From: Aliicoccus persicus
GTDB lineage: Bacteria; Bacillota; Bacilli; Staphylococcales; Salinicoccaceae
Reading direction: 5' to 3'
Assembly: GCF_900110815.1 (NCBI RefSeq)
Contig: NZ_FOIT01000001.1
Location: 293,910-357,909 of the forward strand
DNA: 64,000 bases
Part shown: piece after piece, positions 1 to 64,000 of the stretch
Position numbering within the stretch: position 1 is the first letter of the stretch
Layout: every line of letters begins with the position of its first letter
The notes under the pieces: model-generated
Databases searched by the model: none
What the model was told of the DNA's origin: nothing
What the model saw: the letters and a program-made list of their open reading frames with translations, nothing else
Position numbers and translations under genes: made by a program

Positions 1-1
1 T

Positions 2-244
2 GCTGAATCAGATGAGGAAGCAGTAAGCGGTGAATTCGATGCAATCGCATTTGCTCGTGACAACTGTGCATCATGTCACGGACAAGATTTAACTGGTTCT
101 ATGGGACCAAGCATTTTAGGTTTAGATGTTGATACATTTGAAACTGCAGTAAGAGAAGGACCAGGTGCAATGCCTGAATATTCTACTGATCAAATTAGTG
201 ATGAAGATTTAGCTTTCATGGCTGAGTATTACTCAGGTCAATAA
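2..244 (+). CDS. Cytochrome c, class I, C-terminal part (5' end outside window)
   Basis: The reading frame is open from the window edge and ends at TAA 242-244, giving the last 80 residues of a larger protein. It has the covalent heme-attachment motif CASCH and a downstream Met in GAMPEYS that fits the axial ligand of a small class I cytochrome c. An acidic, Ser/Glu-rich linker precedes the domain, as in membrane-anchored Bacillus cytochromes c550/c551. It would carry electrons on the outer face of the membrane to a terminal oxidase. The anchor or lipobox lies outside the window, so the subtype is not determined. Staphylococcus itself normally lacks such proteins, which bears on the taxonomy. 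Confidence 0.85.
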   Translation, partial: AESDEEAVSGEFDAIAFARDNCASCHGQDLTGSMGPSILGLDVDTFETAVREGPGAMPEYSTDQISDEDLAFMAEYYSGQ

Positions 245-256
245 TATTTTCTATTC

Positions 257-282
257 GGACTAGTTCACGCTAGTCCTTTTTT
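257..282 (+). terminator. Rho-independent terminator of the cytochrome c gene
   Basis: GGACTAG pairs perfectly with CTAGTCC across a 6-base loop and is followed by six T. It lies 13 bases after the cytochrome stop codon. Confidence 0.85.
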
Positions 283-305
283 CTTTAATGTCTGGAGTCG
301 AAGAG

Positions 306-1385
306 ATGAGAAAAAGAGATATTGCGAATATAATCATATTAATTCTAATCTCACTGGCCGTATCCATAATGCTCGATTGGTTCGGCATGGTGTTGCCGTA
401 CCTATTCGGTGCGCTTATAACCGCCGTATTATATACGAAGTTTATTTCGAACGACTTCAAATACCCAACATGGTTACAAAGTGTTGGGTTATTGATAATT
501 GGACTGGAAATCGGTTCGTCATTTAGAAAGGACTCTCTTTCTGAATTACTTGATGATGCATTCAACATCGTCTTGATTACAATCTTCGTCGTACTGCTGA
601 GCATTGGTCTAGCATTAATATTCAAACGATTGACTGGAAGTACGATTGAAACTGCAATTTTATCGTCAATTCCAGGTGCACTTTCTCAAATGCTTGTCAT
701 GGCTGAAGAGGACAAACGCGCAGATTTGTTACTCGTTACCATTACACAGACGTCTCGCATTATTTTAGTTGTCGTTTTCGTTCCATTCATCGCTTCCTTT
801 TTTACAGAAAATAATAGTGATCCATCTGCTGTTATGGAATCAATCGCACCATTTACGACGCTCGGTCCGTTAAGCAATGCAATACTTATTGTAGTGGCAC
901 TGATTATCACGTACTTTTTATCTAAAATTAACTTTGCTGCACCGATCATTATCGGTCCGGTTTTAGCAAGCGTCATATGGAACTTTACGACAGAAATTGA
1001 TTTTACAATGGATATGGAACTTATGTATGCCGCACAAATATTATTTGGGATTAAGATTGGTATTCAAATTAGATCATTAATTACAGAATTAAATACGAAA
1101 ACAATGATGGCGATGCTGTTACATAATGTACTATTAATCATTGGTACGTTAATAATCGTTGTCATTTATATGATGTTTACTACTCACAACTTCAACAACT
1201 TATTCCTATCGGCTGCACCGGGTGGTATCGGACAAATTATCATTGTTGCGAGTGAGATGGGCAGCGATATTGCAATGATTTCCACGTATCATCTCTTTAG
1301 AATATTTTTTATTATTTTACTCGTTGCACCAATGGTCAGTTGGTATTTGAAGTGGACGCGTAAAAAGGCAGAAAGACATAACTAG
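306..1385 (+). CDS. AbrB-family membrane protein (duplicated AbrB domain)
   Basis: This is a polytopic membrane protein of about 359 residues, with some ten hydrophobic segments and repeated glycine-rich turns (IPGALSQMLVMAEE in the first half, APGGIGQIIIVASEMG in the second). That internal repeat is the hallmark of the AbrB duplication family, sometimes labelled putative ammonia monooxygenase or putative transporter; the substrate is unknown. I chose ATG 306 because TGGAG sits 8 bases upstream. An in-frame ATG at 288 abuts the T-run of the preceding terminator and has no ribosome binding site. The gene stands alone between that terminator and the valS T-box leader. Confidence 0.8.
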   Translation: MRKRDIANIIILILISLAVSIMLDWFGMVLPYLFGALITAVLYTKFISNDFKYPTWLQSVGLLIIGLEIGSSFRKDSLSELLDDAFNIVLITIFVVLLSIGLALIFKRLTGSTIETAILSSIPGALSQMLVMAEEDKRADLLLVTITQTSRIILVVVFVPFIASFFTENNSDPSAVMESIAPFTTLGPLSNAILIVVALIITYFLSKINFAAPIIIGPVLASVIWNFTTEIDFTMDMELMYAAQILFGIKIGIQIRSLITELNTKTMMAMLLHNVLLIIGTLIIVVIYMMFTTHNFNNLFLSAAPGGIGQIIIVASEMGSDIAMISTYHLFRIFFIILLVAPMVSWYLKWTRKKAERHN

Positions 1386-1435
1386 CAATTGCAAAAGTTG
1401 ACTAAATGTATTATTATAATTTTAACTTTATATAG

Positions 1436-1662
1436 AAGCATAGAAGAGTAAGGTTTGATTGGAACTTAGAGAATATGTGGTGGTGCAAACATATCGATAT
1501 CAAAATCTGAATGTAATCTATGATCAATCTTTTCTGAATGAAGTAGGAAAAGACGTGACATAAGCGTTAATTATGCATTGAGTTGTAATACGATCATGTA
1601 TTAAATTTAGGTGGTACCGCGGAAACTTTCGTCCTATGTGTTTAGGGATGGAAGTTTTTTTA
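1436..1662 (+). promoter_or_regulatory. T-box leader of valS (tRNA-Val sensing)
   Basis: The leader carries the conserved T-box sequence AGGTGGTACCGCGG (1609-1622). It is followed by an imperfect hairpin (ACTTTCGTCCT with AGGGATGGAAGT, 1625-1655) and a run of seven T, the attenuator. Upstream, an ATATGT/ACATAT apical hairpin (about 1474-1495) lies within stem I. On its 3' side is CTGAATGTAATC, where GTA (1513-1515) is a plausible valine specifier codon; that assignment is inferred. In this family, uncharged tRNA binding at specifier and T-box promotes read-through into the synthetase gene. Confidence 0.9.
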
Positions 1663-1688
1663 TATTGTTTTATGAGAGGATGAAAGTT

Positions 1689-4316
1689 ATGGATATGTCT
1701 ACAAAGTATAATCCAAAAGAAGTTGAACAAGGGAAATATGAGCGTTGGCTAGAAGCTGGTTACTTTAAAGCAGACGTCTCAAGCGATAAAGAACCATTTA
1801 CAGTTGTTATTCCGCCACCAAACGTGACGGGGAAACTGCATCTTGGACACGCATGGGACAACACATTACAAGATATCATCACGCGTATGAAACGCCTTCA
1901 AGGCTACGAAGTACTTTTCCTTCCAGGCATGGACCATGCAGGCATTGCAACACAAGCAAAAGTTGCGGAAAGACTGCGCAAAGAAGGTATAGAAATAAAA
2001 GACTTAACACGTGAAGAATTTTTGGAACAAACGTGGAAATGGAAAGAAGAGTATGCAAGTTTCATTCGTGAATCTTGGGCAAAGTTTGGACTCGGACTAG
2101 ATTATAGCCGTGAGCGTTTTACGTTAGATGAGGGGCTGTCTAAAGCGGTAAATAAAATTTTCGTTGATTTATATAATAAGGGATTAATTTACCGTGGTGA
2201 GTACATCATCAACTGGGACCCTTCAACTCAAACTGCACTGAGTGATATTGAAGTCATTCATAAAGAAGTTGAAGGTAACTTCTATCATGTTAAATATGAA
2301 CTTGAAGATGGTGGTCATGTAGAAATCGCGACGACGCGACCTGAAACGATGTTAGGTGATACAGCAATCGTCGTAAACCCTGAAGATGATCGCTACAAAG
2401 ATCTTATCGGAAAGTATGCCATCTTACCAATCGTCGGACGAAAGTTACCGATCATTGCTGACCGTTACGTCGATATGGAATTCGGTACAGGTGTAATGAA
2501 AGTTACGCCTGCACATGACCCCAATGACTTCGTTTTAGGGGAGACACACAATTTAGAGCGTATCAATGTGATGCATGAGGACGGCAGCATTAATGAACTC
2601 GGTGGACAATATGAAGGATTGGATCGTTTCGAATGTCGTAAACAACTCGTTAAAGATTTAGAAGCAGCGGGTCACATGATCAAAATAGAGTCACATGTCC
2701 ATTCGGTTGGTCACTCGGAGCGTTCAAATGCCATCGTTGAACCATACTTATCAACACAGTGGTTTGTACGCATGGACCCACTTGCTGAGAAGGCGCTAGA
2801 AAACCAAGATACCGACCAAGCAATTAAATTTGTTCCTGAACGCTTTGAAGGTACATTCAGTCGTTGGATGAAAGATATAAAAGACTGGGTGATTTCACGC
2901 CAATTGTGGTGGGGACATCAGATTCCAGCGTGGTATCACAATGAAACAGGGGAGATTTACGTTGGTGAAACACCACCTGAAGACTTGGAAAACTGGACAC
3001 AGGATGAAGATGTTTTAGATACATGGTTCTCTAGTGCGCTATGGCCATTTTCCACACTCGGATGGCCAGATGACACTGAAGATATGAAAAAATTCTTCCC
3101 GACAAATGTTCTAGTTACGGGCTATGACATCATCTTCTTCTGGGTGGCACGCATGATTTTCTCTTCTCTGGAACAGACGGGTCAAAAACCATTTGATGAT
3201 GTATTGTTACATGGTTTAGTACGGGACGATCAAAACCGTAAGATGTCTAAATCTCTTGGTAACGGTGTCGATCCACTCGATGTGATTGAAGACTATGGTG
3301 CAGACGCACTGCGTTATTACTTAGCTACAGGCTCAACACCAGGTCAAGACATAAAATTCTCTAATGAGCGGGTCGAATCTGTTTGGAACTTTATCAATAA
3401 GATTTGGAATGCTTCGCGTTTTAGTTTAATCAATATCGGTGATAACTTTACGATGGATGATATTGATCTCAGCGGTGAGAAATCACTGGCTGACAAGTGG
3501 ATTCTGACTCGTTTGAATGAAACGATAGATGCGGTAACGCGACTTTCTGATAAGTATGAATTCTCTGAAGCTGGTCGTGTCCTTTACAACTTCATCTGGG
3601 ATGAATTCTGTGATTGGTATATCGAAATGGCTAAAATACCGATGGCACAAGGCACTGGACAGGAACAGCAAATGACACGTTCAGTACTCCTCTATACGCT
3701 CGATAAAATTCTAAAAATGTTGCATCCATTTATGCCGTTTGTAACTGAAGAAATTTATCAGCAAATCAATGGTGAAGCATCGATTGTTGTGAGTGAATGG
3801 CCGAAGGTAGATGAGTCTCTGTCAGAACAATCTGCTAAAAAAGAGATGGCGACACTTGTTGAGATTATTAAATCAGTGAGACAGACAAGAAATGAAGTAA
3901 ACACACCACTCTCTAAACCAATTGATATTCATATCGAAGTAAAAGATGAGTCTCTAAAATCACGCATTGAAGCGAACAGTCATTATATTACGCGTTTCAC
4001 GAATCCTGAATCACTTGTAATCACTGAAAAAGTAACGCTTGAAGAAGAGACGAAAACAGATGTGTTATCGGACGTGACTGTCATTCTTCCACTCGCTGGA
4101 CTCATCAATTTCGAGGAAGAAGTTGCACGTCTCGAGAAAGAGTTGAAGCGTTTAGATGGCGAATTAAAGCGTGTGAATGGAAAGCTAAATAATGAGAAAT
4201 TCACAAGTAAAGCACCTGAGGCTGTCGTTGAAGAAGAAAGACAAAAGCGTGACAGATATACTGCACAATATGAAGAGGTCAACACGCGTTTGACTACACT
4301 AAAAAGTAGGTTATAA
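1689..4316 (+). CDS. valS: Valyl-tRNA synthetase
   Basis: This class Ia aminoacyl-tRNA synthetase charges tRNA-Val in the cytoplasm. The signature HLGH is at residues 51-54 and KMSKS at about 518-522. The CP1 editing insertion lies between them (for example [12 protein letters not shown]), and the C-terminal ~65 residues form the Lys/Glu-rich coiled-coil tRNA-binding arm typical of ValS. The protein is 875 residues, normal for Bacillota. The frame extends upstream into the T-box element, but GAGAGG at 1674-1679 and the family N-terminus ([15 protein letters not shown]) place the start at ATG 1689. ATG 1680 and 1695 are less likely alternatives. It is co-transcribed with folC. Confidence 0.96.
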
Positions 4317-4317
4317 C

Positions 4318-5586
4318 ATGAACTATCAAGAGAGTATTGAGTGGATCCATAGTTTAGGAAAATTTGGGATAAAACCGGGACTAAAGCGAATGGAGTATAT
4401 GCTCGGACGATTGAACCATCCTGAGAACAATATCGAAGGAATTCACGTGGGTGGTACAAATGGGAAAGGTTCAACCGTCGCATACTTAAGAAATGCACTT
4501 GTTGCAAATGGTTATTCAGTCGGCACATTTACATCGCCTTACATCGAGCGTTTCAATGAACGCATTTCATTGAATGGTCAACCTATTTCTGATAAAGAAA
4601 TCTCAGTACTCGCAACGCGTGTCAGACCGATTGTAGAGGAATTATCTAATGAGACTAGCCTTGGTGAAGCAACGGAATTTGAAGTCATCACACTGATGAT
4701 GTTTCAATACTTTGGCAAGATCAACCCTGTTGATTTTGTCATCGTTGAAGCGGGTCTTGGCGTCGCATACGATTCAACGAATGTATTTAAACCGATCATG
4801 ACGATTTTGACGAGCATAGGGCTTGATCATGTGGATATTCTCGGTGATACGTTGCTTGAAATTACGAAGGACAAATCAGCGATTATTAAACCAAAAGTAC
4901 CGCTCGCATTTAATGTACAAGATTCTACATGTAAGAATTACATCAATCATGTGTTGCATAACCAAGAGTCAAAAGCGATTGAGATGTCGCGCGATATCGT
5001 ACTTATCCAAAATGGTGACGAGTTTGATTTTCAATATTTGAATTATGATTTTCATGATATAAAACTTAAGATGATTGGAAAACATCAGCAAGAAAATGCG
5101 GCACTTGCCATATCAAGTTTGTTGGATTTAATGCAACGCGGATGGGTAGATTTAGATCTAAATAAAATGATCTATGCCATTGAAGAGACAACTTGGGCAG
5201 GCCGTATCGAAGTAATTCAAGAAAATCCACTGATCATCATCGATGGTGCACATAACATTGAAGCGATGGAAGTATTGAAGAAAACGATGCAAGAAACATA
5301 TCCCAATCGGGACATTACAGTCATGTTTTCTGCAATAAAAGGGAAGCCAGTTCAGAAAATGTTGAATATATTAGAGACATTCGCAAATCGCATGATTATT
5401 ACTGAGTTTGATTTCTTTAAAAAGATGCCTATTACGCAACTCTACCAGTTATCTAACCATATCGATAAAGAGCAGGTTGAAGATTATATTCAATATATTG
5501 AAGACTTTGATGGTGATCTGTTACTTGTAACCGGTAGTCTGTACTTTATCAGTACAGTTAAACAACATTTTAATAATAAGATGTAA
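4318..5586 (+). CDS. folC: Folylpolyglutamate synthase / dihydrofolate synthase
   Basis: FolC adds glutamate to folates and, in many bacteria, also makes dihydrofolate from dihydropteroate. The Mur-ligase-type P-loop GGTNGKGST lies at residues 45-53, followed by TSPYIERFNERI and the central GLDHVDILG motif. The length (422 residues) is typical. It begins one base after the valS stop, with its ribosome binding site inside valS, so the two are translationally linked and share the T-box control. A valS-folC pair is widespread in Bacillota. Confidence 0.95.
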   Translation: MNYQESIEWIHSLGKFGIKPGLKRMEYMLGRLNHPENNIEGIHVGGTNGKGSTVAYLRNALVANGYSVGTFTSPYIERFNERISLNGQPISDKEISVLATRVRPIVEELSNETSLGEATEFEVITLMMFQYFGKINPVDFVIVEAGLGVAYDSTNVFKPIMTILTSIGLDHVDILGDTLLEITKDKSAIIKPKVPLAFNVQDSTCKNYINHVLHNQESKAIEMSRDIVLIQNGDEFDFQYLNYDFHDIKLKMIGKHQQENAALAISSLLDLMQRGWVDLDLNKMIYAIEETTWAGRIEVIQENPLIIIDGAHNIEAMEVLKKTMQETYPNRDITVMFSAIKGKPVQKMLNILETFANRMIITEFDFFKKMPITQLYQLSNHIDKEQVEDYIQYIEDFDGDLLLVTGSLYFISTVKQHFNNKM

Positions 5587-5597
5587 GAGAACAATAA

Positions 5598-5637
5598 AAC
5601 CCGAGTATTCATTTCTATTAAAATGAATACTCGGGTT
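5598..5637. terminator. Bidirectional terminator between folC and mscL
   Basis: A perfect 16-bp stem (AACCCGAGTATTCATT with its complement) closes an 8-base loop. It is placed between the convergent ends of folC and mscL and can serve both strands, though the T-tracts are short and interrupted. Confidence 0.75.
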
Positions 5638-5660
5638 AAATATTAAACGTAAAATTGGAA

Positions 5661-6026
5661 TTATGGACGACGAAGTGAATCTCTAATTTCTCTGAGAAGC
5701 ACTGTTTGTTCGTCTTCTTCTTCCTCTTCTTCTTCCGCTTCAAACTTGCCACCAGTCAATTTGTTAAATACTTTAATAAAGACAAATACAGAAGTACCAA
5801 TGATTAAGAAATCAATGACTGCTTGAATGAACATACCGTAAGTGATACCGTTCCATACCCAATCGGATGTGAAATCAGTGTCACCGAAGATAAGCGCTAC
5901 AGCTGGCATAATGATGTGTTCTACTAATGCATTGACAATGTTACCGAACGCAGTGGCGATAACAACGGCTACAGCAAGGTCGATGACGTTTCCACGCATC
6001 AAAAATTCTTTTAACTCTTGTAACAT
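5661..6026 (-). CDS. mscL: Large-conductance mechanosensitive channel MscL
   Basis: MscL is a pentameric membrane pore that opens under membrane tension to release solutes in hypo-osmotic shock. The N-terminal amphipathic helix and TM1 (MRGNVIDLAVAVVIATAFG), periplasmic-type loop, TM2 (IDFLIIGTSVFVFIKVFN) and the charged C-terminal helix are all present. The C-terminal segment has an unusual run of nine glutamates before DEQTVLLREIRDSL. The length (121 residues) is normal for the family. AGGAGG stands 6 bases before the ATG. It is a monocistronic gene, convergent with folC and divergent from acnA. Confidence 0.95.
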   Translation of the reverse strand: MLQELKEFLMRGNVIDLAVAVVIATAFGNIVNALVEHIIMPAVALIFGDTDFTSDWVWNGITYGMFIQAVIDFLIIGTSVFVFIKVFNKLTGGKFEAEEEEEEEDEQTVLLREIRDSLRRP

Positions 6027-6184
6027 AAGTTGCCTCCTAATGAAAAAATTTACACTTATTTATGCTTACAAGAGAATTGTACTTATATTAATTGAAAATG
6101 CAAGAAGTATTTTATAATTTAACAAAACCTTTAAACGATTTTAATACTTGAAATAATCATAACTTTACCTTTAAATTTTTATAG

Positions 6185-6199
6185 ATAAGATTTACTTAT
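6185..6199 (+). promoter_or_regulatory. CcpC/CcpE-type operator dyad upstream of aconitase
   Basis: The sequence ATAA-GATTTAC-TTAT matches the ATAA-N7-TTAT dyad bound by the LysR-type regulator CcpC upstream of Bacillus citB. It is centred about 85 bases before the predicted acnA transcription start. That a CcpC or CcpE homologue binds here is inferred. Confidence 0.5.
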
Positions 6200-6242
6200 C
6201 GTAATATAGTGAATATTTGAATGATTATAGCGAATGATTGAA

Positions 6243-6271
6243 TTGATATACATGATGATTACATATACAAT
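6243..6271 (+). promoter_or_regulatory. Sigma-A promoter of acnA
   Basis: TTGATA (6243-6248) and TACAAT (6266-6271) are separated by 17 bases. The predicted transcript start is near 6278, giving a short leader that ends in AGGAGGCGG before the acnA ATG. Confidence 0.65.
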
Positions 6272-6305
6272 AAGTGTATGAGAGATATTAGGAGGCGGAA
6301 GCTTA

Positions 6306-9011
6306 ATGAGTAAAACAGTAAAAGATTTGGCGACGAAAACATTAACAGTAGACGGCAAAGACTACACTTTTTACAGTTTGAAAGATGCAGTAACAAATGG
6401 TAGCGAATCGATCAAAAAGTTACCTTACTCAATTCGTGTATTATTAGAATCTGTCATTCGTCAGTACGATGGCACTGTAATTAACAAAAATCATGTGGAT
6501 ACGTTAGCGGCATGGGCGGACGGAAACTTGGAAGGAAATGAAGTACCTTTTAAACCATCACGTGTTGTACTTCAAGACTTCACAGGTGTTCCAGCTGTCG
6601 TAGACTTGGCATCACTTCGTAAAGCGATGAGTGAAGCAGGTGGGGACGTTCAAAAAATTAACCCTGAAGTGCCTGTAGATCTCGTTATCGACCACTCAGT
6701 ACAAGTCGATGAGTACGGTACTCACACAGCATTACAACGCAATATGGAATTAGAATTCGCACGAAACAACGAACGTTACGAATTTTTAAGATGGGCAACA
6801 AAAGCATTTGATAACTACCAAGCAGTACCACCAGCAACAGGTATCGTTCACCAAGTGAACATCGAGTACTTAGCAAATGTTGTTCATGTGAGAGATGAAG
6901 ATGAAGGTTTAGTGGCTTACCCAGATACACTAGTCGGTACAGACTCACATACGACGATGGTTAATGGTATGGGTGTACTAGGATGGGGTGTCGGTGGTAT
7001 TGAAGCAGAAGCAGGAATGCTTGGTCAACCATCATATATGCCTTCGCCTGAAGTAATCGGTGTGCGTTTGAAAAATGCATTACCTGAAGGTGCAACTGCG
7101 ACTGATTTAGCACTACACGTTACAGAATTACTGCGTAAAAAGGGTGTTGTCGGCAAATTCGTTGAGTTCTTCGGTGATGGTGTCACAAACTTACCACTTG
7201 CTGACAGAGCGACAATTTCAAACATGGCACCAGAATATGGTGCAACGTGTGGATTCTTCCCAGTGGATGATGAAACATTAGATTACATGCGTTTAACTGG
7301 TCGTTCAGAAGACCATATCAAAGTGGTTGAAGCATATTTAAAAGAAAACGATATGTTCTTCTCACCAGATGATGAGCCAGTGTATACAGATGTAATTGAG
7401 TTAGATTTGAAAACTGTCAAACCAGCACTTGCTGGACCGAAACGTCCACAAGATTTAATTTACTTACCGGATATGAAAAAAGAGTATCGTAAATCTGTCA
7501 CAGCTAAAAGTGGTAACCACGGACATGGTCTAGATAAAAGCGAATTTGATAAAGTTGCGACAGTTGATTATGCTGACGGTTCAAAAGGCGAGATTAAAAC
7601 AGGTGACCTAGTCATCGCTGCGATCACGTCTTGTACGAACACGTCAAACCCGTACGTTATGCTTGGTGCAGGTTTACTTGCGAAAAAAGCTGTAGAAAAA
7701 GGATTGTCTGTGCCTAAACATGTTAAAACGTCACTCGCTCCGGGTTCTAAAGTTGTAACAGGCTATCTAGAGGACTCTGGTGTGCAACAATATTTAGATA
7801 CACTTGGATTCCAACATGTTGGATATGGTTGTACGACATGTATCGGTAACTCTGGTCCATTAAAGCCTGAAATTACGAAAGCTGTTGTTGATGAAGACTT
7901 ACTTGTTTCATCAGTACTTTCTGGTAACCGTAACTTTGAAGGTCGTATTCACCCACTCGTTAAAGCAAACTACTTAGCATCACCACCACTTGTTGTTGCT
8001 TATGCACTTGCTGGGACAGTGGATATCGACTTGCAAAAAGAACCGATTGGTACAGATAGCGAAGGTAATGATGTTTATCTTCATGAAATTTGGCCATCAC
8101 AAGATGAAATTAAAAAGGCTGTTCATGAAACGGTAACACCTGAATTGTTCAAGAAGGAATATGCAAATATCTTTGATTCGAATGAAACATGGAATGCGAT
8201 TGAAACGACGGATAATCCTTCTTATGACTTCAATGATGAATCAACATATATTCAAAACCCTTCATTCTTTGAAGACCTATCACCTGAACCGAGCACGGTT
8301 CAGCCATTGGATGACTTGAAAGTGTTGCTAAAACTTGGTGATTCAGTGACAACTGACCATATTTCACCAGCTGGTGCAATCGGTAAAGATACACCAGCTG
8401 GTAAATGGTTGATTGAGCAAGGTGTTTCACCACGAGACTTTAACTCATACGGATCAAGACGTGGTAACCATGAAGTGATGGTACGTGGTACGTTTGCAAA
8501 CATTCGTATTCGTAATGAAATTGCACCAGGTACAGAGGGTGGATACACGACGTATTGGCCAACTGGTGAAGTGATGAGTGTTTATGACGCATCATTAAAA
8601 TATCAAGAAGACGGTACAGGACTTGTTGTTATTGCCGGCGAAGACTACGGTATGGGATCAAGTCGTGACTGGGCTGCGAAAGGTACAAACCTTTTAGGCG
8701 TTAAGGCTGTTATTGCAGCAAGTTACGAAAGAATCCACCGTTCAAACTTAGTATTCATGGGTGTATTACCACTTGAATTTTTAGATGGTGAAGATGCTGA
8801 GACTCACGGATTAAAAGGTGACGAATCATTTGATATTCAAATCGATGAAGGTGTTAAACCTGGAGAGACGGTAGAAGTCGTAGCAGAGAGCCCAGATGGC
8901 GAGAAGAAATCATTCAAAGTTAAAGTGCGCTTTGACTCTGATGTTGAAGTCGATTATTATCGTCATGGTGGTATACTCCAAATGGTATTACGTGATAAAC
9001 TAAAAGCATAA
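6306..9011 (+). CDS. acnA: Aconitate hydratase
   Basis: Aconitase interconverts citrate and isocitrate in the citric acid cycle using a [4Fe-4S] cluster. The three cluster cysteines are visible at residues 443 (SCTNTSNP), 509 and 512 ([10 protein letters not shown]). The 901-residue length and the C-terminal swivel domain ([32 protein letters not shown]) are typical of the AcnA/CitB type, which in Bacillus also binds RNA when iron is scarce. AGGAGG lies 9 bases before the ATG. A good promoter and a CcpC-like dyad upstream suggest citrate-responsive control. A strong terminator follows, so it is monocistronic. Confidence 0.97.
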
Positions 9012-9024
9012 GTTTTAATATGTA

Positions 9025-9057
9025 AGCGTGTATTGATACATTCAATACACGCTTTTT
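9025..9057 (+). terminator. Terminator of acnA
   Basis: A 12-bp perfect stem (AGCGTGTATTGA with its complement), a 5-base loop and TTTT follow the acnA stop codon by 13 bases. Confidence 0.9.
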
Positions 9058-9077
9058 CTATCGGAGGGGAATCTTGT

Positions 9078-10157
9078 ATGACACTGAAAATAGCAATATG
9101 TGGTGCCGGTAACGGTGGTGTATCCGCGGCGCTTGAGATGACAGAGCGCGGCCATGAGGTAACAATTTACCATAGTCAGGGATATTCCAAAGGACTCGAC
9201 AATTTAAGAGAGAAGAACACGGCTGATTTAAATGGTAAATCAGTCACATTTCATAAGTTTACTGTGGATCCAGCCGAGGCAGTAAAAGATCAGGATGTCA
9301 TTATGCTGACGATACCCGCAACGGCTATTGAAGATGTTGCGCGCGAAATTATTCCGAGTCTTGAAGAAGGGCAGCTGATTTATATTAACAGTGCTGCTGC
9401 TATGGGTGCGCTTAGATTTAGAAACACGATGGATAAAATGAACGTGCATACAAATGTTTTGGTGGGAGAGTCGATGAGCCTCACATATGCATCACGCTAT
9501 GACAGAGAGAAGAATGCGGCGACGATTTTCGGCCACAATAAACATAACCTGTTCAGTGCATATCCTGCGGCGGACACAGGTGCGATGCTGGACGTTTTAT
9601 CAAAGATGTACGACTACCTGGTGCCGGCTAAAAATATTGTTGAAGTCGTATTGAATAACGGGAATCCCGAGAGCCATCCGGGCCCGAGTATATTAAATGC
9701 CGGACGGATTGACTATGCGGGTGACTCGTTTTACCTATACAGCCAGGGAATGACCGAGCACACGATTAATGTTGTGCACAGTATTGATAAAGAGCGTCAG
9801 GAAATATGTGCGAAACTCGGCTTTGAAGTGCTGGATAAGTCAGCGCGAAGCGTGCGTTCAGGCTATTTCGAAGACGGTAAAACATTGCTCGAGCAGTACC
9901 ATACGTCACCGTTGTTGAAAGACCTGCTCGGCCCTACAAATTTAGAAAATCGCTATATTACAGAAGACGTCTCGAACGGTTTGGTGCTCTGGGCGAGTAT
10001 CGGTGATACAATCGGTGTCGATACACCAACGATGGATTCGGTCATCCAGCTGACAGGCGTGTTGTTAAATCGCGATTACTTCGATATCGGCATGACGCTA
10101 GAAAAACTCGGCATTGACGTAGATTCTGCAAAATCACTGAATGCGTTGATGGAATAA
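9078..10157 (+). CDS. NAD(P)-dependent octopine/nopaline dehydrogenase family protein
   Basis: The protein (359 residues) starts with a Rossmann motif (ICGAGNGGVSAALE) and continues with the helical C-terminal domain of the octopine/nopaline dehydrogenase family, including SHPGPSILNAGRI. These enzymes join or split an amino acid and a 2-oxo acid by reductive condensation; the actual substrate cannot be read from sequence. GGAGGGG 8 bases before ATG 9078 decides the start, because the upstream in-frame codons lie in the acnA terminator. The codon usage is G+C-richer than acnA (32 of 60 bases in one hand-counted line against 24 of 60). A YfcC-type carrier follows, so the pair may handle an amino-acid-like compound. 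Confidence 0.7.
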   Translation: MTLKIAICGAGNGGVSAALEMTERGHEVTIYHSQGYSKGLDNLREKNTADLNGKSVTFHKFTVDPAEAVKDQDVIMLTIPATAIEDVAREIIPSLEEGQLIYINSAAAMGALRFRNTMDKMNVHTNVLVGESMSLTYASRYDREKNAATIFGHNKHNLFSAYPAADTGAMLDVLSKMYDYLVPAKNIVEVVLNNGNPESHPGPSILNAGRIDYAGDSFYLYSQGMTEHTINVVHSIDKERQEICAKLGFEVLDKSARSVRSGYFEDGKTLLEQYHTSPLLKDLLGPTNLENRYITEDVSNGLVLWASIGDTIGVDTPTMDSVIQLTGVLLNRDYFDIGMTLEKLGIDVDSAKSLNALME

Positions 10158-10167
10158 GAATATATCT

Positions 10168-10214
10168 AATACATTTACAGATGGACTATATCAATCTGTA
10201 AATGTATTATTTTT
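10168..10214 (+). terminator. Terminator after the opine-dehydrogenase-like gene
   Basis: AATACATTTACAGAT pairs with ATCTGTAAATGTATT over an 11-base loop and is followed by ATTTTT. It separates the dehydrogenase from the downstream carrier, so each may have its own promoter. Confidence 0.75.
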
Positions 10215-10293
10215 GCATAAATTCCAATTTAATCTTAATCCGTTTCTAATATATGTTATATTTGATAAACCACTATCACTCAGGAGGTTAGAT

Positions 10294-11724
10294 ATGACGA
10301 ACAATTTAGATAAATCTTCTATGAACGAAGTTCAGCCGGATAACAGTAATGATAATAAGTCGTTGAACCCTTTTACGATGTTATTCTCATTTACGATTAT
10401 CGTGGCCATACTTACATATATTTTACCCTCTGGTCAATACGAGCGGGAAGAAGTAGACGGTAGAACCGTCCTCGTTAACAATTCTTTCGAATTTACAGAT
10501 CGTACGATTTTAGGTTTCTTCGATATTTTCACAAGCTTCCACGAAGGTTTAATGAATGGTGCTGCGATTGTGTTTACCATTTTCATCTTCGGTGGCGCAA
10601 TCGGTATCATGAAGAAGACCGGCGCACTTGATTCTTTTATCAAAAAGATTGTAGTGGTGTTTAAAGACTCAGCTATTTTAATTATTCCGGTGCTTGTCTT
10701 ATATTTTGGGTTACTTGGCTCATTAATCGGTACAGCGGAATCGTCGATTGTGTACCTGCCATTAATTATTCCGGTGATGATTGCGCTCCGTTATGATGCG
10801 ATTACTGCAGTAGCGGTTGTGTTTTTAGGGGCACTTGCCGTTGGATTTACTTCTGCGATCTTAAACCCATATACAGTCGGAGTAGCGCAGGAGATTGCAG
10901 AGCTCCCTTACATGTCAGGATGGGAATTCCGTATACCTATTTTCATTACGTTTTATGTAATTGTTGTCTCGTACATTATGATTTATGCGCGGCGCGTCAA
11001 GAAGAATCCGGCGCTTGGTGACTACGGTAACTATTCACCGGAAGATAATCAGGATATCAATTGGGATTTCAAAATGTCCCGGACACACGCGGCTGCACTG
11101 TCAGTTTTCGTTGTGGCTATTTTAAGTTTAGTGACTGGTGTCGCATTATTTGGATGGGGCCTGCAGCAGATTGGGGCAGTGATTCTGTTTGCCGGTGTCG
11201 CGATGGGTGTTATCTGTCGCTTACATCCAAACGCAATTGGTGACGGATTTGTACAGGGTGTGAAAGATATCTCAACAGGTGCACTCGTTGTCGGTTTCGC
11301 ACTTGCGATTGTTGAAGTGATGCAGCGTAGTGATTTGCTTGACGTTATGCTGTACTACTCAGCGAACTTACTTGACGGTTTACCGGTCGAGCTTGCTGCT
11401 GTCGGGATGTTCATCACGCAGTTATTTATTAACCTGCTTGTGCCGTCAGGATCAGGTCAAGCCGCACTGACAATGCCGATCATGATACCTTTGTCAGATT
11501 TACTCGGTGTGACACGTCAAACTGCAGTCATTGCATTCCAGCTCGGTGACGGATTATCAAACGTAATCATACCGACGTTCGGTGTCCTGCTCGCATCACT
11601 GTCGATGGCCGGGGTATCGTATATGAAGTGGGTGAAGTGGCTGTTGCCGCTCTTTATAATACTCGTTGTCGTTGGTGCAGGATTTGTCGTGCTCGCCCAA
11701 ATGATCGAACTCGGACCTTTCTAG
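10294..11724 (+). CDS. YfcC/DcuC-family carboxylate or amino-acid carrier
   Basis: This is a 476-residue integral membrane protein of the YfcC group (C4-dicarboxylate anaerobic carrier fold). It has some 12 hydrophobic segments, and the family motifs LGSLIGTAESSIVYLPLIIP in the first half and NLLVPSGSGQAALTMPIMIP in the second. Members include arginine/ornithine and dicarboxylate carriers, so the substrate is open. CAGGAGG 6 bases before ATG 10294 fixes the start; the frame upstream is not conserved. Its codons share the higher G+C of the adjacent opine-dehydrogenase-like gene, suggesting the two arrived together. Confidence 0.8.
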   Translation: MTNNLDKSSMNEVQPDNSNDNKSLNPFTMLFSFTIIVAILTYILPSGQYEREEVDGRTVLVNNSFEFTDRTILGFFDIFTSFHEGLMNGAAIVFTIFIFGGAIGIMKKTGALDSFIKKIVVVFKDSAILIIPVLVLYFGLLGSLIGTAESSIVYLPLIIPVMIALRYDAITAVAVVFLGALAVGFTSAILNPYTVGVAQEIAELPYMSGWEFRIPIFITFYVIVVSYIMIYARRVKKNPALGDYGNYSPEDNQDINWDFKMSRTHAAALSVFVVAILSLVTGVALFGWGLQQIGAVILFAGVAMGVICRLHPNAIGDGFVQGVKDISTGALVVGFALAIVEVMQRSDLLDVMLYYSANLLDGLPVELAAVGMFITQLFINLLVPSGSGQAALTMPIMIPLSDLLGVTRQTAVIAFQLGDGLSNVIIPTFGVLLASLSMAGVSYMKWVKWLLPLFIILVVVGAGFVVLAQMIELGPF

Positions 11725-11748
11725 ATAATTAAAAATTATATATAGTAT

Positions 11749-11778
11749 AGAACTCTGCTGTATTGGCAGGGTTCTTTT
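11749..11778 (+). terminator. Terminator of the YfcC-type gene
   Basis: AGAACTCTGC pairs with GCAGGGTTCT (one G-T pair) across 7 bases, followed by TTT. Confidence 0.75.
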
Positions 11779-11841
11779 GAGTCATTGATCAATGGATAGC
11801 GGTCATTGTCAACGCAGTAGTTCATTAAATATAATTCAAGA

Positions 11842-11871
11842 AATATAAAAAGAGCAGGTATTCCTGCTCTT
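11842..11871 (-). terminator. Terminator of plsY
   Basis: Read on the minus strand, AAGAGCAGG pairs with CCTGCTCTT over a 4-base loop and runs into TTTTATATTT. It starts right after the plsY stop codon. Confidence 0.85.
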
Positions 11872-11873
11872 AA

Positions 11874-12461
11874 TTACATAAACTTAATTTTGTGTTCAGT
11901 GCCTGCTTTAATTCGTTTAAAGTTAGAAATATGTTTCGTTATGACAAGTATGGCCACAAGAATTGATAGAATAATCATTAACCAATCTTGAAGGAACAGC
12001 GACGCAATAACAAAAGTGATTGCAGCAACACTACTCGCAACAGAAACATATTTAGTTAGTTTTAGCGTGAGAAGGAATGCTGATAATAATACAAGAAACA
12101 ATATTGGATTAAAGCCAAGTACAGCACCACCGCTCGTTGCGACAGCTTTACCACCTTGAAATTTTATAAAAATAGAAAAGACATGACCAATAGCTGCGGC
12201 TAATCCAAATAAAAATACATGAAAATACTCCGGTGCCAACCAATATCCTAAAAGTACAGGTATTGTTCCTTTAAAAAGATCTAACACGAGAATGACGATA
12301 CCCGCTTTTTTTCCAAGAATTCTGAATGCATTTGAAGCACCTAAATTTCCACTACCATGACGTCTGAGATCTTTGTTAAAAAAGAATTTACCAATGATTA
12401 AGCTAAATGGTATTGAACCAATTAAATAACTGACAATGAGTAGCAAAATAATTTCTATCAA
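11874..12461 (-). CDS. plsY: Acyl-phosphate:glycerol-3-phosphate acyltransferase PlsY
   Basis: PlsY transfers the acyl group of acyl-phosphate to glycerol-3-phosphate, the first step of phospholipid synthesis, at the membrane. Five hydrophobic segments and the family motifs GSGNLGASNAFRILG and HVFSIFIKFQGGKAVATSGG are present. The start is a TTG at 12459-12461, because GGAGGT lies 6 bases upstream and the product (195 residues) then matches the family N-terminus. A longer frame with ATG at 12509 has no such support. It is transcribed away from parE, as in Staphylococcus. Confidence 0.93.
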   Translation of the reverse strand: MIEIILLLIVSYLIGSIPFSLIIGKFFFNKDLRRHGSGNLGASNAFRILGKKAGIVILVLDLFKGTIPVLLGYWLAPEYFHVFLFGLAAAIGHVFSIFIKFQGGKAVATSGGAVLGFNPILFLVLLSAFLLTLKLTKYVSVASSVAAITFVIASLFLQDWLMIILSILVAILVITKHISNFKRIKAGTEHKIKFM

Positions 12462-12620
12462 TGATATACCTCCTTTATTATCAGGTACTAACATATTATC
12501 ATAAAGCATAAAGTTTAAGTAGTAGAAACAAAATAGGTTATAATAATATTATTATGTAAACTTTTGAGTTGAAAAAATTTATGTTATGATTATTTGCGAT
12601 TATCATAATGTTAGATTTTT

Positions 12621-12629
12621 TGCTATAAT
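12621..12629 (+). promoter_or_regulatory. Extended -10 promoter of parE-parC
   Basis: TGCTATAAT is a TGnTATAAT extended -10 element, 32 bases before the parE ATG. No good -35 is present at the usual distance, as is common with extended -10 promoters. Confidence 0.55.
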
Positions 12630-12634
12630 AATAA

Positions 12635-12648
12635 CGAACGTATGTTTG
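12635..12648 (+). promoter_or_regulatory. LexA-like SOS box upstream of parE
   Basis: CGAAC-GTAT-GTTTG matches the Gram-positive LexA box (CGAAC-N4-GTTCG) with a single change in the right half. It sits at the expected transcription start of the extended -10 promoter, where LexA would block initiation. SOS induction of parE is known in Staphylococcus and Bacillus. Confidence 0.6.
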
Positions 12649-12660
12649 TAGGAGGTCTAC

Positions 12661-14619
12661 ATGTCAGAGCAACATAATTATTCAGATGACTCGATCCAAA
12701 TATTGGAGGGTCTTGATGCGGTTCGTAAACGTCCGGGTATGTATATCGGATCAACGGACACACGTGGATTACATCATTTAGTATATGAAATCACTGATAA
12801 TGCCATTGACGAAATCATTAATGGGTACGGTGATGAAATTAAAGTTACATTGAACAAAGATGGAAGTATAACAATCGTCGATAATGCACGTGGTATGCCA
12901 ACGGGTATGCATGCCTCAAAAAAATCAACAGCAGAAGTAATTTTTACAGTACTTCATGCCGGAGGTAAATTCGGTACTGGTGGCTACAAAACAGCTGGTG
13001 GTTTACACGGTGTCGGTGCTTCTGTTGTCAATGCACTGAGCGAGTGGTTAGAAGTTAGAATATTTAGAGATGGTGCCATCCATGAGATTTCATTCCATAA
13101 TGGTGGTCAATTAAATAGCCAGTTGAAGAAGACTGGAAAAACGAGAAAGACAGGTACTGAGGTGACTTTTAAACCCGACAGTACTATTTTTAAGAGCGGA
13201 ATTAGTTTCAACTATGAAACGATTGTTGAGCGTTTACGAGAGTCTGCCTTTTTACAAAGCGGATTAAAAATCGAAGTTACGGATAATCGTGCTGAAGAAC
13301 CAGTTAGTGAGATATTCCAATATGATGATGGATTAAATGCATTCGTTGCTTTCTTAAATGAGGGGAAGTCGACGATTGGTCGTACAGTTAATTTTAACAG
13401 TACAGTGAATGAAATAGAAGTAAATATCAGCTTCCAATTTAATGATCAATATTCAGAAACGATATTGTCCTTCGTCAACAACGTTCGAACGAAAGACGGA
13501 GGAACGCATGAAGTTGGCTTCAAGACCGGATTTACGAAAGTGTTCAATGAGTATGCTCGCAAAATCAACGCGTTAAAATCAAAGGAGAAAAACCTTGAGG
13601 GTAACGATATTCGTGAAGGATTGACTGTTGTTTTATCCGTGAACATTCCAGAACATTTACTGCAGTTCGAAGGTCAGACGAAGAGTAAATTGGGCACGAG
13701 TGAAGCACGTCTTGCTGTCGACCAAATGATCAGTGAGCAGCTGCCATATTTCCTTGAAGAAAACAGTCCGTTATCACAACAGCTCGTTAAAAAAGCAATT
13801 CGTGCAAGAGATGTGCGTGAAACCGCGCGTAAAGCACGAGAAGAAGCAAGAAACGGTAAAAAGAATAAAAAACGTGACACGCTGCTCAGTGGTAAGTTAA
13901 CACCGGCACAGAGTAAAGATGCCACGAAAAACGAACTCTTTCTTGTCGAAGGGGATTCTGCTGGTGGTTCAGCGAAACAGGGACGTGATCGTAAGTTTCA
14001 AGCGATCCTGCCACTTAGAGGTAAAGTCATCAACACTGAAAAAGCAAAATTTGAAGATATTTTTAAAAATGAAGAAATCAATACAATCATCCATACGATC
14101 GGTGCGGGTGTCGGTAATGATTTTAATGTTGAAAACTCGAACTATGACAAAGTTATTATTATGACCGATGCAGATACGGATGGTGCGCATATTCAAGTAT
14201 TGCTTTTAACATTTTTCTTTAACTACATGCGACCATTATTTGCTGCAGGTAAGATTTACATTGCGATGCCGCCTTTATATCAATTGAAAAAAGGTTCTGG
14301 TAAGAAACAAGAGATTCGCTATGTATGGACAGAAGATGAATTGCAAAAAGCAATGGCTGAGATGGGCAAAGGTGTTGAACTTCAGCGTTACAAAGGTCTC
14401 GGTGAGATGATGCCGGCTCAGCTTTGGGAAACGACAATGGACCCGAACACACGCACATTGATTAAAGTGAGCATTGATGATGAGGCACTGTCATTAAAAC
14501 GCATCACGACACTGATGGGCGATAACGTTGAGATGCGTCGTAAATGGATTGAATCTCATGTTAGTTTTACATTAGAAGAAGATCCGAGTATTTTAGAAAG
14601 TGGTGAAATCATTGAGTGA
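12661..14619 (+). CDS. parE: DNA topoisomerase IV subunit B
   Basis: ParE is the ATPase subunit of topoisomerase IV, which decatenates daughter chromosomes. The GHKL ATP-binding region is at the N-terminus (EITDNAIDEIINGYGDEI, GGLHGVGASVVNALS). The TOPRIM motifs follow: EGDSAGG near residue 430, PLRGKVINTEKA, and MTDADTDGAHI near 501. The length (652 residues) is normal. GTAGGAGG precedes the ATG by 5 bases. It overlaps the start of parC by 8 bases. ParE rather than GyrB is supported by the partner gene and by gene order with plsY. Confidence 0.96.
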   Translation: MSEQHNYSDDSIQILEGLDAVRKRPGMYIGSTDTRGLHHLVYEITDNAIDEIINGYGDEIKVTLNKDGSITIVDNARGMPTGMHASKKSTAEVIFTVLHAGGKFGTGGYKTAGGLHGVGASVVNALSEWLEVRIFRDGAIHEISFHNGGQLNSQLKKTGKTRKTGTEVTFKPDSTIFKSGISFNYETIVERLRESAFLQSGLKIEVTDNRAEEPVSEIFQYDDGLNAFVAFLNEGKSTIGRTVNFNSTVNEIEVNISFQFNDQYSETILSFVNNVRTKDGGTHEVGFKTGFTKVFNEYARKINALKSKEKNLEGNDIREGLTVVLSVNIPEHLLQFEGQTKSKLGTSEARLAVDQMISEQLPYFLEENSPLSQQLVKKAIRARDVRETARKAREEARNGKKNKKRDTLLSGKLTPAQSKDATKNELFLVEGDSAGGSAKQGRDRKFQAILPLRGKVINTEKAKFEDIFKNEEINTIIHTIGAGVGNDFNVENSNYDKVIIMTDADTDGAHIQVLLLTFFFNYMRPLFAAGKIYIAMPPLYQLKKGSGKKQEIRYVWTEDELQKAMAEMGKGVELQRYKGLGEMMPAQLWETTMDPNTRTLIKVSIDDEALSLKRITTLMGDNVEMRRKWIESHVSFTLEEDPSILESGEIIE

Positions 14620-17032
14620 AATCATTCAAAACTTAAAACTTGAAGATGTCCTCGGTGAACGCTTTGGACGCTACAGTAAATATGTGATTCAAGATCGTGC
14701 GATACCGGATGTTCGAGATGGTTTAAAACCAGTTCAACGTCGTATTCTTTACTCGATGTATCGCGAAGGTAATACATTTGAAAAGCAATTCAGAAAAAGT
14801 GCACGAACTGCCGGTGACGTGATCGGTAAGTATCATCCACATGGTGACTCCAGTGTGTATGATGCGATGGTGCGCTTATCTCAAGAGTGGAAGATGCGTC
14901 AGGAATTAATCATGATGCATGGTAACAAGGGTAGTGTGGATGGAGATCCACCCGCTGCAATGCGTTACACAGAAGCGAAGTTAGCTGAGATTTCCAATGA
15001 ATTATTAAAAGATATCAATAAAGATACCGTGCAATTCGTCAACAACTACGATGATACAGAAGTAGAACCGACGGTACTCCCGGCTCGATTTCCTAATTTA
15101 CTGGTTAACGGATCAACAGGTATTTCAGCGGGTTATGCAACGGATATTCCGCCGCATCATTTAAGCGAAATTATTGATGCGACTTTGAAGATTATCGATA
15201 AACCATCGGTTACTGTCGATGAACTGATGAACATCGTGCCTGGTCCTGACTTCCCAACAGGTGGGATTATACAAGGGAAGAAAGGCATTAAACAAGCGTA
15301 CGAAACAGGTCGAGGCAAGATTATTATTCGCAGTAAAATTAGAACGGAAGATGTGCGTGGTGGTAAAACACACATCATCATCGAAGAGATTCCATTTGAT
15401 GTGAATAAGGCAATGCTCGTAAAACGCATGGATGAAGTGCGTGCAGATCGACGTGTTGAAGGTATTATCGAAGTGCGAGATGAATCGGACAGACAAGGTT
15501 TAAGAATCGTCATTGAAACGCGTAAAGATGCGCAAGTGGAAGGTATCATTAACTACTTGTTAAAGAAAACTGATCTTCAAGTGAACTATCACTTCAACAT
15601 GGTAGCAATTAGTGATCGTGCACCGAAACAGCTCGGCATCATTGAAATATTAAAGAGCTATATCGAACACCAAAAAGACGTCGTGACACGTCGTAGTCGT
15701 TATGACTTAAATGCTGCAGAAAAACGCATGCATATTATTCAAGGGTTGATGAAGGTATTATCGATTTTAGATGAAGTCATTCGAGTCATCCGTGAATCAG
15801 ATAATAAGAAACATGCAAAAGAAAACTTGATTGAAGCGTTTGATTTTACTGAGCAACAAGCCGAAGCAATCGTTATGTTGCAACTTTATCGTTTAACAAA
15901 TACGGATATTGTCGAGCTTGAAAATGAAAGCAGTGAGCTGGAGTACACAATCAATCAGTTAAAAGAAGTTTTATCTGATGAAAAAGAGTTATTAAAAGTG
16001 ATTAAAACTGAACTTCGTCAAGTGCGTAAAAAATATGACAATCCGAGACGTTCAGTGATTGAAGAACAAATTGAAGCAATTGAACTCGATAAGGAAGTCA
16101 TCGTGCCGAAAGAAGAGACGATGATTACAGTGACAAATGAAGGTTATGTAAAACGCACGAGCTTGCGTAGTTACAATGCATCTGTGCCTGGTGAACTTGG
16201 TAAGAAAGATTCCGACTATGTGTTATATAAAGCAGAATCACATACGCTTGCACAGCTGTTGCTATTCACAAATAAAGGAAAGTACATGATTATTCCAGTG
16301 CATGAGTTGCCCGAAATCCGTTGGAAAGATGGTGGTCAACACATCAGCATGAACTTCCAATTGGATAGTGATGAACGCGTGATACAAGCACGGGCAATTG
16401 AATCATTTGATGAAGAACTATCAGTATTTATGGCAACACGTGGTGGTTCGATTAAGCATACGAAGTTAAAAGACTTGGAAGCCGTTCGAATACGCAGACC
16501 AATCGTTGCGATGAAAGTAAAACCAGAAGATGAGATTGTGTCGATTGAAATAACATCATCAATGGATGAAGATATCGTGTTTGTCACGGCTAAAGGTATG
16601 ACTTTACGTTTTAATTTATCTCAAGTTGGACCGACAGGGTTAAGAGGTCAGGGTATAAAATCAATGAATGTGAAACCAGATGACAATATTGTCGGTGCGC
16701 ATATCGTTCAAGAACCAAACGCATTGATTACAGTGACACAACGCGGTGCTGTGAAGAAAACTGCACTCGATACGATTGAAGCTGCAAATCGTGCACAAGT
16801 GGGTACGATGTTGTATAAAGAGATTAAGATGAAACCACATCGCGTTATAAAATCGTTTATGGTGCCTGGTGATGCTATTATTGAACTCAAGTCAGAAAAT
16901 GAACACGAGAGTGTTGAGTTAAAACCGGTACGTCCAACAGCAAAATATATGAATGGTTCGTTTATGGTCGATGAAGCATCATTTGGTGTCGTCATCGATG
17001 CGTATCAAGATGTGTTGAAAGATCCTTCTTAA
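14612..17032 (+). CDS. parC: DNA topoisomerase IV subunit A
   Basis: ParC is the DNA-cleaving subunit of topoisomerase IV. The active tyrosine is Tyr119 in MRYTEAKLA. The quinolone-determining region reads YHPHGDSSVYDAM, with Ser80 wild type and Asp at position 84, where Staphylococcus aureus has Glu. The C-terminal half carries the beta-pinwheel repeats (QRGAVKKTA, RGGSIKHTKL). I chose TTG 14612, which overlaps parE by 8 bases, because the numbering and N-terminus (MSEIIQNLKLEDVLG) then match the family; GTG codons at 14600 and 14603 are alternatives. The terminator hairpin begins within the last codons. Confidence 0.95.
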   Translation: MSEIIQNLKLEDVLGERFGRYSKYVIQDRAIPDVRDGLKPVQRRILYSMYREGNTFEKQFRKSARTAGDVIGKYHPHGDSSVYDAMVRLSQEWKMRQELIMMHGNKGSVDGDPPAAMRYTEAKLAEISNELLKDINKDTVQFVNNYDDTEVEPTVLPARFPNLLVNGSTGISAGYATDIPPHHLSEIIDATLKIIDKPSVTVDELMNIVPGPDFPTGGIIQGKKGIKQAYETGRGKIIIRSKIRTEDVRGGKTHIIIEEIPFDVNKAMLVKRMDEVRADRRVEGIIEVRDESDRQGLRIVIETRKDAQVEGIINYLLKKTDLQVNYHFNMVAISDRAPKQLGIIEILKSYIEHQKDVVTRRSRYDLNAAEKRMHIIQGLMKVLSILDEVIRVIRESDNKKHAKENLIEAFDFTEQQAEAIVMLQLYRLTNTDIVELENESSELEYTINQLKEVLSDEKELLKVIKTELRQVRKKYDNPRRSVIEEQIEAIELDKEVIVPKEETMITVTNEGYVKRTSLRSYNASVPGELGKKDSDYVLYKAESHTLAQLLLFTNKGKYMIIPVHELPEIRWKDGGQHISMNFQLDSDERVIQARAIESFDEELSVFMATRGGSIKHTKLKDLEAVRIRRPIVAMKVKPEDEIVSIEITSSMDEDIVFVTAKGMTLRFNLSQVGPTGLRGQGIKSMNVKPDDNIVGAHIVQEPNALITVTQRGAVKKTALDTIEAANRAQVGTMLYKEIKMKPHRVIKSFMVPGDAIIELKSENEHESVELKPVRPTAKYMNGSFMVDEASFGVVIDAYQDVLKDPS

Positions 17033-17049
17033 GAGAAGGGTCTTTTTTT
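17020..17049 (+). terminator. Terminator of parE-parC
   Basis: AGATCCTTCT pairs with AGAAGGGTCT around the parC stop codon and is followed by TTTTTT. Confidence 0.85.
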
Positions 17050-17055
17050 ATCTAA

Positions 17056-17094
17056 ATAAAAAGCCCAACTATTCTCTCATGAATAGTTGGGTTT
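17056..17094 (-). terminator. Terminator of the DUF1002 gene
   Basis: On the minus strand AACCCAACTATTC pairs with GAATAGTTGGG over a 6-base loop and runs into CTTTTTATTT, just after the minus-strand gene ending at 17099. Confidence 0.8.
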
Positions 17095-17098
17095 AAAA

Positions 17099-18058
17099 TT
17101 AATTTGATCTAAAGAAGTTTAAAATTAAGTCGATAAAGTCTTGCAGTGCATTTAAGAAGTTCTGCCATACACCGGACTCTTGAATCTCTTTACCAATCTG
17201 AGCAGCTTGTTCTTTTGCTTGATCAAATGCATCACTTGAAGTGATTTGATTGACTAAGTCACGTGAACTATCCAATAAGCGATTTGCTTCTTCACTTTGG
17301 AAGATTCCAGAGTTTTGAATTTGTATAACGATGTTGATGATATTATTCACCTGAGTTTCAGTTAAAATACCATCCAAACCGTTTCTTTCCATCTGATCAT
17401 TTACGATATTTCTAATTTGCTCTTCTGATAGATCTCCACCTTCATCGATGATATTGATTTTAATTTCAGTAATCATCTTGTTCAATTGTTCTTGTGAAAA
17501 TCCATCAACATTAATATTTTGCTGTGTAATGTTGTTGATTACATTTAATTCTTGCTGCGCGTTTTGTGTGTATTCTTCATTCACTTCTTCACCTTGTTCG
17601 GCAAACGCTTTGTAAATACCAGCTAAGGCACTTTCACCCGTTACATCTTCAGCAGCCCCGATTACAACGACTGCATCCGTAATACCTGATGTGATTAAAG
17701 CATTCTGATACATCTGTGGTGTAATCTGTGTAATGCGGCCCATTTCTTCATTAATTGTTAGATCTAATCCATGACCTTCATTGCGCTGTTGAATTCGGAT
17801 ACTCGATTTCAATATGTTATTTGCATAGTCTTGGTTTAAATATCTCATGCTGTCTTCTCTATACACATAACTGATAATATCATTGTCCTCAACACCGAGA
17901 ACCTCAGCCGTTTGTGTTTGTAAGTTTTGATCATTTTCTAATGCAGCACCATATACTGTCACTGCTTCATCCCACTCTGACACAGCTTGTGTGTGTTGAG
18001 TAAAAAATATAGTTGTCATAAACATAATTACCAATATTGGTATAAAACGCTTTAACAT
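17099..18058 (-). CDS. Secreted DUF1002-family protein
   Basis: This 319-residue protein has a signal peptide (hydrophobic residues 5-20, probable cleavage after TQA near 25) and the DUF1002 pattern of Bacillota. That includes ILKSSIRIQQRNEGHGLDL, a GITDAVVVIGAAEDVTGESALAGIYKAF segment (split here only for description), and Asn/Gln-rich helices with repeated N-I-(V/I)-N motifs at the C-terminus. It is predicted to be extracytoplasmic; the function of the family is unknown. GGAGGGG lies 6 bases before the ATG. It is transcribed alone, convergent with parC. Confidence 0.75.
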   Translation of the reverse strand: MLKRFIPILVIMFMTTIFFTQHTQAVSEWDEAVTVYGAALENDQNLQTQTAEVLGVEDNDIISYVYREDSMRYLNQDYANNILKSSIRIQQRNEGHGLDLTINEEMGRITQITPQMYQNALITSGITDAVVVIGAAEDVTGESALAGIYKAFAEQGEEVNEEYTQNAQQELNVINNITQQNINVDGFSQEQLNKMITEIKINIIDEGGDLSEEQIRNIVNDQMERNGLDGILTETQVNNIINIVIQIQNSGIFQSEEANRLLDSSRDLVNQITSSDAFDQAKEQAAQIGKEIQESGVWQNFLNALQDFIDLILNFFRSN

Positions 18059-18144
18059 GACATCCCCTCCCTGTTCAAAAATGGTACTATAAATTTTAAT
18101 AAGTTACAATTAATTATATGCTTCAGTGAATAAGAGGGATAGCG

Positions 18145-18528
18145 ATGTACACGTATTTACAATGTAATATACCAGGTTTGTCATTATTGATCGAAGGTGA
18201 AACAAACACAATCGAACTCGGAGTTCCGATAAAGGGCATCATTGAGTTTAATTCATCAGCTCAGGACGTAACAATAAACAAATTAGATATTTCACTTATG
18301 GGTGTCAGAGAGAAGGGGAGAGCACTTAAACTCGATCGCTTTAATGTGAATCATAGTGTTGAAATCGAACCGAACAGCTTGCTTAAATACCCATTTAAGA
18401 TGATGGTAGACAAATCAAAATTCAATATAAATATGATCGTAGAATTTGATGTGCGAATTAATACAAGTATCGGTGATTTTGAGTCATCAAGTACGTTCGT
18501 CCATGTACTGCGTGAAGAAACCCAATAA
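18145..18528 (+). CDS. Arrestin-like, Spo0M-related small protein (function unknown)
   Basis: This 127-residue soluble protein has a beta-strand pattern: an N-terminal strand, then ELGVPIKGIIEFNSSAQ, KLDISLMGVRE and a PNSLLKYPFKM segment. That resembles the arrestin-like N-domain of SpoIIB/Spo0M-type (Spo0M) proteins. The resemblance is by eye and the protein is about half the length of Spo0M, so a truncated or single-domain member is the best description. GAGG stands 9 bases upstream of the ATG. It precedes the SOS-controlled polymerase but is unlikely to share its promoter. Confidence 0.5.
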   Translation: MYTYLQCNIPGLSLLIEGETNTIELGVPIKGIIEFNSSAQDVTINKLDISLMGVREKGRALKLDRFNVNHSVEIEPNSLLKYPFKMMVDKSKFNINMIVEFDVRINTSIGDFESSSTFVHVLREETQ

Positions 18529-18597
18529 AAATCATATCATCTTCATAAACTTTAATGATGAAATCTAACTAAAAATGATATATAATGATCTTAAATA

Positions 18598-18611
18598 CGA
18601 ACGTACGTTCG
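18598..18611 (+). promoter_or_regulatory. Perfect LexA (SOS) box of the Y-family polymerase gene
   Basis: CGAAC-GTAC-GTTCG is a perfect 14-base palindrome matching the Gram-positive LexA consensus. A TATAAT at 18581-18586 lies just upstream, so the box covers the transcription start. The longer in-frame start at 18575 would place the operator inside the gene, which supports the downstream start at 18632. Confidence 0.85.
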
Positions 18612-18631
18612 ATAATTTGAGAGGTAAACAG

Positions 18632-19894
18632 ATGTATAACTATTATATTTGTCCGCATCGGGATGTGTTGTGCGTCGACTTAAAAAGCTTCTTTGCAAGT
18701 GTCTCGTGTATTTTAAAAGGGCTCGATCCATTAACAACGAAACTCGCGGTAGTCGGGGACACGAAGAGTACCGGTTCAGTTGTGCTGGCTGCGACACCGC
18801 CGCTTAAAGAGCTCGGCATTAAGACAGGTTCGAGACTTTTTGAAATACCAAGTCGAAAAGATATATTCATTATTAATCCGTCAATGCGTATTTATTTGGA
18901 TTACTCGCAGCGGATTTCAGAGATTGCACTGCAGTATGTCGCACCGGAAGATTTTCATCAGTATTCGGTGGATGAGTTCTTCATGGATGTGACGGAGAGC
19001 TATCATCTGTTTGCGAAAAGCCCGTATGCTTTGGCGAAATTGCTAAAAGATGAGATTTACGCTGAGACGAATATCCACTCGTCGGTTGGGATTGGGGATA
19101 ATATACTCCTCAGTAAAGTGTCGCTTGATATCGAAGCGAAGAAACAGCCGGACGGGATTGCGGAATGGCGCTATCATGACGTGCCGGAAAAACTATGGCC
19201 GATTGCACCACTTAGTAAGTTCTGGGGCATTAACACGAGAAGTGAGAAGAAACTGAATGAGCGCGGAATCTTTACAATCGGTGATTTGGCACATTATACT
19301 CCGAACTTTTTGAAACGTGATTTTGGAATCATCGGTGTCGATTGGCATCTGCATGCGAACGGCATTGATTTTAGTGAAATTCGCAATAAGCACGTGGTGC
19401 ATTCACCGTCAATTGCGAAGAGTCAAATTTTAATGAAGGACTATAAATTTCAGGATACGTATGTCGTGCTGCTCGAGCACGTCGATGAAGTATCACACCG
19501 CCTGCGGCTCAGCCATCATCTGGCGAAAACAATTTCTGTATCGTACGGGACGAAGCACGGTCAGGTGTATAGGAAACAATTCACAATTTCGGAAGGTACA
19601 AATGACAGTGACGTAATTATGCACGGTATCTGGCAGCGTCTCAAGAAAATTGCAGATCCATTTGAGCTGTACCGGACAATCAGTGTGTCACTGTCGAATT
19701 TTATCCCGGACAGCACCACCCAGATGACACTGTTTGATGACACTGATGATATACAGAAAAAAGAAAATCTCACGAAGACGGTGGACCAGCTGAAAGTAAA
19801 GTACGGTACGTTGAGCGTGATTCGCGCAATGAGTTCGACCGAACACTCCACACTGCACCTGCGCGCCGGGTTGATTGCAGGGCATAAGCGCTAG
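18632..19894 (+). CDS. umuC: Y-family DNA polymerase (UmuC-type translesion polymerase)
   Basis: This error-prone polymerase copies past DNA lesions. The metal-binding aspartate Asp16 is in CVDLKSFFASVS, and the catalytic pair Asp114-Glu115 is in YSVDEFFMD. Helix-hairpin-helix and little-finger regions follow. The end carries QMTLF (about 364-368), a typical sliding-clamp binding motif. The product is 421 residues from ATG 18632, with GAGAGG upstream. The gene is under a perfect LexA box and its own terminator follows. The codon usage is much G+C-richer than its neighbours (34 of 60 bases in one line), although Staphylococcus has a homologue in this same chromosomal neighbourhood. Confidence 0.9.
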   Translation: MYNYYICPHRDVLCVDLKSFFASVSCILKGLDPLTTKLAVVGDTKSTGSVVLAATPPLKELGIKTGSRLFEIPSRKDIFIINPSMRIYLDYSQRISEIALQYVAPEDFHQYSVDEFFMDVTESYHLFAKSPYALAKLLKDEIYAETNIHSSVGIGDNILLSKVSLDIEAKKQPDGIAEWRYHDVPEKLWPIAPLSKFWGINTRSEKKLNERGIFTIGDLAHYTPNFLKRDFGIIGVDWHLHANGIDFSEIRNKHVVHSPSIAKSQILMKDYKFQDTYVVLLEHVDEVSHRLRLSHHLAKTISVSYGTKHGQVYRKQFTISEGTNDSDVIMHGIWQRLKKIADPFELYRTISVSLSNFIPDSTTQMTLFDDTDDIQKKENLTKTVDQLKVKYGTLSVIRAMSSTEHSTLHLRAGLIAGHKR

Positions 19895-19954
19895 CAACCG
19901 GTTCCGGGGTAATCGTTCGCTTGTGGAGTCGATAAGCAACCGACAACCATCAAA

Positions 19955-19989
19955 AAACTGAGATCCGCCCACAGGGCGGATCTCAGTTT
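19955..19989 (+). terminator. Terminator of the Y-family polymerase gene
   Basis: A 16-bp perfect G+C-rich stem (AAACTGAGATCCGCCC with its complement) closes a 3-base loop. Only a short mixed T-tract (ACTTTTATTT) follows. Confidence 0.8.
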
Positions 19990-20111
19990 ACTTTTATTTA
20001 AATATTATTCCGACAATCCCAATCTATATAGAAGGTAATCTTCATTATATCCGTACTCCACACTGTAATTAACTACATCAAGAAAATCTAAATAACAAAG
20101 GCAGGTCCATT

Positions 20112-20945
20112 ATGTTCGAAACTAAACTCGTGGAATCATCTAGAGGCACTTTTGAAGTATTCACAAGAGGTGAGGGCGAATCACTCATATTCACACATTT
20201 ATATAGTGAATTTAACAGCTTAGGAAATTTGATGTCACAGCAATTGAGTAAACTATATAAAGTTTACATTATTAATTTGCGGGGCGCAGGGAAATCTGAC
20301 GATCAAACGGAAGAATATACATACAGCATGGATGATGCAATTCATGACATTGAAGCAGTAAGAGAAGGACTCGACATAAAACAGTGGGCTTTCGCAGGAC
20401 ATTCAACCGGTGGTTTTCTAGCGTTAAAGTATGCGGTGATGTATTCTGAAGCACTAACGAAAATTATTGCGGGTGGATTGTGCGCAACCGGAGAATATAT
20501 GAATCATCCGGACAGTATATATTCTAAGAAGAATCCGAACAATAAAAGAATGTTAGAGATATTTGAACAGTTAAGAGCGCCTGAAGCAACGCGTGAAGAA
20601 CGACGCACTTTATCAAAAGAGTGGATTATGATGTCTCTATATAACAAAGATGCTTATTATGACATGTTGACGCGAAAAGAAAACGGCAGAACATTGATGT
20701 CGAAGATTGATTATTTTACGGATGAGTTGAAGGATTATGATGTGAGAGAAGAGCTAAAACATACGCCGGTGAGAGCTTATATCTATTGTGGTAGGCACGA
20801 CGCGCAGTGTCCGCATGTGTTTAGTCAAGAAGCAGCTGACTTAATGCCGAACGGAACTTTAAAAACTTTAGAGTATAGTAATCATATGCCTGACATTGAA
20901 GAGGAAGAGAAGTTTGAAGCATTCCTAGAATCGACCTTACAATAA
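20112..20945 (+). CDS. Alpha/beta hydrolase
   Basis: This 277-residue soluble hydrolase has the nucleophile elbow GHSTGG (Ser near residue 98), an oxyanion-type strand (LRGAGKSD), a late acid loop (GRHDAQCPH) and the catalytic histidine in SNHMPDIEEEE. That is the proline-iminopeptidase / lactone-hydrolase-like subgroup of the fold; the substrate is not predictable. AGGCAGG lies 9 bases before the ATG. It is a single-gene unit between the polymerase and a toxin-antitoxin pair, with average base composition. Confidence 0.75.
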   Translation: MFETKLVESSRGTFEVFTRGEGESLIFTHLYSEFNSLGNLMSQQLSKLYKVYIINLRGAGKSDDQTEEYTYSMDDAIHDIEAVREGLDIKQWAFAGHSTGGFLALKYAVMYSEALTKIIAGGLCATGEYMNHPDSIYSKKNPNNKRMLEIFEQLRAPEATREERRTLSKEWIMMSLYNKDAYYDMLTRKENGRTLMSKIDYFTDELKDYDVREELKHTPVRAYIYCGRHDAQCPHVFSQEAADLMPNGTLKTLEYSNHMPDIEEEEKFEAFLESTLQ

Positions 20946-20991
20946 GTGGATAAGACTAATAATTCCTCCAACTGCTCATCTACTAAAGAAA

Positions 20992-21036
20992 GAGTCCTAT
21001 ATACAAGTACTAAAAAAGTGTTAATATGTAGGACTC
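20992..21036 (-). terminator. Inverted repeat, probable terminator of the toxin-antitoxin operon
   Basis: GAGTCCTA pairs with TAGGACTC over a long A+T-rich loop that may fold further. On the minus strand it is followed by TTTCTTT, 4 bases after the toxin stop codon. Confidence 0.5.
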
Positions 21037-21039
21037 GAC

Positions 21040-21336
21040 TTATTCATCTAATCGTTTTTTAGCCGTCTTATAAACCCCGTCATTATCTCGTTTTCCTATC
21101 ACTACAATTTGAATCACTTGGAGACTACCTTTAACTTCTCTAAAAATTATGCGGAGCCCCATTTTTTTATGCTTTAATTTATTACATTGCTTCAAATCTC
21201 CACGTAGCGGGTGACCAGCTTCCATGCCATTTTTTCTGATTCGATTCAGGGCTTTATCGACAAAGATTCTTTGACTACCGTCAAGGTCCTCGTAATCTTT
21301 CTTTGAATTTTTAGTCCATTGAATTTTATAAAGCAT
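21040..21336 (-). CDS. Type II toxin, RelE/ParE-superfamily
   Basis: This 98-residue basic protein has the RelE/YoeB-like order: IQWTKNSKKDYEDL at the start, a central KNGMEAGHPLRGDLKQ helix-turn, then the core strands GLRIIFREVKG and QIVVIGKRDNDGVYKTA. The family cleaves mRNA on the ribosome or, in the ParE branch, poisons gyrase; the branch is not decided here. The ATG follows the antitoxin stop with no gap, so translation is coupled. A second RelE-type pair lies at 26.5-27 kb. Confidence 0.8.
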   Translation of the reverse strand: MLYKIQWTKNSKKDYEDLDGSQRIFVDKALNRIRKNGMEAGHPLRGDLKQCNKLKHKKMGLRIIFREVKGSLQVIQIVVIGKRDNDGVYKTAKKRLDE

Positions 21337-21657
21337 TTATTCCCAGCCATCATCTTCATCAATGATAGGAGGTTCGTTTGCTATTTTACCTCGAACTTCT
21401 TCGTCAGTGAATGTTTCAACATTACCGTACAAAACTCTTTTTTCAGCTACTAAATCTGCCATTTGATCATAGAGTTCTTCTATTTCATTATTTAAAGACT
21501 CATATTGTTTTTGAGTTAGCATAACACCAACAACTTTTTCACGGTTGAACACATATACCCCAGTGTTCTCTTTATTTGCTTTTTCAAATGCCTCCATTGG
21601 AGAACGCTTAAGATTTGAAATGGATGTGATTGGAACATTAAGAATATTCATACTCAT
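21337..21657 (-). CDS. Type II antitoxin, Phd/YefM family
   Basis: This 106-residue acidic protein has a Phd/YefM N-terminus (NVPITSISNLKRSPMEAFEKA, then GVYVFNREKVVGVMLTQKQYESL), the dimerising DNA-binding part. A long acidic C-terminal tail (EPPIIDEDDGWE) would wrap the toxin. AAGGAG lies 8 bases before ATG 21657. A minus-strand TATAAT (21685-21690) is the likely -10, with a poor -35. By family rule it represses its own operon. Confidence 0.82.
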   Translation of the reverse strand: MSMNILNVPITSISNLKRSPMEAFEKANKENTGVYVFNREKVVGVMLTQKQYESLNNEIEELYDQMADLVAEKRVLYGNVETFTDEEVRGKIANEPPIIDEDDGWE

Positions 21658-21764
21658 TTATATCACTCCTTAACTAGTATTCTTATTATATCTTTTTTAA
21701 AAGTTTTTAAAAAGACTTTAAATGTGCGAAAGTGAAAAATAACAAAAATAATTCGCCAAACTTC

Positions 21765-21773
21765 TGATATAAT
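21765..21773 (+). promoter_or_regulatory. Extended -10 promoter upstream of the FemA-like gene
   Basis: TGATATAAT is a TGnTATAAT element about 108 bases before the femA-like start. No clear -35 is seen. The leader that follows holds a GCGGCTCTTATA...TATAGAGCGG stretch of partial symmetry with no assigned role. Confidence 0.45.
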
Positions 21774-21881
21774 AGACAGGATAAATTAATTGCGGCTCTT
21801 ATAGGTTAGTGTTTAATATAGAGCGGAAATATATTATAATATGGAAGCATAATTAAATTGAACGCAGTAGGGAGAATGAAT

Positions 21882-23138
21882 ATGCGATTTACAGAGCTTA
21901 CTCTTGATGAATTTAAACAGCACACGTCGGAGAACAAAAGTCACTTTACACAGATGGTGGAGAACTATCAAATGAAGGTTGAGACGGGTAAGGAAACGTA
22001 CCTGGTCGGTGTAAAAAATGACAGCGGTGAGGTGCTGGCATCGTGTCTCGTCACTTTATCGCCGCTCATGCGTGTGATGCGTTATGCATACACAAACAGA
22101 GGGCCGGTGATGGACTATTCAAATGAGGGTTTGGTTAAGTTTTTCTTTGCAGAACTCGAGAAATTTTTAAAGCCGCGCAAAGTGGTCAGCCTGCGCGTGG
22201 ATCCTTACGAAGTCTTGAATGTATGGAATCACGACGGTGAAATTCTTGAGGATAAAGACCAGACGCACCTGTTTAATACGTTTCAGGATATGGGCTACAG
22301 CCATACCGGATATCCGACCGGCTTTGATATCAGACACCAGATTCGCTGGCTGTCTGTTCTGAATGTTGAAGGTAAAGATGAGAAAACGCTCCTCAATGAT
22401 ATGGACAGCTTGCGTAAGCGCAATATTAAAAAAGCGCTGAAGAACGGAATGCGCATGCGTTTCCTGGAGCTTGATGAGTTAAATATCTTCAGAGACTTTA
22501 TGAATCAGACGTCTGAGATGAAGGACTTCTTTGACCGTGATGATACTTTTTACTATGAGCGTAAAAAGTATTATAAAGATAAAGTGCTCGTGCCGCTTGT
22601 CTATATTGAACTTGATGAATATAACTCTGTTAATGAAAAGGATCTTAAAAAACTTGAAGCAGATCTTGCAAAGGCGCATAAGGAACTTGAGAAAGATAAT
22701 GTAAATGTTGAAAAAGTTCAGCGTAAAATTGAAAACTTTGAAGTGCAGGTTAAAAATAAACGTGAGAACTATGAAGAGGGCTTACGTCTGAAAGAAACTC
22801 ATGGTGATACATTAAACCTGGCGAGCGGTTTCTATTTTGTGAATGATCATGAAGTTGTGTATCTCTCAGGTGGTACAGCGAATGAGTACCGTCACTTTGC
22901 CGGCAGTTATTTAATGCAGTGGGAAATGATTAAGTACACGCTCGAGCATAATCTGCCGATCTATAACTTCTATGGAATAACAGGCGTCTTCACTGAAGAT
23001 GCAGAAGATTACGGTGTGCTGCAGTTTAAGAAAGGCTTTAACGCCGTTGTGAATGAGTATGTCGGTGATTTTATCAAACCACTCAATAAACCGATGAATA
23101 CATTACATGAAACAATACAAAAAATTAAGAATAGATAG
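21882..23138 (+). CDS. femA: FemA-type peptidoglycan interpeptide-bridge aminoacyltransferase
   Basis: This FemABX enzyme adds amino acids from aminoacyl-tRNA to the lysine of lipid II. The two GNAT-like lobes are clear (SCLVTLSPLMRVMRYAYTNR... and GFYFVNDHEVVYLSGGTANEYRHFAGSY). The central antiparallel coiled-coil arm (about 245-300) typical of FemA is present. With ATG 21882 (TAGGGAG 7 bases upstream) the product is 419 residues and aligns by eye with FemA from its first residue; the upstream TTG at 21858 is unlikely. Only one fem gene is here, where Staphylococcus has femA-femB. Codon usage is clearly G+C-richer than the surroundings (35 of 60 in one line). Confidence 0.88.
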   Translation: MRFTELTLDEFKQHTSENKSHFTQMVENYQMKVETGKETYLVGVKNDSGEVLASCLVTLSPLMRVMRYAYTNRGPVMDYSNEGLVKFFFAELEKFLKPRKVVSLRVDPYEVLNVWNHDGEILEDKDQTHLFNTFQDMGYSHTGYPTGFDIRHQIRWLSVLNVEGKDEKTLLNDMDSLRKRNIKKALKNGMRMRFLELDELNIFRDFMNQTSEMKDFFDRDDTFYYERKKYYKDKVLVPLVYIELDEYNSVNEKDLKKLEADLAKAHKELEKDNVNVEKVQRKIENFEVQVKNKRENYEEGLRLKETHGDTLNLASGFYFVNDHEVVYLSGGTANEYRHFAGSYLMQWEMIKYTLEHNLPIYNFYGITGVFTEDAEDYGVLQFKKGFNAVVNEYVGDFIKPLNKPMNTLHETIQKIKNR

Positions 23139-23147
23139 TATAATTAT

Positions 23148-23178
23148 ATGAGATTCGTTAAAAACGGATCTCATTTTT
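23148..23178 (+). terminator. Terminator of the FemA-like gene
   Basis: ATGAGATTCGTT pairs with ACGGATCTCAT (one G-T) around a short A-rich loop and is followed by TTTTTATT. Confidence 0.8.
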
Positions 23179-23321
23179 ATTATTACACTATAAAGTGATA
23201 CTAACAATTGAAAACAAAACACATTATTTATGTTGCTTTGTATGCGGCACTGATTGCAATACGTGAATATTGTGAGGATTTTAATAAAATTATTTATTAT
23301 ATGAGAGAGATTGAAATACAG

Positions 23322-23489
23322 TTACCAATAAAATGCGCTGATGAAGATCAGCATGAGTACAGCAATTAAGACAAACACGACGCCGATTGGTTTTAATAAG
23401 TGTTGTTTCTTATTGAAAGTGAGTTGTATAAATAGCACGAACTGGATGATAATGAGTATGAGTATTGCGAGTACTATAATAATTTGCAT
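23322..23489 (-). CDS. Small two-helix membrane protein (55 residues)
   Basis: A 55-codon frame starts at ATG 23487-23489 with AAGGAGT 6 bases upstream. It encodes two hydrophobic segments (residues 2-22 and 35-53) joined by a short basic loop (NKKQHLLKP). This looks like a real small membrane protein of the kind scattered through Bacillota. It lies in the 600-base gap between femA and pepF, antisense to both. I recognise no family. It has no visible terminator. Confidence 0.6.
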   Translation of the reverse strand: MQIIIVLAILILIIIQFVLFIQLTFNKKQHLLKPIGVVFVLIAVLMLIFISAFYW

Positions 23490-23615
23490 ATAATGACTCC
23501 TTATTAAGTTTCTTTAAGCTAATCATATCATTATTAAAGTGAATGATTGATTAAATTATCGTAGAGCTAAAAATGAAACAATACATTCAAATAATTTATG
23601 TTTGAATTATATAAA

Positions 23616-23646
<31 letters not shown>

Positions 23647-23747
23647 GTATTATTTTCTGAATACTTAGCCTTTTTCTCTTTTATTTCATAACTCATAATG
23701 TATAATTAATATTACGAAATACGAAATTTAAGGAGATGTATTTATTT

Positions 23748-25553
23748 ATGGCACAACTACCACTTAGAAAAGACGTTGATCAATCATTAACATGGGATTT
23801 ATCTAGTTTGTTTGAATCAGACGAAGCTTGTGAACAAGGCATCGTTAAGTTTTTAGAAACGCTTGCTGACTTTGAATCATCATATTCAGGTAAATTAAAT
23901 GACGTGAACTCGGCTGTTGAAGCAATCGATCACTTCAGAACATTATCAGAACTTGCTGTACCTATCGGTACATATGCTTCATTACGCATGAGCAGCGACC
24001 AAACGGATGAAGACGCACAACGTCTTCAAGGTAAGGTTTCTAACGTTTTAAATCGTTTTAGAAGTGAATCAACATTTTTAGAAAGTGAATTGCTACAGCA
24101 AGAAGATGCGCACATTAAAGCAATTAAAGAAGTTAAACCAGAATATACAAACTTTTTAGATGATCTATTAAGAAATAAACCATATACACTTGATGCAAAA
24201 GTTGAAAAAACACTCGCTTCATTCGGTACTGTATTCGGCGGTCCATATGGTCTTTACAATAAAACAAAACTATTAGATATCGATTTTGGGACGATCACTG
24301 TTAATGGTAAAGAAATTCCTTTATCTTATTTAGCATTTGAAGGTGGTCTAGAAGCACATCAAGATGTGGATACACGTCGTGCGGCCTTCAGAGGATTCTA
24401 CGATAAATTAGCAGAATATCAACATACGACTGCTGGTACATATGATATTCATTTGAAACAAGAAAAAACTCAAGCAGATTTACGTGGTCATAATTCAGTG
24501 ATTGACTACCTACTCCACCGCCAAGATGTGTCGGAGGATCTTTATAACAGACAGATTGATTTAATCATGAGTGACTTAGCACCACATATGAGACGCTATG
24601 CGAAGTTACTTAAATCAGAACATAATTTAGATGAAATGAAATATGAAGACTTAAAGATTTCTTTAGATCCTGACAGTGAGCCTGAAATCAGTGTTGAAGA
24701 GTCTAAAACTTATATTAAAGAAGCATTGAGCATTTTAGGCCCTGAGTATTTAGAAATTGTAAACCGTGCATATGATGAGCGTTGGATTGACTTCGTTCAA
24801 AACAAAGGTAAATCAACAGGTGCATTCTGTTCATCACCATACGGTGCACATCCATATATTTTGATTTCATGGACTTCATTAATGGAAGAAGTTTTTGTAC
24901 TTGCACATGAATTAGGACATGCAGGACACTTCTTTAATGCAAATGCGAATCAAAACATCTTTGATACGAGAAGCTCAATGTACTTCGTAGAAGCACCAAG
25001 TACGATTAATGAGTTACTCGTTGCGAACCATTTGCTTAAAAACTCAGACGATCCGAAGTTCAAACGCTGGGTCATCAGTTCAATTATTTCACGTACGTAT
25101 TATCACAACTGTGTGACACACTTATTAGAAGCTGCGTACCAACGTGAAGTCTATAAACTCGTTGATAATTATGAAACAATTAATGCGAGCGTGTTAAACA
25201 AGTTGAAACGTCAAGTGATTGAAGAGTTCTGGGGTGACGATGTCACGATTACAGAAGGTGCAGAGTTAACTTGGATGCGTCAACCACACTACTACATGGG
25301 TCTTTATCCGTATACGTATTCAGCAGGTTTAACAATTGCAACTGCAATGAATAAGAGAATCCAAGAAGAAGGACAACCTGCTGTTGATGATTGGATCAAC
25401 GTATTAAAAAGCGGTGGTACGAAGTCTCCATTAGAACTTGCTAAAATGGCAGGTGTTGATGTAAGTACAGATCAACCATTGAAAGATACGATTGCATACA
25501 TCGGAAGTCTAGTTGATGAGTTGGAAAAACTGACTGAAGAGATTAATAAATAG
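23748..25553 (+). CDS. pepF: Oligoendopeptidase F (M3 zinc metallopeptidase)
   Basis: PepF cleaves short peptides in the cytoplasm. The zinc motif HELGH is at about residues 387-391 (LAHELGHAGH), with the downstream glutamate helix (FVEAPSTINELLVANHLL) that supplies the third ligand. The C-terminal substrate loop (MRQPHYYMGLYPYTYSAGL) is typical of the family. The 601-residue length is normal. ATG 23748 is chosen because the in-frame ATG at 23736 overlaps the AAGGAG ribosome binding site; the resulting spacing (12 bases) is a little long. A terminator follows, so it is monocistronic. Confidence 0.95.
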   Translation: MAQLPLRKDVDQSLTWDLSSLFESDEACEQGIVKFLETLADFESSYSGKLNDVNSAVEAIDHFRTLSELAVPIGTYASLRMSSDQTDEDAQRLQGKVSNVLNRFRSESTFLESELLQQEDAHIKAIKEVKPEYTNFLDDLLRNKPYTLDAKVEKTLASFGTVFGGPYGLYNKTKLLDIDFGTITVNGKEIPLSYLAFEGGLEAHQDVDTRRAAFRGFYDKLAEYQHTTAGTYDIHLKQEKTQADLRGHNSVIDYLLHRQDVSEDLYNRQIDLIMSDLAPHMRRYAKLLKSEHNLDEMKYEDLKISLDPDSEPEISVEESKTYIKEALSILGPEYLEIVNRAYDERWIDFVQNKGKSTGAFCSSPYGAHPYILISWTSLMEEVFVLAHELGHAGHFFNANANQNIFDTRSSMYFVEAPSTINELLVANHLLKNSDDPKFKRWVISSIISRTYYHNCVTHLLEAAYQREVYKLVDNYETINASVLNKLKRQVIEEFWGDDVTITEGAELTWMRQPHYYMGLYPYTYSAGLTIATAMNKRIQEEGQPAVDDWINVLKSGGTKSPLELAKMAGVDVSTDQPLKDTIAYIGSLVDELEKLTEEINK

Positions 25554-25573
25554 AAAAATATAGTTGTTTGAGG

Positions 25574-25622
25574 AACAGCATTGGAATCTTTGATTTTTAA
25601 AGGATTCGGTGCTGTTTTTTTG
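25574..25622 (+). terminator. Terminator of pepF
   Basis: AACAGCA...GAATC pairs with GATTC...TGCTGTT around an A+T-rich loop, ending in seven T. Confidence 0.85.
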
Positions 25623-25686
25623 TTTCGCTTAGTCTGAAAGGTATTAGTCATAATAAATAATGAAGTTATAAATATGTCAAAGATGT

Positions 25687-25737
25687 TTGACAGATGTCTT
25701 GTTATATTTTATGATTAAGTTGTAAAATATCTTTTAC
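25687..25737 (+). promoter_or_regulatory. Promoter and probable auto-operator of the XRE regulator
   Basis: TTGACA (25687-25692) and TATGAT (25710-25715) are 17 bases apart. The predicted start site (about 25722) coincides with a perfect inverted repeat, GTAAAA-TATC-TTTTAC (25722-25737). A repressor bound there would block its own promoter; binding by the XRE protein encoded just downstream is inferred. Confidence 0.65.
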
Positions 25738-25760
25738 ACAATAAATGAAGGTGATGCCAT

Positions 25761-25961
25761 ATGCAAAATAAAATCAAGGAATACAGGGAAAAGAAAAACA
25801 TTTCTCAAGGGAAGTTAGCAGAGTATTGTGGTGTAAGCAGGCAAACGATCAATGCAATTGAGAACAACAAATATGATCCGAGTCTTCAGCTAGCCTTCGA
25901 TATTGCAGACACTTTAGACATTAAGGTCGACAATTTATTTATTTCAGAAAAGGAGCGGTGA
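25761..25961 (+). CDS. XRE-family transcriptional regulator
   Basis: This 66-residue protein is a single Cro/cI helix-turn-helix domain (KKNISQGKLAEYCGVSRQT, then AIENNKYDPSLQLAFDIADTL). It belongs to the short YozG/YvaO-like type that usually partners a small membrane protein. GAAGGTGAT precedes the ATG. It sits under a strong promoter whose start region carries a palindrome, and the following membrane gene starts 3 bases after its stop. The pair may act as a regulator held by, or signalling from, the membrane. Confidence 0.88.
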   Translation: MQNKIKEYREKKNISQGKLAEYCGVSRQTINAIENNKYDPSLQLAFDIADTLDIKVDNLFISEKER

Positions 25962-25964
25962 GTT

Positions 25965-26357
25965 ATGGGATTCACAAGAAAACACGGTGCTCTTATGTTT
26001 GGTACGGTAACTCTATTAACGATCATCAATTTAATTTACAGGGTGATCGTAGGTGATGAATTAGGTTTTATGGAAATAATAATGCCTGCAACATTTATGG
26101 TGTTTTTCTTAACTTCTATCATATGGGGAAATGAAGATGAAAAAAATGGGATTTATCAGGATGAAGAGTTAGGAAAGAAAATTATAGAAAAAAGTTCAAT
26201 GATTAGTTACTTTACTTTGATATTTATAATATTCATTGCTGTGTTCGCTGATCGATTAATCAATGATACATTTAATGTGCTATTGCTCGTTATATTAGCT
26301 GTAGCTATGGTTTTACAGCCAATTGTTCAATTTTTCGTTATGAGAAAATATAAATAA
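25965..26357 (+). CDS. Four-helix membrane protein partnered with XRE regulator (DUF2178-like)
   Basis: This 130-residue protein has four hydrophobic segments (about 8-25, 35-50, 79-97 and 105-123) and a charged cytoplasmic loop (WGNEDEKNGIYQDEELGKKIIEK). The architecture resembles DUF2178 proteins, which are often encoded behind a small XRE regulator; the family call is tentative. AAAGGAG at the end of the regulator gene precedes the ATG. No enzymatic motif is seen. Confidence 0.6.
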   Translation: MGFTRKHGALMFGTVTLLTIINLIYRVIVGDELGFMEIIMPATFMVFFLTSIIWGNEDEKNGIYQDEELGKKIIEKSSMISYFTLIFIIFIAVFADRLINDTFNVLLLVILAVAMVLQPIVQFFVMRKYK

Positions 26358-26427
26358 GGATATCTATGTAACTGAGTTTTCTATATTATATTCAGATTAC
26401 TTTTTATATTGACCATTTCATGGTAAA

Positions 26428-26448
26428 ATGTATTACAATGTAATACAT
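26428..26448 (+). promoter_or_regulatory. Palindromic operator of the second toxin-antitoxin operon
   Basis: ATGTATTAC-AAT-GTAATACAT is a perfect 9+9 inverted repeat. It overlaps the probable -10 (TACAAT 26434-26439, with TTGACC at 26409-26414 as -35, 19 bases apart). It is the expected binding site of the ribbon-helix-helix antitoxin encoded 20 bases downstream. Confidence 0.6.
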
Positions 26449-26467
26449 GGAAAAAGGAGTGATTGAT

Positions 26468-26683
26468 ATGAATTTAGTTACGGTAAGATTAAACGAGGAA
26501 GAAGAAAAACTTTATAATGAGTATGCCAAACTCCATGGTATTCCCCTATCAACTCTTTTCAAACAAACCTTGGAATCAAAAATGGAAGACGAGTTAGACA
26601 TGAAAGCAATCCAAGAGTATGAGGAAAACATGACCGAGGAAACACAAACACACGAAGAGATGAAAAAAACGTTAGGTTTTTAA
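26468..26683 (+). CDS. Type II antitoxin, RelB/ribbon-helix-helix type
   Basis: This 71-residue protein has a ribbon-helix-helix N-terminus (MNLVTVRLNEEEEKLYNEYA, GIPLSTLFKQTLESKM) and an acidic tail. The start is ATG 26468, with AAGGAG 8 bases upstream; an in-frame ATG at 26447 lies inside the operator and ribosome binding site. It precedes its toxin by 3 bases. Like DUF6290 / RelB proteins, it should bind the palindrome at 26428-26448 and neutralise the toxin. Confidence 0.82.
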   Translation: MNLVTVRLNEEEEKLYNEYAKLHGIPLSTLFKQTLESKMEDELDMKAIQEYEENMTEETQTHEEMKKTLGF

Positions 26684-26686
26684 CTT

Positions 26687-26953
26687 ATGGCATACCAGGT
26701 TATTTATACGAAAAAAGCAATCAAAAGCTTAAAAAGAATAGACTCTAACCAACAAAAAATTATTATTTCATGGATTGAAAAAAACTTAATCAATACAAAC
26801 GATCCTAAGCAACATGGAAAAGCTCTCAAAGGAAATTTGAAAGATTACTGGAAATATCGAGTTGGTAACTACAGAATCCTTGCAGATATTGATGACAAAC
26901 AAATTAAAATTATTATTTTCAATATCGGACACAGAAAAAATATTTATCAGTAA
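26687..26953 (+). CDS. Type II toxin, RelE family
   Basis: This 88-residue basic protein has the RelE core: YTKKAIKSLKRIDSNQQK, the GKALKGNLKDYWKYRVGNYRI signature (split as GKALKG and WKYRVGNYRI), then ADIDDKQIKIIIFNIGHRKNIY. Arg and Lys/His residues in YRVGNYRI and GHRK correspond to the mRNA-cleaving residues of RelE. It is translationally close to its antitoxin. A long hairpin follows it at 26985-27040. Confidence 0.85.
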   Translation: MAYQVIYTKKAIKSLKRIDSNQQKIIISWIEKNLINTNDPKQHGKALKGNLKDYWKYRVGNYRILADIDDKQIKIIIFNIGHRKNIYQ

Positions 26954-26984
26954 AGGAAATTAAATATACTTTTGGTTTTTACAT

Positions 26985-27040
26985 AGCTGTTTTGCATTTT
27001 TCTTCAAATACTACACCATAATGGAAAATGCAAGGCAGCT
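26985..27040. other. Long inverted repeat after the RelE toxin gene
   Basis: AGCTG-TTTTGCATTTT and AAAATGCAA-GGCAGCT form an interrupted stem of about 17 pairs with a ~22-base loop. No strong T-run follows, so a terminator role is uncertain. Confidence 0.45.
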
Positions 27041-27094
27041 TTAGTTTGTCTATTTCAAGTATCTCCGTTTATGTGTCTATGAGATGAGTTCATG

Positions 27095-27217
27095 GACACG
27101 CAGATTGATTTGCGTTCCAATGAAACTCGCTCACTGACTCTCAGATTGATCTGCGTTCCAATGAAACTCGCTCACTGACACGCAAACCAATTTACACGCC
27201 AATGACCATAGCTCATT
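27095..27217. repeat. Three tandem 41-bp repeats
   Basis: Units begin at 27095, 27136 and 27177, each 41 bases. The first two are nearly identical (GACACGCAGATTGATTTGCG then TTCCAATGAAACTCGCTCACT). The third is diverged but keeps the frame and the ends. Each unit contains a small palindrome of the form CGCAGAT...ATTTGCG. A more degraded fourth copy may precede the array. There is no reading frame through it. Confidence 0.8.
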
Positions 27218-27229
27218 GAAACAAAAACC

Positions 27230-27661
27230 CTATTTCTTCGCATACATCTCACTTGCTAAACTATTTTCATTGCGTTTTACACTGACGGCGTAATTGTATC
27301 CAGCAAATGTGTTACCAATCAACGCGGCAGCACCAAGTGTGATCCAAAGCGGTGCCAATGGAATATCGATTGGTGTGACCAACTCTATAACAAGCAGCGC
27401 AAAGAACACGATTGTAATCAACATATAGATGAATGACTCGCGAATCGTCACGACATCTCCTGGATTTACTGGAACTACTTTTGACTTGCTAGAAAAGAAT
27501 CTTGCTTGCATGCGACTGCCTGGATGTGGTATTTCTACTTCTTTTTTTCCGAACAATGGAATTGTCTCTACATGTTCATCATTAATATGGACTTCTACTC
27601 GCCTGAACATAGTAAATATACCGATCCCACGTTTTGCTTCAATATTTAAGTGTTTATGCAT
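27230..27661 (-). CDS. Membrane protein of unknown function coupled to cvfB
   Basis: This 143-residue protein has a beta-rich N-terminal half (EVHINDEHVETIPLFGKKEVEI, split as EVHINDEHVET and KKEVEIPHPG) and two hydrophobic segments (about 80-95 and 101-118). A short basic tail (VSVKRNENSLASEMYAKK) follows. I recognise no family. Its start overlaps the end of cvfB by 8 bases, with GAGG inside cvfB, so it is translationally coupled as the last gene of the sir2-cvfB operon. Confidence 0.7.
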   Translation of the reverse strand: MHKHLNIEAKRGIGIFTMFRRVEVHINDEHVETIPLFGKKEVEIPHPGSRMQARFFSSKSKVVPVNPGDVVTIRESFIYMLITIVFFALLVIELVTPIDIPLAPLWITLGAAALIGNTFAGYNYAVSVKRNENSLASEMYAKK

Positions 27662-28535
27662 TACTATTATCCTCTTTCAATACAGTTTGCCCGTCTTCTT
27701 GTACAACAACGCCCTCTTTCATCAATTTACCCATTGCACGTTTAAATGCACCTTTAGATATATTAAATGCTTCTGAAATGTCGTCTGGTGATGACTTGTC
27801 TGTGAGTGGCATTGTGCCGCCATTACGGGTAATATAATCCAGTATTTTCTCTGAATCTTCATCTCGTGCACGGTATGCTTTTTGTCTAAATGAACCGTTA
27901 ATCTCACCCTGTTCATTCATACCGATTACTCTAAACTTAACTTTTTCTCCAAGCCTTGGTTCTGTCTGACGTTCGCTTTCATGAATGAATACTTTATAGC
28001 CCTCTTCAGTAAGTAAAAATGTGCCGACTTTAAGCAGTCTATACGGTCGCCCTTCTAACCATTTATTATTAAGTTCTTCATACAACTTTTCGTCAACTTT
28101 TGTAAACTTTTCAGCAACTTCTGATTCTTGTACAAGTTTACCAAACAGTTGGTTATCCCCTTCTCTGCGCAGTTTTACATACACCTTATCTCCAGATTGT
28201 GGCCAAACTTCCTTTAGTTTTGGTAAATCTACCCATGGGATTAGAATATCTCTTGGTGCGCCGATGTTGAGATAAGCACCGTCACGATTTACCTCTGATA
28301 CTTCAGCATAGCCAAACTTATCGACTGTTACGTCTGGAATGACTGGTGTCGCAAATAATTCACCACGTGTATTTGGGTATATAAATACAACTAATTCTTC
28401 ACCAACTTCTACTTCACGGTCTAACACCGAACGATTCATTCTGATTGTTTCACCTTCATCAGACTTTAAGTAGTAAGTTGACCCTTCTATTTTTTCAACT
28501 GTTAAAAATTGTGTCTTACCTGATAATCTTTCCAT
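27654..28535 (-). CDS. cvfB: S1-domain RNA-binding protein CvfB
   Basis: CvfB (YitL in Bacillus) is a cytoplasmic protein of three S1-type RNA-binding domains and a C-terminal winged helix; in Staphylococcus aureus it affects virulence-gene expression. S1-like strands are visible (GYAEVSEVNRDGAYLNIGAP, GDKVYVKLRREGDNQLFGKL). The C-terminal winged helix is SEKILDYITRNGGTMPLTDK followed by EAFNISKGAFKRAMGKL. The 293-residue length is normal. It starts 3 bases after the sirtuin gene, so the two are one operon. Confidence 0.93.
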   Translation of the reverse strand: MERLSGKTQFLTVEKIEGSTYYLKSDEGETIRMNRSVLDREVEVGEELVVFIYPNTRGELFATPVIPDVTVDKFGYAEVSEVNRDGAYLNIGAPRDILIPWVDLPKLKEVWPQSGDKVYVKLRREGDNQLFGKLVQESEVAEKFTKVDEKLYEELNNKWLEGRPYRLLKVGTFLLTEEGYKVFIHESERQTEPRLGEKVKFRVIGMNEQGEINGSFRQKAYRARDEDSEKILDYITRNGGTMPLTDKSSPDDISEAFNISKGAFKRAMGKLMKEGVVVQEDGQTVLKEDNSNA

Positions 28536-28538
28536 ATA

Positions 28539-29279
28539 TTAACTCTCTTTCAGTTCGTTTATTTTTTCTATAATTTCAACAACATCTGTATTGAATACAA
28601 TACTTGCTTGCTCATCATATGGTGTTTTATCTTTATTTATTATTATTAAGTGATCATCATTAAAGTATTCAATGAAGGATGCAGCTGGATGTACAACGAG
28701 TGATGAACCGATGACGATGAGCATATCTGCACTTGAAATTTTATTGACTGCAGATAATACGGTCAACTCATCTAACATTTCACCATAAAGTACGATGTCT
28801 GGTCTCAAAACATCATTACATTTCGTACAATACTTTAATTTCTCATCTAAAATTCTTCGTTTTGTGTATTGTGCCTTACAACCAATACAATAGTAATCGT
28901 TTAAGCTGCCATGTAATTCATCGACATGATTACTTCCTGCATCACGATGTAAGCCATCAATATTTTGAGTGACGACACCGAGTGATTGTCCTGATTGTTC
29001 AAGTTCAGCTATGAATGTATGAGCGACATTCGGTTTTTTATTTGCTAGTAACAATCGCTTCTGATAAAAATTCGCAAAGCTTTCCTTATCATCAACCAGA
29101 TGTTGGTGTGATAATAAGTACTCTGGAGAGTATCCATCTTTAGTTATTTCATCAAATAATCCGCCCATACTACGAAAGTCTGGAATACCACTTGCCACAG
29201 ATATACCGGCACCTGTTAAAAAGACGATTTTCTTACTGTTTTCTAGCTGTTCTTTGAATTTTAAAATTTGAGTATCCAT
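28539..29279 (-). CDS. SIR2-family NAD-dependent protein deacylase
   Basis: Sirtuins remove acyl groups from lysine using NAD. The NAD-binding GAGISVASGIPDFRS is at residues 23-37, TQNIDGLH at 104-111 and the catalytic His123 in ELHGS. The zinc site is complete, with Cys131, Cys134, Cys151 and Cys154. The 246-residue length fits bacterial sirtuins (CobB/SrtN type). It heads an operon with cvfB and is divergent from the ABC-F gene. Confidence 0.93.
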   Translation of the reverse strand: MDTQILKFKEQLENSKKIVFLTGAGISVASGIPDFRSMGGLFDEITKDGYSPEYLLSHQHLVDDKESFANFYQKRLLLANKKPNVAHTFIAELEQSGQSLGVVTQNIDGLHRDAGSNHVDELHGSLNDYYCIGCKAQYTKRRILDEKLKYCTKCNDVLRPDIVLYGEMLDELTVLSAVNKISSADMLIVIGSSLVVHPAASFIEYFNDDHLIIINKDKTPYDEQASIVFNTDVVEIIEKINELKES

Positions 29280-29363
29280 ATGAATCCCCTATGCTCAATA
29301 TATATTAATGTTACCACAAATATGGTATATTCTTTAAGAATACTTGATTAGGAGAATGTTTAA

Positions 29364-30968
29364 ATGTTACAAGTAACAGATGTAAGTTTGAGATTTGGAG
29401 ATCGTAAATTATTTGAAGATGTAAACATTAAATTTACACCAGGTAACTGCTACGGTTTAATTGGGGCGAATGGTGCAGGAAAATCAACGTTTTTAAAGAT
29501 TTTGTCAGGTGATCTCGACGCTCAGACTGGCCATGTATCTATGGGTGCAGATGAGAGATTAGCTGTATTAAAACAGGATCACTTCGGATATGAAGATCAT
29601 CGTGTACTCGATGTTGTGATGATGGGTCACGAAGATTTATGGAGAATCTCTAAAGAAAAAGACGAGATTTATATGAAACCAGATTTCTCTGATGAGGATG
29701 GCATTCGTGCTGCTGAACTTGAAGCAGAATATGGAGAAATGGGTGGCTGGACTGCTGAAAGTGATGCGGAGAGTTTACTACATGGTTTAGGTATTGAGAG
29801 TGATTTAGTCGATAAAAACATGAGTGAGCTTGAAAACAACCAAAAAGTAAAAGTGTTACTTGCACAAAGTTTGTTTGGATCTCCTGATGTGTTATTACTC
29901 GATGAGCCGACGAACGGTCTAGATATAGAAGCGATTCAATGGTTAGAAGACTTCTTAATTGATTTTGAAAATACAGTTATTGTTGTCAGCCACGACAGAC
30001 ACTTTTTAAATAACGTATGTACACATATTGCAGACTTAGACTTTGGGAAAATCCAATTATACGTTGGTAACTATGATTTCTGGTACCAATCAAGTCAACT
30101 TGCCCTATCGATGGCGCAAGAACAAAACAAGAAAAAAGAAGAAAAAATGAAGGAACTTAAAGACTTCATTGCACGATTTAGTGCGAACGCATCAAAGTCA
30201 AAACAAGCAACGAGCCGTAAGAAAATGCTCGATAAGATTGAACTGGATGATATCCGCCCATCGTCACGTAAATATCCGTTCATTGGATTTACACCAGAGC
30301 GTGAGATTGGGAATGAGTTACTACAGGTCATAGGATTAACGCATTCAATCGATGGTCAAAAAGTATTGGATAATGTGAGCTTTGTTGTAAATCCATACGA
30401 CAAGGCCGTGTTAATTGGTGGCACTGAAATTGGTCGTACGACCCTACTCCGTATACTTGCTGGTGAAATTAAACCAGACGCGGGTGAAGTACGTTGGGGT
30501 GTAACTACATCTCAGGCATATTTCCCGAAAGATAATTCAAAATACTTCGAAGGTGTTAACCTTTCACTTGTTGAATGGTTAAGACAATATGCACCAGAAG
30601 ATGAGCAAACGGAAACATTCTTAAGAGGATTCTTAGGACGTATGCTATTCAGTGGTGAAGAAGCAAAGAAAAAAGCATCGGTTTTATCCGGTGGAGAAAA
30701 AGTCCGTGCAATGATGAGTAAGATGATGTTGACGAAATCAAACGTATTGTTGTTTGATGAACCGACAAACCACTTGGACTTAGAGAGTATTACAGCGGTC
30801 AATGATGGATTGAAACGATTCAAAGGATCAATTATCTTTACATCACATGACTTTGAGTTCGTTAATACGATTGCCAACCGTGTGATTGATTTGTCTCCTG
30901 CAGGCAGTGTATCTAAGGAACTAACATACGAAGAATATCTACAAGATACAGGTGTACTTTCGAAATAA
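29364..30968 (+). CDS. ABC-F family ATPase (YkpA/YbiT type)
   Basis: This soluble twin-ATPase protein of 534 residues should act on ribosomes like other ABC-F factors. Domain 1 has Walker A GANGAGKST (34-42), but its signature loop reads SELENNQK (154-161) where LSGGE-like residues are usual. Domain 2 has LSGGEK (441-446), but its Walker A reads GGTEIGRTT (352-360) with Arg358 in place of the invariant lysine. Both Walker B/glutamate motifs (LLLDEPTN, LLFDEPTN) are kept. Thus one composite ATP site looks intact and the other doubly degenerate. The inter-domain linker is Lys-rich. It is monocistronic, with a terminator behind. Confidence 0.92.
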   Translation: MLQVTDVSLRFGDRKLFEDVNIKFTPGNCYGLIGANGAGKSTFLKILSGDLDAQTGHVSMGADERLAVLKQDHFGYEDHRVLDVVMMGHEDLWRISKEKDEIYMKPDFSDEDGIRAAELEAEYGEMGGWTAESDAESLLHGLGIESDLVDKNMSELENNQKVKVLLAQSLFGSPDVLLLDEPTNGLDIEAIQWLEDFLIDFENTVIVVSHDRHFLNNVCTHIADLDFGKIQLYVGNYDFWYQSSQLALSMAQEQNKKKEEKMKELKDFIARFSANASKSKQATSRKKMLDKIELDDIRPSSRKYPFIGFTPEREIGNELLQVIGLTHSIDGQKVLDNVSFVVNPYDKAVLIGGTEIGRTTLLRILAGEIKPDAGEVRWGVTTSQAYFPKDNSKYFEGVNLSLVEWLRQYAPEDEQTETFLRGFLGRMLFSGEEAKKKASVLSGGEKVRAMMSKMMLTKSNVLLFDEPTNHLDLESITAVNDGLKRFKGSIIFTSHDFEFVNTIANRVIDLSPAGSVSKELTYEEYLQDTGVLSK

Positions 30969-30987
30969 TATATGAAATTTAATTAAG

Positions 30988-31032
30988 CCTGCCAATTCAA
31001 GCCTAGAAAATGACTTGAACTGGCAGGTTTTT
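30988..31032 (+). terminator. Terminator of the ABC-F gene (first TGCCAATTC hairpin)
   Basis: CCTGCCAATTCAAG pairs with CTTGAACTGGCAGG (one mismatch) over 12 bases and is followed by TTTTT. Confidence 0.85.
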
Positions 31033-31040
31033 AATTTCCC

Positions 31041-31128
31041 TGCCAATTCATAAGGATAATAAGGGTTGAATTGGCAACGTTTGATTATTTCTGCCAATTC
31101 GGATGAAAATAATCGTTTGAATTGGCAG
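31041..31128. repeat. Two further TGCCAATTC hairpins
   Basis: TGCCAATTCA/TGAATTGGCA (31041-31076) and CTGCCAATTC/GAATTGGCAG (31091-31128) repeat the stem of the preceding terminator, with loops of 16 and 18 bases. Neither has a T-run, so they look like decayed duplicates of the terminator or a small hairpin repeat family. Confidence 0.75.
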
Positions 31129-31152
31129 CTTGCATTCTAAATCGAAAACCAA

Positions 31153-31198
31153 ATTAAAAACGGCCTTGGAATTTTCCTAAAAGATTCCAAAGCCGTTT
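31153..31198 (-). terminator. Terminator of the binding-protein gene
   Basis: On the minus strand AAACGGCTTTGGAAT pairs with ATTCCAAGGCCGTTT and runs into TTTAATTT, 8 bases after the stop codon. Confidence 0.85.
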
Positions 31199-31205
31199 CT
31201 TTATG

Positions 31206-32861
31206 CTATTCTACAAATTCAATATTCATTAGATTGATATAGCCACTCGGGAAGAGTTCTACTCCTGTCACAAAATCCGAATTGTAAGCAATGATGCTCT
31301 TCGCATGAATAATATTTGTCATCGGTGCGATTTCAACTAAGTAATTTTGTGCCTCTGTGTAAATCTCATATCTTAAATCTTCATCTGATTCCCCTCGACC
31401 ACGTTCGAGTAAGTCATCAAGTTCTGGATCTGAGATGAATGTTCTGTTACCCGCTGCACCTTGGTTATCTGTGTGAAGCAGTGAATACGTACCGTAGTCC
31501 GCATCGGCCGTTGACGTTGTCCAACCGACAATCATCATTTCATGTTCACCATCTCCCGTACGTTGCCATAATGTACCAAAGTCCATCAATTCAATATTCA
31601 CTTCAATACCAATCTCAGCTAGATTTTCTTGAATCAATGTTGCCATCTCTACAACTTGTTGGTTATCCGTAACCCAAAGACTTGTCGTAAATCCATCTGC
31701 AACATCTGTTTCACTCAGTAACTCAGCCGCATATTCTGGATCATATTGAATCGTATCAACATCTGGGTTATGTCCCCATACAGGTGGTGCTAATGGGCTG
31801 ATTGCTGGTGACGCATTATCTTCATAGATGTGCGTTGCGATACTCTCTCTATCGACTGCATATGCAATCGCTTGTCTTACTTTAGGATCGTCAAATGGTT
31901 CTTTACGAATATCATATGTCATATATGAAAGTCCAAGTCCATCCACTGATAAAAGTTCCATCCCATCTGTCGTTTCAACTTGAGTCACAGATGATGGTGA
32001 TAATGCATGCAATACATGCGCAGTACCTGTCTGTAGTTCAGCCATACGTGAACCAGATTCAGTGTTTACTGTGAATGTCACTTCTTCAAAAGCTAAATCT
32101 TCAACACGATAATCTTCATTTCTTTCAAGTACGACATTATCACCTGGTGCACGGCTTACGAATTTAAGTGGACCTGTACCGTCAGGACTTTCATTCGTTA
32201 CAGTGTTTAGATCAATACCAATCTCATCTACAATTTCTTGATACTCATCGCCACCCTCTTCACGAAGCTCGTAATACTCTTCGACTGTAATATCTAATCC
32301 GGCATTATCAATGGCATACTGATAGTCAGCATCTAATAATTCTTTACTCATAATCCCACCCGTTACGTGAGATAAGTGGTTCAGTAAAGGTGCGAAAGGA
32401 TACTCAGTAATAATGTTGAACTCATAATCATCAATAATTTCAACTTCGTCTATCATTTCAAATAGGAATGCAACATCGGCAGCGACTGCTTCATCCTTTA
32501 CACGTTCAAAAGTCGCTTGAACATCTTCTGATGTCAATTCTGATCCTTCATGGAACATTACGCCCTCTTCAAGTTTGAAATTCCAAGTGACATCATCTAC
32601 CTGTTCCCATTCTGTTGCAAGCATTGGTACGAGATTCATGTCTAAATCATGACCAATTAATCTCTCATATATTTGTGATCTGACTTGTGAAGAATAAACG
32701 TCATTCGAACGATGTGGATCAAGCGATGAAATATCACTCGATAATCCGATTACCAAACTACCATCTTCTTGTGCATTTACATCTTCGTGATTTAAAGTCG
32801 AAACCAAAACTAAACTAGCGGATGCTAAAGCTAACGTTTTTAGGTGCTTACTTAATTTCAT
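31206..32861 (-). CDS. Oligopeptide/nickel-type ABC substrate-binding protein, secreted without lipobox
   Basis: This 551-residue protein belongs to the family-5 extracellular binding proteins (SSLDPHRSNDVYSSQV, YERLIGHD, VRQAIAYAVDRESI). It would capture peptides, glutathione-like molecules or metal chelates outside the cell. The N-terminal signal (hydrophobic about 9-22) ends in VNAQEDG, a signal-peptidase I site, and contains no cysteine. The lipoprotein anchor normal for monoderm binding proteins is therefore missing. No permease or ATPase genes for it lie nearby. The promoter at 32892-32920 is overlapped by a perfect cre site, so glucose repression through CcpA is likely. GGAGG lies 8 bases before the ATG. 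Confidence 0.9.
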   Translation of the reverse strand: MKLSKHLKTLALASASLVLVSTLNHEDVNAQEDGSLVIGLSSDISSLDPHRSNDVYSSQVRSQIYERLIGHDLDMNLVPMLATEWEQVDDVTWNFKLEEGVMFHEGSELTSEDVQATFERVKDEAVAADVAFLFEMIDEVEIIDDYEFNIITEYPFAPLLNHLSHVTGGIMSKELLDADYQYAIDNAGLDITVEEYYELREEGGDEYQEIVDEIGIDLNTVTNESPDGTGPLKFVSRAPGDNVVLERNEDYRVEDLAFEEVTFTVNTESGSRMAELQTGTAHVLHALSPSSVTQVETTDGMELLSVDGLGLSYMTYDIRKEPFDDPKVRQAIAYAVDRESIATHIYEDNASPAISPLAPPVWGHNPDVDTIQYDPEYAAELLSETDVADGFTTSLWVTDNQQVVEMATLIQENLAEIGIEVNIELMDFGTLWQRTGDGEHEMMIVGWTTSTADADYGTYSLLHTDNQGAAGNRTFISDPELDDLLERGRGESDEDLRYEIYTEAQNYLVEIAPMTNIIHAKSIIAYNSDFVTGVELFPSGYINLMNIEFVE

Positions 32862-32891
32862 TATGTAATACCTCCATATAGTGATGAGTCG

Positions 32892-32920
32892 AGTATATCT
32901 ATATCTGAAAACGATTTCAA
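32892..32920 (-). promoter_or_regulatory. Promoter of the binding-protein gene with overlapping cre site
   Basis: On the minus strand TTGAAA (plus 32915-32920) and TATACT (32892-32897) are 17 bases apart. TGAAAACGATTTCA (32906-32919) fits the CcpA cre consensus TGWAANCGNTNWCA at every position. It covers the -35 and part of the spacer, a position expected to repress. Confidence 0.75.
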
Positions 32921-33081
32921 TAATTATGTGGCATTTTATACATTAAAAATAAACTATATTCATGACATAAAATTACAGCATGATTACTTTTGTAAAAACG
33001 ATTAAACAATATACTTACAACTTTGTATATAAAATTGAACTGTGATATAAATATTCGTAGAGACAATGAAGGAGAGATACG

Positions 33082-34149
33082 ATGAAGCGGATTACATTAA
33101 GTGGAACACCGAGTGAAATTGGATATCAGCATGGAAGTTCTGCAAAAGATAAAGTGCATCTCAGTCTGAATTCATATGAACGATTATTTAGGGAAAACAA
33201 CGGTTTTACATGGAAAGAAGCTGTCGAGAAAGGAAAGTTTTTCATGAATTATTTAGAAAAAAACTTTCCTCATTTACTTGAAGAAATGGAAGGTGTCGCG
33301 AAAGGTGCTGGTGTTGATTTTTATGACATCTTAACACTGAATGCACGGAGTGAGATTGCCCTCACCTCTTCTAAAGATGGCTGTACTTCTCTTAGCTATA
33401 GTAAGGGCAACGATAATGATTTATATATTGCACAAAACTGGGATTGGATGAGCGATCAAACTGGAAGCTTAATCTTTGCTGAGATTGAAGGAAAGAATCA
33501 TTCGATTCGCACTGTGACAGAAGCGGGAATTTTAGCCAAGGTCGGAAGTAACAGCCATGGCTTAGGTATTGGACTCAATGCACTTATGATCCAAGATTAT
33601 AAGGAAGGTCTACCTATTCATTTGGCGCTTAGAGAAATATTGAATTGTACAGATATTGATGAAGCACATGCACTCGTTCGCGATGAAAAAGTTTCTGCTG
33701 CAGGTAACTTCATCATGGCGCAAGATAACGGAGAGACAAAGAGACTCATCAATAATGAAATCACACCAAATCTTGTAACGAGTAAAGGGTTTGTTGATGC
33801 AGGTGCATTGTGCCACACGAATCACTTTAATAGTGAAGAAATTAAAAAGAATGTTAAATTGACGCCACTTGAAAATGACAATTCTTATTTAAGACTTGAT
33901 CGTATTAAACAGTTAATGAATGATGCAATTGAAAATGATAAATTGATCGATGAAGATGTGATCCATTCATGGTTATCGGACCATGAAAATTCACCAATGT
34001 CGATCTGTCGTCATATCCAAAACGATGATGGTACAGTTGAAGGTATTACGGTATTTAGTATCATACAAAATTTAACGAAGAAAACTGGAAAAATTTATGT
34101 TGGTCAACCGTGTAATCCGAGTGATATTTTCGAAATTTCTTTTCAATAA
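33082..34149 (+). CDS. C45-family Ntn-hydrolase (acyl-CoA:6-APA acyltransferase-like)
   Basis: This 355-residue protein resembles the C45 peptidase / penicillin acyltransferase family of N-terminal-nucleophile hydrolases. GYQHG near residue 14 starts the propeptide, and Gly100-Cys101 in KDGCTSLS is the autocleavage site that frees the nucleophile cysteine. NWDWM and GIGLNALMI follow, as in the family. Members hydrolyse or transfer acyl groups of N-acyl amino acids and small amides; the substrate here is unknown. AAGGAGAG precedes the ATG. It is divergent from the binding-protein gene and followed by an ABC exporter 41 bases on. Confidence 0.82.
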   Translation: MKRITLSGTPSEIGYQHGSSAKDKVHLSLNSYERLFRENNGFTWKEAVEKGKFFMNYLEKNFPHLLEEMEGVAKGAGVDFYDILTLNARSEIALTSSKDGCTSLSYSKGNDNDLYIAQNWDWMSDQTGSLIFAEIEGKNHSIRTVTEAGILAKVGSNSHGLGIGLNALMIQDYKEGLPIHLALREILNCTDIDEAHALVRDEKVSAAGNFIMAQDNGETKRLINNEITPNLVTSKGFVDAGALCHTNHFNSEEIKKNVKLTPLENDNSYLRLDRIKQLMNDAIENDKLIDEDVIHSWLSDHENSPMSICRHIQNDDGTVEGITVFSIIQNLTKKTGKIYVGQPCNPSDIFEISFQ

Positions 34150-34190
34150 ATAGTATAATAGAAAATATTATGTAAAAAGGGGTTGGACAA

Positions 34191-35906
34191 TTGAAAAAGT
34201 TCTTTTCATATTATAGACCGTATAAAGGGCTGTTTACGATTGACTTCGTTAGCGCAGTGCTTGTCGGTCTTTTAGAATTGTCATTTCCAGTCATAGTCAG
34301 TGCCTTTATTGATAATCTTTTACCGACTGGAAATTGGCAGTGGATTATACTTGCTGCAATCGGTTTACTTGTGATTTACCTGATTAATACAATACTTCAG
34401 TTTGTCGTCACTTATTGGGGGCATATGTTAGGGACCAATATTGAGAGAGACATAAGAAGTGATTTATATGGTCATATTCAAAAGATGTCTTACAGCTTTT
34501 TTGACAACACGAAAACAGGAAAGCTTTTAACACGTTTAACGAACGATTTAATGAATATAGGTGAAATGGCGCACCACGGCCCAGAAGATTTATTTATAGC
34601 CATTATGACGCTTCTAGGCGCATTTGGTATTATGTACTGGATTCATCCTGAGCTTGCGATCATTTCATTTGTTATTGTGCCGTTGATCTTAGCAATTGCA
34701 ATTTACTTTAACAAACGAATGACCGTTGCTTTTAGAGAGTTGTTTGGACGTGTTTCTGATTTTAACCACATGATTGAAGATAAGATCGGTGGCATACGAT
34801 TAGTTCAAGCGTTCGCAGCTGAAGCGCGTGAAATGAAAAGCTTTAAAGAAATTAACGAAGCGTTCAGACGTACGAAGTTAAAGGCATATAAAATTATGTC
34901 ATTCAACAACTCGAGTACATATATGTTAATGAGACTTGTGACAGTATTCATCTTAATAGCAGGTGCATATTATGTCACGATTGGTGATTTAACTTACGGT
35001 GAGTTTGCTGCATTTATTTTAATTTCAAATATATTATTTAAACCACTTGAGAAAATCAATGCGGTCATTGAACTTTATCCGAATGGTATCGCAGGTTTTA
35101 AGCATTTCTTAGAAACAATTAGAGAGGTCCCTGAAGTTCAGGAGAGAGATGATGCCAGACCACTAACGAATGTTAAAGGTGAAATCAAATATGAGAATGT
35201 GACGTTTGGTTATGAAGATAAGATCGTTCTGAATAACATATCGTTTGATATCAATCCAGGTGAGACGATCGCATTTGTTGGACCAAGTGGTGCCGGTAAA
35301 ACGACAATCAGTGCCCTACTCCCTAGATTTTATGACGTGAAGAACGGTCGTATCACAATTGATGGTATGGATATTAAAGATGTCACTTTGAAAAGTTTAC
35401 GTGAAAATATTGGTATCGTTCAACAGGATGTATTCTTATTTGCGGGTACGCTGCGTGAGAATGTTGCATATGGGAAACCGGATGCAACGGATGAGGAAAT
35501 TTATGAAGCGCTAGATAAAGCCCAACTCAGCGAGTTAGTAGAAAATTACCCTAAAAAGTTGGATACGATTGTTGGTGAACGCGGTGTGAAATTATCGGGT
35601 GGTCAGAAACAACGTGTTGCGATTGCGCGCATGTTCTTGAAGAACCCACCGATTCTTATCCTTGATGAAGCGACAAGTGCACTTGATACTGAAACAGAGC
35701 GATTTATCCAAACTTCATTAAATCGACTATCTGTCGGTCGTACGACGTTAGTGATTGCGCATAGATTAGCAACAATCAAAAATGCAGATCGTATCATGGT
35801 TGTGACGAAACAAGGCATTACAGAAGTTGGTACACACGAAGCGTTGTTAGAGAAAAAAGATGGTCATTACAGAGCATTATATGACGCACAGTTCTCACAC
35901 GTGTAG
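34191..35906 (+). CDS. ABC exporter, fused permease-ATPase
   Basis: This 571-residue half-transporter has six N-terminal transmembrane helices (about residues 1-320) and one ATPase domain. Walker A GPSGAGKTT is at 364-372, LSGGQ near 468 and Walker B LILDEATSALD follows. It would dimerise and export lipids, drugs or peptides, like Sav1866 or YknU-type proteins. The start is TTG 34191, with AAGGGG 9 bases upstream and the family N-terminus MKKFFSYYRPYKG. It lies 41 bases after the C45-hydrolase gene with no terminator between, so co-transcription is possible. Confidence 0.92.
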   Translation: MKKFFSYYRPYKGLFTIDFVSAVLVGLLELSFPVIVSAFIDNLLPTGNWQWIILAAIGLLVIYLINTILQFVVTYWGHMLGTNIERDIRSDLYGHIQKMSYSFFDNTKTGKLLTRLTNDLMNIGEMAHHGPEDLFIAIMTLLGAFGIMYWIHPELAIISFVIVPLILAIAIYFNKRMTVAFRELFGRVSDFNHMIEDKIGGIRLVQAFAAEAREMKSFKEINEAFRRTKLKAYKIMSFNNSSTYMLMRLVTVFILIAGAYYVTIGDLTYGEFAAFILISNILFKPLEKINAVIELYPNGIAGFKHFLETIREVPEVQERDDARPLTNVKGEIKYENVTFGYEDKIVLNNISFDINPGETIAFVGPSGAGKTTISALLPRFYDVKNGRITIDGMDIKDVTLKSLRENIGIVQQDVFLFAGTLRENVAYGKPDATDEEIYEALDKAQLSELVENYPKKLDTIVGERGVKLSGGQKQRVAIARMFLKNPPILILDEATSALDTETERFIQTSLNRLSVGRTTLVIAHRLATIKNADRIMVVTKQGITEVGTHEALLEKKDGHYRALYDAQFSHV

Positions 35907-35918
35907 AAAAATAAAAAG

Positions 35919-35953
35919 GTCTTGGAATCTATTTAGATTCCAAGACGTTTTTT
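35919..35953 (+). terminator. Terminator of the ABC exporter gene
   Basis: GTCTTGGAATC pairs perfectly with GATTCCAAGAC over 6 bases, followed by GTTTTTT. Confidence 0.9.
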
Positions 35954-35962
35954 ATGCACAAT

Positions 35963-35989
35963 ATAAAACACCTTACAAATGTAAGGTGT
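35963..35989 (-). terminator. Terminator of the cold-shock gene
   Basis: On the minus strand ACACCTTAC pairs with GTAAGGTGT over 4 bases and leads into TTTTATATT. Confidence 0.75.
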
Positions 35990-36015
35990 CTAATTGTTTG
36001 TTGAATACTTAAAAA

Positions 36016-36216
36016 TTATATTTTAGAAACGTTAGCAGCCTGTGGACCGCGGTCGCCTTCAACTACTTCAAATTCAACTTCTTGACCTTCGTCAAGTGAT
36101 TTGTAACCATCTTGGTTGATTGCTGAGAAGTGAACGAATACGTCATTCTCGCCTTCGATTTCGATAAATCCAAATCCTTTTTCTGCGTTAAACCATTTTA
36201 CGATACCTTGTTTCAT
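36016..36216 (-). CDS. Cold-shock protein (Csp)
   Basis: This 66-residue single OB-fold protein has both RNA-binding motifs, KGFGFIEI (RNP1) and VFVHFSAI (RNP2). It acts as an RNA chaperone. The start is ATG 36216, with GGAGG 9 bases upstream; an in-frame ATG at 36231 would put the ribosome binding site inside the gene. The upstream region up to about 36360 is gene-free and could hold the long leader typical of csp transcripts. Several csp paralogues are usual, so I give no letter. Confidence 0.96.
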
Positions 36217-36363
36217 GTTAAAATCCTCCAAAGACTATATTCAATAAACACTTCACACATAGCCTTTTGTAATACAATACAGTATGACGGTAAAGCTGGT
36301 GATACAAAAATGTCTATTGCTATTTAGTATTATACATCAAGAAAGTATAATATGCAATGTTTA

Positions 36364-36693
36364 TTAAAAATTAATTAAATTTTCAGTTTTGTAGTAAGTT
36401 TCATCTGTTATCGTCTCATTGCCATACATCATGACTGGACTGACATACATTTGCACATCATCATCACAATCATCACAGTATCTAACGTCACAACAGTTAT
36501 AAAATGTCATCATATTGTATTTCCCTATTTGATAGCTCGAGAAATGCGTATGCATTTGTTGTGTTAATCGTTGATAAAATTCAAGCATTTCATCGATATT
36601 TGAGAATTCATAAATGACAATGACTTGCTCTTGCCAATCATCGAATAACCACCAGCCTTCATAATCGGCTTTCATTATGTTAATTGTGTACAT
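36364..36693 (-). CDS. DUF1033-family protein
   Basis: This 109-residue acidic, aromatic-rich protein matches the DUF1033 pattern: an N-terminal MKADYEGWWLFDDW segment, a central helix (IDEMLEFYQRLTQQM) and the cysteine motif RYCDDCDDDVQMY near residue 72. The function is unknown; the cysteines could bind metal. It lies upstream of the cold-shock gene on the same strand, with no obvious terminator between. Confidence 0.8.
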   Translation of the reverse strand: MYTINIMKADYEGWWLFDDWQEQVIVIYEFSNIDEMLEFYQRLTQQMHTHFSSYQIGKYNMMTFYNCCDVRYCDDCDDDVQMYVSPVMMYGNETITDETYYKTENLINF

Positions 36694-36808
36694 GGCTCTC
36701 CCACCAATTTAAATGATTATGAGCTTCATTATATAACCGAATAACTTTTAAATTCAACTATTTATATTTATAATGAAGTTTAAGAGAGATTGAAAGAGGT
36801 GTTTTAAC

Positions 36809-37528
36809 ATGGATGAAAGTAAATCCAGTTGGATTGCTACGTTGATTGCATTACCCATTGGCATAATCACAGCAACAACGTCTTCCATTGTACTAGATAT
36901 AAGTAATTTCATAGATATACTGATTGGTGCGGGTGGATTTACAGCGGCATATATTCCATCACAAAACTTCTTATTTAATAAACAACTAAATGAATATGGA
37001 TTAACACGCAGTGAATATTCATTTATTCGAAACCAATTGAAAGAAGCACGTACTAAAGTAAATCGATTAAAAAAGAGTTATATCAATGTAAGATCATTAA
37101 AGGATATAAAGCTCGTCTATGATATAAATAGATTAGTCAGTACGATTCATGATGCAGTAGAAGATGATCCAAAACGATTTTTCGGTGTTCAACAGTTTTA
37201 TCATGCGCATTTAGATTCAGCGGTCAATACAGTTGAACATTACTTGCATCTTTACAAAATGCCTGGTAAATCCAAGGAAGAGCGCGTCAAACTACATGAA
37301 GCACGCATCACATTATTTGAAATAATGCGTTCACTCGAGTCAGATGTTAGTATAATGAATAAGAGCGACTACCAAGCACTTGAACTCGAGAAAAAAGTTG
37401 TCAAAAAAAGACGAGATAGAAAAATCAAACAGTTGGGTAATACGCTTCACAAAGAAGAAGTGAACTTAAATAAAACTACAAAAACACATGAGAAAGAAAA
37501 GGTGATGCAAAATGAGCAAAAACATTAA
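36809..37528 (+). CDS. xpaC: XpaC-like protein
   Basis: This 239-residue protein has two N-terminal hydrophobic segments (about 9-30 and 34-50) and a long charged helical cytoplasmic part ending in a Lys-rich tail. It matches the XpaC family (named for 5-bromo-4-chloroindolyl phosphate hydrolysis), whose real function is unclear. GAAAGAGG precedes the ATG. It overlaps the telA-like gene by 17 bases, a fixed pairing across Bacillota that implies joint action at the membrane. Confidence 0.85.
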   Translation: MDESKSSWIATLIALPIGIITATTSSIVLDISNFIDILIGAGGFTAAYIPSQNFLFNKQLNEYGLTRSEYSFIRNQLKEARTKVNRLKKSYINVRSLKDIKLVYDINRLVSTIHDAVEDDPKRFFGVQQFYHAHLDSAVNTVEHYLHLYKMPGKSKEERVKLHEARITLFEIMRSLESDVSIMNKSDYQALELEKKVVKKRRDRKIKQLGNTLHKEEVNLNKTTKTHEKEKVMQNEQKH

Positions 37529-38696
37529 AGATGAATTGTTAAACGATCCGTTTCTTAAGGCAAAAGAAGATGTATCAGAAGACTTACAATTACAACCAGA
37601 GTTAACACAAACTGAAGATAGTTCAAAGAGTGTCCTTGCGACATACGAAGAACAGTTTAATGAAGCGGACTTAAAGAAAATCAATGAAATCAAAGATAAA
37701 ATCGTCCCTTTAGATAACAATGCGTTAATTAGTTACGGTGAAAATGCTCAAAGTTCACTTGCTAAATTTTCTCATCAGATGTTGGAGGAAGTTCAATCAA
37801 AAGATGTCGGTCCTATCGGTGATACGTTACAAGATTTAATGAAGATGCTAAAGATGGTTGATCCTGATGAACTGACAAACAAAAATCAAAATTTCTTATC
37901 GAGATTCTTTAAAAGATTCCAAAAATCAGTGAAGGAATTGATTGCAAAACACCAAAGTGTTGCCTCTCAAGTCGACCGTGTAAGCATTCAGTTAGAACAT
38001 GCAAAAGAGGTATTGGTAAAAGATGTATTCTTCTTAGATCGTTTATATGATGAGAACAAACAATATTTCGATGCGATCAACATGTATATTGCAGCGGCTG
38101 AATTAAAGAAAGAAGAGTTGGAAAACGAAACGATTCCTGAGCTCCGAAAAAAAGCAGAGGAAACAAGCAATCAGATGGATGTCCAAGATGTGAACGATAT
38201 GCTTCAGTATATCAACCGTCTTGAAAAAAGAATCCACGATCTAAAACTCGCGCGTCAAATGACGCTTCAGTCTGCACCGCAAATTCGTATGATTCAAAAC
38301 ATTAACCAGACGCTTGCAGAGAAAATTCAAAGTTCAATCTTGACGAGTATTCCATTGTGGAAAAATCAAATGGCAATTGCACTTACCCTACTTCGTCAAG
38401 AATCAGCATCTAAAGCACAGCAATCAGTGACAGATACAACGAACACATTACTCACGAAAAACTCTGAAATGCTTAAGACAAACTCACTGCGTACAGCGAG
38501 AGAAAATGAGCGTGGTATCGTAGACATTGAAACACTAAAAGTCACACAAGAAAACTTAGTCACAACGATTGAAGAAACATTACAAATCCAACGTGAAGGT
38601 TCTGAGAAACGTAAACAAGCTGAAACTGAATTGAAACAGATGGAAGCAGATTTAAAAACAAGATTACTACAGATTAAAGAAGACAACCACTTATAA
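37512..38696 (+). CDS. telA: TelA / toxic-anion-resistance family protein
   Basis: This 394-residue, almost all-helical soluble protein has the TelA/KlaA core (LAKFSHQMLEEVQSKDVGPI, FFKRFQKS, QIRMIQNINQTLAEKIQ, SSILTSIPLWKNQMA) and a coiled-coil C-terminus. The family is linked to tellurite and cell-envelope stress tolerance; its mechanism is not established. The start lies inside xpaC (17-base overlap) behind GAAAAGGTGATG. A terminator follows. Confidence 0.9.
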   Translation: MSKNIKDELLNDPFLKAKEDVSEDLQLQPELTQTEDSSKSVLATYEEQFNEADLKKINEIKDKIVPLDNNALISYGENAQSSLAKFSHQMLEEVQSKDVGPIGDTLQDLMKMLKMVDPDELTNKNQNFLSRFFKRFQKSVKELIAKHQSVASQVDRVSIQLEHAKEVLVKDVFFLDRLYDENKQYFDAINMYIAAAELKKEELENETIPELRKKAEETSNQMDVQDVNDMLQYINRLEKRIHDLKLARQMTLQSAPQIRMIQNINQTLAEKIQSSILTSIPLWKNQMAIALTLLRQESASKAQQSVTDTTNTLLTKNSEMLKTNSLRTARENERGIVDIETLKVTQENLVTTIEETLQIQREGSEKRKQAETELKQMEADLKTRLLQIKEDNHL

Positions 38697-38704
38697 AATT
38701 ACTA

Positions 38705-38744
38705 AAACAGTCGAGTATCTAATTTTAGATTCTCGACTGTTTTT
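38705..38744. terminator. Terminator between telA and brnQ
   Basis: AAACAGTCGAG...ATCTAA pairs with TTAGAT...CTCGACTGTTT. T-runs on both sides make it usable for both convergent genes. Confidence 0.85.
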
Positions 38745-38762
38745 ATATTCAATACACTGTTT

Positions 38763-40118
38763 TTAAGAATTTGTTGGTTCTTCAAGTGGTTCCTTTTCAC
38801 CGAAGTCTACAGGATTTGATTTATCGCCTGCGAAGTAACCGATGAGGTAACCAGCAACTGCAAATAATAACCATTCAAGTTGTTGCGCGTAGAACGGAAT
38901 TGATTCAACAAATGAAAGCTCAACCCATTCTTGTCTATGAATGAATGTAACCACTGTAATTAGAAATACAAACAGTATTGACAGTTGAATAGATAGTTTT
39001 GGACTCTTCACAAAGAATGTTAAGAGTAATAATAAAATAGATGATATTGCTAACGGATATATGAAGAACAAGACCGGTAAACTTGTTTCAATGATCTGTT
39101 CCAACCCTTGGTTTGCAAGTCCAAATGAAACGATTGTCGTAAGGATTACAAATACTTTGTAAGAAATTTTAGGGAAAATCTCATTAAAGTACTCACTTAC
39201 CGCAACGATCAGTCCAATCGATGTCGTTAAACATGCAGATAATACGACAAGACCGAGAAGTACAGTACCAAATGCACCAAAGATATCACCTGAAACAAAC
39301 GTCAATACATATGTACCTAAGTTTGTACCCTCTTCAAATGAAGTTCTATCGAGAACAACATTGTTACCGATCCATGCAAGTGAAACATAAATCGTACCGA
39401 GTAAAATCAGTGCGACAGTACCAGACTTAATTGTACTCGTCAGTAAATCTCTTTGCGTTGATACACCGTATTTCTTTAGAGATGTAATCACAATGACTGA
39501 GAACGCCATTGCAGCAATTGCATCAAGCGTTAAGTACCCTTCAGTAAAACCATATCCAAAATAGTTGCCATCGAGTAAATCATCAATGACCATGTAATCA
39601 TTACCCCAATACGCAACGAAACCACCAATGATAAAAATAATAATCACTGTAAGTAGTATCGGTGTTAAATATTTTCCGATACTGCTCGTGATTTTACCTG
39701 GATATAAAGCAACAATAAATGAAGCTAAAAAGAATACAAATGAAAACAATAATAAAGTTAGCTGTGATGCACCATCTAAGAATGGCAAGATGGACATTTC
39801 ATATGACACCGTCGCGGTTCTGGGAATCGCGAATAATGGTCCGATTACAAGATACAACACAATCATAAATACGAGTGCATATGCTGGGTGAATATTTTTG
39901 AGGAGATCTTTATATCCACTTTTAGAAAGTGAACCAACAATTGTTGCCAGAATTGGTAAACCAACACCAGTAAGAATAAATGCAAATACAGTAATCCAGA
40001 AATATTCGCCACTAACTAATCCAAGAGCTGGCGGGAAAATTAAGTTACCTGCACCAAAGAACATTGCAAATAGCATAAAGCCGACGATGATCGTTGTCTT
40101 AGTACTAACTTTTGTCAT
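38763..40118 (-). CDS. brnQ: Branched-chain amino acid carrier BrnQ (LIVCS family)
   Basis: This sodium-coupled importer of leucine, isoleucine and valine has 451 residues and twelve predicted membrane helices. Family motifs include FFGAGNLIFPPALG near the N-terminus, GPLFAIPRTATVSYE and EGYLTLDAIAAMAFS. Its ATG overlaps the stop of the upstream 71-residue gene (ATGA), so the two are translationally coupled. It sits next to xpaC-telA, as in Staphylococcus. Confidence 0.94.
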   Translation of the reverse strand: MTKVSTKTTIIVGFMLFAMFFGAGNLIFPPALGLVSGEYFWITVFAFILTGVGLPILATIVGSLSKSGYKDLLKNIHPAYALVFMIVLYLVIGPLFAIPRTATVSYEMSILPFLDGASQLTLLLFSFVFFLASFIVALYPGKITSSIGKYLTPILLTVIIIFIIGGFVAYWGNDYMVIDDLLDGNYFGYGFTEGYLTLDAIAAMAFSVIVITSLKKYGVSTQRDLLTSTIKSGTVALILLGTIYVSLAWIGNNVVLDRTSFEEGTNLGTYVLTFVSGDIFGAFGTVLLGLVVLSACLTTSIGLIVAVSEYFNEIFPKISYKVFVILTTIVSFGLANQGLEQIIETSLPVLFFIYPLAISSILLLLLTFFVKSPKLSIQLSILFVFLITVVTFIHRQEWVELSFVESIPFYAQQLEWLLFAVAGYLIGYFAGDKSNPVDFGEKEPLEEPTNS

Positions 40119-40330
40119 ATTACATCATCCGCCTCTCTTGAATTAAAATAGGACTTATAGTAGCCCCCTAACTTCTTTGTATCATCGACTACAAAATAGT
40201 ACTCTTCTGTTTCATGAACGAGCGGATAAGACTTGCCGACTGTTAACATATTCGATACTAAATATTTATCAGCATCGACGTGTTTTACAGTAACGACAGT
40301 GGAACGATTGTTAAACCATTTTTCACTCAA
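40115..40330 (-). CDS. Small protein upstream of brnQ (DUF6501-like)
   Basis: This 71-residue soluble protein has a beta-strand pattern (VVTVKHVDADKYLVSNMLTV, GKSYPLVHETEEYYFVVDD, GGYYKSYF). It resembles small SH3-like DUF6501 proteins of Bacillota; this recall is not certain. The start is a TTG with AGGAGG 9 bases upstream. It overlaps brnQ by four bases. No function is known. Confidence 0.6.
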   Translation of the reverse strand: MSEKWFNNRSTVVTVKHVDADKYLVSNMLTVGKSYPLVHETEEYYFVVDDTKKLGGYYKSYFNSREADDVI

Positions 40331-40348
40331 TATACATTTCCTCCTATT

Positions 40349-40382
40349 TAAAAATTGTAGCTATCATATGATAGCTACAATT
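40349..40382 (-). terminator. Terminator of odhA-odhB
   Basis: A 15-bp perfect palindrome (AATTGTAGCTATCAT and complement) is followed on the minus strand by TTTTTAAAT. It lies about 45 bases after the odhB stop. Confidence 0.8.
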
Positions 40383-40425
40383 ATTTGTCAAGGTAATTTT
40401 CAGACTTTTCTAAATCATTGGATAA

Positions 40426-41676
40426 TTAACCCTCAAGAAGTAAATCTTCTGGGTTTTCGATCAATTCTTTTATCGTTTTTAAGAAGCCGACTGCTTCTTT
40501 ACCGTCGATAATTCTATGATCATAACTCAATGCAATATACATCATCGGTCTAATTTCGATGCTGTCATCTGGCATGGCTACCGGACGTTTTTGAATTGTA
40601 TGCATACCGAGAATACCCGCTTGAGTACCATTGATAATCGGCGTTGACATCAGTGATCCAAACACACCACCGTTTGTGATTGTGAATGAACCGCCGACCA
40701 TGTCATCAAGACCAAGTTTTTTATCTCTTGCTTTCGTAGCCATATCAACGATATCACTTTCAATTTGAGCAAACGTCTTTCTATCTACGTTTCTAATCAC
40801 TGGGACAACGAGACCCTCTTCAGTTGAAACCGCCATACCTATATCATAGAACTGTTTGTAGACGAGTTCGTCTCCTTCAATTTCAGCATTGACTGCAGGA
40901 TACTTTCTAAGTGCGGCAACTGCTGCTTTAGAGAAGAAGGACATAAATCCTAAACGCACACCATCGTTGCGCTCTTGGAATGATTCTTTCTTGCGCTTTC
41001 TCAATTCCATCACGTTTGTCATATCAATTTCATTGAATGTCGTTAACATCGCAGTGGATTGTGATACTTCAAGCAAACGCTTAGCGATTGTTTGACGACG
41101 ACGTGACATCTTCTCTCTAACCACTGGTTTCTCTGGATTCACGTTTTGTTGTTTTTGTTCTTGTTTCGGTTGTTCAGCCTGTTTCGGTTGAGCCGGTAGA
41201 TTTTGATGATTCTCAACATCTTGAGAACGTACAAGACCGCGTGGATCTGATGCGTTGATTGATGAAAGATCAATTCCTTTTTCACGCGCTAATTTACGTG
41301 CTGATGGCGTCGCAACGATGCGACCTGAGTCATCTGTCGTTTCTTCTTTTACTTCTTCTTGAGCATCTTCTTTTTTATTTTCTGATGGTGCCTCAGATTC
41401 TTTTTGATCTTCAGCTGGTTTAGATTCAGCAGGATTTGCATCACCTTCACCAACAACAGCAACGACGTCACCGACACTTACATTGTCGCCTTCGTTCGCA
41501 CGAATTTCTTGAAGTACACCTGCTGACTCACTGATGACTTCGACATTTACTTTATCAGTTTCTAATTCAAGCAGGACTTCTCCTTGTTCAACTTGGTCTC
41601 CGACTTGTTTAACCCATTCGGCAATCGTACCTTCAGTAATAGACTCTGCAAGTTCAGGTATTTTAATTTCAGCCAT
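40426..41676 (-). CDS. odhB: 2-oxoglutarate dehydrogenase E2, dihydrolipoyl succinyltransferase
   Basis: This is the core of the 2-oxoglutarate dehydrogenase complex. The lipoyl domain carries the lipoylated lysine Lys42 in [10 protein letters not shown] Glu/Pro/Ala-rich linker (about 80-120) leads to the E3-binding domain ([18 protein letters not shown]). After a second Gln/Lys linker comes the catalytic domain, with His387 and Asp391 in SYDHRIIDG. The 416-residue length is normal. It starts 18 bases after odhA. Confidence 0.96.
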
Positions 41677-41694
41677 TTTTAAATTTCTCCTTAA

Positions 41695-44469
41695 TTATTC
41701 GAGTGCATTATCGATAATTTTTTGTTGTATTGCTTTGTACGCTTCATTGCTACCTTCAGCAGGTGAAGCACGCTTAATACGGCCAACATATTCTACATCA
41801 ACATCAGATGGTGCAAGTTCTTGAATCAATGGCAATGCATATTGATACGCCCCCATATTTTCAGGTTCTTCTTGAACAAATCGAATTAATTTTAACGATG
41901 GAAGTTCATCTAATATTTCTTTAATTTGTTCATCTGGGAATGGATACAACTGTTCAAGACGAATGAGAAGTTTTGTCTCATCTTTGTTCTTGTCCATCGC
42001 ATCCATTAAGTCTACTGCCATTTTACCACTTGAAAGCAACACTGTAGATATTTTTGATTTGTCATATTCATCTACGATAATTTCTTTAAATGACCCATCG
42101 ACAAATGCATCAACTGGCTGAGCCACACGTTGATTTCTTAGCAAGCTTTTCGGTGACATAATGACGAGCGGTCGCATTTTATCTGTGCCTAAATACTTCG
42201 CTTGACGACGTAGTAAGTAGAAGTAGTTCGATGTACTAGTTAGGTTCGCGACCGTCATGTTAGATTCTGCAGCGAGATCTAAAAATCTCTCTAAACGTGC
42301 AGAAGAGTGTTCTGGCCCCTGACCTTCTTGTGCATGCGGTAATAAGAACGTAATACCTGATGCCTCACCCCATTTGGAACGAGACGAGAAGACGAAGTTA
42401 TCAAAGTACACCTGTGCCATATTCGCAAAGTCACCAAACTGTGCTTCCCAAATGACCATGGCATCATTATTTTCAATATTATATCCATACTCATAACCGA
42501 CAACAGCAGCTTCAGTTAATGGAGAGTTATAGATGTTGAATGATGCATTAGAATTTGGTGTATTATGCAATGGATAATGCTTTTCTCCTGTTTCAACGTC
42601 ATGTAATACTGCATGTCGATGCGCGAATGTACCACGTTCAGTGTCTTGACCACTGAGTCGAATCGGTGTGCCATCTTGATTGATAGTAGCAAATGCGAGT
42701 GCTTCAGCATGCGCCCAATCCACACGTTTTTCTTTATCAGTAAAAGGCTCACGTCTTTTTTCCAATACATTCTTTAATTTTTTAAACATATTAAAATCCG
42801 ATGGTGTTTCAAGCATCGCTTCATTCACTTCATTTAAACGCTCAAAACTCATCTCTTCAACGTCATTGTCATGTCCTGCTAAAATATCTTCTGGTGCAAG
42901 CATATCTGTATCCTCGACCATTTCGTCCTTATCAATACTATCTTGTGCTGCACGTAATTCATCGTTGACAGATTGTAATGTCTGGTCAAATTGATCTTGT
43001 GTGATTGTCTCATTTTCCACAAGCTGTTTACCGTAAAGTTCTTCGATCGTGTCGTGCTTTTTAACTTCTTGATATAGCAATGGGTTCGTCGGCGTCGGCT
43101 CATCCATTTCGTTATGTCCGTGACGACGGTAACCGATCACATCGATAATGATGTCTTTGTTGAACTTTTGACGGTATTTCAGTGCAAATCGCAATGTTTG
43201 AATTGCAGCTTCTGGGTTATCCGCATTTACGTGAAGTACTGGCACATCAAACCCTGATGCGTTACTTGTTGAATATACAGTTGAGCGTGAATCTGCTTCA
43301 TCTGTTGTAAAGCCGATACGGTTATTCGCAACGATGTGTATAGAACCACCGACTTTATAGCCTTCTAAACGTGATAGGTTTAATGTTTCATAGACAACAC
43401 CTTGACCTGGCATTGCTGAGTCACCGTGAATTAAAACAGCCAGTGCTTTGTTATGGTCATACGATGCAGGTCCAGCACTATTTGTCGTTTCTTGTTGTGC
43501 ACGTGTTTTACCGAGTACAACAGGTCCGACGACTTCTAAGTGTGATGGATTATTCGCTAATGTTACTGTCTGTTCAATCTTATTGTCATCACGTGTTTTC
43601 TTTGCACCTAAATGGTACTTCACATCTTTGTGCCAACCTTGAGTTACAGCAAATGAACCGTCATCCGGTAACATTTTTAACGGATCTTGATGCATGAACT
43701 CGCTTAACATCATCGTGTATGGCTTGTTTAAAATGTGAGTGAGTACATTTAAACGCCCTCTGTGGGCCATACCAATTTGCATATGTGGTATACCTTCATC
43801 TGCCATCAATCGAAGCAAGTGTTCGAGCATCGGAACAATGACATCTACACCCTCTATAGAGAAGCGTTTTGCACCAACAAAATTCTTATGAAGATATTTT
43901 TCAAAACCTTCTACTTTTGCAAGCATTGTGAATAGCTCTAGCTTTTCATCATCAGAAAGAGGATTTTCTTCAGCAGTTTCGATTTCTTTTTTGATCCAAT
44001 CGCGTTCTTTTAAATCTGTAATATGCATATATTCATATGCGATAGGACCTGTATACAATTTTGTTAACTCAGTAATTGCTTCATAAGCATTGCTATAACG
44101 ATCTTTTAAATGTTGACTCACGAGTCCAGCATCAAATTTCTTTAAGTCTTCAGGCGTGAGCCCATATTCTTCGATAATAATGCTAGGTAAATCTTCAAAC
44201 TTCGGCTTAAACAGCGGATAGATATCTGCTTGTAAATGTCCATATAAGCGGATGTTATCAACGAGACGAATCAATCCTTTTACTTTGTTCTGATCAGCGT
44301 CTTGTGTTAGAACAGTGCCTGATCCTGTACTTCCAATTTCAGAGAATAGCAACTGCATTTCTTCTGATACACTTGTTGGATCTTTAATATACATATCATG
44401 TAAATCAAGAATGTATCCAAGATTCGTACCAAAAGTAATCGGTGCATTTTCAACCTGTTTATCTTGCAT
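41695..44469 (-). CDS. odhA: 2-oxoglutarate dehydrogenase E1
   Basis: This thiamine-diphosphate enzyme decarboxylates 2-oxoglutarate in the citric acid cycle. Motifs include IGMAHRGRLNVL, the HGDSAMPGQGVVYETLNLS segment (split HGDSAMPGQG), GYRRHGHNEMDEP and the C-terminal transketolase part (WEAQFGDFANMAQVYFDNF). The 924-residue length is typical of Bacillota. GAGGG lies 8 bases before the ATG. Gene order with arlRS upstream equals that of Staphylococcus. Confidence 0.97.
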   Translation of the reverse strand: MQDKQVENAPITFGTNLGYILDLHDMYIKDPTSVSEEMQLLFSEIGSTGSGTVLTQDADQNKVKGLIRLVDNIRLYGHLQADIYPLFKPKFEDLPSIIIEEYGLTPEDLKKFDAGLVSQHLKDRYSNAYEAITELTKLYTGPIAYEYMHITDLKERDWIKKEIETAEENPLSDDEKLELFTMLAKVEGFEKYLHKNFVGAKRFSIEGVDVIVPMLEHLLRLMADEGIPHMQIGMAHRGRLNVLTHILNKPYTMMLSEFMHQDPLKMLPDDGSFAVTQGWHKDVKYHLGAKKTRDDNKIEQTVTLANNPSHLEVVGPVVLGKTRAQQETTNSAGPASYDHNKALAVLIHGDSAMPGQGVVYETLNLSRLEGYKVGGSIHIVANNRIGFTTDEADSRSTVYSTSNASGFDVPVLHVNADNPEAAIQTLRFALKYRQKFNKDIIIDVIGYRRHGHNEMDEPTPTNPLLYQEVKKHDTIEELYGKQLVENETITQDQFDQTLQSVNDELRAAQDSIDKDEMVEDTDMLAPEDILAGHDNDVEEMSFERLNEVNEAMLETPSDFNMFKKLKNVLEKRREPFTDKEKRVDWAHAEALAFATINQDGTPIRLSGQDTERGTFAHRHAVLHDVETGEKHYPLHNTPNSNASFNIYNSPLTEAAVVGYEYGYNIENNDAMVIWEAQFGDFANMAQVYFDNFVFSSRSKWGEASGITFLLPHAQEGQGPEHSSARLERFLDLAAESNMTVANLTSTSNYFYLLRRQAKYLGTDKMRPLVIMSPKSLLRNQRVAQPVDAFVDGSFKEIIVDEYDKSKISTVLLSSGKMAVDLMDAMDKNKDETKLLIRLEQLYPFPDEQIKEILDELPSLKLIRFVQEEPENMGAYQYALPLIQELAPSDVDVEYVGRIKRASPAEGSNEAYKAIQQKIIDNALE

Positions 44470-44545
44470 AATGACACCCTCTTATAAATTTTAATGATTA
44501 ACTATTATTTTATCACTATAATATTACGAATTAAAGGTAATCCGA

Positions 44546-45907
44546 CTAAAGTTTGAATTCAATAACGATAATCGTATATTTGCCCTCTTCACTTTCAGCA
44601 TGCACAGTTCCTTTATATGTATGAATTATTTTTTTAGCAATTGATAAACCAAGTCCATTCCCGCCTTCTTGCCTACTTCTTGACTTATCTACACGATAAA
44701 AACGGTCAAAAATAGAATCGATATCTTGCTTCGGAACACCCATACCATTATCTTTTATTTTTATGATTATTGAATCGTTTGTTCTTTCTGTAAATAATTC
44801 AATATGCTTTCTTAATTTATCATATTTGATTGCATTATCAATAAAAATAGTGAGCAGCTGATCGAAGTGATGACGATTGATATTGAAGTAAATATCAGAG
44901 TCGCTCAAATTAAGTTCAAATTTATAATCTGGATTGACATGTTTAAAAGCTAGTACACGGTTTGTAAGTTCTGTGTTTACTTCAATTTCTTCTAATTCCA
45001 AAAATGCTTCGCCATCATTTTTTGTGAGCTGTAACAACTCTTCAACCAGTTTGTTAATTCTTTTCAACTCATCAATTGAAATGCTTAAAGATTCATCCAG
45101 TACCTCAGGCTTATCCTTACCCCATCTAGAGATAAGATTTAAGTGCCCATGGATAATTTGCAATGGTGTTCTCAGTTCATGTGAAGCATCTTCAACAAAT
45201 TGTTTCTGTTGGTTAAAGGAGTCTTCAAGTGTGCTCATCATTGAATTGAATGCTTGAACCATATAATCGGTTTCCTGTGCGCCAGTATTTTCTACAAGGC
45301 GTTCGCTAAAACCATTTTGTTCAACATGCTTTAACTGTCTTGCAATGCTTTCAATTGGTCGTACCATTTGGATTGAGAAGAAATAACTGATAACCATAGT
45401 TAAGATGACAAATGCAAAGCCGATAACAATCGCGATATATGCCATCATGCTAATAACAGCTTTATATGGTTCTAATGGATGTATAACAGTTAAATAGCCA
45501 TCATAAAAAGGAGAAGTAATTGGTGCACGGCTTACCAAATAAGATTCTCCTTGATATTCCCAGTTTTCCACAGTTTGTCGATTCGTCGTTTTAAATTCAG
45601 GCACGACATCACCTGGAATACCGGTTGTTCTGGAATAGACTTCTTCCCCACTGCTAGAATACAGAATCATCTTTTGACGATCATATAAACTCGTATAAAT
45701 ATCTGAGTTTTTAATCGTGTTATATGGTTCCGTTGTAAATAACGTCTCTAGCTCATCCATTGCACGATCAACGGAGTTAAATTCTTGTTCTTGTAAATAT
45801 ATACTCGTGAAATATATCAAGAGTGAGGCGAACAATACATATGTAATTGAAATGATAAAAGTCGACAGGACTAACCATCTGTTTTTTAATGATTTGGTAT
45901 TGATCAT
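44546..45907 (-). CDS. arlS: ArlS-type sensor histidine kinase
   Basis: This membrane kinase of 453 residues has TM helices at about 13-35 and 155-180, with an extracytoplasmic sensor between them. A HAMP linker ([16 protein letters not shown]) leads to the HisKA domain with phospho-acceptor His243 in DASHELRTP, and to the ATPase domain ([26 protein letters not shown]). It overlaps arlR by four bases. In Staphylococcus ArlRS controls adhesion, autolysis and virulence regulators; here the assignment rests on sequence pattern and its odhA neighbour. Confidence 0.92.
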
Positions 45908-46578
45908 GAGCGAATCACATACCCGACGCCTCTCACAGTTTCAATTAATTTATCTTTACCAAAAGGTTTCAATTTATTTCTTAGATAACGAATGTAAACA
46001 TCAACGACATTCGTTTCTACTTCGTTTTCATAACCCCAGATGTGCTGTAAAATCGTTTCTCTCTGAAGCACAATATCAGAATTTTTAAGCAGTAAGTATA
46101 GTAATTCATGCTCAGTTTTCGTTAGATTAACCTGTTTATTGTCGATCGTTACGGTGTATGCCGATTCATCGACGACTATATCGTGTAAACTGACTGTTTC
46201 TTGTGTATCTTCAACTTGTGATGTACGTCTCAAGTTTACACGAATACGAGCCAGTAACTCTTCGATTTCGAACGGTTTAACGATGTAGTCATCCGCACCA
46301 TAGTCTAAACCAACCACTTTATCGAATGTTTCTCCTTTAGCGGTAATTATGATAATCGGTGTTTGCTTCGTCTTGCGGATACGACGACACACTTCTAGGC
46401 CATTTATTTTGGGTAACATTAAATCAAGTAGAATTAAATCGAAATCTTGAGCTAATGCAGTATCCAGTCCATCTTGACCATTATCTACAAGTGTAATTTC
46501 ATATCCTTCATACTTAAGCTCTAACTCTAAGAATCTAGCGAGGTTCATTTCATCTTCAACAATTAGAATTTGTTTCAT
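45904..46578 (-). CDS. arlR: ArlR-type response regulator (OmpR family)
   Basis: This 224-residue regulator has a receiver domain with the phosphorylation site Asp52 in LLDLMLP, acidic residues at 8-10 and Lys in [11 protein letters not shown]. It is followed by an OmpR-type winged helix ([27 protein letters not shown]). It is the first gene of the arlRS operon; the 137-base gap upstream should hold the promoter. Confidence 0.94.
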
Positions 46579-46684
46579 TTAAATCGTCCCTTAGTCTTTT
46601 TATTATTATTATCATATCATCAATGCCATTAAGAAAAAATATAAATAAGAAAATAGCATTGTTTGATATGTGATTTACTATATA

Positions 46685-46710
46685 GAAAAAACTAGGACAT
46701 TGTCCTAGTT
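46685..46710 (-). terminator. Terminator of the acetyltransferase gene
   Basis: On the minus strand AACTAGGAC pairs with GTCCTAGTT over 3 bases, followed by TTTTTCTAT. Confidence 0.85.
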
Positions 46711-46715
46711 AACAG

Positions 46716-47336
46716 TTATACGACCGTTTCATCGGGCGTATCTTTCATATAGCTTTGCTGTTTAATCATTAAATTCGTTTTTACTTCTGGCCATTCCTCG
46801 TCAAGAATAGAATACACAACAATGTTTCTCGGGACACCGTGAAGACGACGCTCCTTACGGATGACGCCCTCTTTCGTAAATCCGAGTCTTTCTATTGCAC
46901 GATTACTGCGTTCGTTGCGTTCATCTGCTCTAATTTGCACACGCATCACTTTAAGCACTTCAAAGCAATATTCTAACAAGAGAAATTTGCTATCTGAATT
47001 AACGAATGTACGCTGTGCTTTCGTTCCAAACCACGTTGCACCAATTTCACAGCTTTGACGCTCATAATCGATATGTTGGATTCGGGTGCTGCCCATGACT
47101 TCGCCTGAAGATTTTAATATGACGATAAATGGTATACTTTTCAATTGGTTTCTAAGTTCAATTGCACTTTGAATCCATTCTTCCATAAGGGATTCTGTCG
47201 TCGCTTGAAAAAGCATGTATGACCAAATACTCTCATGGTTAATCTGATGTAATTCTTTCGCATGAGATAGTTGCATTGGAATGAGTTTCAATCGATCATT
47301 CTCTAATGTAATCGTCTCAAAAATGTTCACTACCAT
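46716..47336 (-). CDS. GNAT-family N-acetyltransferase (RimJ/RimL-like)
   Basis: This is a cytoplasmic acetyltransferase of about 206 residues. The RimL-type N-terminus (ITLENDRLKLIPMQLSHAKE), the acetyl-CoA loop region (GATWFGTKAQRTFVNSDSKF) and the late ADERNERSNRAIERLGFTKEG segment (split ERSNRAIERLGF) define the subfamily. Substrates are protein N-termini or small molecules; unknown here. ATG 47336 is preferred, with AAAGGG 10 bases upstream; a GTG at 47345 is an alternative. Staphylococcus carries a GNAT gene between murG and arlR too. Confidence 0.85.
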   Translation of the reverse strand: MVVNIFETITLENDRLKLIPMQLSHAKELHQINHESIWSYMLFQATTESLMEEWIQSAIELRNQLKSIPFIVILKSSGEVMGSTRIQHIDYERQSCEIGATWFGTKAQRTFVNSDSKFLLLEYCFEVLKVMRVQIRADERNERSNRAIERLGFTKEGVIRKERRLHGVPRNIVVYSILDEEWPEVKTNLMIKQQSYMKDTPDETVV

Positions 47337-47383
47337 TACCAACACACCCTTTCATTCAGTTAAATAATTTCTGTGTCAGTCAA

Positions 47384-48013
47384 TTACAATGAATATGGAC
47401 TCGCTTTTAATTCTTTATGCATAACGATACTTGTGAACGTAAGTACAGCTAGCCCAGCAATTATACCAGCAATGATATCCGTTGGATAATGTACGCCTAA
47501 ATAAACGCGAGATGATGATATCATTACGATGAATGCCGCACAAAGACTCATTATCAATGCTTTATAGTTGATATCAGTATGCTTAAATATCGTCATTAAA
47601 CTTCCAAAGAATATGGTTGAACCCATGGCATGACCACTTGGAAAACTAAAGCCTGAAATTTCAATAAGACGTAAAATCGATGGTCGTTCTCTGTCAAAAC
47701 TATTTTTAAGAACAGGAATGAGTATGCTAGATAGCGTCATCGCAATAACAAAAAATAATGTATGAAAGTTTAATCGATAAAGCATTAAAATTGCAATGAC
47801 AATTAATGATAGTAATACCATACTCAGTACTTCACCCACTTGAGTGAAGCCTAACATTAGTGCAGTAGTAATGAAGCTTTCTGTCGTATATATAAATTCG
47901 TAAACTTCATTGTCAATCCATCGACCGAGTCGAGATTCATGAAAAACTGCGATGACACCAAAAATTAGTGTAAACACAATAAACAATGATATTTTTTTTG
48001 ATTGTTTCATCAT
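47384..48013 (-). CDS. PAP2-family membrane phosphatase
   Basis: This 209-residue protein has six hydrophobic segments and the three phosphatase motifs: KNSFDRERP, PSGHAMGS and SRVYLGVHYPTD. This is the signature of the undecaprenyl-diphosphate / phosphatidylglycerophosphate phosphatase group. Its ATG shares one base with the murG stop (TAATG), so it is translated with murG. That pairing favours a role in recycling the lipid carrier of peptidoglycan synthesis (inferred). Confidence 0.88.
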   Translation of the reverse strand: MMKQSKKISLFIVFTLIFGVIAVFHESRLGRWIDNEVYEFIYTTESFITTALMLGFTQVGEVLSMVLLSLIVIAILMLYRLNFHTLFFVIAMTLSSILIPVLKNSFDRERPSILRLIEISGFSFPSGHAMGSTIFFGSLMTIFKHTDINYKALIMSLCAAFIVMISSSRVYLGVHYPTDIIAGIIAGLAVLTFTSIVMHKELKASPYSL

Positions 48014-49086
48014 TATCTCCTCGCTACTGTTAATCTGTTTACCAATTCTAGCGGTGTAAATCCACCTTTATATTGTTGCATTTTACCGACCATTTCGACC
48101 CGATGATGGTCAATATACTGTATCGCTTGTTGCAAAGTATCAATATTTAGTTCATCTTCATTGATTACTGTCGCCACGCGTTGCTGTTCAAAATATCGTG
48201 CATTTTCAATTTGATCACCACGACTTTGACTAGCTGGTAGTGGTATCAGTATCATCGGTTTCTTGCTGAGCAAATATTCAAATATAGCATTGGCACCACT
48301 TCGCCCGACGACGATATCCGCAATGGATAATAACGCTGCAAGTTCAGACGTAACAAATTCATATTGTCTGTAATCATTGTGATCAATCGAAGGGTCTAAA
48401 TTCCCTTTTCCACACAGGTGGATGATCTGATGTGTTTTAGTCAAAATATCTATATTACTTCTAATTAATTCATTGATAACCCGCGCACCTTGAGAACCTC
48501 CCATTACGAGCATCACAGGTTTCTCATGATTAAACCCTGTTAGCTGATAGCCACTTTCACTTTTATCGACACGTAAATCTTGACGTATGACAGGGCCTAA
48601 AAAATGCGTTTTATTTTCAGGTAAAAACTGTGTTGTAATTCTAAACGTCACATATATTTCTGTTGCAAATTTTGCTGCAATCTTATTTGCTAGTCCAGGC
48701 GTTAAATCCGATTCATGGATGTACACTGGTATATTTAATAACCGTGCTGCGATGACAACAGGTACGCTGACAAATCCACCTTTAGAAAAAACAAAGCGTG
48801 GCTTTATTTTTCTCAAATGTAGGAATGAATCAATAACCCCTTTGCCAACACGGAAAATATCGAGAACATTTTCAAGCGACAAATAACGTCTAAGCTTACC
48901 GCTTGAGATTTGTTTATACGCTATATTTAGTTCACTTATCATTTCTTTTTCAAGACCATTTTTTGAGCCAATATAGACTGGTGTGTAGCCTTTATTTATA
49001 AATTCTGGTATCAGTAGCTTGTTCAGCATGACGTGACCGACTGTGCCGCCACCAGTTAACACAACTGTTTTCGATTGATTATCCAT
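48013..49086 (-). CDS. murG: UDP-GlcNAc:lipid I N-acetylglucosaminyltransferase MurG
   Basis: MurG makes lipid II at the inner membrane face. The N-terminal glycine motif TGGGTVGHVMLNKLLIP, the HESDLTPGLANKIAAKFA segment (HESDLTPG) and the C-terminal MVMGGSQGARVIN-type loop (VMGGSQGARVIN) with GRSGANAIFEYL are typical. The short C-terminus resembles staphylococcal MurG. ATG 49086 is chosen (GGAGGG 5 bases upstream; MDNQSKTVVLTGGG). The 357-residue length is normal. Confidence 0.95.
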   Translation of the reverse strand: MDNQSKTVVLTGGGTVGHVMLNKLLIPEFINKGYTPVYIGSKNGLEKEMISELNIAYKQISSGKLRRYLSLENVLDIFRVGKGVIDSFLHLRKIKPRFVFSKGGFVSVPVVIAARLLNIPVYIHESDLTPGLANKIAAKFATEIYVTFRITTQFLPENKTHFLGPVIRQDLRVDKSESGYQLTGFNHEKPVMLVMGGSQGARVINELIRSNIDILTKTHQIIHLCGKGNLDPSIDHNDYRQYEFVTSELAALLSIADIVVGRSGANAIFEYLLSKKPMILIPLPASQSRGDQIENARYFEQQRVATVINEDELNIDTLQQAIQYIDHHRVEMVGKMQQYKGGFTPLELVNRLTVARR

Positions 49087-49143
49087 AGTACCCTCCAAAA
49101 ACATACTTACTTCAATAACTTTATACTAATTATTAATTTTTAA

Positions 49144-49190
49144 CAATAAAAAAACACACAGACAAATGATTAAAAGCATGTCTGTGTGTT
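49144..49190 (-). terminator. Terminator of the S41 protease gene
   Basis: On the minus strand AACACACAGACA pairs perfectly with TGTCTGTGTGTT over 14 bases and runs into TTTTTTATTG. Confidence 0.9.
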
Positions 49191-49196
49191 ACACAA

Positions 49197-50729
49197 TTAT
49201 TCTACATCTTCTGAATTTTCCATCTCTTCATGTAAATCTATCATCTCAATATACTGTGCATTTTCATCAGCAATTGCTTCAATTTCTTCAGCAGTATATT
49301 CTCCATTAATGTAATCGATTAAATAATCTAACTGTGCATCATGATCCAAAATGAATGCACGTAATTCAGAAACGAGTGTATCAGTTGTTTCACCCGTCAC
49401 AACACCAGTAACTTCTAAGTCATTGTCTTCTTGGAAAGCTTCCACTTGCTCAGTTAAGTTACTATCGAATGTCTCATTGATTTCGTCAATTTCATATCCC
49501 AGTGCGTCAAGTGCCACTTTTAGTGAAATAATTGTTTCATTCTCTTGGCCTTCAGCAAACAAGTCATCTGGATTTAAAATAGTCACACGATAAAAATCAG
49601 GATTGATTAATTCAACATCAGGCTCAATACCTTCATCATGCACCCAAGTTCCGTTCGGTGTTAACCATTTTGAATGTGTGAATTTCAGCAATGATTGATT
49701 GCTAAATTGTTCAGTCGTTTGCACGGTTCCTTTACCAAATGATTTTACACCAACAACTTCAACATCTATCAAGTCTTGTAATGCACCGGTAACAACTTCT
49801 GATGCACTTGCTGAACCTTCGTTAATCATAATATAAATATTTTCAAATGAATCTGTACTATCATTTTTGTTAAATGTTGTCGTCAACGATACTTGTTGTC
49901 CATTACCTTCTTCAAGAATGAGAACTTCCGTATTTCGGTCCACAAACTGATTGATCATATTCACTGCTTCATTTAACAATCCGCCTGGATTGTATCTAAA
50001 ATCAAGTACGAGATTTGTGTTGCCATTTTCAGCAGCTTCATCTAATGCATCTGCGAACTCATCAGTCGTACCTTCTTGGAATCGGTTGATACTCACATGT
50101 GCAATATCATCATATGCTTCATATGTCACACTTTCCACATGAATCGTATCACGCGTAATCGTAATATCAGTCGGTGCATTGTTACCACGGATGACCGTTA
50201 ACGTAACATCTGTACCTTTTTCACCACGAATTAACTGCACAGCTTCGTTTGCTGTCCAACCTTCAATTGATTCGCCATCAACTGCTGTAATCATATCACC
50301 AGGTTCTATACCAGCAGCTTCTGCGGGAGAACCTCTCATCGGAGATACGACAACAATGTAACTCCCTTCTTGACGCACCTCTGCACCGATTCCTTCGAAG
50401 TCGCCAGTTACGGATTCATAAAATTCTTCCGTCTCTGAAGCATCCATATACTCTGTATACGGATCATCGAGTCCTTCGATGAGTCCTCTGATTGCAGATT
50501 CAACCAAAGCATCCTGGTCTATATCTTCATAGTACTCTTCTGATAATGTGTCGTAGATTTGGAAAAACTGTTCAAACTCTTCATAATCGCTCGTATTTGA
50601 ATCTGATTGAGCATATAAAGTTAACGTCGTAAGCGCAGCAGTGATAATAATTACCGATAACACGATGAGCGGTAAAAATAGGAATTTTTTGCGCCTTTCT
50701 GATTTTCTGTTACGGATTTGCTCTATCAT
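49197..50729 (-). CDS. S41 C-terminal processing protease (CtpA/CtpB type)
   Basis: This 510-residue membrane-anchored serine protease has one N-terminal helix (about 20-42), a PDZ domain (SPAEAAGIEPGDMITAVDG) and the S41 catalytic core, with Ser in NEGSASASE and Lys in SFGKGTVQ. A C-terminal peptidoglycan-binding domain (VEAFQEDNDLEVTGVV) ends it. It trims or degrades exported proteins near the wall. ATG 50729 (AGGTGAAG upstream) is preferred over the TTG at 50747. It is separated from murG by a strong terminator. Confidence 0.93.
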   Translation of the reverse strand: MIEQIRNRKSERRKKFLFLPLIVLSVIIITAALTTLTLYAQSDSNTSDYEEFEQFFQIYDTLSEEYYEDIDQDALVESAIRGLIEGLDDPYTEYMDASETEEFYESVTGDFEGIGAEVRQEGSYIVVVSPMRGSPAEAAGIEPGDMITAVDGESIEGWTANEAVQLIRGEKGTDVTLTVIRGNNAPTDITITRDTIHVESVTYEAYDDIAHVSINRFQEGTTDEFADALDEAAENGNTNLVLDFRYNPGGLLNEAVNMINQFVDRNTEVLILEEGNGQQVSLTTTFNKNDSTDSFENIYIMINEGSASASEVVTGALQDLIDVEVVGVKSFGKGTVQTTEQFSNQSLLKFTHSKWLTPNGTWVHDEGIEPDVELINPDFYRVTILNPDDLFAEGQENETIISLKVALDALGYEIDEINETFDSNLTEQVEAFQEDNDLEVTGVVTGETTDTLVSELRAFILDHDAQLDYLIDYINGEYTAEEIEAIADENAQYIEMIDLHEEMENSEDVE

Positions 50730-50798
50730 TTCTTCACCTAATTTCAAGTTTATATAGTTAGCGTATCAAGATTTTAGAAATTTTTCCAACACAGATGT

Positions 50799-51515
50799 TT
50801 ACTCACCTACAAAAGGGAGCACTGCATCCAATGCAATTTCCATCATTTCATTGAATGTTGTCTGTCTTTCTTCACTCGAAGTTGCTTCACCCGTTAAGAT
50901 ATGGTCGCTCACTGTAAGTATTGTTAACGCACGTGCATCATATTTTTTAGCAATTGTAAATAATGCAGAACTTTCCATTTCAACAGCAAGTACACCATAA
51001 TCAGCAAGTTGTGCATTGTTCTCTTTCGCATCATAAAAAGAATCCGCTGTAAAGATATTACCAACTCTCACATCAATACCGCGTCTTTTCGCTTCGTTAT
51101 AACTTGATAGTAGCAAATCAAAGTCTGAAGTCGGTGCATAGTCAATTTCGCTGCCAAACAACTTACGATTTTGACTTGAATCCGTTGAAGCACTTTGTGC
51201 AATAATTACATCTCTTACTTTTACATCTTTTTGAATTGCACCACATGTACCCACACGCACGATATTCTTAACGCCATATTCATTCATCAACTCATTGATA
51301 TATATAGAAATAGATGGCACACCCATACCGCTGCCCATAACAGAAATACGCTTTCCTTTATAAGTTCCTGTGAAGCCAAACATGTTTCGTACATCATTAA
51401 ATTGTGTAACATCTTCTAAAAAGTTTTCAGCAATAAATTTTGCTCTAAGCGGATCTCCTGGTAACAATACCGTATCTGCGATATCTCCCGCTTTTGCATT
51501 AATATGAACACTCAT
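50799..51515 (-). CDS. deoD: Purine nucleoside phosphorylase, DeoD type
   Basis: This enzyme splits purine (deoxy)nucleosides to base and sugar-1-phosphate. [17 protein letters not shown] at the start, [26 protein letters not shown] and VEMESSALF are the hexameric PNP signatures; SDHILTGE holds the active aspartate. The 238-residue length is normal. AAGGAGCGG precedes the ATG. It is the downstream gene of a minus-strand run beginning at msrA. Confidence 0.95.
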
Positions 51516-51534
51516 CCAACCGCTCCTTATTATT

Positions 51535-51756
51535 TTAATGAATTAACCAATTTTTATAAGACTCAAAAGCATCATCGAATATTTCTAACGAAAGACCATC
51601 ATATGGGTTTTTCTCTAAATAATCACTGATTTCATTATAATCTTTTGAATACTTAGGAAATAATGAATCTGCAATAATTTCTTCAGCAAACTTACCGATA
51701 TCAGATTTTTCATTTACTCGATTTTTCATAAACTGATAAAAAGAATATTCTTTCAT
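51535..51756 (-). CDS. YozE/UPF0346-family protein
   Basis: This 73-residue acidic helical protein starts [13 protein letters not shown] and ends [10 protein letters not shown], the pattern of the YozE SAM-like fold family; the function is unknown. ATG 51756 follows TGGAG by 9 bases. It comes 13 bases after msrB and just before deoD on the same strand. Confidence 0.85.
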
Positions 51757-51769
51757 AAAATTCTCCAAA

Positions 51770-52201
51770 CTAGGCTTTAGCCTCAAATATCTTTAACATA
51801 TCACCATATCCATGCGCTTCCATCTCATCTTTCGGTACAAATTGAATTGCAGCTGAATTGATACAATAGCGCAATCCACCGAGTTCAGTTGGACCATCAT
51901 TGAACACATGACCTAAGTGACTATCTGAACTATCACTCCGTACTTCCGTTCTTCTCATTCCGAAGCTATCATCAAAATGTTCAGATACGTAATCATCGAT
52001 TGTTTTAGAGAAACTCGGCCAACCACAGTCACTATCAAATTTGTCCAGAGACGTAAACAACGGTTTTCCACTTAATTTATCGACATATATTCCATCTTCA
52101 AAATGGTTGAAGTATTCATTTTGAAATGGTGCTTCTGTGCCGTTTTCTTTCATCACTTGACGCTCCAATGGCGTCAGTTCATCCAATGATTTTTTGACCA
52201 T
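51770..52201 (-). CDS. msrB: Peptide-methionine (R)-S-oxide reductase MsrB
   Basis: MsrB repairs the R-form of methionine sulfoxide in proteins. The catalytic cysteine is Cys113 in LRYCINSA, with a second, probably resolving, Cys59 in DCGWPSF. The zinc-binding CxxC pairs found in some MsrBs are absent, as in Staphylococcus. The 143-residue length is normal. It shares one base with the msrA stop (TAATG), so the two are translationally coupled. Confidence 0.95.
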
Positions 52202-52722
52202 TATTTTTCACCCCACACGTTCTCTATAAAACCTTTACGGCCTGACCCTTTAAAATAGGCATTGTAATGTCCACTATTTTTCTTATAGAAGTCTTGGTGG
52301 TAATCTTCCGCCATGTAAAAATTCTTAAATGGAAGTACTGGCGTATTAATCGGACCATTAAATATATTTTGACTGTCTAAATCTTTTATTACAGATTCAG
52401 CCACTTCTTTTTGCTCATCATCATGATAAAAAATCGCTGGCATGTAATGTGATCCACGATCACCAAATTGACCTTCAATATCCGTTGGATCAAACGTCTT
52501 AAAAAATACTCTCAAAACTTCTTCATAACTCATAACGTTTGGATCAAACTCAATTCTCACAGCTTCAACATGCCCTGTTGTTCCTGTTGATACTTCTTCA
52601 TATGTTGGATTTTCCTTTTCACCGTTCGAATAACCACTTGTGACAGATTTAATACCTAGCCACTCGTCAAACGGTTTCACTAAACACCAGAAACATCCAC
52701 CCGCTAATGTCGCTTGCTCCAT
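52201..52722 (-). CDS. msrA: Peptide-methionine (S)-S-oxide reductase MsrA
   Basis: MsrA reduces the S-form of methionine sulfoxide. The catalytic Cys10 lies in GGCFWC, followed by [15 protein letters not shown] and TGHVEAV. The 173-residue length is normal. It lies 10 bases after the YpmS gene and is coupled to msrB, a standard oxidative-repair pair. Confidence 0.96.
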
Positions 52723-52732
52723 ATCTTCACCT

Positions 52733-53278
52733 CTAATAGTAATTCATGTTAAAGTACCATGCGTTATTTTCATAATCGATATTGACTAGATTTAAATCGT
52801 TTACAACAAGATTGTTTGTAATTAAATCCGTATCAAATATTAATGCGTATTGTTCTCTACTGAATTGTATTCCCTCAGGTAATGAACTATTTTCAATGAT
52901 CATAGTGTATAACATATCTTGAGACAGTGGGAAACCAGCAATATCTATGTTTTGAACACGAAATGTGACGTATTCACCATAAGTCAATGGTTCAAGATTG
53001 AATGTCGTCACTACTTCATTTCCATAGATCGTGTTCACACTTCTTACTTCGATATCTTCATTTGTCACAGTAATTGATAAGTTATCATCCACAATTGCTT
53101 CATCCAATATATTTTGAATCGTCGAATTATCTAAAATGAATTCGATACCTGTCGGTGCAAATGTTTGCTCCCTTGCTTCTGGAACTTCATAGTTACCGGA
53201 GAGTAAATAGTAAATGTATCCGACAACAGCGACGTTGATTACCAATAAAATGACAAACAAATATTTCCATATATTCAT
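52733..53278 (-). CDS. ypmS: YpmS-family (DUF2140) membrane-anchored protein
   Basis: This protein of about 181 residues has one N-terminal membrane helix (residues 4-24) and an extracytoplasmic beta-rich domain. It matches the YpmS/DUF2140 family by pattern and by its place directly after dfrA. The function is unknown. ATG 53278 (GGAAGTG upstream, at the dfrA stop) is preferred over the GTG at 53287 that overlaps dfrA. Confidence 0.8.
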   Translation of the reverse strand: MNIWKYLFVILLVINVAVVGYIYYLLSGNYEVPEAREQTFAPTGIEFILDNSTIQNILDEAIVDDNLSITVTNEDIEVRSVNTIYGNEVVTTFNLEPLTYGEYVTFRVQNIDIAGFPLSQDMLYTMIIENSSLPEGIQFSREQYALIFDTDLITNNLVVNDLNLVNIDYENNAWYFNMNYY

Positions 53279-53283
53279 GCCAA

Positions 53284-53757
53284 TCACTTCCGTTTTAAGT
53301 GTAAGTATTCATGAGGATAGATGTTTTTCTGATCTACCTCGCCCTTTTCTCGTGATATAACAGTCCATTCTTCCAAGTCGTATTCTGGAAAAAAGGTGTC
53401 TCCTGCAAATACCTCTTCAATCGACGTGATAAACATCTCATCCACGATATCACGTGTTTCTCTGTAAATATTTGCCCCACCGAAAATAAACACTTTCCCT
53501 GGAAGATTTTTAATATCTTCAACAGAGTGAATAACTGTCGCATCTGAATACTCAAGATCTGTATTTCTAGATAAGACAACATTCGTGCGATTCGGAAGTG
53601 CTCGACCGAGAGAGTCGTATGTCTTTCGTCCCATAACAATTGTCTGTCCGGTCGTTAATGCTTTTACATGTTTCAAGTCGTTCGGTAAATGCCATGGCAT
53701 TTTATTTTTAAAACCGATAACATTTTGTTTCGCGTGTGCAACGATAAGTGATACCAT
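53284..53757 (-). CDS. dfrA: Dihydrofolate reductase
   Basis: This enzyme reduces dihydrofolate to tetrahydrofolate with NADPH and is the trimethoprim target. GFKNKMPWHLPNDLKH holds the Met20 loop and the active-site acid position, MGRKTYDSLGRALPNR the cofactor loop. KVFIFGGANIY keeps Phe at the position where Tyr gives trimethoprim resistance in Staphylococcus aureus. The 157-residue length is normal. It lies 12 bases after thyA, the usual pairing. Confidence 0.95.
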   Translation of the reverse strand: MVSLIVAHAKQNVIGFKNKMPWHLPNDLKHVKALTTGQTIVMGRKTYDSLGRALPNRTNVVLSRNTDLEYSDATVIHSVEDIKNLPGKVFIFGGANIYRETRDIVDEMFITSIEEVFAGDTFFPEYDLEEWTVISREKGEVDQKNIYPHEYLHLKRK

Positions 53758-53769
53758 GTTACGTTCCTC

Positions 53770-54723
53770 CTAGACAGCGATTGGTGCAGAAATATAGCCG
53801 TGACTTTCATAATCAACCACTTCAAAATCTTCGTATTCTAAATCAAACATTGATTTATCTGAATTGATTTTAATCGTTGGTGGTTTAAAGCTCGTTCTTG
53901 ATAACTGTGTTTCAACCGCATCGGCGTGGTTATTATAAATGTGCGCGTCTCCAATCGTATGCACATAATCGCCCACTTCTAGGCCACATTCTCTCGCAAC
54001 GAGTATTAATAATAGACTATAACTTGCGATATTAAATGGTACACCTAAAAATATATCTGCGCTGCGCTGGTAGAGCTGTAAGCTGAGCTTATTATCACTG
54101 ACATAGAACTGGAATAATGAATGACATGGCGGCAATGCCATTGTTTCAATTTCAGATGGGTTCCAAGCACTTACGATGTGTCGTCTTGAATAAGGATTCG
54201 TTTTAATCGCTTCGACAACGTTTTTCAATTGGTCTACGATTTTTCCATCCGGACCTTCCCAATGGCGCCATTGCTTACCATAAACATTACCGAGCGTTCC
54301 AAATTTCTCTGCAAACACTTCATCGTTTAAAATATTTTGTTTAAACTGATCCATCTCACGTTTGTAATCTTCGTTAAATGATTCATCTATAAGAGCGCGA
54401 CGACCAAAGTCTGTCATATCCGGACCATGATATTCGTCACTTTCCACATAGCGCTTAAATGCCCACTCATTCCAAATATTATTATTATACTCAAGTAAAT
54501 ATTTGATGTTTGTGTCGCCTCGCATAAACCAAATTAGTTCTGTCGCAACGAGTTTGAAAAAGACTTTTTTCGTTGTCAGCAGTGGAAACCCCTCAGATAA
54601 ATCAAAGCGCATCTGATGACCAAATAGTGACGTCGTTCCAGTTCCTGTACGGTCTGATTTCTTAGAACCAGTGTCTCTAACACGTTCAAGTAACTCGTGA
54701 TATACCTTATCGAAGTTATTCAT
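53770..54723 (-). CDS. thyA: Thymidylate synthase
   Basis: ThyA methylates dUMP to dTMP using methylene-tetrahydrofolate and yields the dihydrofolate that DfrA recycles. The nucleophile Cys200 is in [10 protein letters not shown]. Phosphate-binding arginines lie in [12 protein letters not shown] and [12 protein letters not shown], and [15 protein letters not shown] follows. The 317-residue length, with the insert typical of Staphylococcus/Lactobacillus ThyA, is normal. It heads the thyA-dfrA-ypmS unit. Confidence 0.96.
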
Positions 54724-54758
54724 AGTAATGGCCCCTTTTCTTTCTATTATTAATGAAT

Positions 54759-54764
54759 TATAAT
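54759..54764 (+). promoter_or_regulatory. Possible -10 element of the micro-ORF transcript
   Basis: TATAAT lies 34 bases before the 23-codon frame. The -35 region (TTTTCT) is poor, so this is weak evidence of a promoter. Confidence 0.3.
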
Positions 54765-54797
54765 AGTATTAATTACTTGAGTCTAGGAGATGTTGTT

Positions 54798-54869
54798 ATG
54801 GAAATCATGTTTACTGTTGGTTTAACATTTCTTGTCGGTTACTTTATCTTTTTATGCATTTTCGACTAG
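54798..54869 (+). CDS. Possible 23-residue single-helix micro-protein
   Basis: ATG 54798 is preceded by TAGGAG (9 bases) and opens a 23-codon frame encoding a hydrophobic helix (FTVGLTFLVGYFIFLCIF) ending in Asp. A TATAAT lies upstream and a strong plus-strand terminator 34 bases downstream. The only plus-strand feature between thyA and the bacilliredoxin is therefore this frame or a small RNA covering it. I recognise no family. Confidence 0.4.
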   Translation: MEIMFTVGLTFLVGYFIFLCIFD

Positions 54870-54902
54870 AAAATTGAATCGTACGTTTAACCGATAATAT
54901 TT

Positions 54903-54930
54903 AAGGAAAGGCCGCGGCCTTTCCTTTTTT
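54903..54930 (+). terminator. Terminator oriented on the plus strand after thyA upstream gap
   Basis: AAGGAAAGGCC pairs perfectly with GGCCTTTCCTT and is followed by TTTTT. The T-run is only on the plus strand, yet no known plus-strand gene precedes it except the 23-codon frame. Confidence 0.85.
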
Positions 54931-55367
54931 TATGAGCAATGAGAATCGAACGATTCTTTGATGTCTTCCATCAAATCTTCGATTTCTCTACCTTCTATAT
55001 TTGATCTCGGTATAAAATGTACGAGATTTTGTCCTTTAAATAATGCAAAAGATGGGCTCGATGGCGCTTGCATGATGAATTCACGCATCGATTCTGTTGC
55101 TTCTTTATCTTGGCCTGCAAATACTGTAACCAAATGGTCTGGTTTAATTGGATTTTGAGAGGCAACAGTCACCGCAGCCGGTCGTGCGATACCTGCAGCA
55201 CAGCCACAGATGCTGTTTACCATCACAAATGTCGTTGCATCATCATCGACATTTTTCATAAAATCATTGACGTTATCTTCTGTCGTCAATTCAAGAAAAC
55301 CTTGGTCTGTTAATTCTTTACGCATTGGCACTGCGAGCTCTTTCATATGTTGTTCGTATGCATTCAT
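54930..55367 (-). CDS. Bacilliredoxin (BrxA/BrxB, YphP/YqiW family)
   Basis: This 145-residue thioredoxin-like protein carries the CGC active site (Cys54-Gly-Cys56 in NSICGCAAG). Bacilliredoxins remove bacillithiol from modified proteins in Bacillota. The start ([19 protein letters not shown]) equals the family N-terminus. GAAAGGAG precedes the ATG. It follows the lone NfuN gene by 16 bases on the same strand. Confidence 0.93.
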
Positions 55368-55383
55368 GTGAAATAACTCCTTT

Positions 55384-55644
55384 CTATTCTTGATTGTCGA
55401 TTGTGTCTACCACTTGATCAATGAGTTGCTCCCATTCATAGTCTGGTTTCTTATCGACAGTGACAAAGTTGATTGCGTGAAATAAACTTCTCACACCTTC
55501 TATTTGCAATAGATCATTGATAAACTTAGGATTATCCTCTTCTACTCGATCATAAGTTGAAGAACGACTACCTTCCTTATCAAAATCAAGTGTTAACTTC
55601 ATTGAATCCGGATTCGGTGTTGCATCTATTTGTAAAACTCTCAT
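55384..55644 (-). CDS. Stand-alone Nfu/NifU N-terminal domain protein
   Basis: This 86-residue protein matches the NfuN domain ([38 protein letters not shown]). In Bacillus YpgR and staphylococcal CvfC the domain is followed by about 290 residues of HEAT-like repeats. Here it ends after the domain (VVDTIDNQE, stop). Whether this is a natural single-domain form or a truncated CvfC is open. It is flanked by the zinc-finger gene (12 bases upstream) and the bacilliredoxin. Confidence 0.8.
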
Positions 55645-55656
55645 TTTGACTCTCCT

Positions 55657-55830
55657 CTAATTTAATTGGTTACCATACTTTTGAATTTTTTGACCGACTG
55701 AACATTCAGATATACAAAATTGATGTGCTTCAGTTTTACTTTTCTCACGACGCAACGTTTGTTTTATCAAACAATTTTTACAATAGCGTTGCTCCAACTT
55801 ATTAATCTGAGTAATCGCATATTCTCTCAT
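55657..55830 (-). CDS. Small zinc-finger protein (C2HCIx2C type)
   Basis: A 57-residue frame starts at ATG 55828-55830 behind AAGGAGG (7 bases). It contains Cys17-x2-Cys20, His36, Cys39-Ile and Cys43, the spacing of the zf-C2HCIx2C family of small Bacillota proteins. The zinc site is inferred from the residues; the function of the family is unknown. It appears to head a short operon with the NfuN and bacilliredoxin genes. Confidence 0.8.
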   Translation of the reverse strand: MREYAITQINKLEQRYCKNCLIKQTLRREKSKTEAHQFCISECSVGQKIQKYGNQLN

Positions 55831-55894
55831 ATGTTTTCCTCCTTAAATAAGTATACAAAAATTAACCATTCTTTTAAAGAATGACAACCTATAA

Positions 55895-56299
55895 TCATGT
55901 ATTCAATGCTTTTAAACATTCAAACAGTTGTTGTTTCGCAAGATGATCTGCTTCTGCATTATTTTTTCTAGCAAGATGAGACACAATCATTAATGTAAAG
56001 TCATGTTCAAGTTGGAGTACTTGTTGGAGAAACGGTTTAAAGACCTTGTTTTTAACAAATCGTTTCTCTATACTATCGACAATTATTTTTGAATCAGTAT
56101 AGACGATGACTTGAGTAATCCCTTTTGATTGGCAAAAATTGAGAGCATATATCAATGCGTGCCATTCTGCTTCATGATTGTCTACGGCTCCGAGACAATG
56201 ACTCAACGTAAATTTTTCATCACCGTCAATGATAACGCCAGCACTTGCAGCAAGTGTTGGCTCCGTTCGTGCTGCGGCGTCTATATACACTTTAGCCAT
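55895..56299 (-). CDS. RNase HI-like (reverse-transcriptase-associated) protein
   Basis: This 134-residue RNase H-fold protein retains the acidic residues Asp7 (YIDAAA), Glu45 (AEWHAL), Asp69 (YTDSK) and Asp118 (AEADHLA). It could cleave RNA in RNA-DNA hybrids. It is the short YpeP/YpdQ-like type rather than housekeeping RnhB or RnhC. It overlaps the exonuclease gene by 8 bases, which suggests they act together, for example on primers or flaps (inferred). Confidence 0.88.
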   Translation of the reverse strand: MAKVYIDAAARTEPTLAASAGVIIDGDEKFTLSHCLGAVDNHEAEWHALIYALNFCQSKGITQVIVYTDSKIIVDSIEKRFVKNKVFKPFLQQVLQLEHDFTLMIVSHLARKNNAEADHLAKQQLFECLKALNT

Positions 56300-57185
56300 T
56301 TAATTCACCAAATATGAGCGAATCCATATATCGACTCGAAATGGTGAGCTCAAAGCGATCGAGTTGTTCTTTTATGTGGGCGATATCGACTGTGTACGCA
56401 CTTTGCTCTAAAATCTCCTTAATTGGAATTGGAACATTCGTGATCAATGCAGCAAGTTTTAGACTCATGTTTAATGATTCAAAGTCATTTTCTATTTTCT
56501 CTCTCATGCGCGGTGTTAATTCATCCATATGAGAAATGATACCTTCGATACTTTGATACTTTTTAATCAATTTAAGCGCTGTCTTCTCTCCAACGCCACT
56601 GACGCCAAAGTAACCATCCCCAGGGTCCCCCATCAATGCTTTTACATCGACAAATTGTTCAGGTAGGACACCATATTCTTCTACGAATCGATCAAAGTCA
56701 TATATGTTATATTCTGTAAAACCTTTTTTAGTGAGCCACAGCTCATTATTCTTATTCTCATCTAAAATTTGGAGTAAGTCACGATCACCACTAACGATAA
56801 TTGCATTATCAATGATTCGTGTAAGCGTTCCGATAATATCATCTGCCTCATAGCCCTCTGCACCGATTTGGCGAATGCCGAGTGCATGTATCACTTCTTT
56901 CACATGATCGAACTGTGGAACCAGCTGTTCTGGTGGAAGCGGTCTGTTTTTCTTATAACCATTAAACCACTCATTACGAATCGTGTGCGCACCCATATCC
57001 CAGACGACAATTACGTGTGACGGATTGGTCATTGAAATCAATTTAAACATGTGTCTGACGACACCTTGAATACCATTTGTCGCGATGTTTTTAGAATTAT
57101 ACATATATTGTTCTTTAAAACTCGTTGCGAAAAAGTGTCGGAACAAGAGTGCCATACCATCGATAATCAAATATTTACGTGTCAT
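56292..57185 (-). CDS. 5'-3' exonuclease (YpcP/PolI-exonuclease-like)
   Basis: This 297-residue protein is the 5' nuclease domain of DNA polymerase I without the polymerase. Metal ligands are visible in IIDGMALLFRHFF, VVWDMG, EGYEADDIIGTL and SGDRDLLQIL, and the helix-hairpin-helix is GVSGVGEKTALKLIKKY. Such proteins remove RNA primers and flaps. It overlaps the RNase H-like gene by 8 and the dynamin gene by 11 bases. Confidence 0.93.
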   Translation of the reverse strand: MTRKYLIIDGMALLFRHFFATSFKEQYMYNSKNIATNGIQGVVRHMFKLISMTNPSHVIVVWDMGAHTIRNEWFNGYKKNRPLPPEQLVPQFDHVKEVIHALGIRQIGAEGYEADDIIGTLTRIIDNAIIVSGDRDLLQILDENKNNELWLTKKGFTEYNIYDFDRFVEEYGVLPEQFVDVKALMGDPGDGYFGVSGVGEKTALKLIKKYQSIEGIISHMDELTPRMREKIENDFESLNMSLKLAALITNVPIPIKEILEQSAYTVDIAHIKEQLDRFELTISSRYMDSLIFGELNG

Positions 57186-60100
57186 GAGTAATCTCCTTTA
57201 GTTGTTTGTATAAGATTTTATCGTTCTGATAGTGCGCGTCTGATATGCGTTCAATTGGACGTTCTAACGCTAGGATCAAATGTTCCTTTTGTTCATTAAA
57301 TTGTGATTGTTGTATCTGTAAGTAATCATGCATTTTAGAATGCATTTTTTCTTTTAATGTGTCATTAGATACATCTTTCGCAATCGCTTCAGCAAGCTGT
57401 AGTAACATGTCGTTAAATTGTTTAAAGTGATGTCTTGATTGATACAATGGCTTTTCATACTGTGTCAACACTTGTTCATCTAAAATTATTGAAACATCTT
57501 CCCAAGACGACGATTCGATAGATAATGTTTCAACTGTATTACTCTCCGTTAGCAATGTGTTGATGTTACTTGTCAGTTTGGATATCTCTTCATCTGCACG
57601 GCGATATACGCTGTTAAATGACGTCGCCACTTGAATATAAATAAACTGTTCAATCCCCTGCTTAAGTGCCGTCACATGTTTCGTGATGTAGCGTTTATCA
57701 TCCATTTCACTAACGCTAAGCTGAGATTTTAAATAATCATATAGTTTTAATGACAATAGTTTCTCTATATGGTTAAGTAACATATCGATTTCAACATCTG
57801 TTATTTTCTCCAGAGACATTAAGTGAAGTGATTCTAGCTGTTCAATGCTTTCCTTACGTGTCGTTTGAATTCGATTCAATTCTACTTCTTGATTCTCATA
57901 TAGATTCAAATTACTCTTCACGGACTCTAACGTTTGCTGATAAAGTACTTCCAAACTCTTCAATTGGTGTGACTCTTTGTGCGCATTTGCTAACTCAATA
58001 ATCGTCTGTTTCGCCTTATTGAAGTCATCATCATAAGAAGTGAGTGCACGCATGGATGAGACAGGTAAAATTGTATGTGGAATATCCAGCTGTCTTAATG
58101 CATTTTTCATGTATTGAATGACTTTATCTAACTCTGTTTCACTCTTCATTAAATCAATCGCATTGATAATAAATACAATCGGAAAATCTTGGCCTTTAAT
58201 CGATTTAATATAGTTGAGGAAGTCTTCATCAGAGCTACTAAATACATGGTTATAGTATGACACGTAAACGATTTGATCACTATTTGAGATGATATCTTTC
58301 GTCTCGTTCGTGTGACGCTGGTTAATCGAGTTAATACCTGGAGAATCGATGATGTTAAAGTTTTCAGTAAATGCTGAATCGATTCGTACACTCGCCTTAT
58401 GAATAAACGTAGCATCGATATCACTCGCTATTTTCTCTGCAATCCTATCTGTATCCTCATCTACTGTCAGACCTAACAACGGTTCATATTCATCATGCTT
58501 CTCTATCAGTCCACGGGCAAATGGTTTATGCATTTCTTTTATATCAGAAATGTTTTTCTTTAACCACTTCACATATTGATCTAACTTGTCGTAACTTTGG
58601 TTTGTAATAACTTTTAGCATATTTATGACATCGTCTTTTGATTTATAGACAACAGAAGATGATTGATCGTTAATCTCAGTAATCGTCGCAGTCGTTGGGT
58701 TTGGACTCGTTTTTAACATTCTGTTTTGCATTAAGGCATTGATGAATGTTGTCTTACCCGCACTGAACCCACCGAAAATACTTAAGTTCGTCTTATTGTT
58801 ATGAAGTCGAGAAATTTTATCGGCAATGACTGAATGATATGCATGATACCTATCATTATCTTTAAGTACGTCTCTCAAGTTTTCATAAAATTCAACGGAT
58901 TTCGTAGATTCATTTGAATAAGTTTTTTCTTGTTCAACCTCTTCTTCTTGGTCGAGTGTGACAAAATCAATTGATACTGCTTCACTAAAAGTGAGCTGCT
59001 CTAATTCTTCCTTTAGTCTCACGTGGAAATGTCGATATTGTTTCGTAACGACGGATTGCTTTAAATACTCAGTTTCTTTCATTTCGTTATATATATTAAT
59101 TCGATTATCGATGTTGTAGTCGTTATTTGAAGATGTCGCTTTTTTATCCATAGAATCGATATGCGCGACGACTTGAGATGTTACTTCACGCATAATTTCC
59201 GATTTTAAAGTGTCCATATAGTTCAAAATATAGTCATTCGACAGCGTTGTAATTTCTGATCTGTCGTGCGATTTGTCCCAATTAAACTTAAAAGATTGTC
59301 CCACTAATCCAGCATCCATTAACATCGAGTTCACTGGTGTATCAATCTGTGTTTTTAACACATTTTGTAATGCACCATCAAGTGTTTGTTCAGTATCTAA
59401 AAATAGTTGATCTAACTTTTTCTTTTTACCAAACAGTCCTTTAACTTGAATATCACCTGATCGTATTTTCAAATGATTCGTAATGGGTGCTTTTACAGCG
59501 TGTGGAAATAAATATGCATTTTTTACAATGTCTTTTGCTAAGGTTTTAACATGAGAAATAAGCGTATCATCATCTTGATGAATCGTGTTAATTGTATCCT
59601 CATGCCTATCTTGTTCTAACTTTTTCAATTGTTCTTCAATATATGTACTTGTCACATCTTCAACTTCAACATCGTTGTCAGCTTCGGTCAGTTGATTCTC
59701 CAACTTATCGTTTAAATAACTGAGTTGTTTTTGTTCTATATTTTGAACAATGCGCTGATGATATTTATCTTGGTATGCATCACGCGCTGCTTCAACATCT
59801 TGAATATGCTTAAGTAGTTCATCGACTTGGTTATGTTCTGACTCATATATAGATGTTGTAAAGATTCTATCTAGCTCTATGTCCCAATTCGCTAATGTGT
59901 TCTTCACTCGTGATAAAAACATCTCGAAAGAAAGTTCTTCATCGTTGTGTTTATCGACTTGGTTGATAATAAATGAGACTGGTATATTTAAATCTACCAG
60001 CTCTTTTAAAAGCGATAAGTTTTTTTCACTCTCAACATGGTTATACTCAACTGTGAAAAATATGTAATCACTGTTTAGTAAAAAGCGATGCATCGACAGA

Positions 60101-60543
60101 CTGTGTGATTTTGTTCTTGAGTCCACACCTGGTGTATCTTGCAAGACAGTATTTAATTTGAAATTGTCATTTTTTACGCGCAATAAAATAGACTGAATAT
60201 CAACATCCTGTGCGTTGATATCTCTTAATTGCTCGTAGTTCTCTAAATTTACATACTGATACTGATTCACGAATGCTTTAATCTCTTCTTTTTCACTGAT
60301 CTCAACGGCCACTGTGTTTGACGTTGTTGGTACCGGTGAAGACGGCAGTATTTCAGAGTCAAGTAAATAGTTGATGAGTGATGATTTACCTGCAGAATAA
60401 TGGCCAATAAAACTAAAAGACAATTGGTCACGATACGTTTTGTCAATCGCATGGTCAATTTGAGACTTTAAATCATCATTATCAGATCGTAATATTTCTT
60501 TTCTTAATTTATACAAGATATCCAGTGTTTCTTCGTTTTTCAT
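57175..60543 (-). CDS. Bacterial dynamin-like protein with two GTPase domains (DynA/YpbR type)
   Basis: This 1122-residue tandem dynamin has P-loop 1 GHYSAGKSS at 47-55, switch DTPGVDS and NQVDK. P-loop 2 GGFSAGKTT lies near residues 587-595 with DSPGINS and NAIDLM. Long helical stalk and paddle segments follow each. In Bacillus DynA tethers and fuses membranes, protecting against pore-formers and phage lysis. It is encoded ahead of the exonuclease with an 11-base overlap, the conserved order of this locus. Confidence 0.94.
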   Translation of the reverse strand: MKNEETLDILYKLRKEILRSDNDDLKSQIDHAIDKTYRDQLSFSFIGHYSAGKSSLINYLLDSEILPSSPVPTTSNTVAVEISEKEEIKAFVNQYQYVNLENYEQLRDINAQDVDIQSILLRVKNDNFKLNTVLQDTPGVDSRTKSHSLSMHRFLLNSDYIFFTVEYNHVESEKNLSLLKELVDLNIPVSFIINQVDKHNDEELSFEMFLSRVKNTLANWDIELDRIFTTSIYESEHNQVDELLKHIQDVEAARDAYQDKYHQRIVQNIEQKQLSYLNDKLENQLTEADNDVEVEDVTSTYIEEQLKKLEQDRHEDTINTIHQDDDTLISHVKTLAKDIVKNAYLFPHAVKAPITNHLKIRSGDIQVKGLFGKKKKLDQLFLDTEQTLDGALQNVLKTQIDTPVNSMLMDAGLVGQSFKFNWDKSHDRSEITTLSNDYILNYMDTLKSEIMREVTSQVVAHIDSMDKKATSSNNDYNIDNRINIYNEMKETEYLKQSVVTKQYRHFHVRLKEELEQLTFSEAVSIDFVTLDQEEEVEQEKTYSNESTKSVEFYENLRDVLKDNDRYHAYHSVIADKISRLHNNKTNLSIFGGFSAGKTTFINALMQNRMLKTSPNPTTATITEINDQSSSVVYKSKDDVINMLKVITNQSYDKLDQYVKWLKKNISDIKEMHKPFARGLIEKHDEYEPLLGLTVDEDTDRIAEKIASDIDATFIHKASVRIDSAFTENFNIIDSPGINSINQRHTNETKDIISNSDQIVYVSYYNHVFSSSDEDFLNYIKSIKGQDFPIVFIINAIDLMKSETELDKVIQYMKNALRQLDIPHTILPVSSMRALTSYDDDFNKAKQTIIELANAHKESHQLKSLEVLYQQTLESVKSNLNLYENQEVELNRIQTTRKESIEQLESLHLMSLEKITDVEIDMLLNHIEKLLSLKLYDYLKSQLSVSEMDDKRYITKHVTALKQGIEQFIYIQVATSFNSVYRRADEEISKLTSNINTLLTESNTVETLSIESSSWEDVSIILDEQVLTQYEKPLYQSRHHFKQFNDMLLQLAEAIAKDVSNDTLKEKMHSKMHDYLQIQQSQFNEQKEHLILALERPIERISDAHYQNDKILYKQLKEITHDT

Positions 60544-60574
60544 TTTTTTCTTCCTAACTCATCTAAAAATGTAA

Positions 60575-61333
60575 TCAATAAAAAATTAACTGATATATGA
60601 TTAGTACAAATAATGTACTTACTAGGGTACCAATTAAATAGTATTCTGCAAATTTAGGTTCTTCGGCTATTTTGTTATAGCGTGCAATCGATTTGGCAGT
60701 GAGTACAAAACCGATGGCTGCATATGAACCTGTGGCAAGTAAAACAAGTATAATTACTCGTTCTAAAATCCCAATAAATTCTCCCGCTTGAATAATACCA
60801 GGGTTATCTTTTTGAAGTTCTTTCGGTTCAAAGTAACCAAGTGACATCTTCACGACGATACTTGCTGGTTTTATGCTTAGAAGCACTGCGAGTATCCACT
60901 GCAATGCAACGTTAGCACTGAATAGATAAGTTGTATCGATAAATGAGACAACATTATTAAACCATGCTGATTCAAGTGTAAATGAATGATAGAAAATAGT
61001 AATAAGGCCGATTATTGTCAATACATGGAGTGCCTGATCAAACATAAATAATTGGATATGATTTGCTTTAGTGAGTTGTCTGTTTCGACTATATAAAAAC
61101 TTACAATAATCAATGAGTGCATGAACGACTGCTAAGCCGAGACCTAACATAAGATATGTAAGATTAGAGAAGAAAGCACTAAAGATTAACATCACGATAC
61201 TGTAGATGATAATGTGTTGAACAAGCGCGCCTATATACTTTTGCTTATCGTTTGCCAGACGGGTCGACTGTAAGTAAAAATCAGCGATGATGTGAGCAAT
61301 TAAAAATAAGAGGATTGTTATTGTCATCGTCAT
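60575..61333 (-). CDS. DUF3307-family membrane protein
   Basis: This 252-residue polytopic protein has six to seven hydrophobic segments, an N-terminal LIAHIIADFYLQ motif and HALIDYCKFLY, matching DUF3307. The function is unknown. Its start overlaps the SatD gene by four bases (ATGA), a constant pairing in Bacillota. It could be the membrane effector of the SatD protein (inferred). Confidence 0.85.
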   Translation of the reverse strand: MTMTITILLFLIAHIIADFYLQSTRLANDKQKYIGALVQHIIIYSIVMLIFSAFFSNLTYLMLGLGLAVVHALIDYCKFLYSRNRQLTKANHIQLFMFDQALHVLTIIGLITIFYHSFTLESAWFNNVVSFIDTTYLFSANVALQWILAVLLSIKPASIVVKMSLGYFEPKELQKDNPGIIQAGEFIGILERVIILVLLATGSYAAIGFVLTAKSIARYNKIAEEPKFAEYYLIGTLVSTLFVLIIYQLIFY

Positions 61334-61986
61334 AGCAGTGTACCTTCAATGTGGTTGATCAATGCAATTTCAGCCGATTTTACAGAATAATAGTCCGTGC
61401 TTTTTAGTGCGCGACTCACAGTCGATTGATTGACCTTTAACTTTGCTGCAGTTTCGTATTGCTTTTCATTCATCTGTACAAATGCTGCAATGACCTCGTG
61501 TTGTCGTGTTGTCCAAGATGAACGTACAACATATCTCATACTCAAGAGTGCATTTAATAGCTCATCAGGTTCAGTGTTTGATTTAAGTAAGATGTTTGTT
61601 GAAATTGATGAATATTGATCTTCTATTTCTTCGACGCGTGTTAACATTTCATCGGCATAATGATAACTCGGACCATCTATGATTGCAGAATTACTTTCAT
61701 CAATATCTGTTGCGACCTCCCCTACACCAATACCAAATCTTAACTTTAGTGGTGCTACGGATGATTCTAACAATTGAATGATATCAAAGAAATGTTTCCC
61801 ACTTGTCATCAAGCCCTGAAAACCATCACCTGATGTAATCATAAATCTAGATGCTATAGATTCACTAAATGTTTCATTTATCGTTTTTAAAACTTTAGAA
61901 AGAGACTTTTGTACAGCGTTACGATCCTTAGATTGTCTAGAATTTATAATATCTGCTTTAATCACGATATACTTTTTATTATCCAT
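61330..61986 (-). CDS. SatD-family protein with C-terminal helix-turn-helix
   Basis: This 218-residue protein matches SatD, named in Streptococcus mutans for secretion and acid tolerance. The N-terminal domain has IKADIINS (Asp12), ITSGDGFQG (52-58) and RFGIGVGEV (83-91). This order recalls the metal-binding strands of class III nucleotide cyclases. The C-terminal part (about 160-197) is a helix-turn-helix (AKLKVNQSTVSRALKS). GGAGG lies 7 bases before the ATG. A TGTAT-N6-ATACA repeat lies upstream near 62010-62025. Confidence 0.8.
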   Translation of the reverse strand: MDNKKYIVIKADIINSRQSKDRNAVQKSLSKVLKTINETFSESIASRFMITSGDGFQGLMTSGKHFFDIIQLLESSVAPLKLRFGIGVGEVATDIDESNSAIIDGPSYHYADEMLTRVEEIEDQYSSISTNILLKSNTEPDELLNALLSMRYVVRSSWTTRQHEVIAAFVQMNEKQYETAAKLKVNQSTVSRALKSTDYYSVKSAEIALINHIEGTLL

Positions 61987-62062
61987 ATCATCAACCTCCT
62001 TACGATTATTGTATGAAACAATACATTAACTAAACACATGCACTATTATACACATCTTTTTA

Positions 62063-62088
62063 TTAAATGCACAAAAATATGCATTTAA
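62063..62088. other. Perfect 9-bp inverted repeat between satD and the methylase gene
   Basis: TTAAATGCA and TGCATTTAA flank an 8-base loop directly after the methylase stop. There is no T-run on the minus strand, so it may be a weak terminator or a regulatory hairpin. Confidence 0.5.
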
Positions 62089-62089
62089 C

Positions 62090-63217
62090 CTATTTCCTAA
62101 TTTTACCCCAGTACTGATAAAACGTCGTTTCGATATAACCATTGAATAGTTTTCGACGCTTTGTCGCACGCTTACCGACAATTTCTTCAAATTCCTTATT
62201 GGAAGTCATTAAATACACATTTAATGTCGGATTCTCTTGGAGTAATTGACCAATTTTACGATACATTTTTTCAACAGCTTTTGCCTCGCCTATACGTTCT
62301 CCATAAGGTGGGTTTGTGACGATTTGAACGTTGTCTTCGTTGATTTCTAGATCATGAATATCTTGAACTGAAAAGTCTATATAACTATCAATACCTATTT
62401 CTTCAGCATTCTCCCTTGCGATTTCAATCATACGTGGATCAATATCACTAGCAAGGATTCGGACGTCTTTGTCGTAATCAACTTCATTATCAAGTTGCAT
62501 ACGCATATCATCCCATGCTGATGATTCAAACAGTGACCAAAACTCTGCATCAAATTCACGATTTAATCCCGGTGCCATATTGATGGCCATCATCGCAGCT
62601 TCAATCGCTATCGTGCCTGAACCGACAAACGGATCAACCAATGTATTGTTACCATTATATTTCGCTATATGAAGCATGCTCGCAGCCAGTGTCTCTTTTA
62701 TTGGTGCATCACCTTGACCCAGTCTATATCCACGTTTATGGAGCGCATCGCCACTCGTATCGAGCGTAATTAACGCGCGATCTTTTAAAATGTTTACATC
62801 CACTTTAAAGCGTGGTCCATCTTCAGCCAGTCGGCCAGGTACGTCATATGCATCTTTTAAATGTTCCACGATTGCTTTCTTAACGATACGTTGAACATCA
62901 GGCACACTATATAGCGTTGATTTATGACTTCGACCTGTTACTGGGAAGTTTGCATTTGCATCTAATATGTCTGACCAATTGAGTGCTTTTGTCATTTCAA
63001 ATAAATCATCGAATGTATTCACATGAAAATCACCGATAATTATTCGAATTCGGTCTGCTGTGCGTAGCATTAAATTCGTTTTAATGATTGCTTGCTTATC
63101 TCCATTAAAGTACACACGACCATTTTCAAGGGTCGTCTGATACCCTAAAGACTCTATTTCATCAGCCACAATACGCTCGAGTCCCATCGGCGTATTCGCG
63201 AGTAATTTAAATTCCAT
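62090..63217 (-). CDS. RNA guanine-N2 methyltransferase (RlmL/YpsC type)
   Basis: This 375-residue protein has an N-terminal THUMP domain (MEFKLLANTPMGLERIVADE...) and a Rossmann methyltransferase domain. DPFVGSGTIAIEAA binds AdoMet, and NPPYGER is the N6/N2 methylase catalytic motif. It probably methylates 23S rRNA. In Staphylococcus and Bacillus the homologue lies next to gpsB-rnpB, which agrees with rnpB at the right edge here. Confidence 0.93.
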   Translation of the reverse strand: MEFKLLANTPMGLERIVADEIESLGYQTTLENGRVYFNGDKQAIIKTNLMLRTADRIRIIIGDFHVNTFDDLFEMTKALNWSDILDANANFPVTGRSHKSTLYSVPDVQRIVKKAIVEHLKDAYDVPGRLAEDGPRFKVDVNILKDRALITLDTSGDALHKRGYRLGQGDAPIKETLAASMLHIAKYNGNNTLVDPFVGSGTIAIEAAMMAINMAPGLNREFDAEFWSLFESSAWDDMRMQLDNEVDYDKDVRILASDIDPRMIEIARENAEEIGIDSYIDFSVQDIHDLEINEDNVQIVTNPPYGERIGEAKAVEKMYRKIGQLLQENPTLNVYLMTSNKEFEEIVGKRATKRRKLFNGYIETTFYQYWGKIRK

Positions 63218-63309
63218 AATAATACCTCCACATCTATTCGTTAAGTATACTTTATATAGACCTGTTCGACCATTTGTTATAATAAATAAAAACGTTAGAA
63301 GGTGAGAAA

Positions 63310-63927
63310 GTGTCTAAGATTACAAAAGCATTCGAATATGTAGATTTAGGAAAATATAAAGAAGCTGAAGCACTATATCAAGAACTATTAAATGATGAAC
63401 TGAATGACAAGGATTACGAGTCCGTGTTGAATGGTGTCGGCTATCTCTACGCGTTTACCGAACGCTATGATGATGCAATCGATGTGTATGAACAATTACT
63501 AGCACGCGCTTCAACAGATGAAGATAAAGCGATAGCATATCATCAGATTGGCATGGTATACCGCATGCGACACGATGTCGATAACGCGAAGCGCTACATT
63601 GGATATGAACTTGATATTATAAAAGATAAAGACGACAATGACTTATTTGTCTCCGCTAACTTTTATGAATTTGCAGAAGTTTATAAGATTGAAGGCGAAC
63701 TGCAAAAGGCAGTCGAAATGGGATACGGCGCGCTAGACCATGCGTTAAGAACGGATGATCATGTGGCCATTGGTTGTGCACACAGAGTGCTTGCAGACTG
63801 CTTTAACGAACAAGATCAATCGAGTGTTGCAAAATTCCATTATGAACATTCTCTAGAAAGTTTTAAGGCTGCTGATGATGCGGCAGCAATCATGGATTTA
63901 AACGATACAATTGATTCAATGTCTTAA
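63310..63927 (+). CDS. Tetratricopeptide-repeat protein
   Basis: This 205-residue soluble, acidic protein consists of about five TPR helical pairs (KYKEAEALYQELL, RYDDAIDVYEQLL, DVDNAKRYIGYEL, LQKAVEMGYGAL, SSVAKFHYEHSLESF). It should be a protein-binding scaffold; the partner is unknown. The start is GTG 63310 behind AAGGTGAG. It is convergent with rnpB. Confidence 0.88.
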   Translation: MSKITKAFEYVDLGKYKEAEALYQELLNDELNDKDYESVLNGVGYLYAFTERYDDAIDVYEQLLARASTDEDKAIAYHQIGMVYRMRHDVDNAKRYIGYELDIIKDKDDNDLFVSANFYEFAEVYKIEGELQKAVEMGYGALDHALRTDDHVAIGCAHRVLADCFNEQDQSSVAKFHYEHSLESFKAADDAAAIMDLNDTIDSMS

Positions 63928-63950
63928 TACAATTTAATGAAAAGAAAAAT

Positions 63951-63973
63951 AGCACCCAAAATAATTGGGTGCT
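63951..63973 (-). terminator. Terminator of rnpB
   Basis: On the minus strand AGCACCCAA pairs with TTGGGTGCT over 5 bases and runs into ATTTTTCTTTTC. Confidence 0.8.
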
Positions 63974-63974
63974 G

Positions 63975-64000
63975 TCTAGTTACGGTTATTCTATAAGCCA
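63975..64000 (-). ncRNA. rnpB: RNase P RNA, 3' end (rest outside window)
   Basis: The minus strand begins at the window edge with TGGCTTATAGAA, the conserved 3' end of type B RNase P RNA (TGGCTTACAGAA in Bacillus). About 15 bases of the P1 3' strand and then the terminator follow. Only this tail is in the window. The neighbouring RlmL-type methylase supports it, since rnpB lies beside that gene in Staphylococcus. The exact 3' end is uncertain by a few bases. Confidence 0.7.

Follow-up and report, generated by a model that had tools for sequence, protein, structure and literature searches.

A dehydrogenase and carrier gene pair between acnA and plsY of Aliicoccus persicus, probably a recent arrival from a near relative

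How did an opine dehydrogenase gene and a carrier gene come to lie between acnA and plsY in Aliicoccus persicus, and do the two act together? The window, by which we mean the whole stretch of 64,000 nucleotides analysed, lies on contig 8 of a 2.06 Mb genome. Its genus is represented by one genome and its family by 33, with Salinicoccus, Lacicoccus, Jeotgalicoccus, and Nosocomiicoccus as named relatives. The left boundary gene, outside the insertion, is the aconitase gene acnA (6306..9011, plus strand), recognized from the ORF list and its orthologues; within the family, the C-terminal parts of these share 77-80% identity with it. A terminator-like hairpin of acnA follows at 9024..9054 (plus strand; consensus scan and folding). 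The opine dehydrogenase (ODH) of 359 aa, identified by Pfam, PDB, alignment, and fold as a CENDH/ArODH-type enzyme of the lineage we call ODH1, runs from the ATG at 9078 to the stop at 10157 on the plus strand, with a terminator-like hairpin behind it at 10167..10209 (plus strand; repeat arms and folding). The DcuC/YfcC-type carrier of 476 aa occupies 10294..11724 on the same strand (Pfam, NCBIfam, tree, and fold) and is followed by a third terminator-like hairpin at 11749..11775 (plus strand; folding). Its best start is the ATG at 10294, preceded by AGGAGG; the mechanical ORF starts upstream at TTG 10213. On the minus strand, plsY (11874..12509; ORF list and family loci) is the right boundary gene, and parE and parC come next. 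An earlier sequence-only reading had named the two inserted genes as an octopine/nopaline dehydrogenase-family enzyme and a YfcC-type carrier, and Pfam confirms both: PF02317 scores 136.5 bits (cut-off 30) over ODH residues 184-328, the alpha-helical substrate domain, and PF03606 (DcuC) scores 302.4 bits (cut-off 23.1) over the whole length of the carrier.

The junction itself is unusual. Of 29 further plsY loci fetched from the same family, 28 also contain acnA. The two genes are 2,862 bases apart in the window and 65-365 bases apart in 27 of the 28; the one exception, G020, has a gap of 1,334 bases. The site is without ODH and carrier in all 28, so that the insertion shows the sporadic presence associated with islands. 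Among nine genomes from other families of the order, acnA lies near plsY in seven, with neither gene between them, and does not fall within the 1.5 kb flank of plsY in the other two. The expectation, previously drawn from Staphylococcus, that acnA and plsY lie close together without the two genes is thus borne out, and no examined relative shares the insertion. A search for marks of a mobile element found no tRNA in the window, no integrase or transposase ORF beside the genes, and no pair of repeats bracketing the segment, and we ruled out such an element on these grounds. In G020, which belongs to another genus of the family and whose acnA is 65% identical over a visible 54-residue end, the gap holds a NERD-domain gene (L119:7603-8589), a second and different insertion. 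Adjoining acnA, Lacicoccus- and Salinicoccus-type genomes have two divergent genes for YfcC-type carriers, flanked by folC and mscL (L110:6750-9692, L117:14320-17260); the window has no YfcC-type carrier gene at that place.

What kind of enzyme is the dehydrogenase? It carries the Rossmann NAD(P) motif GxGxxG/A as GAGNGG at residues 9-14 and matches the PDB entry 1BG6 over residues 5-354 (E 1.9e-43). The same entry, the N-(1-D-carboxyethyl)-L-norvaline dehydrogenase of Arthrobacter 1C (CENDH/ArODH), is the best fold match of the ODH model over its whole length (TM 0.89; structural alignment at 28% identity). The model has a mean pLDDT of 87.7, with lower values near residues 200-220. H200 and D297 of ODH align with H202 and D297 of 1BG6, which we take to be the residue numbers of its His/Asp dyad, and both are conserved in every one of 13 alignment rows. 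A catalytic His-Asp dyad is named in an excerpt of PMC10787698. According to the same excerpt, exchange of A111/N198 in ArODH against Arg/Gly switched the preference between L-Phe and L-Asp (PMC10787698). A107 and N196 of the window enzyme fall on A111 and N198, so that fold, dyad, and the Ala/Asn preference positions are shared, and a neutral or hydrophobic amino acid is therefore predicted as substrate. The cofactor site differs from that of ArODH, with H32/Q34 in place of D34/D36. Several NADPH-preferring enzymes also lack acids at these positions, with exceptions reported (PMC10787698, in part), suggesting that the window enzyme probably tolerates NADP(H).

From the 112 columns that are invariant in 26 lineage members, the window ODH departs at five places, including S107A and S111A, in each of which the window protein stands alone among 27. 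Two of the five departures lie within 103-112 (post-hoc P 0.022, for a range picked after seeing them), and we considered S107A/S111A as proof of altered specificity and rejected it, keeping the changes as suggestive. At position 107 the Ser of the relatives differs from the ArODH residue, whereas the window Ala matches it. The staphylopine dehydrogenase CntM (6C4R) has a related fold (TM 0.65), but the window ODH shows no sequence match to it among the Pfam or PDB results. A staphylopine- or pseudopaline-type enzyme was ruled out on sequence, that type not being among the six Pfam families reported. The flanks that were read, acnA and plsY, contain no metallophore-type neighbour such as a nicotianamine-synthase-like gene.

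To which lineage the enzyme belongs is answered by its relatives. An orthologue is present in 18 of 18 Salinicoccus/Lacicoccus-type genomes at 61-66% identity, and in a tree of 66 rows the window ODH falls within the ODH1 clade that these form (support 98/95). It stands beside Lacicoccus with weak support (85/71) and a long-branch warning for the window ODH; a core tree built on the acnA, parE, and plsY sequences of 30 genomes sets the window genome beside the same Lacicoccus group, also weakly (76/63). The end branches are alike, at 0.45 in the ODH tree and 0.43 in the core tree. Identity of the ODH to Lacicoccus-type and Salinicoccus-type proteins is 64.8% and 62.1%, compared with 60.9% and 59.3% for plsY and 74.5% and 74.9% for parE. 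The same place in both trees and an identity between those of plsY and parE indicate that the ODH is of family stock. The phylogeny thus places within the family, not outside it, an enzyme that had been suspected of foreign origin, its divergence being about that of core genes.

Its location is what differs. Genome loci of ODH were collected with two peptide patterns, and of the 108 stretches that were confirmed the best 80 were kept, with flanks of up to 6 kb. In each of the 15 named ODH1 loci among these 80, the gene immediately upstream of ODH, in the same orientation, is an Amidohydro_3 gene. The window ODH lies away from such a gene; the relatives' pair lies downstream of a pyrroline-5-carboxylate-reductase-like gene, and G033, the single sister-family genome, has Amidohydro_3 and ODH in the same order. 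Contig 3 of the window genome carries a proC-like reductase (P5CR), Amidohydro_3, and a ParA/Mrp-type gene, with no ODH between them and a 105-base gap with a terminator-like hairpin where relatives carry ODH. The amidohydrolase there is still an open frame of 515 aa. Since no second ODH gene was found in the window genome at E 1e-10, we conclude that ODH is missing where relatives have it and lies at acnA/plsY instead. A donor was not found, identity never exceeding 66% among the genomes searched, and a recent distant donor was rejected after none appeared among the best 80 of 108 loci or in 398 genomes of the class. Loci outside ODH1 and a second lineage, ODH2, are at most 44% identical among those best 80. 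ODH2 occurs in the same genera at 52-56% identity (L162-L169, L179, L186, L195) and directly follows a gene that we label MutT/NUDIX-like from its sequence in 10 of 11 loci (among the best 80 of 108).

The carrier has a different history. Its closest NCBIfam model is YfcC, and since it reaches 293 bits against the YfcC basic amino acid antiporter equivalog (NF008611), below the cut-off of 500, we call it YfcC-like and not YfcC proper. Against the DcuC C4-dicarboxylate equivalog (NF037994) it scores 47 bits, below the cut-off of 100. The predicted structure (mean pLDDT 79.9) matches MtrF and YdaH best, followed by DASS carriers, and the modelled fold is of the AbgT/DASS ion-transporter kind. 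In a quick version of the carrier tree, which has long branches, the carrier and a paralogue on contig 7 are sisters (support 100) among carriers from other Bacilli families (98-99), and the carrier lies outside the YfcC-type carriers of its own family. For the carrier, then, the phylogeny does agree with the outside origin proposed earlier. The paralogue is 59-61% identical and has ordinary GC3, indicating that the split is old, and duplication on the spot was rejected for the same reasons. It lies one gene, an arginyl-tRNA synthetase, downstream of an HpaB-containing cluster (L107:253-10904), whose families (HpaB, flavin reductase, aldehyde dehydrogenase, glyoxalase/dioxygenase-type, DHDPS, FAA hydrolase, and CHMI) make a 4-hydroxyphenylacetate meta-cleavage cluster likely.

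The nearest relatives of the carrier, at 46-49% identity, belong to YfcC-M20 hydrolase operons of Bacilli and C. difficile. An M20 hydrolase gene adjoins the carrier in 9 of 12 such loci, in contrast to the dehydrogenase that adjoins it in the window, and several of the loci also have an MR_MLE-type epimerase or a PALP-type or ornithine-cyclodeaminase-type enzyme. An excerpt of PMC11477304 describes a YfcC-M20D operon of C. difficile under a lysine riboswitch. Ahead of the window carrier, Rfam gave two matches, both at chance level and below the gathering score, and a riboswitch for lysine or another ligand was rejected there.

Is the pair a functional module? Each gene was said to have its own terminator, and folding does predict a hairpin after each. 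The energies are -18.6 kcal/mol for 9024-9054, -18.9 for 10167-10209, which has two 19-base arms that are 95% complementary and then a T-rich tail, and -15.5 for 11749-11775, the weakest of the three (z -2.8). The consensus terminator scan lists 9024-9054 alone among them. The ribosome site of ODH starts about 10 bases after the acnA hairpin, leaving little room for a promoter between them, and the terminator between ODH and carrier argues against one transcript. A YfcC-type gene lies beside ODH in 0 of 80 ODH loci with flanks of up to 6 kb (the best 80 of 108), and none of the 12 loci fetched for the closest relatives of the carrier has an ODH. Across 398 genomes of the class, where scoring was limited in most genomes to 4-5 first-look candidates each, a close ODH is present in 37 and a close carrier in 57, and both occur in the window genome only. 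The proposal of an acquired module does not fit these sets, in which the two genes are never co-located elsewhere, and a functional coupling rests on one genome. As far as examined, this is a lineage-specific pairing and not a conserved module; it is new within the sets that were searched, and the enzyme and the carrier are known kinds of gene. A search of the open-licence literature found no paper linking 'YfcC family' with 'opine'.

A comparable arrangement is found further away. Among the best 80 of 108 loci, the more distant ODH relatives have an NhaC-type carrier (PF03553) directly downstream in 43 of 54 cases; the other 11 have no NhaC next to them, one of these being at a contig end. 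Such pairs, from Staphylococcus, Jeotgalicoccus, and other Firmicutes, have a related dehydrogenase and then a carrier, as in the window, but their dehydrogenase is 36-44% identical to the window ODH and their carrier is NhaC-type. The order recurs in Staphylococcus loci (e.g., L122:8420-10970), where the NhaC-type carrier reaches 287 bits against an arginine/ornithine antiporter model, below the cut-off.

Base composition bears on how the two genes arrived. As reference we took 295 genes, each with 200 codons or more, sampled from 503 kb of the 2.06 Mb genome. GC3 is at the 99.3rd percentile for ODH (GC 0.461, GC3 0.467) and at the 98.3rd for the carrier (GC 0.445, GC3 0.435), compared with the 20th for acnA and the 4th for plsY. 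By a Karlin-type measure of codon bias, ODH is moderately odd (94th percentile) and the carrier ordinary (79th). The claim that both genes differ from acnA and plsY in codon use thus stands for GC3, where they are in the top 2%, but for Karlin-type bias it fails for the carrier and is moderate for ODH. Orthologues of ODH in 15 relatives have GC3 ordinary for their locus, which rules out that ODH is intrinsically GC-rich, and the old neighbours of ODH on contig 3 are ordinary as well. That ODH and carrier are GC3-rich while the relatives' ODH and the old neighbours are not favours a recent arrival, and the GC3 shift and strand common to both genes suggest that they arrived jointly. Elsewhere in the window, an ImpB/MucB/SamB-type polymerase gene (PF00817; 18575-19894) has a GC3 of 0.491, the highest among the window's long genes and above both ODH and carrier. 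Genes such as this one equal the two in extremeness, which cautions against a strong reading of their composition.

We favour, at a probability of about 0.55, the reading that both genes came recently as one segment, the source being a near relative of higher GC outside the genomes sampled, that the native ODH beside Amidohydro_3 was lost, and that the carrier provides uptake and the dehydrogenase converts a conjugate. That the segment arrived recently from a near relative is probable. Because the divergence of ODH is that expected for vertical descent and no donor was found, it is solely composition that points to a near relative as the source. Once in place, the carrier would be ion-coupled and import an amino acid, either plain or N-substituted; more generally, it would deliver the amino acid or conjugate, or clear it. 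Through its H200/D297 dyad, the dehydrogenase may interconvert two states: a neutral or hydrophobic L-amino acid together with pyruvate or a similar 2-oxo acid, and the corresponding N-(1-carboxyethyl)-type conjugate. Our best guess for the role is uptake of an N-carboxyethyl-type conjugate of a neutral amino acid, with its cleavage or formation linked to NADP(H); the pair may thus serve metabolism of an N-substituted amino acid.

Internal relocation is a strong rival, though we hold it to be somewhat improbable. Here a vertically inherited ODH would have moved from the amidohydrolase locus to acnA/plsY with no recent transfer of ODH, and the carrier would have been gained separately. The tree place of ODH, which is that of the genome, its identity of 64.8/62.1% within the plsY-parE range, and the ancestral contig 3 site empty of ODH all agree with a move within the genome. 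A native gene is harder to reconcile with a GC3 at the 99.3rd percentile when the old neighbours are ordinary and the relatives' ODH is not GC-rich for its locus.

The two genes might also be neighbours without a common function, ODH serving the contig 3 amidohydrolase and the carrier another pathway, as its paralogue beside the hpa-type cluster may. We consider this unlikely, since the common GC3 shift and strand suggest joint arrival and related dehydrogenases are followed by an NhaC carrier in 43 of 54 loci (among the best 80 of 108), even though the separate terminator-like hairpins, the open 515 aa frame of the amidohydrolase, the position of the paralogue near that cluster, and the uniqueness of the pair to one genome are in its favour. 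Transfer of both genes together as an island from a distant bacterium outside the family would suit the high GC3 of both and the grouping of the carrier with other families, but it is highly improbable given that the ODH1 lineage is confined to the family and one sister-family genome, with matches outside at or below 44% among the best 80 of 108, and that no integrase or tRNA adjoins the segment and no repeat pair flanks it.

Beyond the near-relative segment that we prefer, the locus touches on a larger group of enzymes. A CENDH-like dehydrogenase is present in 116 of 157 genomes of the order at E 1e-60, and the open-licence literature yielded no described function for them, no paper linking 'opine dehydrogenase' with NhaC, and nothing relevant on opines in Lacicoccus or Salinicoccus. 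Two neighbouring genes of S. aureus USA300, tagged 2251 (octopine dehydrogenase) and 2250 (nhaC), appear, with values of -2.13 and -1.69, among genes changed inside macrophages in an excerpt of PMC12333996; these two genes probably belong to the dehydrogenase-NhaC pairs. Another S. aureus carrier annotated as NhaC is a histidine transporter, as stated in a portion of PMC10817146, so the label NhaC is compatible with amino-acid transport. It is conceivable, if doubtful, that Staphylococcales possess a non-metallophore opine branch in which CENDH-type enzymes work with interchangeable carriers or hydrolases, and that the window lineage has changed its partner and, via S107A/S111A, its substrate; the two changes would sit in the loop bearing the known substrate-preference position. 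If so, the interchangeable partners would be NhaC in Staphylococcus and Jeotgalicoccus, an amidohydrolase in Salinicoccus and Lacicoccus, and a YfcC-like carrier here. The window pair combines, in a single species, genes of known kinds, and the order-wide dehydrogenase-NhaC lead matters more: the substrate of one such enzyme would inform many annotated 'octopine dehydrogenases'.
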